Shown one piece after another: positions 1 through 25,748 of a stretch of 25,748 nt of DNA. This stretch comes from a virus. Position 1 is the stretch's first letter, and every line of letters begins with the position of its first letter. Location of the stretch: positions 1 through 25,748 of IMG/VR virus record IMGVR_UViG_3300020123_000065. One strand, 5' to 3'. A program made the position numbers and the translations under genes. The notes beneath the pieces were generated by a model. That model searched no databases and was not told the origin of the DNA. It saw nothing but the letters and a program-made list of their open reading frames with translations.

Positions 1-5
1 AAGCC

Positions 6-323
6 GTGAACGACCAGGAACTCATCGCCCGGGCCCGCGAGGTCAGCCTGGCGCTGCGCGCCAGCACCGGCGAACGTACCCGGCTGGCCGGGTGGCTGCT
101 GAAGGAGCTGGCGGACCGGGAGGCCGCGCCCCGGCTCACCGACGCCGACCGCGAAGTCATCAGGCGAGCTAGCCTGCTGACCGGCCTTGGCCTCATCGAC
201 GGGCTGCGCGAGCACACCGGCCAGCAGGACGTCACCCAGGCGTTCATTGACGGCTGGGGTGAGGCGATGCACCTGCTGCGCGAGCAGAGCGCCATCATCG
301 CCCGGTTCGACGGCCATGCCTGA
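6..323 (+). CDS. small hypothetical phage protein
   Basis: The product is 105 aa and I do not recognise it. It starts at GTG, which overlaps the TGA (7-9) of a gene cut off by the window edge (the GTGA arrangement seen throughout this cluster), so translation is probably coupled. The sequence looks alpha-helical, with an Arg/Leu/Ala-rich N-terminal half and a C-terminal helix ending in LLREQSAIIARFDGHA. There is no signal peptide, membrane segment or Cys cluster. Its last 8 nt overlap the next gene, which supports it as a member of the operon. Amino-acid composition is normal for a globular protein, unlike the Arg/Pro-rich translations of the other frames. No function can be assigned. Confidence 0.65.
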   Translation: MNDQELIARAREVSLALRASTGERTRLAGWLLKELADREAAPRLTDADREVIRRASLLTGLGLIDGLREHTGQQDVTQAFIDGWGEAMHLLREQSAIIARFDGHA

Positions 324-480
324 CGGCGGCGGGGAGCGGCCCGTGGCCGACGTCCTGGCCTGGTGCAAGGGCTGCCGCCGCGCCACCCTGTCCACGCCGT
401 GTCGCGGCTGCGGCGGCCCGTCGTGCGCGCGCTGCGCCCGGTGCCCGGACTGCGACGGGCCGATACAGGAGGAGGAATGA
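316..480 (+). CDS. Cys-rich zinc-ribbon miniprotein
   Basis: The product is 54 aa, starting at ATG 316 inside the end of the preceding gene (8 nt overlap). From residue 17 onward it carries four CxxC pairs in about 30 residues (CKGC, CRGC, CARC, CPDC), a pattern that usually binds one or two zinc ions in a zinc-ribbon or rubredoxin-like fold. The tail is acidic (IQEEE). The ATG of the next gene lies inside the last codons, and the GAGGAGGA stretch there doubles as that gene's ribosome-binding site. In phages such proteins often bind nucleic acid or a partner protein; that is family knowledge, not something the sequence shows. A longer reading from an upstream start is possible, but its added residues look like out-of-frame translation. 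Confidence 0.6.
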   Translation: MPDGGGERPVADVLAWCKGCRRATLSTPCRGCGGPSCARCARCPDCDGPIQEEE

Positions 481-689
481 TGGCCGAGACCGAATCACCG
501 TGCGACTTCCACTGCGGATACGTCAGCAGCGGCCAGGATCTGTGGGACCACGTGTTCCGGGAGCACCGGACCTGCACCGAGTGCGGGAATGCGCCCAGCG
601 GCCTGCACCAGGACGTGGCCGTCACGCACGAGCCGGACTGCCCGCGCCTCCAGCCCGGCTACATCTACCCGCCGTTTGAGGCGGGATGA
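477..689 (+). CDS. small zinc-finger-like protein
   Basis: The product is 70 aa, beginning MMAETESPCDFHCGYVSS. The ATG at 477 overlaps the previous stop (ATGA) and follows a good GGAGGAGG ribosome-binding site at about 469-476. Visible metal-ligand candidates are CDFHC (residues 9-13), a following HVFREH helix (a C2H2-like C-x3-C...H-x4-H layout), CTEC, and a later H...C pair. It is therefore probably a small zinc-binding protein with two half-sites, soluble and without a membrane segment. Its neighbours are other Cys-rich minigenes, and the function is unknown. It could equally be a structural metal site in an unrelated fold; the Cys and His spacing is the only basis for the call. Confidence 0.6.
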   Translation: MMAETESPCDFHCGYVSSGQDLWDHVFREHRTCTECGNAPSGLHQDVAVTHEPDCPRLQPGYIYPPFEAG

Positions 690-791
690 CCGCGGTCCTG
701 GCCGCTAGGATTGGCCTCGGCCTTCCGGCCGCACCCCGCCGGCCTGTCCGCCATCGCCTGCGCGTGGCGTCCCCGAGCAAGGAGCGCAAGC

Positions 792-974
792 TTGGTCGAC
801 GCGGATGCTGCGTACGCGCTGGTGACCGATGTGCGGCTGCTGCTGGCGGCGCGGGGTCATGACACGGTGGTCACGGACGCGAACGCGCCGTGGCTGGTGC
901 GGTCGGGCGCGCTGATGCTCGCCGCGTTCGGCATCGGGACCGCCCGCGAGACGACGGAGGAAAACGATGGCTGA
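792..974 (+). CDS. small hypothetical protein (TTG start)
   Basis: The product is 60 aa, starting MVDADAAYALVTDVRLLLAA. I chose the TTG at 792 because an AAGGAG ribosome-binding site lies 7-8 nt upstream (about 779-784). The alternative ATG at 711 has no such site and would add an Arg/Pro/Ala-rich stretch that looks untranslated. The protein appears to be one helix-strand-helix unit (AYALVTDVRLLLAARG, then VVTDANAPWLVRSGALMLAAFGIG) with an acidic tail. The stop overlaps the start of the next gene by 8 nt. I do not recognise a family. The 100 nt upstream (690-791) hold no other gene I can support. Confidence 0.5.
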   Translation: MVDADAAYALVTDVRLLLAARGHDTVVTDANAPWLVRSGALMLAAFGIGTARETTEENDG

Positions 975-1170
975 GTTCAATCGCGGCGACAAGGTCACCG
1001 CGAGGTATGGCGCACTGCTCGACGACGACGGCGAGCCGATGGTCGCCACCGTCCTGCACGGAAGCCTGCATGCGGACGATGACGGCGTGCTGATCCGCTA
1101 CCGCTGCACCGACGGCAGCGCGACGGACAACTGGGTGAAGGCCAGCGACCTAGCGAGAGCCGATGCCTGA
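967..1170 (+). CDS. small SH3-like beta-barrel protein, hypothetical
   Basis: The product is 67 aa, from ATG 967, preceded by GGAGG at about 957-961 and overlapping the previous gene by 8 nt. It begins MAEFNRGDKVTARYG and has alternating beta-type segments (DKVTARYG, MVATVLHG, GVLIRYRC, DNWVKASDL). This 'GDKV...V..G...W.....DL' layout is typical of small SH3- or KOW-like barrels. A protein of the same general layout is encoded at 2637-2798, so there may be more than one copy of this fold in the cluster. The likely role, binding nucleic acid or a protein partner, is inference only. After its stop come 77 nt without a gene. Confidence 0.65.
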   Translation: MAEFNRGDKVTARYGALLDDDGEPMVATVLHGSLHADDDGVLIRYRCTDGSATDNWVKASDLARADA

Positions 1171-1247
1171 CGCGCTCCCGTAATCCGCGCGGCCCGGTTC
1201 CGCGTCTGTAAGGTTGACCGCAACCAACGACACCGGGAGACAGCTCC

Positions 1248-1904
1248 ATGCGCAGACGCATCATCGCCCTGGCCGCCGCGATGGCCCTGGCCGTCCTCGG
1301 CGTCACCGCCTGGATGGCCGGCGGCGCGGACGCGGCGACCCCGGAATGCACGGCTGTCGCAGGCAGCGCCTGCGGCTCCTGGAACGCCGAGGTCCCCGGC
1401 CTGCCCGACCTCGACGTCCTCGGCACCACCGCCGTCTCCGGCAACTCCATCATTGTCTTCACCCGCACTAGCCACGACAAGGCCGAGGACTTCGCCGTCC
1501 AGGTCGTGGCCCCGGCCGCGGTCTCGAAGTACACGGTGACCGGGGTGCACAGCTTCACCGTCGGCGTCACCACTCCCCCGGCCAACGCCGTGGCCATCCG
1601 GTACACGCCGTTCGGCGTGGACTCCGGCCTGTGCGTCTCCACGGTCAACCCGGACGGGTTCGCCGCGGCCCAGCTCCGGCCGTGCAGCAACAACCTGACC
1701 CAGTTCAACCCGTTCCAGACCTTCACCTCGAGCGCGGCTGACGGTGACGGCACGTTCGTGCAGTTCACCGAGGTCATCAACGGCAACGTGATGACCGACC
1801 CGGCGAACAGCGGCTCGATCGGCGTCTTCGGCGACCGCGTCCACGTGATCTTCGCGCGCAACCTCCACCACACCGGCCAGCTCTGGGGCCAGAACGGCGC
1901 CTAG
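1248..1904 (+). CDS. secreted protein with Sec signal peptide, unknown function
   Basis: The product is 218 aa. The N-terminus is a textbook Sec signal peptide: MRRRIIALAAAMALAVLGVT (a basic start and hydrophobic core), then ADA|ATPEC with an Ala-x-Ala site at residues 27-29, so the mature protein probably starts near residue 30. The mature part is beta-rich and has four cysteines (C34, C42, one in GLCVSTV, one in LRPCSNN), enough for two disulfides. I recognise no catalytic motif. The ATG has GGGAGA about 7 nt upstream. Unlike its neighbours this gene overlaps nothing and is closed by a strong terminator at 1924-1954, so it behaves as its own transcription unit. A secreted product among phage genes suggests a lysogenic-conversion or host-surface role, but that is inference. 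Confidence 0.75.
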   Translation: MRRRIIALAAAMALAVLGVTAWMAGGADAATPECTAVAGSACGSWNAEVPGLPDLDVLGTTAVSGNSIIVFTRTSHDKAEDFAVQVVAPAAVSKYTVTGVHSFTVGVTTPPANAVAIRYTPFGVDSGLCVSTVNPDGFAAAQLRPCSNNLTQFNPFQTFTSSAADGDGTFVQFTEVINGNVMTDPANSGSIGVFGDRVHVIFARNLHHTGQLWGQNGA

Positions 1905-1923
1905 CCCGTAGCATGACGGCGGG

Positions 1924-1954
1924 GAAGCCCCCGGCGGCCTGGGCCGGGGGCTTC
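1924..1954 (+). terminator. strong hairpin terminator after the secreted-protein gene
   Basis: A perfect 12-bp inverted repeat, GAAGCCCCCGGC (1924-1935) and GCCGGGGGCTTC (1943-1954), encloses a 7-nt loop. It begins 20 nt after the stop of the secreted-protein gene. The sequence after it is CTGCTGTC, so there is no long T tract, which is common for terminators in high-GC actinobacteria. It would also serve the opposite strand, but no reverse gene is visible next to it. Confidence 0.8.
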
Positions 1955-1998
1955 CTGCTGTCACCTGCGCCGATACGATGGACTCCTGATAGCTCCCG

Positions 1999-2637
1999 AT
2001 GGCGGGTGAGGCGGGTGAGACGTTGACCGACCCGGCGGACCTCATGCAAGAGGCGTGCGACCTGCTCGCCGGGCTGATGCCGCGCCTGCGCCGCGAGACC
2101 GCCTGGCCGTCCGCCGAGGGCCTGGCGGCGGGCACGGTCGGCCGCCACACCGCCGCCCCCGTCCCCGGCAACCCCCAGGCGTTCTTCGCCTACACGTCCA
2201 TCGGCTCCTCCGCCAGGTGGGCAGAGGAACTGCTGCTCTACGCGGTCGGCGCCGGCAGGCGGGACGAGCCGCGGGGAGGGTCGGACGACAACACGGTCAG
2301 GGTCCTGACGCAGGTGATCCCGCGCCTGGCGGCCGGCGCCGGCGACGACGCGTTCCGGCTGGTCATCTCCGAGCTGGAGCAGCGGCTGGACGCGGCCATG
2401 CGGGTGCCCGCGATCGACGAGGCGGAGCGGTGGCGCCCGCTCCCGCAGCGGCCGTGCCCGTACTGCCGGTGCTTCTTCCTGCGGGTCCAGGAGGACGCGC
2501 GGGGGCAGCCGGGGCCGACCGTGAGGTGTTTCGGTCACCTGCCGTCGGGCGCGCCGTGCCGGGCGGCGTGGGCCAGCCTCGCCGAGATCGCGCAGGACCT
2601 GGAACGCGCCGGGACCATGCCGGACCTGGAGGACTGA
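1999..2637 (+). CDS. hypothetical protein with C-terminal zinc ribbon
   Basis: The product is 212 aa. The first 150 residues are mainly helical, with segments such as ARWAEELLLYAVGAG and VRVLTQVIPRLAAGAG. The C-terminal part carries CPYCRCFFLRVQ and, about 25 residues on, VRCFGHLPSGAPCRAAW: two Cys pairs that form a zinc ribbon. This is the layout of small actinophage proteins that probably bind DNA or a replication or transcription partner, although I cannot name a family. The ATG at 1999 gives MAGEAGETLTDPADLM; a clear ribosome-binding site is not visible. The stop TGA overlaps the ATG of the next gene (TGATG), so the two are translationally coupled. This is the first gene after the terminator at 1924. 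Confidence 0.7.
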   Translation: MAGEAGETLTDPADLMQEACDLLAGLMPRLRRETAWPSAEGLAAGTVGRHTAAPVPGNPQAFFAYTSIGSSARWAEELLLYAVGAGRRDEPRGGSDDNTVRVLTQVIPRLAAGAGDDAFRLVISELEQRLDAAMRVPAIDEAERWRPLPQRPCPYCRCFFLRVQEDARGQPGPTVRCFGHLPSGAPCRAAWASLAEIAQDLERAGTMPDLED

Positions 2638-2798
2638 TGGCCATGGCCGAAGGTGACAAGGTGGTGATGGTCCGCGGAGTTATCACCTACGACCATCCTG
2701 GCAACGACTGGGTAGAGGTCAGCTTCACGCAGGGCCCCGATGGGAGGGCGATCGTTCCGCGCGATCTGCTGACCGCGCCACCGGACCTGGACGGGTGA
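2637..2798 (+). CDS. small SH3-like protein, hypothetical
   Basis: The product is 53 aa, MAMAEGDKVVMVRGVITYDH onward, ending in a VPRDLLTAPPDLDG tail. It starts one base inside the previous stop (TGATG). Two starts are possible, the ATG at 2637 or the second ATG at 2643, which would give MAEGDKVV. The beta-strand pattern (DKVVMVRGVITY, WVEVSFTQG, GRAIVPRDL) matches a small SH3-like barrel and resembles the protein at 967-1170 in layout. The next gene begins at a GTG overlapping its stop. The fold guess comes from strand pattern only, and the function is unknown. Confidence 0.6.
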   Translation: MAMAEGDKVVMVRGVITYDHPGNDWVEVSFTQGPDGRAIVPRDLLTAPPDLDG

Positions 2799-3016
2799 CG
2801 GCGGTGGATGACGCCGATAGGGAACTGCTCCAGCAGGCAGCCGACGCGCTCTGGAATTGCACCAAGAGCGCGCTGACCGTGAAGCCGACGCTGGACACGC
2901 CCTATGACGTGCCCTATGAGCAGTGGACGCCCTACACGCGGTGGGTCGAGCGCCCGGCCCAGGAGGCGCACGATCTGTGCATGAAGATCCGCAAGCGCCT
3001 GAAGGAAGCCGGGTGA
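2795..3016 (+). CDS. small hypothetical protein
   Basis: The product is 73 aa, starting at GTG 2795, which overlaps the previous stop by 4 nt (GTGA). The protein is helical with a proline-, tyrosine- and tryptophan-rich centre (YDVPYEQWTPYTRWVERPA) and a basic C-terminal helix (KIRKRLKEAG). It has two cysteines too far apart to suggest a metal site. I recognise no family. The composition is that of a real soluble protein, and the tight overlap supports membership of the operon. Confidence 0.6.
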   Translation: MTAVDDADRELLQQAADALWNCTKSALTVKPTLDTPYDVPYEQWTPYTRWVERPAQEAHDLCMKIRKRLKEAG

Positions 3017-3026
3017 CGGCGGTGCG

Positions 3027-3227
3027 ATGGCCGCGCAGGAGTACGCGAAAGGCCGGTGCCCCGAGTGCGGCCGCGTCATCTCCGGCCGCGCCGCCGGCAT
3101 CGAAGCCGCCCACGCCGACCGCCGCTGGGTCGAGCTCCGTCCGCATAACCGCGAGCGGTGGAGCCGCCGCCCCGTCGTCTGCCTGTCCCCCGGCGGCTAC
3201 CGCCGCGTCCCCCGCATCCGCGAGTGA
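3027..3227 (+). CDS. small zinc-ribbon-like basic protein
   Basis: The product is 66 aa, from ATG 3027, 10 nt after the previous stop. It starts MAAQEYAKGRCPECGRVISG and has one clear CPEC knuckle and a third Cys (VVCLSPGGY) that may complete a partial metal site. The C-terminal half is very basic (RRWVELRPHNRERWSRRP, RRVPRIRE), which would suit nucleic-acid binding. Another open frame starts at GTG 3013 across the same bases. Its first 70 residues are a Ser/Pro/Ala-rich run typical of out-of-frame translation, so I prefer the Cys-containing frame. No function is assigned. Confidence 0.55.
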   Translation: MAAQEYAKGRCPECGRVISGRAAGIEAAHADRRWVELRPHNRERWSRRPVVCLSPGGYRRVPRIRE

Positions 3228-3249
3228 CCCTATCGAGCTGTGCACGCAG

Positions 3250-3747
3250 GTGTACGGCGCGGCAGGAGCCTGGGCGCGGCGCCCTGGTGCGGCGTGCTGG
3301 GTCATGAACCCCGCCTGGTACAGGCAGGTCCGCGCTGCGGCCGAGGTCACCACTGGCAACCGCACCGACCCGGACGCATGGATACCGGACCCTGCCGGCG
3401 TGCTGTTCGGCATCCCTGTCAGCGTGCGCGACGACGGCGAAGAGCCGCACCTGGAGATGACTGATGAGCCGTCGGGCCAGCTTGACGCTCTCATTGACCG
3501 GGTGCAGCGCGACCCGCACGACGCCGCCGTGGAGCTGGCCCGGGAAGCGTTCGCCCCGAAGCCGCTCGCCGAACTGCCAGCCAGCACCATGCTCGCTGTC
3601 GCATCGGTACCCGGCAAGCACCCCGAGGAATGGCGGGAAGCGTGGCCCCTGTGGATGGCATACCCGCACGCCGCCGGCGCCGACATCACGGTGGAGATGA
3701 CCGCCGCCCAGCTCCGCGCCCGCCTCGCCGCCATGGACGCGTCATGA
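3250..3747 (+). CDS. hypothetical protein, start uncertain
   Basis: The product is about 165 aa if it begins at GTG 3250 (VYGAAGAWARRPGAACWVMN). The ATG at 3304 (MNPAWYRQVRAAAEVTTGNR) is the main alternative. The frame is open upstream to 3013, but that part overlaps the zinc-ribbon gene at 3027-3227 and has shadow-like composition. The middle contains PDPAGVLFGIPVSVRDDGEE, a beta-rich segment. The C-terminal part is a helical acidic/basic region ending ITVEMTAAQLRARLAAMDAS. There is no signal peptide, membrane segment or Cys motif. Its TGA overlaps the next ATG (ATGA). I recognise no family. Confidence 0.5.
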   Translation: MYGAAGAWARRPGAACWVMNPAWYRQVRAAAEVTTGNRTDPDAWIPDPAGVLFGIPVSVRDDGEEPHLEMTDEPSGQLDALIDRVQRDPHDAAVELAREAFAPKPLAELPASTMLAVASVPGKHPEEWREAWPLWMAYPHAAGADITVEMTAAQLRARLAAMDAS

Positions 3748-4052
3748 CCGGGTGCACGGCCAGCCGCTACGGCGACCATGACTACAGCCAGCCGCCGCAC
3801 AATACCCCGGACGACCCGCGTGATTCCGAGGACCCCGGCCCGTGTCAGGCAGTAAGCGCCGACATGCCGCCATGGTGCCAGCATGAACGCCGCTACGAGA
3901 TTGTCGTCTTCCAGCCTGGCACGCACGACTGGATACACATGTTCGCCTGCGTGCCGTGCACCGCGACGCTGCGCGCACGGTGCGCGCGCATAGGTCCTGG
4001 CGGCACGGAAGGCATCGCCCGGATCCGGGTCGTCATGGCCGCCCATGGCTGA
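3744..4052 (+). CDS. hypothetical Cys/His-containing protein
   Basis: The product is 102 aa, from ATG 3744 overlapping the previous stop. The N-terminal 40 residues are polar and probably disordered (GDHDYSQPPHNTPDDPRDSE). The rest has WCQHERRYEIVVF, HMFACVPCTATLRARCARIG and a strand-helix end. CVPC plus WCQH and a further Cys could form one zinc site. It overlaps the next gene by 8 nt. I recognise no family; the composition and strict spacing support a real gene. Confidence 0.55.
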   Translation: MTGCTASRYGDHDYSQPPHNTPDDPRDSEDPGPCQAVSADMPPWCQHERRYEIVVFQPGTHDWIHMFACVPCTATLRARCARIGPGGTEGIARIRVVMAAHG

Positions 4053-4398
4053 GCTCGCCGCCACGGACGGGATGCCGCCGCCCGGCGACCTTCCCCATGG
4101 TGACTGCATCTGCACCCGGCTGGACGACGGCACCATCCGCATCGACCGGGCCGACCCGCGCATCCTGATCAGCGGTGAACTGCTGCAGGCCGTCGCCCGG
4201 CACGGCGCCATCGCCGACGGCACGGAGGCTTTCGCGCTGAACGCGCGGCTGGACACGACCGGGTGCATGCCGCCGCCATGGCGCGCCACGTACACCGGCG
4301 CGGTCCTGCACATCAACGGCGTCAACCAGCAGGTCGTCTACCGCATCACCGGCTACCTGCCCCGCGTCCACGCCTACGTCGGCGAATGGCCGGACTGA
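4045..4398 (+). CDS. hypothetical protein
   Basis: The product is 117 aa, MAELAATDGMPPPGDLPHGD onward, starting at ATG 4045 inside the previous gene. It looks like a compact beta-rich protein (DGTIRIDRADPRILIS, TYTGAVLHINGVNQQVVYRI, RVHAYVGEWPD), with three cysteines that do not form a CxxC knuckle except CICT near residue 21. Many neighbours share the ATGGCTGA start (Met-Ala-Asp/Glu). The stop TGA (4396-4398) is followed by CC and the next ATG, a junction form used several times in this cluster. Function unknown. Confidence 0.6.
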   Translation: MAELAATDGMPPPGDLPHGDCICTRLDDGTIRIDRADPRILISGELLQAVARHGAIADGTEAFALNARLDTTGCMPPPWRATYTGAVLHINGVNQQVVYRITGYLPRVHAYVGEWPD

Positions 4399-4400
4399 CC

Positions 4401-4652
4401 ATGGACGGGCTGGGCTGGACCATCACCGAGGCCGTCGCCGAGTTCGCCAGGGCGGGCATGCCCGTCGACGAGGCCCGGTTCCGCATAGCCGTCACCCGCA
4501 TGGCCCGGCTCCGGCGTGTCGGCGAGACCAGGCAGCCGCCGGGCAGCAAAGGCGGACGCGGCCACCCGGTGTATGAAATCGGCGACCTGCAGCGGCTGCA
4601 CGCGGACGTGGCCAAGTGGATTCCGGCGGAAACGCCGCGCCGGCAGGCGTGA
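4401..4652 (+). CDS. small winged-helix/HTH-like DNA-binding candidate
   Basis: The product is 83 aa, MDGLGWTITEAVAEFARAGM onward. ATG 4401 follows the previous stop by 2 nt; an in-frame ATG at 4386 would add five residues. The sequence reads as helix (WTITEAVAEFARAG), helix (VDEARFRIAVTRMARL), a Gly/Pro/Lys loop resembling a wing (RQPPGSKGGRGHPVYEIGD), then a final helix (LQRLHADVAKW). That order is what excisionase- and MerR-type winged helices show, with the loop ending in 'HPVYEIGDLQRLH'. It could be a small regulator or recombination directionality factor; without an integrase in view I do not choose. It is followed by about 200 nt without a gene. Confidence 0.55.
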   Translation: MDGLGWTITEAVAEFARAGMPVDEARFRIAVTRMARLRRVGETRQPPGSKGGRGHPVYEIGDLQRLHADVAKWIPAETPRRQA

Positions 4653-4702
4653 AAGGTAGACGTCTCCCGTTGTCGTCACGTAACTTGGCCTTGGCGCACT
4701 AT

Positions 4703-4823
4703 GCCCGAACCCCCCTCGGGCAGCCGCTCAACGGGCTAGGTCCGGCGCTCCCAGCATCCCGTTCGCGGACCACGCCCGGCGCGTACAGCCGGCCCGGCAC
4801 GCTCCCCCGCGGTGCCGGGCCGG
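4703..4823 (+). other. intergenic region with two stem-loops
   Basis: The gap between stop 4652 and start 4856 holds two inverted repeats. The first is GCCCGA (4703-4708) and TCGGGC (4716-4721) around a 7-nt loop. The second is a perfect 12-bp repeat, CCGGCCCGGCAC (4789-4800) and GTGCCGGGCCGG (4812-4823), around an 11-nt loop. No T tract follows either, and the next gene starts 33 nt after the second. It may be a terminator or attenuator, or a processing site separating two small operons. The rest of the gap shows nothing I can support. Confidence 0.55.
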
Positions 4824-4855
4824 ACGCACACCCCCCCGAACGCACCGGAGACACC

Positions 4856-5008
4856 ATGGCGACCGGATACGCGCTGATCGTCGACGGCGACGACTCCGCC
4901 GCGAACCTGGACGGCGCCATAGCCGAACTGTCCGCCAGCGACGGCGAACCCGGCGTCCTCCGCGCCGAGATCCGCATCTTCGCCCACCAGGACCAGGAGA
5001 ATGGCTGA
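4856..5008 (+). CDS. 50-aa hypothetical protein
   Basis: The product MATGYALIVDGDDSAANLDG... is 50 aa. It has a GGAG ribosome-binding site about 8 nt before ATG 4856 (CCGGAGACACC) and overlaps the next gene by 8 nt. It appears to be one strand (YALIVDG), one helix (LDGAIAELSAS) and a second strand (LRAEIRIFAH), a ferredoxin-like half. It is the first gene after the hairpin region and may head a new transcription unit running to about 6640. No family is recognised. Confidence 0.55.
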   Translation: MATGYALIVDGDDSAANLDGAIAELSASDGEPGVLRAEIRIFAHQDQENG

Positions 5009-5183
5009 CCGCGACGAGTTCGAGGCTCAGTACGCGGCACGTTCCGGCGTGACCGTCGCCCAGCTGCACGCCTACGGCCGGTATGCCGAGCCGTGCAGCT
5101 GCGGGAATGACGAGTGTGAAGGCTGGGCGATGGGTCATCAGCAGGAAGACGCCATCGTGGAGGACGAGATCCGCCATGGCTGA
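5001..5183 (+). CDS. small acidic hypothetical protein
   Basis: The product is 60 aa, MADRDEFEAQYAARSGVTVA onward, starting at ATG 5001 inside the previous gene. 'FEAQYAARSGVTVAQLHAYGRYAEPC' is a pattern I associate with short phage helical domains, followed by CSCGNDECEGWAM, which may hold a small metal site with three cysteines. It overlaps the next gene by 8 nt. The protein is soluble and acidic, and its function is unknown. Confidence 0.65.
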   Translation: MADRDEFEAQYAARSGVTVAQLHAYGRYAEPCSCGNDECEGWAMGHQQEDAIVEDEIRHG

Positions 5184-5340
5184 CCTGCCCGCCGAACCCG
5201 GCTGGTACCGGCTCACCGGCCATGGCTGGGAACACGTTGACGACGACCAGGCCGAGGCGGAGATCGCTGACTGGCATGGCTGGGATCTCGTCTACTTCGA
5301 CACCGCGCCCGCCGCCATGGCCGAGACCCCGCTGTTCTGA
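5176..5340 (+). CDS. small hypothetical protein
   Basis: The product is 54 aa, MADLPAEPGWYRLTGHGWEH onward. ATG 5176 lies 8 nt inside the previous gene. It is rich in Trp, Tyr and acidic residues (GWYRLTGHGWEHVDDDQAE, DWHGWDLVYFD), compatible with a tiny beta-sheet domain. It has no Cys or membrane segment. The next gene starts 12 nt on. No function is assigned. Confidence 0.6.
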   Translation: MADLPAEPGWYRLTGHGWEHVDDDQAEAEIADWHGWDLVYFDTAPAAMAETPLF

Positions 5341-5352
5341 GAGGCAGGCACC

Positions 5353-5445
5353 ATGACGAACATGCAGGCGTGGATCCTCGTCGTCGAGGTCGGCATCATC
5401 GCGCTGGCCTACCTCGTCGGCCTGTTCCGCGGCCGGGCAGCCTGA
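5353..5445 (+). CDS. 30-aa single-pass membrane peptide
   Basis: The product starts MTNMQAWILVVEVGIIALAY and ends LVGLFRGRAA, 30 residues in all. Residues 5-24 form one continuous hydrophobic helix, long enough to cross a membrane, followed by a short basic tail (FRGRAA), which predicts an outside-N, inside-C orientation. ATG 5353 is preceded by GAGAGGCAG, a weak ribosome-binding site. The stop is followed by CC and the next ATG, like its neighbours. Tiny phage membrane peptides can be holin-like, exclusion or signalling factors; nothing here picks among these. It is easily missed because of its size. Confidence 0.5.
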   Translation: MTNMQAWILVVEVGIIALAYLVGLFRGRAA

Positions 5446-5447
5446 CC

Positions 5448-5669
5448 ATGGCTGAGCACAAGGCAGGCAACACGGTCGTCCTGCTCGGCACCATCGTGAC
5501 GATCGCGGGTGACGTCGCCGTGGTGAAACTGGACAGGGCATTCCCCCCGGGCAGCGAGATCACCGTGCTACTCGGCGAGCTACCCGATGACGACCCGTCC
5601 GATGAGGACCGGATCCGCGACGCCATGGCCGAAGCGCAAGACCACCCCGGCCGCACCATCACCCGCTGA
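5448..5669 (+). CDS. small beta-barrel-like hypothetical protein
   Basis: The product is 73 aa, MAEHKAGNTVVLLGTIVTIA onward, from ATG 5448, two bases after the previous stop. The first 45 residues alternate in beta style (NTVVLLGTIVTIAGDVAVVKL, SEITVLLGEL), suggesting a small SH3- or OB-like barrel. The tail is acidic and helical (DDDPSDEDRIRDAMAEAQ), then HPGRTITR. The codons for this last motif recur 205 nt downstream after the next gene (5848-5868), pointing to a past duplication here. Function unknown. Confidence 0.6.
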   Translation: MAEHKAGNTVVLLGTIVTIAGDVAVVKLDRAFPPGSEITVLLGELPDDDPSDEDRIRDAMAEAQDHPGRTITR

Positions 5670-5868
5670 TCTCATGACAGCGCGCGAACTGGCAGCGGCG
5701 CTGCTAGCGCTACCGGAGGAATGCCAGGACCTTCAGGTGTTCTCGGTAGCTGACTGGTCCGTGGTCACCTACGTCACGGCACCCATGGCGGACTACGACA
5801 TAGACGGCAAACCGGTGGTGGAGATCTCGTGAACCCAGACCGAAGCCCACCCCGGCCGCACCATCACC
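5643..5868 (+). repeat. 21-nt direct repeat, remnant of a gene duplication
   Basis: Bases 5643-5663 and 5848-5868 are identical over 21 nt (CACCCCGGCC...CCATCACC). In the first copy they encode the end of the 5448-5669 protein, HPGRTIT then Arg and stop TGA. In the second they read, in the frame of the preceding gene and just after its stop, as EAHPGRTITR followed by TAA. Conservation of both reading and termination suggests that the 3' end of a 5448-like gene was duplicated, and the copy was left as non-coding debris after 5832. Confidence 0.6.
5674..5832 (+). CDS. 52-aa hypothetical protein
   Basis: The product MTARELAAALLALPEECQDL... is 52 aa, starting at ATG 5674, 4 nt after the previous stop. 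'TARELAAALLALPEECQDLQVF' followed by beta segments (WSVVTYVTAP, DIDGKPVVEIS) is a layout I associate with small phage proteins of the type 'LIELLKQ.P.D..V...', a helix then a two- or three-stranded sheet. The stop TGA overlaps a GTG at 5829, but I think the next gene starts later. Function unknown. Confidence 0.6.
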   Translation: MTARELAAALLALPEECQDLQVFSVADWSVVTYVTAPMADYDIDGKPVVEIS

Positions 5869-5876
5869 AGGTAACC

Positions 5877-6044
5877 ATGGTGCTCGGATTCAGATCACTG
5901 AAGCACCGGGACCTGCCTGGACACTGGCTGCCGGATAACCGGCTAGGTTCGGCTATCGCTGCTGTGCTATGCGCGCTGCATCTTCACCCGCCGGCCTGCC
6001 GCGGCACGGTCCGGTGCAGCCGCCGCCGCTTCGGAGCGGGCTGA
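5877..6044 (+). CDS. small basic hypothetical protein, weak case
   Basis: The product is 55 aa, MVLGFRSLKHRDLPGHWLPD onward, from ATG 5877 just after the TAA of the duplicated fragment at 5848-5874. The same frame is also open from GTG 5829. The start context (ACCATGG, close to a stop) and the end (TGA, CC, ATG of the next gene) match other gene junctions here. The composition is less convincing: His/Arg/Cys-rich with no clear secondary structure. It may instead be a degenerate stretch. Treat it as tentative. Confidence 0.35.
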   Translation: MVLGFRSLKHRDLPGHWLPDNRLGSAIAAVLCALHLHPPACRGTVRCSRRRFGAG

Positions 6045-6046
6045 CC

Positions 6047-6142
6047 ATGGCTGACATCTCGCCGTTCTGCGGGCAGCCGATCTGCGGCAAGTGCAAAGCG
6101 TGCGCCTGCTGCTGCACATGCAAGCCACCCAGGCGGCGCTGA
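6047..6142 (+). CDS. 31-aa cysteine-dense miniprotein
   Basis: The product reads MADISPFCGQPICGKCKACA and then CCCTCKPPRRR: 31 residues with eight cysteines, all between residues 8 and 25. It starts at ATG 6047, two bases after the previous stop, with the MAD start common in this operon, and its own TGA is again followed by CC and the next ATG. The density (CGKCKACACCCTC) resembles metallothioneins or very small zinc or iron-sulfur knuckles rather than a disulfide toxin, because there is no signal peptide. The basic tail may bind nucleic acid. Function unknown. Confidence 0.5.
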   Translation: MADISPFCGQPICGKCKACACCCTCKPPRRR

Positions 6143-6144
6143 CC

Positions 6145-6486
6145 ATGGCCGCGCGCACCCGCCAGGACTGGCAGCGGTGGGCACGCAAGGGAACCACCAC
6201 CCAGCGCGGCTACGGCGCAGCACATCAGGCAGAACGCACCCGGCGCCTCAAGCAGTACAGGCCAGGCAACCTGTGCGCTCACTGCCGCAAGCCGATGACG
6301 TACTGGCCGCTGTCCGTAGCACGCCACTACCTGGACCTGCCCCACAACGCCGACCGCAGCGGCTACCTGGCCGGCCTGGCACACCGCTACTGCAACCGCA
6401 AGGACGGCCAGCGCATCACCACGGCGATCCTCGTCGCCAGGCGCGGCGGACCCGCCCGGGCGTGGCGAACCTCCCGGCAGTGGTGA
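6145..6486 (+). CDS. HNH endonuclease-like protein next to terminase
   Basis: The product is 113 aa, MAARTRQDWQRWARKGTTTQ onward, starting at ATG 6145 two bases after the previous stop. 'YGAAHQAERTRRLKQYRPGNLCAHCRKPM' is the typical lead-in of short phage HNH proteins. Then come CAHC, LDLPH (the position of the first His of the motif), and LAHRYCNRKDGQR, where 'H-x-x-C-N' fits the HNH core. Only one CxxC is present (CAHC), and the second metal pair is reduced to a single Cys. In HK97-type phages an HNH nuclease is part of, or stimulates, the DNA-packaging machinery, and its place here before the terminase genes fits that. It could otherwise be a homing-type nuclease. DNA cleavage is inferred from the motif. 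Confidence 0.75.
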   Translation: MAARTRQDWQRWARKGTTTQRGYGAAHQAERTRRLKQYRPGNLCAHCRKPMTYWPLSVARHYLDLPHNADRSGYLAGLAHRYCNRKDGQRITTAILVARRGGPARAWRTSRQW

Positions 6487-6487
6487 G

Positions 6488-6640
6488 ATGGAGGTCCCGG
6501 CAGTGGTGACGGTGGCGCAGGTGAAGTGGCAGCGCCTGCTCCCGGTAAGCATGGAAGCCTATGCCGACATCTTCGGCATCTGGCCCGCTGATGCAGGCGA
6601 CCAGGACGGCAGTGGTGACGGTCAGGTAGCGGGCGAATAG
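6488..6640 (+). CDS. 50-aa hypothetical protein before the terminase region
   Basis: The product MEVPAVVTVAQVKWQRLLPV... is 50 aa, starting at ATG 6488 directly after the HNH stop and ending in TAG 6640. It reads as a strand or helix (VVTVAQVKWQRLL), a helix (MEAYADIFGIW) and a disordered acidic Gly/Asp tail. Its DNA contains two copies of GGCAGTGGTGACGGT and another GGCAGTGGTGA lies just upstream, so this stretch may be under selection as a DNA site as well as a gene. Function unknown. Confidence 0.45.
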   Translation: MEVPAVVTVAQVKWQRLLPVSMEAYADIFGIWPADAGDQDGSGDGQVAGE

Positions 6641-6871
6641 ATGGCAGGCGAAGGATGGCCGCCATCCGTACAGGTCACGGTCAGTGACCACGGTCACCCG
6701 GTGACCACCCGCCCGGTGACCGGTGACCATCGACCGGCCATCAGTGACCACCCGCTGATCTACCATCCCCGACCAACTCGAACCGCAAAGCCGCAGGTCA
6801 GGCGGATCGCGTGTAGTCACAGTGTGACTACACGACTGCCGCAGCCATGGCCGTACATTCGGCCGCTTTGA
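6641..6871 (+). CDS. doubtful ORF over a repeat-rich site
   Basis: An open frame of 76 codons starts at ATG 6641, immediately after the previous stop. Its translation is odd: VTVSDHGHPVTTRPVTGDHR, with VT and SDH units that come from the GTGACC/GGTCAC boxes in the DNA rather than from a protein fold. There is no ribosome-binding site. The frame also crosses the 23-bp palindrome at 6811-6833. I think the stretch is mainly non-coding (a packaging or regulatory site), and list the ORF only so that the region is accounted for. Confidence 0.2.
   Translation: MAGEGWPPSVQVTVSDHGHPVTTRPVTGDHRPAISDHPLIYHPRPTRTAKPQVRRIACSHSVTTRLPQPWPYIRPL
6673..6749. repeat. cluster of seven GTGACC/GGTCAC boxes, candidate packaging or protein-binding site
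   Basis: GTGACC occurs at 6684, 6701, 6716, 6723 and 6744, and its reverse complement GGTCAC at 6673 and 6692. Some are arranged as inverted pairs, for example GGTCACC and GGTGACC one base apart (6692-6706). Seven copies of a 6-mer in 77 bp is far above chance. The cluster lies between the HNH gene and the terminase genes, where cos or pac sites with terminase-binding repeats are usually found in HK97-like phages. Binding by small terminase or by a repressor is inference. Confidence 0.55.
6811..6833. promoter_or_regulatory. 23-bp perfect palindrome, candidate operator
   Basis: GTGTAGTCAC (6811-6820) and GTGACTACAC (6824-6833) are perfect inverted repeats with a 3-bp centre (AGT). Two-fold symmetry with a short odd spacer is typical of operators for dimeric winged-helix regulators such as the GntR type. 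As RNA it would also form a 10-bp hairpin with a 3-nt loop, but no T tract follows. A second palindrome, GTAACGTTAC (6872-6881), lies just before the ribosome-binding site of the next gene. Together they suggest control of the terminase/late operon, or part of a packaging site. Confidence 0.5.
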
Positions 6872-6893
6872 GTAACGTTACGGAGGGTGACTT

Positions 6894-7193
6894 TTGGCGG
6901 ATTCGGGGGCCCTCCGCGTCCGCCGCTCCCGGGCGCACAAGGCGGGCGATCACTCGCTGTGCCGCAACTGCGCGGCGCTGAAACTGGCCGCGCCCGTGTC
7001 CTGCGGCGAGGTGACCGACGCGACGGCCGAGATGCGCCAGCTGGCGTACCGGATGGCTGAGGCGCACCGGGCCGACCCGTCCAACGCGATCCTGGGCGCG
7101 GAGCTCCGCAAGACGCTGCTCGAACTGATGCCGAAGGCCAACGGGAACGCCGATGCCGACCTCACGGGACTTTTCGGCGCTCTGCAAGCCTAG
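6894..7193 (+). CDS. terminase small subunit candidate
   Basis: The product is 99 aa, MADSGALRVRRSRAHKAGDH onward, from TTG 6894 with a strong GGAGG site at about 6882-6886. The N-terminus is basic and has CRNC (residues 23-26). The rest is helical: EMRQLAYRMAEAHRADPSN, AILGAELRKTLLELMP, and a C-terminal LTGLFGALQA. The helix 'ADPSNAILGAELRKTLLELMP' resembles the end of small terminase-like proteins encoded directly before large terminase genes in actinophages. TerS would recognise the packaging site and regulate the motor. The call rests on position, size and helix pattern, with no diagnostic motif. It overlaps the large-subunit gene by 41 nt. Confidence 0.5.
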   Translation: MADSGALRVRRSRAHKAGDHSLCRNCAALKLAAPVSCGEVTDATAEMRQLAYRMAEAHRADPSNAILGAELRKTLLELMPKANGNADADLTGLFGALQA

Positions 7194-8088
7194 ATTCTGC
7201 ACTCCGGCGACCGGCCGGCCGAACCTGGCGGCGGGCATCGGCAAGACGGCGGAGCTGCTGGAGTTCCGCACGCCGCTGGGCCCTGGGCTGATGCCGTGGC
7301 AGGACGAGGCGAACGCCGTCACGACCGAGCAGACGCCGGAGGGCCGGTTCGCGTACCGGCAGGTCGTGATCGAGGTGATGCGGCAGCAGGGCAAGACGGT
7401 TGACCTGCTGTCGATGATGATCGCGCGTGGCCTGCGCAGGCCGGGGACGCAGATCGCCTACACGGCGCAGACCCGGCTGGATGCGCGGCACCGGCTGCTG
7501 GACGTGTGGTGGCCGCGGATCGCCCGGTCGAAGCTGGCGCCGTTCATCGACGTCCGCCGGGGGTCGGGGTCGGAGGCGCTGATCTTCAGGAACGGGTCGA
7601 TGCTGGGGCTGGTGTCCAACACGCAGACGTCCGGTCACGGCGACGTGCTCGACCTGGGCGTGATCGACGAGGCGTGGGCGCAGGTCGATGACCACCTGGA
7701 GCAGGCGATGCGCCCGGCGATGATGACCCGCGACGCGCAGCTGTGGGTGGTCAGCGCGGCCGGGACGGAGAAGTCAGAGTATTTCCGGGGCAAGGTCGAG
7801 GACGGCCGGGCCCGGGCGGAGATGGGCGTGACGGAGAACGGCTGCTACATCGGGTATTCGGCGGCTGACGATGAGGATCCGGCGGACCCGGAGACGTGGC
7901 GACGGCGGATGCCCGCGCTGGGGATCACCGTGTCGGAGGAGACGGTCCGTGCGGACTATGAGCTGATGGACCTGCCGGAGTTCCGCCGGGCGTACCTGTG
8001 CCAGTGGCCGGATGTGGCGAAGCCGGGGTGGGATGTCATCGAGAAGGACACGTGGGCGTCGGCGGCGGCCCCGCAGGTGCGGATGTGA
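7153..8088 (+). CDS. terL: terminase large subunit, ATPase part (split gene)
   Basis: The product is 311 aa. It provides the ATPase motor that pumps DNA into the prohead. Visible motifs are LMPWQDEA (residues 47-54, the adenine/Q-motif region), Walker A-like RQQGKT (77-82), Walker B VLDLGVIDEA (165-174, with D172 and E173), and the coupling motif SAAGT (201-205). A full TerL is usually 450-560 aa and continues into an RNase-H-fold nuclease. Here the frame stops at TGA 8086-8088, right after the linker VIEKDTWASAAAPQVRM, and the nuclease continues in another frame from GTG 8085. This is either a natural two-gene terminase with coupled translation, a frameshift, or a one-base sequence error. 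The ATPase identity is firm. Confidence 0.9.
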   Translation: MPTSRDFSALCKPRFCTPATGRPNLAAGIGKTAELLEFRTPLGPGLMPWQDEANAVTTEQTPEGRFAYRQVVIEVMRQQGKTVDLLSMMIARGLRRPGTQIAYTAQTRLDARHRLLDVWWPRIARSKLAPFIDVRRGSGSEALIFRNGSMLGLVSNTQTSGHGDVLDLGVIDEAWAQVDDHLEQAMRPAMMTRDAQLWVVSAAGTEKSEYFRGKVEDGRARAEMGVTENGCYIGYSAADDEDPADPETWRRRMPALGITVSEETVRADYELMDLPEFRRAYLCQWPDVAKPGWDVIEKDTWASAAAPQVRM

Positions 8089-8591
8089 GCGGCGAAGTCG
8101 CGTTCGGGGCGGCCATCTCGGAGGACCGGAAGCACTGCGCGATCGTGGCGTCGGGCCGGGAGAAGGACGGCACGCGCCTGGTCGTGGATCTCGTCTGGTA
8201 TGACCACCCGCGCGGCGCGGTGGCGCGCATGTCGGGGCTGTGGGAGAGGCACGACCCGGTAGCGGTGGTGGTGAACCCGAAGTCGCAGAGCGGGACGCTG
8301 GTCAAGCCGCTGGGGGAGGCGGGGATCCTGGTGACCGTGGTGACGGCGCAGGATGTCGCGGTGGCGCACGGGGAGTTCCTCGACGTCGTGAACGATGGCC
8401 GCCTGGCGCACCTGGACCAGCCGCCGCTGACGGCCGCTGTCCGGGCGGCGCAGCAGAGACCTTTGGCTGGGGCGCAGGCGTGGGATCCGAAGGTGGCGGT
8501 GGATCAGGGGCCGCTGGTGGCGGCGACGCTGGCGTGCTGGGCGTTCTGCCGGTGGGAGGAGCTGGCCACGCCGGGCGTCTGGCAGGTCTAG
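8085..8591 (+). CDS. terminase large subunit, nuclease-like part (split gene)
   Basis: The product is 168 aa. It starts at GTG 8085, overlapping the ATPase stop by 4 nt, with no separate ribosome-binding site visible, so it would be translated by re-initiation. The pattern is that of the C-terminal RNase-H-like nuclease of TerL: strand VAFGAAISEDRKHCAIVASG, strand PVAVVVNPKSQSGTLVKPL, and the end helix DQGPLVAATLACWAF, preceded by RPLAGAQAW. In relatives the first two strands usually carry catalytic Asp (F/G-x-D-x-S, and V-x-D-P). Here those positions appear to be Ala10 and Asn64, while Asp140 is kept. If the alignment is right, the nuclease may be weak or inactive, or use other ligands. The gene converges on the reverse-strand gene, with 4 nt of overlap. 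Confidence 0.8.
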   Translation: MSGEVAFGAAISEDRKHCAIVASGREKDGTRLVVDLVWYDHPRGAVARMSGLWERHDPVAVVVNPKSQSGTLVKPLGEAGILVTVVTAQDVAVAHGEFLDVVNDGRLAHLDQPPLTAAVRAAQQRPLAGAQAWDPKVAVDQGPLVAATLACWAFCRWEELATPGVWQV

Positions 8592-8842
8592 GACCGGAAC
8601 GCGAACCGGAATACCCGCGTCCCGTCGTCGCGGATGCTGCCGGTATAGCGGTACACCTCGGCGGTCATCATAGGCCTGGTTACGTCGGGTTCCGGGCCGC
8701 CCAGCGTGATGTCTACCGGGACCGGGAAAAGCCATGTGTCGCGGTTGTCGGGGACGTGCATGCGGCGGCCGTCGAAGTAGCCGCCGCCGGTCAGCTCAAT
8801 TTCTATCGCCGGGTCGTCGTACAGATCCTCGATGCGGGCCAC
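8588..8842 (-). CDS. reverse-strand small hypothetical protein (moron-like)
   Basis: The product is 84 aa, MARIEDLYDDPAIEIELTGG onward, starting at GTG (complement of 8840-8842). The composition is clearly protein-like and beta-rich (TWLFPVPVDITLGG, MMTAEVYRYTGSI, GTRVFRFAFRS). The same frame upstream of 8842 is Arg/Pro/Ser-rich and clearly out of frame. The gene lies between the terminase and portal-side genes on the opposite strand. It overlaps the nuclease stop at its 3' end and lies only 22 bp from the divergent start at 8865. Such insertions are typical morons, expressed apart from the late operon. No function is recognised, and I see no ribosome-binding site. Confidence 0.6.
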   Translation of the reverse strand: MARIEDLYDDPAIEIELTGGGYFDGRRMHVPDNRDTWLFPVPVDITLGGPEPDVTRPMMTAEVYRYTGSIRDDGTRVFRFAFRS

Positions 8843-8864
8843 GGAGCCAAGCTTAGGAGGCACG

Positions 8865-9083
8865 ATGCGCCTGTCCGCCTGCCTGCTGCTGCTGTCCCTC
8901 GCCGGGATCCTGGGCGGCGCGGCGCTGATCGGCGTGTGGGCGCTCGGCCTGGCCGTCATCGCTGACTCGGTGGCGGTGGGCGTGTACGCGCTGCTGCGTG
9001 AGGCTGGGGGCCGTGCGGCGCCGTCTGTGCATGAGGTGCCGACGCTGGCGCAGGTGCTGGAGAAGGCGCGGCACGCCGCGTGA
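8865..9083 (+). CDS. small membrane protein before the portal gene
   Basis: The product is 72 aa with an excellent AGGAGG site at 8855-8860. It begins MRLSACLLLLSLAGILGGAA and has two hydrophobic stretches (about residues 4-22 and 25-46), then a short soluble tail VHEVPTLAQVLEKARHAA. It is either a two-pass membrane protein or one with an uncleaved signal anchor; the Cys at position 6 lacks a convincing lipobox. The tail overlaps the portal start by 4 nt, so the two are coupled. Small membrane proteins next to phage head genes are known but mostly uncharacterised. Function unknown. Confidence 0.65.
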   Translation: MRLSACLLLLSLAGILGGAALIGVWALGLAVIADSVAVGVYALLREAGGRAAPSVHEVPTLAQVLEKARHAA

Positions 9084-10504
9084 GGCTCTGGGACCGCCTC
9101 ATCAGGCGCGACGGCTACTGGGAGGGGATGGCGACCGGGGCGTCGGTCCTGACCACCTCCTACGCGTCGCCGGACCGTGAGCCGGTGCTGCCGCAGCTGG
9201 CCGCGTACGCGCAGCAGGCCCACGGGTCCAACGCGATCGTCTTCGCCGCGCTCCTGGTGAGAATGCGGCTCTTCGCCGAAGCGCGCCTTCGGTATCAGGC
9301 CAAGGACGACAAGCACCTGTTCGGGAACACGTCCCTGGCCAGGCTGGAGGAGCCGTTCGGGCCCCCGTCGACGACCGGTGACCTGCTGGCCCGGATGGAG
9401 CAGGACGCGTTCCTCGCGGGGACGGCGTACGTGTGGGACGCGCCGGGTGAGAGCCGGCTGGTCAGGTTGCGGCCAGACTGGACGACGATCATCTCCGAGG
9501 TGGTCCGCGTCGGCGGCGGCGGCTGGTACCGGAAGCGCGTCGGCTACTGGTGGGAGCCCCCCAAGTCGCTCATGTCCAAGGACGAGGGATTCTTCGTCCC
9601 GGCGGGCGAGGTGGTGGCCTGGGCGCCGGTCCCGGACCCGCAGGCCGACTTCCGGGGCATGTCCCCTCTGACGCCGATCGCCCGGGAGGTCGCCGGGGAC
9701 GACGGGATGACCAACTACAAGATCACGTACCTGAAGAACAACGCCAGCCCGAACGTCTACATCAAGTACGCGCAGAGGCTGCAGGACGCGACGATCGACA
9801 AGATCCGGGACCGGCTGGCCGCCCGGTACGGCGGCCCGGACAACGCGGGCAAGGGCATCATCCTGGACCAGGGCGCCGACATCACGCTGGTCGGCAACAG
9901 CCTGTCGCAGATGGATTTCTCCGGCGTGAGCGCGGTGGGCACGGAGCGGATCCTGGCGGCGTGCGAGGTCCCCGGCGTCCTGGTCGGCCTCGAGCCCCTG
10001 CGCGGGGCCGGCCGGGGTTTCCAGGAGTCGATGACCAAGTTCGCGAACCTGTGGGGGCGCCCGCACTGGCGCAGCGTGTGCGGCGCGCTGTCGCAGATCG
10101 CGGACGTCCCGGCGGGCAACCGCCTCTGGTACGACACGTCCGACATCGCCGCACTTCAAGACGGGGAGATGGAACGCGGCCAGGCCGCCCTCGTCCGGGC
10201 GCAGGCGCTGCTGGCGCTGGTGCAGGCCGGGTACACGCACGAGTCGGCGATCGCGGCGGTGGACGCGATGGACCTGTCCCAGCTGAAGGCCGGGGGGGTG
10301 GGGACGCCGGGGAGCTCGCAGCCGGTGCAGAACCTGCTCCCGCAGGCGCAGCCGGGCGCGACGGCGACTCCGCTGCCGCCGACGATGCCGCGGCTGGACG
10401 TGGGCCCGGTCTCACCTGGCGCAGGCGACGGCGACGGGTCGAGGCCGACGCCGCGGCCTTCCAGCGCCCGGCGGGCGCTGGAAGGGGCGAACGGGCATGG
10501 CTGA
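9080..10504 (+). CDS. portal protein (HK97-type)
   Basis: The product is 474 aa, starting at GTG 9080 with GTGA overlap. Portal subunits form the twelve-membered ring through which DNA enters and leaves the head. Family features are the early helix (AAYAQQAHGSNAIVFAALLVRMRLFAEARLRY), the beta domain around DWTTIISEVVRVGGGGWYRKRVGYWW, and then FRGMSPLTPIAREV followed by the stem segment DDGMTNYKITYLKNNASPNVYIKY. The crown part contains VGLEPLRGAGRGFQESMTKFANLWG. The last 80 residues are Pro/Gly-rich and disordered. Length is normal for the HK97 family. It lies directly upstream of two small genes and the prohead protease, as expected. Confidence 0.92.
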   Translation: MRLWDRLIRRDGYWEGMATGASVLTTSYASPDREPVLPQLAAYAQQAHGSNAIVFAALLVRMRLFAEARLRYQAKDDKHLFGNTSLARLEEPFGPPSTTGDLLARMEQDAFLAGTAYVWDAPGESRLVRLRPDWTTIISEVVRVGGGGWYRKRVGYWWEPPKSLMSKDEGFFVPAGEVVAWAPVPDPQADFRGMSPLTPIAREVAGDDGMTNYKITYLKNNASPNVYIKYAQRLQDATIDKIRDRLAARYGGPDNAGKGIILDQGADITLVGNSLSQMDFSGVSAVGTERILAACEVPGVLVGLEPLRGAGRGFQESMTKFANLWGRPHWRSVCGALSQIADVPAGNRLWYDTSDIAALQDGEMERGQAALVRAQALLALVQAGYTHESAIAAVDAMDLSQLKAGGVGTPGSSQPVQNLLPQAQPGATATPLPPTMPRLDVGPVSPGAGDGDGSRPTPRPSSARRALEGANGHG

Positions 10505-10706
10505 CCTTCCCGAGATCACTGACGTTCAGCGGCTGGCGCTGAAGCCCGGCGACCGGCTGATCATCCGCACTGACGAGAAGCTCCGCGCCGACACGGCCGC
10601 TTACCTGCTCGAGGCGGTCCGGTACCGCCTCGCCCTCCCCGATGACGTGCACGCCGTGGTCCTCGACAGCGGCATGAGCATTGAGGTGGTCGAGGCCGGT
10701 GGCTGA
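10497..10706 (+). CDS. small hypothetical protein between portal and protease
   Basis: The product is 69 aa, MADLPEITDVQRLALKPGDR onward, from ATG 10497 overlapping the portal gene by 8 nt. 'LKPGDRLIIRTDEKLRADTAAYLLEAVRYRL' followed by VHAVVLDSGMSIEVVEAGG looks like a strand-helix-strand unit and recalls small phage proteins described only by their position near the portal. It has no Cys or membrane segment. It overlaps the next gene by 8 nt. Function unknown. Confidence 0.65.
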   Translation: MADLPEITDVQRLALKPGDRLIIRTDEKLRADTAAYLLEAVRYRLALPDDVHAVVLDSGMSIEVVEAGG

Positions 10707-10887
10707 CACGTGCCCGGTGTGCCGTGAGCCGACCCCGCGCGGTTATGACATGACCTGGCCGGCGATCTTCGGGATGCTGGCCGGCTTCTGGCGCGGGTAC
10801 GTCTGGATGCCCGGCGGCTTCGCTCACCGGCGCTGCTTCGACGCCTTCGCTGCCACGGCACGCGCCAGGTGGAGCCGGGATGGCTGA
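10699..10887 (+). CDS. small zinc-knuckle protein
   Basis: The product is 62 aa, starting at GTG 10699. It begins MADTCPVCREPTPRGYDMTW and later has AHRRCFDAF. CPVC plus the later His and Cys would make a single zinc site. The middle is aromatic and hydrophobic (WPAIFGMLAGFWRGYVWMPGGF) but too polar to be a clear membrane helix. It overlaps both neighbours by 8 nt. Its role in the head module is unknown; it may be a small moron that has adapted to the operon. Confidence 0.55.
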   Translation: MADTCPVCREPTPRGYDMTWPAIFGMLAGFWRGYVWMPGGFAHRRCFDAFAATARARWSRDG

Positions 10888-12592
10888 CACGCAGCGGTTC
10901 AACACGGTCCACGTCCCGGCCGGGTCGGCTACCGGCGGCCAGTTCGGCACTTCTGGCGGCGGCAGCAGCGCCGGGAGTGGCGCCAAGCCCGCCGCCAAGG
11001 CCCCGGCGCATCACATGTCCCCGGCGCACGCCGCCGAGAAAGCCCGCCTCCTCGCCCAGGCGCACAAGGACGCCCGCGAAGCCGCCGTGCTGGAGAAGCA
11101 GCTCGCCGGGCTGGAGAAGCAGGCCGCCACCGCCGCCGCCGCGGCGAAGAAGTCGGCGGCGTCCGCGAAGGCGTCACTCAAGGCCGGGCACGTCGTCCAC
11201 CACCGCAAGCACGCCGCCCACCACAAGCACCACGCCAGCCACCACCAGTCGCTGAAGCAGCAGATCACGACGCTCAAAGGCCGGATCCGCACGCTGCGGG
11301 TGCAGGCGGCCGGGCTGGAGAAGCAGGCCAACGCGATCCGCGCCGCCGGGGCCGTCACCAACCCGGGCGGCACCGAACGGCTGCACGAGTACTGGGTCCA
11401 CGGTCCCGGCGCGGCCAAGATCGCCTGGGGGACCCCCGACGATTTTTCGAGGTGCGTGGCCGAGCTCGGCAAGTACATCAAGGACCCGCAGGGCTATTGC
11501 AATCTCGCTCATAAGGCGGCGACGGGGATGTACCCGGCGCAGCACGCGGCCGAGATGCACGCAGGAAGGGCGGACATGGCGACCGACACGAAGGCCAGGC
11601 CCTACGGCGCCGTCACCTACGCCGACCCCAAGAACGGCAAGTACCCCCTGGATACCGAGGCGCACATCCGGGCGGCCTGGTCGTACATCAACATGCCGAA
11701 GAACGCCGCGATGTACCCGCTCAACGGGGTGACGCTCTCGGAAGTCAAGGCGAAGATCGCCGCGGCGATGAAACGCATAGGAGCCGACGTGGCCAGCGAC
11801 AGCAGCAACGGATCATCGTCCCGCGCCGAGTACATGCGGCTGTACGCGCTGGAGGACATCCACGTCCTCCGCAGCGCCGACGGCGGCGACGGCCGCACCG
11901 TCGAGGCGTACGCCGCCGTGTTCGGCGAGCCCGCCGAGATCCAGGACCACGAAGGCCACTACATCGAGGTCATCGACCCGGCCGCGTTCAACCGCGCCAT
12001 CGACCACGCGTCCCGCGCCCGCGGCGGCTTCCCCGGGTCGGTGAAGGTGCTGTGGAACCACGGCCGGGACCTGTCCGGTGCCGCCTCCGACCGGTTCTCC
12101 ATGCCGATCGGGATCCCCGTCGACATCCGCGCCGAGGCCCGCGGCCTGCTCACCCGCACCCGCTACTCCGAGACCCCGCTGGCCGATGAGGTGCTGGAGA
12201 ACATCCGTGCCGGGTCCATCACCAGCCAGAGCTTCACCGGCCGGATCATGCGATCGGACCCGCAGCTGCGCCGCGGCGACCGGTACCGCCCCGACAGCGC
12301 CGGGAACCTGCGCACCGTCCGCCGCACCGAGCTGGGCCTGCGCGAATACGGCCCGGTGCTGTGGCCCGCCTACTCGGGCGCCGAGATCGTCGGCGTCCGC
12401 ATGTCCACTCCGGGTGAGTTCACCCCGGACCCGGACGAGATCGATGAGGCACTTCCCCCGGATGAGGAACCCGCCGCCGGCTCCCCGCTCACCCGCGCAA
12501 GCGACGAGAAGCACGAGGCCCGGTACCACCAGCACGCCCTCTACGTCCTCCGCTCCAAGGAAGCGAGGGAGAGGGCCGGGCTGGTGTTCTAA
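10880..12592 (+). CDS. prohead protease fused to N-terminal DUF and coiled-coil modules
   Basis: The product is 570 aa in at least four parts. Residues 1-30 hold the phage motif RFNTVHVPAGSATGGQFG. Residues 45-160 form an Ala/Lys/His-rich coiled coil with a His cluster (HHRKHAAHHKHHASHH). Residues 165-305 hold two short modules: WGTPDDFSRCVAELGKYI...GYCNLAHKAATGMYP, and YADPKNGKYPLDTEAHIRAAWSYINMPKNAAMYP, the latter resembling DUF6582. Residues 318-500 are the HK97-type (S78) prohead protease with catalytic candidates His394 (VLWNHG) and Ser451 (ITSQSFTG). The protease cleaves the scaffold part of the capsid protein during maturation. Typical proteases are about 200 aa, so the first 310 residues are extra and might act as scaffold. 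A separate start near codon 320 is possible but not visible. Confidence 0.88.
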   Translation: MADTQRFNTVHVPAGSATGGQFGTSGGGSSAGSGAKPAAKAPAHHMSPAHAAEKARLLAQAHKDAREAAVLEKQLAGLEKQAATAAAAAKKSAASAKASLKAGHVVHHRKHAAHHKHHASHHQSLKQQITTLKGRIRTLRVQAAGLEKQANAIRAAGAVTNPGGTERLHEYWVHGPGAAKIAWGTPDDFSRCVAELGKYIKDPQGYCNLAHKAATGMYPAQHAAEMHAGRADMATDTKARPYGAVTYADPKNGKYPLDTEAHIRAAWSYINMPKNAAMYPLNGVTLSEVKAKIAAAMKRIGADVASDSSNGSSSRAEYMRLYALEDIHVLRSADGGDGRTVEAYAAVFGEPAEIQDHEGHYIEVIDPAAFNRAIDHASRARGGFPGSVKVLWNHGRDLSGAASDRFSMPIGIPVDIRAEARGLLTRTRYSETPLADEVLENIRAGSITSQSFTGRIMRSDPQLRRGDRYRPDSAGNLRTVRRTELGLREYGPVLWPAYSGAEIVGVRMSTPGEFTPDPDEIDEALPPDEEPAAGSPLTRASDEKHEARYHQHALYVLRSKEARERAGLVF

Positions 12593-12612
12593 CCAGCCGA
12601 AAGGAGCGCGGA

Positions 12613-13230
12613 ATGGCCGCGCTGCAGGAATTCCTCGACGAGATGGCGAGGATCAAGAACGAGCTCCAGCGGATGGAAAACGACCTGGAGACCACCGACG
12701 AGCAGGACGGCGACCTGCGGGACACCCTCCTCGCCAGGTGGGAGGAGCTCGACCTGAAGTCCAAGCCGCTGATCGAGCGGATGGAGAAAATCCGGGAAAT
12801 CACCCGGCAGGCCGAGGACCCCGCCAACCTGGAGCCGCCGCCGGGCTACGCCTCCAGCCCCCCCGCCCGCAGGGGCCCCGAGCTGGTCGTCCGCAGCCAG
12901 CACGACCCGTGGGACGCCATGGACAAGGTGTCCGACAACATGATCAGCCGCGGCGAGCTCCGCGACCGGGCGCTGGACGCTATCGAGGTCGTCGCCAGGC
13001 GCGGGATGATCCAGCACGACTGGGCCGAGGAAGCCACCCAGAAAGTCCAGCACGGCGGGTACTACAAGGACAACAACATCGCCCGCCACATCCTCGAGAC
13101 CGGGTCGCAGGAGTACTACGACGCGTTCGAGAAGTACCTCCGGGACCCGGACCACATGTCCACCGCGACCCGTGCCGCGCTGAACCTGGGCGTGGCATCT
13201 GGCGGATACCTCCTCCCCTTCGTGCTCGAT
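12613..13230 (+). CDS. major capsid protein, exon 1
   Basis: This is the 5' exon (206 codons) of the HK97-fold major capsid gene. ATG 12613 has a good AAAGGAG site at about 12600-12606. Residues 1-85 are the coiled-coil delta/scaffold domain (LQEFLDEMARIKNELQRMEN...), normally removed by the prohead protease. The capsid fold then begins, ending in the family hallmark ASGGYLLPFVLD. Read without splicing, the frame goes on for only four codons (CQVA) and stops at TGA 13243-13245, in the middle of the capsid domain. Joined to 13529-14335 it gives an unbroken LLPFVLDPTIVLTNNASANP, exactly what relatives show. The spliced protein would be 474 aa. Splicing itself is inferred. Confidence 0.9.
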
Positions 13231-13528
13231 TGCCAGGTCGCCTGATCCCGTAAGGGGCCAGTGAAAACCGCGAGAATTGCTGGGACGTCCTGCCAGACGG
13301 CCGCACCACAGCGTGACGCGAAAGCGTGAGCGCGACGGTCTGAGAAGCGGCCGGTAGGGATAATCAGCAGCCGAGCCCGCCTGGAACCGCAAGGTTCCGA
13401 CGGGAAGGTTCAGAGACTATGTACGTGGCACCCCACGCGGGTGAAGATATAGTCCGGCCTGCATGGAGACATGCAGAGGCTGGCAGAGATGACCAGCCCC
13501 GCGCCCTCGGGCGTGAGTAACAAATGCG
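13231..13528 (+). ncRNA. group I self-splicing intron inside the capsid gene
   Basis: About 298 nt that remove the capsid frame and carry the group I core. P1 is exon CGAT (13227-13230) paired with GTCG (13237-13240), with a U-G pair at the 5' splice site. P2 is CCC-GTAA-GGG (about 13247-13256). P4 is TTGCTG (13277-13282) with CAGCAG (13365-13370). P5 periphery includes ACGC-GAAA-GCGT (13316-13327). P6 is CCCG/CGGG, with GGAACC-GCAA-GGTTCC (13383-13398). P7 is GACTAT (13415-13420) with ATAGTC (13449-13454). P8 is CGTGG/CCACG (13424-13437). P9 is CTGCATG-GAGA-CATGCAG (13459-13476) and later stems. The conserved strings AATCAGCAGCCGAGCC, TTCAGAGACTA and AAGATATAGTCC are the classical Q, R and S elements. 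The intron ends in the expected G (13528). No homing nuclease is encoded. Confidence 0.93.
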
Positions 13529-14335
13529 CCAACCATCGTGCTCACGAACAACGCCAGTGCGAACCCGTACCGGCGGATTTCCAACGTCAAGACCACGACG
13601 AGTAATACGTGGAACGGAGTAACCTCTGCGGGTGTCACGGCGGCGTGGCTCGCTGAAGGAACGGCGTCCGGCGACCAGTCCCCGACGGTCGGGAACATCG
13701 TGATTACGCCGCTGAAAGCCGCGGCGTGGATCTTCGGCTCGTTCGAAGTTCTGAGCGATACAGATTTCGGGCAGCAATTGCCGCGCCTTCTGGCGGACGC
13801 CAAGGACAGGCTAGAAGAAGCCGCCTTCGCAACCGGCACGGGCACGGCTCAGCCCACGGGCGTCGTGGTCGGTGCGACCACGACCACGGCCACGATCACG
13901 ACCGGCGCGTACGTCCTCGGCGACGTGTACGCCATCCACGCCGCGCTCCCGCCGCGGTTCCGCAACTCCCCGAACTGCGCCTGGGTCGCGAACGTCGCCC
14001 AGATCAACCGCACCAGGGCCCTCGACACCGCGGGCGGCTCCTCGTTCTGGACCAACCTGGGGAAGGACAGCCCGGAACAGCTGATGGGCAAGCCCATCTA
14101 CGAGTCCAGCTCGATCGACCCGGTGCTGACGACCACGCACAAGCCGATGGTGTTCGGGGACTTCTCGAACTACTACATCGTCGACAGGGTGGGCGTGTCG
14201 ATCATCTACGAGCCCATGGTCACCGGCACGGGTGCCAGCGCGAACCAGCCGACCGGTCAGAGCGGCTGGTTCATGTACTGGAGGGTCGGCGCGAACGTGT
14301 CGACCCCGGCGGCGTTCAGGGTCCTGCTGACCTGA
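13529..14335 (+). CDS. major capsid protein, exon 2
   Basis: The 3' exon is 268 codons plus stop. It starts at CCA 13529 (PTIVLTNNASANPYRR) and carries most of the HK97 capsid fold: TTSNTWNGVTSAGVTAAWLA, the E-loop region and the spine helix DFGQQLPRLLADAKDRLEEA. The P and A domains follow (NCAWVANVAQINRTRALDTA, LMGKPIYESSSIDPV), then the end strand VSTPAAFRVLLT. Read alone, the first usable start would be GTG 13538, with no ribosome-binding site and with the N-terminal third of the protein missing, so it makes sense only after splicing to exon 1. Subunits assemble the icosahedral shell. A strong hairpin begins 15 nt after the stop. Confidence 0.9.
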   Translation, partial: PTIVLTNNASANPYRRISNVKTTTSNTWNGVTSAGVTAAWLAEGTASGDQSPTVGNIVITPLKAAAWIFGSFEVLSDTDFGQQLPRLLADAKDRLEEAAFATGTGTAQPTGVVVGATTTTATITTGAYVLGDVYAIHAALPPRFRNSPNCAWVANVAQINRTRALDTAGGSSFWTNLGKDSPEQLMGKPIYESSSIDPVLTTTHKPMVFGDFSNYYIVDRVGVSIIYEPMVTGTGASANQPTGQSGWFMYWRVGANVSTPAAFRVLLT

Positions 14336-14349
14336 TCACTCCAGGACGT

Positions 14350-14392
14350 GAAGTGCGGGCCGCCCGTGCCCTGTGCGGGCGGGCCGCACTTC
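14350..14392 (+). terminator. long hairpin after the capsid gene (terminator/attenuator)
   Basis: GAAGTGCGGGCCGCCCG (14350-14366) pairs with CGGGCGGGCCGCACTTC (14376-14392) over 17 positions with one mismatch, around a 9-nt loop. It starts 15 nt after the capsid stop and ends 6 nt before the ribosome-binding site of the next gene. No T tract follows. Partial termination here would let capsid message greatly exceed downstream message, or the stem may protect the mRNA 3' end. Confidence 0.75.
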
Positions 14393-14414
14393 GCCAGGAA
14401 AGGAGGCGGTTCCG

Positions 14415-14627
14415 ATCGCTGCTCGCTACGCAACCCAGTCGTTCTGGTGGTGGAACACGGTCACGGGCACCGCCGAGTTCGTTGGCCTGGGGTTCCTGCG
14501 GGACAGCACGACGCAGGCTGTGGTGCAGCGGCCGGAGATGTTCACCACGGTGCCGCTGGACGTCCCGGCGCTGTCGCCGGCGCGGAACGAGTACCTGAAG
14601 CTGCATCCGGGCGGCCCCGGCACGTGA
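14415..14627 (+). CDS. small hypothetical structural-region protein, unusual start
   Basis: The product is about 70 aa, reading AARYATQSFWWWNTVTGTAE... after the start. A very strong AAAGGAGG site (14399-14406) is followed 8 nt later by ATC at 14415, in the right frame. No ATG, GTG or TTG lies at a usable distance. The only upstream in-frame start, GTG 14373, is inside the loop of the terminator hairpin and before the ribosome-binding site. An AUC start is therefore the most economical reading, though rare. The protein is beta-rich (EFVGLGFLRDSTTQAVVQ) with an FWWW cluster and might be a head or capsid accessory protein; I recognise no family. Its stop overlaps the next GTG. Confidence 0.5.
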   Translation: MAARYATQSFWWWNTVTGTAEFVGLGFLRDSTTQAVVQRPEMFTTVPLDVPALSPARNEYLKLHPGGPGT

Positions 14628-15637
14628 AGATATTCGGCCTGCCGGTGGGTGCGGACGGGTGCGGCTACTACCGCTGCTACCAGCCGCTGGCCGAGCTCCG
14701 CCGCCGCGGCCACAACGTGATGCTCCCGGAGCGGGGCATGGTGTGGCTGCCCGACGCGGAGCTGAACGCGGGCGACATCGACGTGTTCGCCGGGCAGCTG
14801 CTGACCGGGCCGCGGGGGATGGAGCTGTGGGAGTCGTGGGCGGGCAAGACCCGCCTGGTGTACGACATCGACGACGACGTGTTCAGCTCCGACCACGAGG
14901 GGTCGCTGTGGCACCGGCTGCCGGAGTGCCGGGACATCGCCGCCTACCTGCTAGCCATCTCCGACCTGGTAACCGTCTCGGTTGAGCCGCTGGTGGACGT
15001 GGCGAAGCGGTACAACCCGAATGTGGTGGTCCTGCCGAACTGCGTGCACGAGGACCTGCTGGCCCTGGAGCGTCCGGCCCGGGAGCGGGTGACGGTCGGC
15101 TGGTCGGGCGGCACGAGCCACCTGCGGGACTTCCGGTATGCCGCGCCGATGCTGAGCAGGTTCCTGGTCAGGAACCCGCAGGTTGATTTCCATTTCGTCG
15201 GCGCGGATTACTCGCTGATCGAGGAGTGGAAGGCGCCGCCGGGCCGGTCGCGTCACACCCCGTGGACGCCGGATCTGTGGGATTTCTACGCCGGCGTCGA
15301 CTTCGATATCGGGGTGGCGCCGCTGGATCGGGGTGCGGCGTTCAACTGGTGCAAGTCGCCTCTGCGGGCGCTGGAGTACGCGGCGCGGGGGATCCCGGTG
15401 GTGGCGTCTGACTGCGAGGCGTACCGGGGTTTCGTGGAGCACGGGGTGACGGGGTTCCTGGTCCGGTATGACCACGAGTGGTCCCGGTACCTGCGCGACC
15501 TGGTGAACGATGAGGGCATGCGGGCGGAGATGGGCGCGGCGGCGAGGCGGCTGGCGCGGGAGTGGACTATCCAGAAGCGGTACACCGCCTGGCAGGCCGC
15601 GTACGAAGGAGTGATGGATCGTGTGGCTGTCCCGTGA
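14624..15637 (+). CDS. GT4-type (GT-B fold) glycosyltransferase
   Basis: The product is 337 aa, from GTG 14624 overlapping the previous stop. It would transfer a sugar from an NDP-sugar to an acceptor in the cytoplasm. Features are the N-terminal Rossmann strand KIFGLPVGADGCGYYRCYQP, the acidic YDIDDDVF (80-87), the second-domain start VTVGWSGGTSHLRDF (about 156-170), and the donor-binding block KSPLRALEYAARGIPVVASD with Glu251, ending HGVTGFLV. This E-x7-E-like 'LEYAARGIPVVAS' block is the signature of GT4 and related families. Length is normal, if slightly short. It is followed by small genes, then an aminotransferase, an acetyltransferase and a GT2 enzyme, so it probably belongs to a virion- or host-glycan modification set. 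The acceptor is unknown. Confidence 0.9.
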   Translation: MKIFGLPVGADGCGYYRCYQPLAELRRRGHNVMLPERGMVWLPDAELNAGDIDVFAGQLLTGPRGMELWESWAGKTRLVYDIDDDVFSSDHEGSLWHRLPECRDIAAYLLAISDLVTVSVEPLVDVAKRYNPNVVVLPNCVHEDLLALERPARERVTVGWSGGTSHLRDFRYAAPMLSRFLVRNPQVDFHFVGADYSLIEEWKAPPGRSRHTPWTPDLWDFYAGVDFDIGVAPLDRGAAFNWCKSPLRALEYAARGIPVVASDCEAYRGFVEHGVTGFLVRYDHEWSRYLRDLVNDEGMRAEMGAAARRLAREWTIQKRYTAWQAAYEGVMDRVAVP

Positions 15638-15836
15638 AGCCGGCTGGTACGACGTGAACGGCAACGCCCTGTACATCCGCAAGGGCGAGAAGTTCCCCGA
15701 CGGCGACCCGGCGGTGGCGGCGGTGCCGGGGATCTTCGACAAGCTGTCCGACGACGCCCCGCCGGCCGGGGTCAAGGCGGCAGTCGCGAAGGCGAAGGCC
15801 GCGGCTACCGGGGCCGGGAAGGCTTCCGGTGGCTGA
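15621..15836 (+). CDS. small hypothetical protein with Ala/Lys tail
   Basis: The product is 71 aa, starting at GTG 15621, 17 nt inside the glycosyltransferase gene, with AAGGAG about 9 nt upstream. The first half (MWLSREAGWYDVNGNALYIR, then KGEKFPDGDPAV) is a small globular unit containing 'VNGNALYIRKGEKFPDGDP', a pattern seen in phage head accessory proteins with a beta hairpin. The C-terminal half is a charged Ala/Lys helix (VKAAVAKAKAAATGAGKASGG). It may be a minor head protein; this is inference from position and pattern. It overlaps the next gene by 8 nt. Confidence 0.6.
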   Translation: MWLSREAGWYDVNGNALYIRKGEKFPDGDPAVAAVPGIFDKLSDDAPPAGVKAAVAKAKAAATGAGKASGG

Positions 15837-16083
15837 CGCGGGCCCGGACGGGCTGATGTCCGCGCCGCCCGGCACGCCGCTGGACGCGGGCAGCGACAGC
15901 ACGATCGCGGCGACCGTCGAGGCGGCCAAGGCCGCGGGGATGGCGCACGTGATGGAGATCGAGCAGGCCACCCACACGGCGGGCGACTCCCTCGGCGACC
16001 TGATGCCGATGCCGGGCCCGCCGTTCCACGACACGTCGATTCTCGGCGGGGAGCCGCCGCCACTACCGGAAGGCGCATCATGA
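15829..16083 (+). CDS. small hypothetical protein, low complexity
   Basis: The product is 84 aa, starting at GTG 15829 (MADAGPDGLMSAPPGTPLDA). It is Pro/Gly/Ala-rich with one helix, TIAATVEAAKAAGMAHVMEIEQAT, and probably disordered ends. It is the second of three coupled small genes after the GT4 gene; the next begins at ATG 16080, overlapping its stop (ATGA). No motif or family is recognised. The operon spacing is the main support. Confidence 0.55.
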   Translation: MADAGPDGLMSAPPGTPLDAGSDSTIAATVEAAKAAGMAHVMEIEQATHTAGDSLGDLMPMPGPPFHDTSILGGEPPPLPEGAS

Positions 16084-16358
16084 CCGCACCGCTGCCGCCC
16101 CAGTCGGGGCCTGTCAGCCCGGAGGAGAGGTACGCCGCCGAGGACAACGGGGTGCCGCCGGACATCCAGGCGCCCTACGACGGGTCGATCCCGGGTGAGT
16201 TCGCGACGGCGACGTCGGCGGGGGACGCGTGGTGCGCCGGGGCGGCGGAGTGGGCGGACTCGCCGCAGGGCGCCGGGGCGGGCGGGTTCAGCCTGGAGTC
16301 CCCGTCGGCGGCCGATGACTGGCCGACGGACCTGTCGTTCCCCCACCAGGGGCCGTAG
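16080..16358 (+). CDS. small acidic, probably disordered protein
   Basis: The product is 92 aa, MTAPLPPQSGPVSPEERYAA onward. It is acidic and rich in Pro, Gly, Ala and Asp (GEFATATSAGDAWCAGAAEW, SLESPSAADDWPTDLSFPH), with no clear fold, so it is likely extended or disordered. It ends 71 nt inside the convergent reverse-strand gene. The upstream overlap (ATGA) ties it to the preceding gene. No function can be assigned. Confidence 0.5.
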   Translation: MTAPLPPQSGPVSPEERYAAEDNGVPPDIQAPYDGSIPGEFATATSAGDAWCAGAAEWADSPQGAGAGGFSLESPSAADDWPTDLSFPHQGP

Positions 16359-16632
16359 CTTGCAGGATGGCCGCCAGCTCGCATAGGTGCGAGGTCAGGA
16401 CGTCGCGGCTGACGTGATGGTCGGGGAGGTTCCCGGTCCGCGCGGCCCACGCCTGGACGTTGTCGTAGGTCTCGGGCGGCATCCAGCCCTGCCGGTAGAG
16501 GTCGTGCTGGATGCGGTCGACGACCAGCAGGGCTGTGCGGATACGGTCAGCTTCGGTCTCGATGCCGTACGCGGAATCTTCCAGCTCATCGGCTATCGCG
16601 GCGGCCAGGGCTTTCTTGTCCTCTTCGGTCAC
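16288..16632 (-). CDS. reverse-strand helical hypothetical protein (moron-like)
   Basis: The product is 114 aa, MTEEDKKALAAAIADELEDS onward, starting at GTG (complement of 16630-16632). The first 90 residues form well-behaved amphipathic helices (DRIRTALLVVDRIQHDLYRQ, TYDNVQAWAARTG, LTSHLCELAAILQAT). The last 22 are a Pro/Ser/Gly tail lying within the overlap with the forward gene. The gene is isolated on the reverse strand between forward late genes, as morons are. The start lies 22 bp from the divergent aminotransferase start, so any promoters must be compact. No family is recognised. Confidence 0.65.
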   Translation of the reverse strand: MTEEDKKALAAAIADELEDSAYGIETEADRIRTALLVVDRIQHDLYRQGWMPPETYDNVQAWAARTGNLPDHHVSRDVLTSHLCELAAILQATAPGGGTTGPSASHRPPTGTPG

Positions 16633-16654
16633 TCACTCAAGATACGGGAGACGC

Positions 16655-17794
16655 ATGGCGCTGCACCCGGCCCCGGTGCCGCTGTTCCGGGTGCACATGC
16701 CCCCGGCCGGCGAGCTGATGCCCGCGCTCGAGCAGACCCTGTACTCCGGGTACATCGGGCAGGGGCCGCAGGCCGCCGAGTTCGAGCGGCAGATGGCAGG
16801 GTTCCTGGGACACGCGAACGTGCTGGCAGTCAATTCGTGCACGTCGGCGATCCAGCTGGCTCTCCGCCTGGCTGACGTCAAGATGGGCGAGGTCATCACG
16901 ACGCCGGTGACGTGCGCCGCGACCGCCCTGCCGGTCCTGGCTGAGGGCGCGCGGCCGGCCTGGGCCGACATCGACCCGGCCACGGGGAACATCGACCCGG
17001 CCGATGCCGAGCGGAAGATCACCAGGGATACGCGGGCGATCCTGGCGGTGCACTGGGGCGGGCAGCCGTGCGACATGGACGCCCTGAACGCGATCAGCGC
17101 TCGCCATGAGATCCCCCTCATCGTCGACGCCGCGCACGCGCTCGGCGCGTCGTGGGACGGCTGGCCGGCCGCGGCGGACTACACGTGCTACTCATTCCAG
17201 GCGATCAAGCACCTGACCACCGGAGACGGCGGCCTGCTGGCCACGGCGACCGGGCAGGACGCCGAGCGCGGCCGGCTGCTGCGCTGGTACGGCATCGACC
17301 GGCTCGCCGGCGGCGAGGACGCCCGGACCGGCGCCGACATCACCAGCCCCGGCCTGAAATGGCACATGAACGACATCGCCGCGACGATCGGCCTGGCCCA
17401 GCTGCGCCATCTCCCGTCAGTGCTGGCCCGGCACCGGGACAACGCGGCCTATTACCATTCCCGGTTCGCCGGCCGCGTCCGGGTCGCGGCGAGCCTGCCG
17501 AAGGCGCGGGGCGCGTGGTGGCTGTACACGCTGATCTGGGCTGACGAGGCGCAGCGGGTGGCGTTCATGCGGTACGCGGAAGAACACGGCGTGGCCGCCT
17601 CGCGGGTGCACGCCCGGCTGGACAGGCTCACCTGCTTCAAGGAGTTCCCGGCCGGGCCGCTGCCGGGCGCGGACGAGTTCTATTCCCGCATGTGCTGCAT
17701 CCCGGTCCACTGGGCGCTGACGGAGGAAGACCGCCGCCGGGTGGCCGACGTGGTGATCAGCTTCTGCGAGCGCAAGGCGCGAGCGTCGCCTTGA
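16655..17794 (+). CDS. DegT/DnrJ/EryC1/StrS-family PLP aminotransferase
   Basis: The product is 379 aa, from ATG 16655 with GGGAG 5 nt upstream. Family members use PLP to convert an NDP-4-keto (or 3-keto) sugar to the amino sugar, with Glu or Gln as donor. Typical features are GYIGQGPQAAEFER (the start region), NSCTSAIQLAL (phosphate binding), VITTPVTCAATALPVLAEGA, Asp158 in IVDAAHALG (contacts the PLP nitrogen) and the PLP lysine Lys185 in YSFQAIKHLTTGDGG. The last part (LKWHMNDIAATIGLAQL) is also typical. Length is normal. With the GNAT and two glycosyltransferases nearby it probably supplies an amino sugar for virion or host-surface modification. No sugar nucleotidyltransferase or dehydratase is present, so the keto-sugar donor would come from the host or from outside the window. 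Confidence 0.92.
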   Translation: MALHPAPVPLFRVHMPPAGELMPALEQTLYSGYIGQGPQAAEFERQMAGFLGHANVLAVNSCTSAIQLALRLADVKMGEVITTPVTCAATALPVLAEGARPAWADIDPATGNIDPADAERKITRDTRAILAVHWGGQPCDMDALNAISARHEIPLIVDAAHALGASWDGWPAAADYTCYSFQAIKHLTTGDGGLLATATGQDAERGRLLRWYGIDRLAGGEDARTGADITSPGLKWHMNDIAATIGLAQLRHLPSVLARHRDNAAYYHSRFAGRVRVAASLPKARGAWWLYTLIWADEAQRVAFMRYAEEHGVAASRVHARLDRLTCFKEFPAGPLPGADEFYSRMCCIPVHWALTEEDRRRVADVVISFCERKARASP

Positions 17795-18137
17795 TGCGTT
17801 CCGCGAACCTGTCGGCCTGCTCCGGGGTCAGGTCGTCAGCGAACGCGACGATCACCTCCGGGGTCTTCTGGCTGGCTATGCGCGCGGACAGCGAGCCGTC
17901 CGGCTCGCGGTGCAGGACAGCCGCCGCACCGTCCAGGTCGGGGCTGTCGAGCGCCGCTTCCAGCGCCTTGCGGATGGCGGTCCGGGGATGGATGACGATG
18001 CCGTCCGGGCTGCCATCATGTATCGGGGTGACTGCCGTGACGTTCTGCATGAATATGGCGTAGGCGCGGGTGACCATCTCATCGGTGACGATGCTTACCG
18101 GGATCTCAGCCATCCGCGCAGTCTCTGACTCTGGCAT
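17757..18137 (-). CDS. reverse-strand hypothetical protein (moron-like)
   Basis: The product is 126 aa, MPESETARMAEIPVSIVTDE onward. ATG is the complement of 18135-18137; a second start at 18113 (MAEIPVSIV) is possible. The protein contains TDEMVTRAYAIFMQNVTAVT, TAIRKALEAALDSPDL and KTPEVIVAFADDLTPEQADRFAERIK. The layout is mostly helical with two strands and resembles small phage proteins of the 'VTDEMVERAIDA' type. It overlaps the aminotransferase by 38 nt at its end, and its start is only 28 bp from the divergent acetyltransferase. It is the third reverse gene in the late region. Function unknown. Confidence 0.65.
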   Translation of the reverse strand: MPESETARMAEIPVSIVTDEMVTRAYAIFMQNVTAVTPIHDGSPDGIVIHPRTAIRKALEAALDSPDLDGAAAVLHREPDGSLSARIASQKTPEVIVAFADDLTPEQADRFAERIKATLAPCARRS

Positions 18138-18165
18138 GGCGTAAGTAAAGCAGGGAGAGGCGTAT

Positions 18166-18639
18166 ATGCAGCTCTCGTTCGAGGCCATCGATAGCCCGGA
18201 GGCAGCCGAGATCCTCCGCGTCCTGCGCAACCAGTGCGCCGCGTCGATGACCAGGGATACCAGCCAGATCACCCCGGCCGCCCAGCGGGAGTTCTACCGG
18301 GCCAGGATCGTGACGGGGAAGGTCGAGGGGTTCCTCGTGCACGCCGGGGGGGAGCCGGTGGCGTACGGGCTGATTGTCTGGGACGAGGAGGGCCGCGCCT
18401 GGTCGTCCACGGGCGTCGCGGCGGCCCGCCGCGGGGAAGGGCTCGGCCGGATCATCACCATCGAGAACGTGAAGCGCGCCCACGCCCACGGCGTCCCGAT
18501 GTGGGCGGAGGTCCGCCGGGACAACGCGGCCCAGCAGAAAATCTGCCTCTCCATCGGCTACCGCCTGGTGCACGCGTTCACCAGGGACGGCGTGGCCGTC
18601 GACGTGATGCGCTGCGACGCGCTGCCGGAGCATGCGTGA
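18166..18639 (+). CDS. GNAT-family N-acetyltransferase
   Basis: The product is 157 aa, from ATG 18166 with a GGGAGAGG site about 8 nt upstream. The GNAT fold is visible: strand EGFLVHAGGEPVAYGLIVWD, strand AWSSTGVAAA, then the acetyl-CoA pyrophosphate loop RGEGLG (89-94) with helix RIITIENVKRAHAHG, strand MWAEVRRDN and the last motif AAQQKICLSIGYRLVHAF. It would move an acetyl (or other acyl) group from CoA to an amine. Next to a DegT aminotransferase, the natural substrate is the amino group of the new amino sugar, as in bacterial pairs that make N-acetylated amino-deoxy sugars. Other GNAT substrates cannot be excluded. Its stop overlaps the GT2 start. Confidence 0.88.
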   Translation: MQLSFEAIDSPEAAEILRVLRNQCAASMTRDTSQITPAAQREFYRARIVTGKVEGFLVHAGGEPVAYGLIVWDEEGRAWSSTGVAAARRGEGLGRIITIENVKRAHAHGVPMWAEVRRDNAAQQKICLSIGYRLVHAFTRDGVAVDVMRCDALPEHA

Positions 18640-19298
18640 TCTCCGTCGTCACCCCCGCCTACCGGGACTGGCCGGCCCTGCAGCGGGCCATCGCGTCGCT
18701 GGAGGCGCAGACCTGGCAGGACTGGCAGCATGTGGTGGTCGCGGACGGCCCCGACCCGGGGCTGCGCGAGGCGCTGCACGCCCTGGGCTACGCCGGGCAC
18801 GGGAAACGGGTGCTCGCCGAGCTCGGCCGGAACTGGCACGGGTTCCTCGGCGGCGACGACGCCGGGCAGCCCCCCGGGCGTCCCGGCGGACGCGGCGGCC
18901 GGGGTTCCCGGGGCGTGTCCACCGCGCTGGCCGGGACCTACCTCGCCGCCGGGGACCTGATCGGCTACCTGGACCAGGACTGCGAGTACCTGCCCGGCCA
19001 CCTGCAGGCGTGCGCGAAGGCGCTGGACGCCTCCGGCGCGGACTTCGCCTACACGCAGATGGAGCGGTGGTTCGGCGCGCAGCGGTGGGACGTGGTCGGC
19101 GACGGCACCCCCGCGCACGGGCAGATCGACGGGAACATGGTGGTGCACCGGGCCGGCCTGCTGCGGCAGGCGAACTGGCGGTGGGGCGGCGACGCGGACT
19201 GGGACCTGATCAGCCGGTGGGTCAACGCCGGGGCCCGGTGGGAGTTCGTGCCGGGGGTGACCGTGCGGTGGCATCACGACCCGGCGGACATGATGTGA
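18636..19298 (+). CDS. GT2-family glycosyltransferase
   Basis: The product is 220 aa, starting at GTG 18636 and overlapping the GNAT stop by 4 nt, so coupled to it. The GT-A fold is clear: ISVVTPAYRDWPALQRAIAS, WQHVVVADGPDPGL (Asp37, nucleotide binding), RGVSTALAGTYLAAGDLIGY and the metal-binding DQD at 113-115 (LDQDCEYLPGHL), then DGNMVVHRAGLLRQANWRWG and a final GGDADWDLISRW, where Asp residues often serve as base. Between strands there is a Gly/Arg/Pro-rich stretch (AGQPPGRPGGRGGRGSRG, 76-93) that is unusual for the family and may be a flexible loop or an insertion. Length is short but complete. It would transfer the sugar made by the neighbouring enzymes; the acceptor is unknown. Confidence 0.9.
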   Translation: MISVVTPAYRDWPALQRAIASLEAQTWQDWQHVVVADGPDPGLREALHALGYAGHGKRVLAELGRNWHGFLGGDDAGQPPGRPGGRGGRGSRGVSTALAGTYLAAGDLIGYLDQDCEYLPGHLQACAKALDASGADFAYTQMERWFGAQRWDVVGDGTPAHGQIDGNMVVHRAGLLRQANWRWGGDADWDLISRWVNAGARWEFVPGVTVRWHHDPADMM

Positions 19299-19321
19299 CG
19301 CTGACCTGAAGGGAGACCGCT

Positions 19322-19510
19322 ATGCACCTGCTGGGCAAGGCGGAGATCGTGCCGCCGCCGTGGGAACCGGACCAGGGGTGGCGGGTCCTGGACCCGGACG
19401 GGCACCTGGTCAGCGCGGGCGGCAAGACGATCATCACGGTGGAACTCGTCTTCGACCAGATCTACGGCGTGCCCGGCGACAAGATACCGCTGCTCCGCCA
19501 GGTGAGCTGA
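19322..19510 (+). CDS. small hypothetical protein, paralog of the next ORF
   Basis: The product is 62 aa, MHLLGKAEIVPPPWEPDQGW onward, starting at ATG 19322 with GGGAG about 8 nt upstream. Its core, GWRVLDPDGHLVSAGGKTII, matches GWQVVDAAGHIIAVGGQTVT of the next ORF, so the two are related. It is a tiny beta-hairpin domain (W-x-V-x-D-x-x-G-H-x-x-x-x-G-G) that may be a tail-associated unit. The stop overlaps the next ATG (TGATG). Confidence 0.65.
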   Translation: MHLLGKAEIVPPPWEPDQGWRVLDPDGHLVSAGGKTIITVELVFDQIYGVPGDKIPLLRQVS

Positions 19511-19663
19511 TGACTGAGGGGCTGGCGTTCGAGCCGGAGGACGAGCCGCCCGCAGTGGCGACGCCGTGCGGTTGGCAGGTCGTTGACGCGGCCGGTCACA
19601 TAATCGCGGTCGGCGGCCAGACGGTGACAGAAGCGTCCGCGGACGCAGGCGAGGAGAACTTAG
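19510..19663 (+). pseudogene. paralog of the previous gene without its own stop codon
   Basis: ATG 19510 overlaps the previous stop and begins MTEGLAFEPEDEPPAVATPC, then GWQVVDAAGHIIAVGGQTVT, clearly related to the preceding protein. After about 50 codons (SADAGEEN) the homologous part ends, but the frame has no stop. It stays open to 20622, across two other genes, as a Gly/Arg/His-rich shadow. The next gene's ribosome-binding site (GAGGAG, about 19650-19655) and ATG 19664 sit exactly where this gene should end. A lost stop, a frameshift near 19650 or a real long overlapping product are possible. I mark only the recognisable part. Confidence 0.45.
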
Positions 19664-20122
19664 ATGGCGGCCATCGACCAGACACTCGTGTCGCTGATCC
19701 TCAACGCGCTGACCCCGACGGGGGCGGCGGGCGTCCCCGGGACGGCGCTGGGCACGCCGCTGGGCGCCGCGGCGATGCGGATCCGGCTCAACTCCACGCT
19801 GTCCACAGCGTCCGCGGCGGGCACCGAGCTTCCCACCCAGACCTCCGGGTACACCACCGCGGTCAGCGGCGGGTGGCTGATGGCCAACGCGTCGGCCGTG
19901 TCGTCGGCCGGGTCGGCGGTGGGGGTGCCCGCGGTCACCCAGTCGTTCGTCTCCAACGGGTCACCCACCAACGTCGTGTCGTTCGACCTGCAGTCGAACA
20001 CGGGTGTCCGGTCCTGGTGGGGGCCGTTCAACGGGCAGCCTGTCGCCGTGGCGTCCGGCAACACATTCCAGGTAGTCGGCGGGAGCGGTGCCGCTGCCGG
20101 GATCCAGATCTCCCTGACGTAA
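19664..20122 (+). CDS. phage tail-fibre-like structural protein
   Basis: The product is 152 aa, from ATG 19664 with GAGGAG about 9 nt upstream. It begins MAAIDQTLVSLILNALTPTG, then AAMRIRLNSTLSTASAAGTELPTQTSGYTTA, a pattern found in phage tail-fibre and receptor-binding subunits ('RLMT...GTEL...GYTA'). The rest is beta-rich Ser/Thr/Ala/Val sequence ending GNTFQVVGGSGAAAGIQISL. It is soluble, with no catalytic motif. It leads a run of virion-surface proteins to the end of the window. Assignment as structural rests on sequence style and position. Confidence 0.7.
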   Translation: MAAIDQTLVSLILNALTPTGAAGVPGTALGTPLGAAAMRIRLNSTLSTASAAGTELPTQTSGYTTAVSGGWLMANASAVSSAGSAVGVPAVTQSFVSNGSPTNVVSFDLQSNTGVRSWWGPFNGQPVAVASGNTFQVVGGSGAAAGIQISLT

Positions 20123-20137
20123 AGGACGCTGACCCAG

Positions 20138-20719
20138 ATGTCGTTCTACACCGGCACCTCGTGCGAGCTGCTGTACGCGCTGGCCACCCCGGTCACCAAG
20201 AACACCTACACCACGCAGGCGCCCATCGGCCCGCTGATCGCCACCGCGCTGGTGCCGACAATCCCGGCCGGGTTCTTCTCCGGAGCCGCCCAGCGGGCGA
20301 TCTACTTCAAGGCGCTGGGAACGATCGCCAACGCGGCGACAGCGGCCACGTTCTCCCCGGCGTTCGCGGTGAACACGACGGCCAACAGCGCCACCGCCCT
20401 GACCCCCGCGACCATCTACACGACCACCGCGCCCACGGCGTCCACGACCTGCCAGTGGGAGATGGAAGCCTGGATTACCTGCCAGGCGCTGGGTACGAGC
20501 GCGGGCATGACCTTGCAGGTGAACGGTTCCTGGCGCCAGTCGATCCTGGCCTCTGGCGGCGCGCCGAGCACCGCGGCGCTCGAAGCCCAGTTCGCCGCGA
20601 ACCTGACCGCCCTGGCGTCTAACGTCGCGTACTTCCCGGAGCTGTACGGCACCTGGTCGGCGTCCAACGCCGGAGCTACCACGACCGTCCAGCAGATTCT
20701 CATGTTCGGCCTGAACTGA
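20138..20719 (+). CDS. phage structural protein, beta-rich
   Basis: The product is 193 aa, MSFYTGTSCELLYALATPVT onward, from ATG 20138, 15 nt after the previous stop, with an AAGGA site. It is Ala/Thr-rich and beta-type throughout (CQWEMEAWITCQALGTSAGM, TTVQQILMFGLN), including a 'QWEMEAWITCQ' strand pattern usual in jelly-roll-like virion proteins. Two cysteines are close together in that core. No enzyme motif is present. It is probably a minor tail or decoration protein; family not recognised. Confidence 0.65.
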   Translation: MSFYTGTSCELLYALATPVTKNTYTTQAPIGPLIATALVPTIPAGFFSGAAQRAIYFKALGTIANAATAATFSPAFAVNTTANSATALTPATIYTTTAPTASTTCQWEMEAWITCQALGTSAGMTLQVNGSWRQSILASGGAPSTAALEAQFAANLTALASNVAYFPELYGTWSASNAGATTTVQQILMFGLN

Positions 20720-20728
20720 GCGGCCTGG

Positions 20729-21865
20729 ATGCCGGTCCTGGGTTACACCCCCGTCTGGTACGCGGCGCCGTCCGGGACCACGCCGTCCGCGCCGTCGAAT
20801 GTCACGTCGATCACGAAGGACGCCGGGGCCACCCTGTCGTTCCTGGCGCCGTCCAGCCCCGGCACCGGCGGCGCCGTCACGTCCTACACGGCGACCCCGT
20901 ACATCGCCGGGGTGGCGCAGTCGGCGACGACGACCGCCGTGGGGTCGGCGGGCAGCATCACCGGCAGCAACGGGAACACGTACGTGACCATCCCGTGCAC
21001 CGGGCTCACCAACTCCACCGCGTATACGTTCACCGTCCACGCGTCCAACGCCGCGGGCGCCGGGGGCGAATCCGCGGCGTCGGGGGCGAACACGCCGCTG
21101 GCCGGCCTGGTGTTCGGGGATGATTTCAACGGGCCCGCGTCCGGGCCGATCGACCCGGAATGGTGGGTGTACTCCCGGTGCGGGTACATCGCCCAGTCCG
21201 AGGTCGAGTGGTACCTGCCGTCCCAGTGCGTCCTCGACGGGTCCGGGAACCTGCAGCTCACCGCGACCCACACGTCGCACACCGGCATCTCCTACCCGTC
21301 GGACGGCAACACGGTCCGCACGCAGACGTGGCTGTCCGGCGCGTGCCAGTCCAACACGAAAACGTGGGCGCCCACCGCCGGGAATACGATGACGTTCGAG
21401 GTGCGGCAGCAGGTCTGCGCCGACTCGGGGAACGGGTTCTGGCCCGGCCTGTTCTGGCTGGCCGGGCAGACGCGCCTGAACGACTGGAAAACCGACCCGC
21501 TGCAGACCGGCTGGGACAGCACCGGGCAGGCGGAACTCGACGTCGCCGAATGGAACCCCTCCCAGATCGCCGCCCCGCACGACTACGGGAACGTCACGTG
21601 GAACAGCAGCAGCCCCGACTCGTTCATCGTGACCACGGCGACGGACTTCTCCGCCGCGATGCACGTCTACAACGTGAAGTGGAAACCGGGCGTCTCCGCG
21701 GTGTACGCCCGGGACGGCACCACGACCCACACGTCGGCGTCCGGGAACGTGCCCGCGTCCGGAGCCCAGTTCATGCTGCTGCTGTACCTGCAGATGCTCG
21801 CCGGGGGGCCGGCCACCACCGAGAGCTGCCTCATCGACTACGTCCGCGTCTTCGACCTGCCCTGA
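20729..21865 (+). CDS. tail-associated glycanase: FN3 plus GH16 domain
   Basis: The product is 378 aa. Residues about 20-123 form an FN3 domain (PSAPSNVTSITKDAGATLSF... GLTNSTAYTFTVHASNAAGAG). Residues about 128-378 are a GH16 domain: LVFGDDFNGPASGPIDPEWW, then GFWPGLFWLAGQ and the catalytic signature AELDVAEWN. Glu269 is the probable nucleophile, Asp271 the helper and Glu274 the acid/base. The end is DYVRVFDLP, a typical last strand. GH16 enzymes cut beta-1,3 or beta-1,4 glucans and galactans such as laminarin, lichenan and agarose; the exact bond cannot be read here. There is no signal peptide, so it probably acts as part of the virion, degrading host surface or biofilm polysaccharide. It lies between fibre-type genes and the tailspike, which supports this. 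Confidence 0.9.
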   Translation: MPVLGYTPVWYAAPSGTTPSAPSNVTSITKDAGATLSFLAPSSPGTGGAVTSYTATPYIAGVAQSATTTAVGSAGSITGSNGNTYVTIPCTGLTNSTAYTFTVHASNAAGAGGESAASGANTPLAGLVFGDDFNGPASGPIDPEWWVYSRCGYIAQSEVEWYLPSQCVLDGSGNLQLTATHTSHTGISYPSDGNTVRTQTWLSGACQSNTKTWAPTAGNTMTFEVRQQVCADSGNGFWPGLFWLAGQTRLNDWKTDPLQTGWDSTGQAELDVAEWNPSQIAAPHDYGNVTWNSSSPDSFIVTTATDFSAAMHVYNVKWKPGVSAVYARDGTTTHTSASGNVPASGAQFMLLLYLQMLAGGPATTESCLIDYVRVFDLP

Positions 21866-21900
21866 GAAGTCCGTCCGTCCGCTAGCGGGGAGGGCCGCCC

Positions 21901-23856
21901 GTGCCGTTCATCCCGCTGGAGGTCTTCGCCAACAACCCGTCCACCACCGTGTCCTCCGGCGGGACGACGGCGCCGGCCGGGGGGACCGTGGAGACGTGGA
22001 CGGTGGCGTCGTCGGCGTCGTTCCCGGCGGTGGAGATCGGCGCGACCCAGTTCCACGTCGCGGACCCGGCGCTGCCGTCGGAGATGATCACCGTGCAGAA
22101 CATCTCCGGGACCACGTGGACGGTACTCAGAGGCGCGGAGGGCAGCACCCCGGTCGCGCACTTCGCCGGGTTCACCGTCGTGCAGGTGGTCACCGCGGGG
22201 GTGCTGGCGGGGCTGGCGTACCCGGCGTGGCAGTTCCCCGTCCAGCAGTACGGCGCGCAGGGCGACGGGAAGATCGGCACCGGCGGGACCGGGGCGTCCG
22301 GGCAGGCGGTCCTCACCGACGCGGCCGCGTCGTTCGTCAACGCGGCCGCCCCGGCCGGGGACGTCGGCAAGGTCATCATCGTCAACCAGGGCACCGGCTC
22401 CGCGACCGTCGCCACCAACCCGTTCGTCGGCACGATCAGCGCCGTCAACTCCGCCACGTCCGTCACCCTGTCGGGGAACCTGGCCGCCACCTGCGCCGCC
22501 GCCCCCTACGTGTACGGCACCGACGACGCGGCGGCGATCACCGCGGCGGTCCTCGCGGCGTCCCAGTGGGCGGTCGCCACCGGGAACTACAAGGCCCAGG
22601 TCGTGTTCGAGCCGCAGCTGTACATGCTCGGCGCCCTGGTCCAGTCCACCACCTACGGGTTCGCCCCGTTCAACACCGGGGCCGGCTACACGTACAACAC
22701 GCACATCCCGCTGCCGTTCACCACCCAGTACGCCCGCAAGCTGGTCATCGACATGATCGGGGTCGGCGACGCCGCCGAGCCGGACTTCTGGGGGTCCGCG
22801 GTCCCCGCGGTGCAGGGGACCTGCCTGGTGTCCGCCGTGTTCCCCCCGTCCCAGCCGGACGCCACGTTCGGGCAGATGTCCGTCATCGGCACCCCGTCGT
22901 CGCAGGCCAACATCGGGAACGGCGGCATCACCAACGCGAACTACGCCAACGTCCTGGTCAACGTCGAGGGCATCACCGTCGTGATGCCGTTCAACGGGCA
23001 GCAGTACGGGTTCGACCTGCGGTGGGCCGCGCAGGCCCACGTGGACTCCTCCGCCGCGGTCGCGTTCGCGCCGGTCAATATCAACGCCCAGACCGTCGGC
23101 GGGACGTGGCTGCGGGGCACCAACCTGCCGTCCAACGGCGTCGGCGTCGGCCTGGCCATGCCCGCCAGCGGGAACAACGCGCTGGCCCTGGTCGGCCGGT
23201 TCTCCTGCGAGGGCCTGTCCACCGGGCTGCTGATCTCCGAGCACTTCACCGCGCAGCACGTCGTCACCATGTACTGCAACACCGGGATCCAGGTCAACTG
23301 GAACCCGGCCGGGACGATCATCCACGGCGGCGCCATCCAGATGTGGACCTGCGAGGGCACCGGCATGGGCCTGGTCACCAACGTCGGGTCCTCGTCCCTG
23401 TACAACCTGTTCATCGCCGACGCCGACTTCGAGCTGATGATCACCGGGTACGTCAACGACCCGAACGGGAACCTGTGCGGCGTCATGTACTGGCGTGACC
23501 TCGGCGCCACCTGGACCCCCGCCGGGGCGGCGACGGTGGCGCAGAACTACAAGATCGTCAACACCCGGATGACAGTCGGCCCGTGGGCGGCCGTCGCCGG
23601 GCTGAACATCCCGGCGCCGCCGGCCGCCCCGGCGTCGGGGGTGACGCAGCAGAACACCGCCTACCGGGACGCCACCGTCTACTGCTCGGCCACCACGTCG
23701 ATCACCAACACGGCGGCGGGGCCGCTGACCGGCAGCATGACGGCGCTCGGGCAGACCGCGAGCGCGGGCCAGGCCATCCCCGTCCGGGTGCCGGGCGGCC
23801 ACTGGTACTCCGTCACCTACACCGGGACGCTGACGACCAGATGGGTGATGGATTGA
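21901..23856 (+). CDS. tailspike-like protein with pectate-lyase-fold beta-helix
   Basis: The product is 651 aa, from GTG 21901 with GGGGAGG about 7 nt upstream. Residues 1-105 are a virion-attachment-type domain (TTVSSGGTTAPAGGTVETWT, FHVADPALPSEMITVQNISG, RGAEGSTPVAHFAGFTV), common in actinophage minor tail proteins. Then comes QQYGAQGDGKIGTGG (115-129), the opening motif of pectate-lyase-superfamily tailspikes, followed by GTDDAAAITAAVLAAS and a long stretch of short strands compatible with a right-handed beta-helix to about residue 550. A beta-rich C-terminal cap ends GHWYSVTYTGTLTTRWVMD. Such spikes bind and often cleave surface glycans, but I cannot identify catalytic residues. No membrane segment is present. 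Confidence 0.85.
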   Translation: MPFIPLEVFANNPSTTVSSGGTTAPAGGTVETWTVASSASFPAVEIGATQFHVADPALPSEMITVQNISGTTWTVLRGAEGSTPVAHFAGFTVVQVVTAGVLAGLAYPAWQFPVQQYGAQGDGKIGTGGTGASGQAVLTDAAASFVNAAAPAGDVGKVIIVNQGTGSATVATNPFVGTISAVNSATSVTLSGNLAATCAAAPYVYGTDDAAAITAAVLAASQWAVATGNYKAQVVFEPQLYMLGALVQSTTYGFAPFNTGAGYTYNTHIPLPFTTQYARKLVIDMIGVGDAAEPDFWGSAVPAVQGTCLVSAVFPPSQPDATFGQMSVIGTPSSQANIGNGGITNANYANVLVNVEGITVVMPFNGQQYGFDLRWAAQAHVDSSAAVAFAPVNINAQTVGGTWLRGTNLPSNGVGVGLAMPASGNNALALVGRFSCEGLSTGLLISEHFTAQHVVTMYCNTGIQVNWNPAGTIIHGGAIQMWTCEGTGMGLVTNVGSSSLYNLFIADADFELMITGYVNDPNGNLCGVMYWRDLGATWTPAGAATVAQNYKIVNTRMTVGPWAAVAGLNIPAPPAAPASGVTQQNTAYRDATVYCSATTSITNTAAGPLTGSMTALGQTASAGQAIPVRVPGGHWYSVTYTGTLTTRWVMD

Positions 23857-23894
23857 GCGGCACGGGAGCGGTTACGCAGCAGGGGCGGTGAGCC

Positions 23895-25748
23895 GTGGCC
23901 ACGTTCACGGTCACCGCCACCCAGGGGGGCGTCACCGCCGCCGGGCTGGCGCTGCGGGTCTTCGTCCTGACCCAGGCGGCGGCCACGCAGAACGGCGCGA
24001 CCGCCAGCTTGCAGGTCTCCCCCGCCAGCACGACCTTCACGACGTCGATCACCACGACGCAGGCCGGCTCGCGGGTCTACGGTGCCAGCTCTTACGGCAA
24101 CACGACCACCGCGACCGCTGCCGCGCTGACGACGCTCGTGGACCAGGTCCACGACGCCACCAACTCCGAGTCCTACGCAACCTTCAAGGCGACGTCCCTG
24201 ACGGGAACGCCGGGCGCGACCATCCTGGGCTTCACGATCACCGGTTCCAACACCGGCCCGATCGCGATGGCGGAGATCAAGACCGCGGGGACGCTGACTG
24301 AGGATGCGTCCGGTCCGGCTGTGGCATCGACTACCGCCGCGACCGCGGTCACCACGGCTAGTTTCACCCCGCCCGCGGGAAGCCTGCTCGTCGCCCTGGT
24401 CGGCTCGGACGGCGGTCTCGGCGTCACCACGATGGCCCTGTCGGACACGTCCGGGCTGGGCCTGACCTGGACCGAGCAGGCTGTCAACAACCCGTCCTCC
24501 GGCGACTACGCCGGGGTGTGGATCGCCGCGGTCCCGGCCGGCGGCGCCGCCGCCGCCCAGCCGGCCCAGCCGGGGCAGACGTGGCGGCACCGGTTCATCC
24601 GCCCCCGGACCCCGCCGCCCGCCCCGCCCGTCCCGGTCACCGGGACCGCCGCCGCTGCGGGCGCCGGGTCGGTCACCGCGGTCGTCACGCAGGACGCGGG
24701 CACGCTCACCTCCGCTGCGGGCACGGGCGCCGTCACCGCGGTGGTCACGCAGGACGCCGGGACGGCCACCACGGCGGCCGGCGCGGGCGCCGTCACCGCG
24801 AACGCCGCAGGCGCGGCAGCAGCAGCGGCCCAGCCCGCGCAGCCAGGGCAGACGTGGCGCCGCCGGTTCCAGCGCCCGCACACCCCGGCCGCGACCCCGC
24901 CAGCGGCGCTGGTCATTGCCGGCACCGCGTCCGCCGCCGCCGCGGGCACGGCCACCGCGAGCGTCACCCAGGCCGCCACCGCAGCCGCGGTGGCCATCGG
25001 CGGCACCGGGACCGCCGCGTACAACGCGATCCCCGGCGCGGCCCGGCCCGGCCAGTTCACCCCCGGCCACCCCGGCACCCCCGCCGCCGGGACCGTCATC
25101 GCGGCCCCGCCGCCGCCCCTGACCGCGGCGCAGCCGGGTGTCGCGTGGGCCCGCCGGTTCCTCCGCCACCGGGTCCCGGCGCCGCCGCCGCCCGCGGTTC
25201 CCTCCGGCGCCGCCGCCGTCACCGGCGCGGGGTCGGTCACGGCGGTTGTCACGCAGATCGCCCCCGCGACCGCGGCCGGCGCGGGCAGCGTCACCGCGGC
25301 CGCCACGGTGATCTCCGGGTCCGCCGCAGCGGGCGCGGGCGCCGTCACTGACGTAGTAACCCAGATCGCCCCGGCTACGGCGGCTGGCGCGGGTGCTGTC
25401 ACGACAGCCTCCGCCCAGGCCGCGGCAGCGGCAGCGGCGGGTGCGGGGTCGGTCACCGCCGTCGCGACGCAGATCGCGCCGGCTAGTTCCGCGGGTGCGG
25501 GGTCGGTCACCGATGTCGTCACCCAGGTCGTCATCGCATCAGCGGCTGGCGCCGGGTCGGTCAACGCGACCGGCAGCGGCGGCGGCGCGGCCACCGCCTC
25601 CATCGCCGGGGCCGGCGCCGTCACCGCGGTCGCCACCCAGATCGCCCCGGCGACAGCGGCCGGGGCCGGGGCCGTCACCGACGTCGCGACGCAGGCCGCG
25701 AGGGCGACCGCCGCCGGGGCCGGGGCTGCCAGCGCGTCCGGGCAGATC
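23895..25748 (+). CDS. giant repeat-rich tail/fibre protein, truncated by window end
   Basis: At least 618 aa with no stop before the window ends. GTG 23895 follows AGGGGCGGTGAG. Residues 1-215 form a beta-rich domain (MATFTVTATQGGVTAAGLAL, FTPPAGSLLVALVGSDGG, DTSGLGLTWTEQ). A segment AQPAQPGQTWRHRFIRPRTP then appears, returns near 24820-24875 as AQPAQPGQTWRRRFQRPHTP and more loosely near 25130 as AAQPGVAWARRF. Between and after them runs a low-complexity repeat, AGAGSVTAVVTQIAPATA and variants (18 residues), about ten times at the end. It is probably an extended fibre or surface-adhesion protein following the tailspike gene. The function of the repeat is unknown. The end is missing. Confidence 0.8.
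   Translation, partial: MATFTVTATQGGVTAAGLALRVFVLTQAAATQNGATASLQVSPASTTFTTSITTTQAGSRVYGASSYGNTTTATAAALTTLVDQVHDATNSESYATFKATSLTGTPGATILGFTITGSNTGPIAMAEIKTAGTLTEDASGPAVASTTAATAVTTASFTPPAGSLLVALVGSDGGLGVTTMALSDTSGLGLTWTEQAVNNPSSGDYAGVWIAAVPAGGAAAAQPAQPGQTWRHRFIRPRTPPPAPPVPVTGTAAAAGAGSVTAVVTQDAGTLTSAAGTGAVTAVVTQDAGTATTAAGAGAVTANAAGAAAAAAQPAQPGQTWRRRFQRPHTPAATPPAALVIAGTASAAAAGTATASVTQAATAAAVAIGGTGTAAYNAIPGAARPGQFTPGHPGTPAAGTVIAAPPPPLTAAQPGVAWARRFLRHRVPAPPPPAVPSGAAAVTGAGSVTAVVTQIAPATAAGAGSVTAAATVISGSAAAGAGAVTDVVTQIAPATAAGAGAVTTASAQAAAAAAAGAGSVTAVATQIAPASSAGAGSVTDVVTQVVIASAAGAGSVNATGSGGGAATASIAGAGAVTAVATQIAPATAAGAGAVTDVATQAARATAAGAGAASASGQI
24550..25175 (+). repeat. three Trp/Arg modules with Pro-rich linkers
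   Basis: Within the giant protein the unit A-Q-P-x-Q-P-G-Q-T-W-R-x-R-F plus a Pro-rich linker occurs at about 24556-24630, 24826-24905 and, more divergent (QPGVAWARRFLRHR), 25129-25200. Spacing is about 270 and 300 nt. The short basic-aromatic motif alternates with Ala/Gly/Val/Thr repeats, so the gene seems to have grown by duplication of modules of about 90-100 codons. Confidence 0.6.
25205..25748 (+). repeat. about ten tandem 54-nt (18-residue) repeats
   Basis: Units of about 18 codons follow the pattern AGAG(S/A)VT(A/D)V(V/A)TQIAPATA. About ten copies, some diverged or shortened, run to the window end, and related units also occur at 24640-24815. The DNA copies differ at many third positions, so the repeat is kept at the protein level and is not a very recent expansion. 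Confidence 0.75.

Follow-up and report, generated by a model that had tools for sequence, protein, structure and literature searches.

Truncated capsid subunits should be dominant-negative, and the accumulation of introns in capsid genes is hence puzzling. How a phage might bear them is the question raised by the window analyzed here, the 25,748 nucleotides of IMG/VR virus record IMGVR_UViG_3300020123_000065, a metagenomic virus contig in which the head genes follow the order terminase, portal, prohead protease, and capsid, and in which the major capsid gene is interrupted.

Major capsid gene split by a group I intron

The first capsid exon (positions 12613 to 13230, plus strand; 206 aa), delimited from the ORF, the joined protein, and homologues, encodes a scaffold-like N-terminal domain and the start of the capsid domain. 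Its frame is open from 12613 up to a TGA at 13243-13245 and restarts in frame at 13529, as originally predicted; the second exon (13529 to 14335, plus strand) runs from PTIVLTNN to the stop codon and matches the Pfam family Phage_capsid (PF05065) at 6.7e-37, and the joined exons give a protein of 474 aa. The 298 nt between them (13231 to 13528, plus strand) are essentially certain to be a group I intron. The covariance search proposed in the original prediction, with the Rfam group I model (RF00028, Intron_gpI), matches the whole model over 13217-13476 with 62.1 bits (gathering score, 50; E 9.6e-14). The 298 nt are absent from the IMG/VR relatives L002 and L012, in which LLPFVLD-PTIVLTNN is continuous, and this places the splice junction at 13230/13529; we checked these intron-free relatives for flanks that fail to join at that point, and in both the join is exact and in frame. 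Another 5' site (after U13231, with guide GAUC) would add a serine that is absent from the empty-site homologues, and was rejected on this ground. The region 13231-13528 contains no coding ORF and so no intron-encoded nuclease, and the prediction of an ORF-less intron with exact boundaries holds.

We examined the RNA fold in an alignment of 24 sequences, consisting of the window intron and 23 relatives picked by a core pattern, with P7 added by hand. Across helices P2 to P9.2, including the P3/P7 pseudoknotted core, P4-P6, and P8-P9, 97.6% of alignment cells are paired, compared with 33-39% in a control with slid pairing partners, and two-sided changes occur in 51 of the 82 base pairs. In P1 (13227-13240, plus strand, as for all helices here), exon CGAU (13227-13230) pairs with the internal guide GUCG (13237-13240), with the predicted U13230-G13237 wobble at the 5' splice site; the guide tracks the exon across family sites, such that 49 of 57 introns have a 4-bp P1, against 6.7 expected with random guides. 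The P2 hairpin (13242-13261; CUGAUCCC/GGGGCCAG with a GUAA loop) covaries in relatives and has a single A-C mismatch (13245, 13258). This falls on the third position of the in-frame stop codon, TGA, where a G would remake the base pair but abolish the stop. The remaining helices, all covarying, are P3, pairing CCGCG (13268-13272) with CGUGG (13424-13428) (helix 2); P4, pairing 13277-13283 with 13364-13370 around an extended P5 domain (helices 3-7); P7, pairing GACUAU (13415-13420) with AUAGUC (13449-13454), with P8 (CACCC/GGGUG) between (helices 9 and 10); and P9 (13459-13476, with a GAGA loop), P9.1 (13478-13498), and P9.2 (13501-13514) (helices 11-13). P6 has a GCAA loop and the last intron base is G13528, so that the core elements named in the original prediction are all present, although its description of the intron as minimal does not fit with the extended P5 or with P9.1 and P9.2. 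The structure, the empty sites, and experimentally spliced homologues (see below) suggest that the intron leaves the mRNA by RNA self-splicing.

Acquisition and distribution of capsid gene introns

Comparison of L012 (4374-5586) with the window (12613-13230 and 13529 onward) reveals a local loss of similarity at the insertion site. The two are 100% identical in the 400 nt upstream of the capsid gene and 98.6% identical across the first 580 nt of exon 1, but identity is only 77% over the 60 nt that surround the insertion site; past the site, it is ∼90% for about 180 nt and then returns to 93-100%. This co-conversion-like dip is the pattern expected from homing or recombination, and suggests that the capsid gene acquired the intron recently.

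The capsid gene of these environmental phages is an intron hotspot. In relatives, the number of introns in this gene varies from none to three, over some eight sites, with positions at aa ∼200, 206, 273-280, 385, 428, and 454, and many copies are intron-free. L125, L078, L146, and L222 each have two or three such introns, all from one group I family, in a single capsid gene, with as many as three in L125 and L078. Searching 80 capsid relatives directly with Rfam recovered just seven introns, and homology gaps and core patterns proved more effective; because many family introns score below threshold, RF00028 alone provides a poor census. The L215 intron (at a PVKLAA site) seemingly contains an HNH/zinc-finger-like reading frame located 3' of P7.

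Neither the intron type nor its location is new. The Cluster J mycobacteriophages have group I introns in the capsid gene of LittleE and in the minor tail gene of BAKA and Optimus, with splicing proven by RT-PCR, and lactococcal phage Tuc2009 is cited in the same study among phages with capsid or tail group I introns (PMC3706429). The introns of BAKA and LittleE are members of the family studied here, with 72-76% identity over about 200 nt to the intron of L004; as here, the Cluster J introns are in structural genes, and that of LittleE is at the equivalent GG|Y capsid site, but it carries a nuclease gene, which the window intron lacks. The original prediction's view of the capsid location as unusual is therefore not sustained, and as a group I intron in a capsid gene the window copy is an ordinary new member. 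We also note that genes for glycosyltransferases (GT1 and GT2), a DegT/DnrJ-type aminotransferase, and a GNAT acetyltransferase lie between the head and tail genes of the window (14348-15634, 16511-17791, 18166-18636, and 18234-19295), suggesting modification of virion or host glycans; LittleE likewise has a glycosyltransferase gene directly 3' of its capsid gene.

Readthrough tails resembling ssrA tags

What is unexpected is at the 5' end of the introns, where translation reading from exon 1 into family introns reaches a stop within a few codons and the residues ahead of that stop often look like degrons. We gathered introns using patterns in the 3' half or core, never the 5' end, so as to avoid picking by tail, and called the exon frame solely from upstream coding signal, yielding 63 non-redundant introns. 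The readthrough products end in -[AV]A for 43 of these, compared with 69 of 1551 (4.4%) other long ORF ends from the same contigs; -[LVAM]AA endings are present in 34 of the 63 and in 22 of the 1551, and ALAA in 8 and 3, respectively. Binomial p-values for such contrasts are only rough guides because introns at one site are related, and we used site-level and within-gene comparisons as well.

Endings include QFELAA, ELALAA, KEKVAA, and VTVAAA, and LAA is the consensus C-terminus of ssrA tags (PMC7246954). The resemblance can be longer: tails YENWALAA and STENWALAA are similar to the E. coli tmRNA tag ANDENYALAA, and RRDFALAA, LRRDTFALAA, and FSAKRQDSFALAA are similar to the mycobacterial ssrA tag AADSNQRDYALAA (PMC6889138), for which the M. 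tuberculosis form is given as AADSHQRDYALAA (PMC4416901). These comparisons are with E. coli and mycobacterial tags, and the hosts of most of these phages may differ. The experimentally spliced BAKA and LittleE introns have readthrough tails of LSDDLAAAAA and SVATAAA, and the Cluster J tails thus also end in -AAA; the account of these introns in PMC3706429 does not mention ssrA, Clp, or tags. Some late introns are untagged, with endings VLCG, AAFN, and KMAS. A pattern scan of genome contigs gave five matches, none with a tagged intron, and five non-actinophage introns (from Klebsiella phage DP, phiKZ, Bas96, Staphylococcus phage BE22, and Vibrio phage 1.232.O) end in TYG, HIPK, QKA, GVV, and WLH, and have no tag.

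In the window itself, the readthrough tail (13231-13245, plus strand) is C-Q-V-A followed by TGA, in frame with exon 1 and with the stop in the 5' strand of P2. Only its last residues, -VA, agree with an -LAA-type motif, and at this insertion site seven family introns end in -VA with a variable third-last residue (Q, P, L, A, A, Q, and K). At the level of the family the case for a degron is strong, but this short tail and the variability ahead of -VA make it moderate for the window copy; CQVA is a weak example, and we regard the chances that it acts as a degron as about evenly balanced.

Are the tails a by-product of RNA structure?

The commonest register (register I) has its stop in the opening triplet of P2, and its last codons combine the guide (GCC or GUC) with the junction CC; a UG ahead of the guide can base-pair with CA where the intron begins. 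The RNA therefore accounts in part for -AA or -VA. However, several features argue for a role of the tail at the protein level. Of the 31 introns whose P2 starts with a stop triplet, 30 have that stop in the exon frame, and in the lone out-of-frame case (L128) a VAAVAA-stop is already present inside the P1 loop; the tail there, VQVAAVAA-stop (near 5540-5562, plus strand), lies wholly in the P1 loop, ahead of the guide sequence. Insertions occur in phases 0, 1, and 2, and in each the tail is kept in frame via loop length, with P1 loops of 6, 9, 12, 15, 18, 24, and 33 for phase 0, of 7 and 10 for phase 2, and, in another register, of 9 and 12 for phase 1. The same ending is also reached through several RNA registers, from the start of P2, from the P1 loop only, or inside the P2 stem, and further registers have a stop in the P2 tetraloop with LAA from the P2 stem, or poly-Ala through P2. 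In the P2-encoded register (register II), the Ala codon may be GCA, GCC, GCG, or GCT, with its P2 partner changing alongside and the coding strand otherwise constant.

Position in the gene is similarly informative. In one capsid gene, MCP2, for which L253 is the reference, introns located at aa 34-69 would leave a short peptide on failed splicing; these are tagged in only 3 of 18 instances and mostly have immediate stops, whereas those at aa ≥137 are tagged in 10 of 10 (Fisher p 2e-5, ignoring relatedness; 0.0016 when counted by site with MCP1 added). Tagged and untagged introns occur together within one capsid gene in L146 and L222. Relatives without the aa-307 intron have HALAWYAIWG at the site, and native C-termini such as AETN.

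Alternative explanations

The most serious alternative is that selection acts only for an early in-frame stop that shields the ribozyme core, with -AA and -VA arising as by-products of the guide and GC-rich codons. In-frame stops in group I introns are indeed already known and have been read as an aid to splicing (PMC3984707), untagged stops occur in the introns of other phages, the register I ending is composed of guide and junction bases, and only -VA is kept at the insertion site used in the window. We nonetheless consider this explanation rather unlikely, as it does not account for the early introns, which have untagged immediate stops even though several share GGCCGCC, while late introns in that gene and in those genomes are tagged; nor for tags in registers in which they are not guide-encoded, or for tails of 8-13 residues whose likeness to real ssrA tags extends far past the last two residues.

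The original prediction instead proposed that splicing could control the level or timing of capsid production. Capsid genes are in general late and strongly expressed, and some phage introns do splice in a translation-dependent manner (PMC11878797), but we think such control very improbable for the window intron, given that the near-identical L012 is intron-free and that the co-conversion-like flanks identify the window copy as newly arrived, which speaks against a regulatory role that is already established. Intron sites and numbers also shift within the same gene, from none to three among relatives, and splicing of the capsid intron in LittleE is presumed to be very efficient (PMC3706429). 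That the 298 nt are a non-splicing insertion or an assembly artefact, leaving a broken capsid gene, is scarcely credible in view of the complete covarying group I fold, its exact in-frame removal, the many relatives, and the presence of the identical capsid gene and intron allele (100% identity) in a second contig, L003. Overall, the original prediction identified the intron and its boundaries correctly, its unusual location and control of capsid expression are not borne out, and the in-frame degron-like 5' tail was overlooked.

A proposed role in clearing capsid fragments

We favor the explanation that the introns encode ssrA-like degrons, which probably serve to destroy the capsid fragments translated from unspliced RNA. 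A group I intron would enter the capsid gene and subsequently self-splice from its mRNA, but ribosomes crossing the 5' splice site prior to splicing would halt after a few intron codons; termination after the tail on unspliced RNA is what the sequence itself predicts. The in-frame stop at or near P2 would shield the ribozyme core from ribosomes, and the codons ahead of this stop would add to the truncated protein a C-terminus of the ssrA type (-LAA, -VAA, or -AVA, with YENWALAA, RRDFALAA, and FSAKRQDSFALAA as the best examples), which, by its resemblance to known tags, may be recognized by ClpXP-type proteases that take the assembly-poisoning fragment. HK97-type capsid fragments with the N-terminal assembly domain should poison procapsids, and their clearance would be the benefit. 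It also seems quite likely that the tag is present where the truncated capsid or tail product is long enough to poison assembly and is dropped where the product is a short peptide.

The proposed system has parallels and differences with those described previously. The group I introns of T4, SPO1, Twort, and the Bastillevirinae also have early in-frame stops, interpreted as preventing ribosomes from disturbing intron folding (PMC3984707), but are mostly in DNA-metabolism genes. Like the proposed intron tag, tmRNA (ssrA) puts an -ALAA C-terminus on incomplete proteins, although it acts in trans on stalled ribosomes, whereas the intron would supply its tag in cis, with an ordinary stop codon after it. 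A literature search for intron-encoded degrons found no report among freely readable papers.

If correct, this would represent a new link in bacteria between RNA splicing and protein quality control, in which an intron reduces its own cost by marking splicing failures for proteolysis. It would also explain how as many as three introns per gene, at about eight sites, have accumulated in the most highly expressed structural gene. The tail rule offers a simple sequence guide for finding such introns, and the mycobacteriophages LittleE and BAKA provide a tractable system in which the degron proposal may be pursued.
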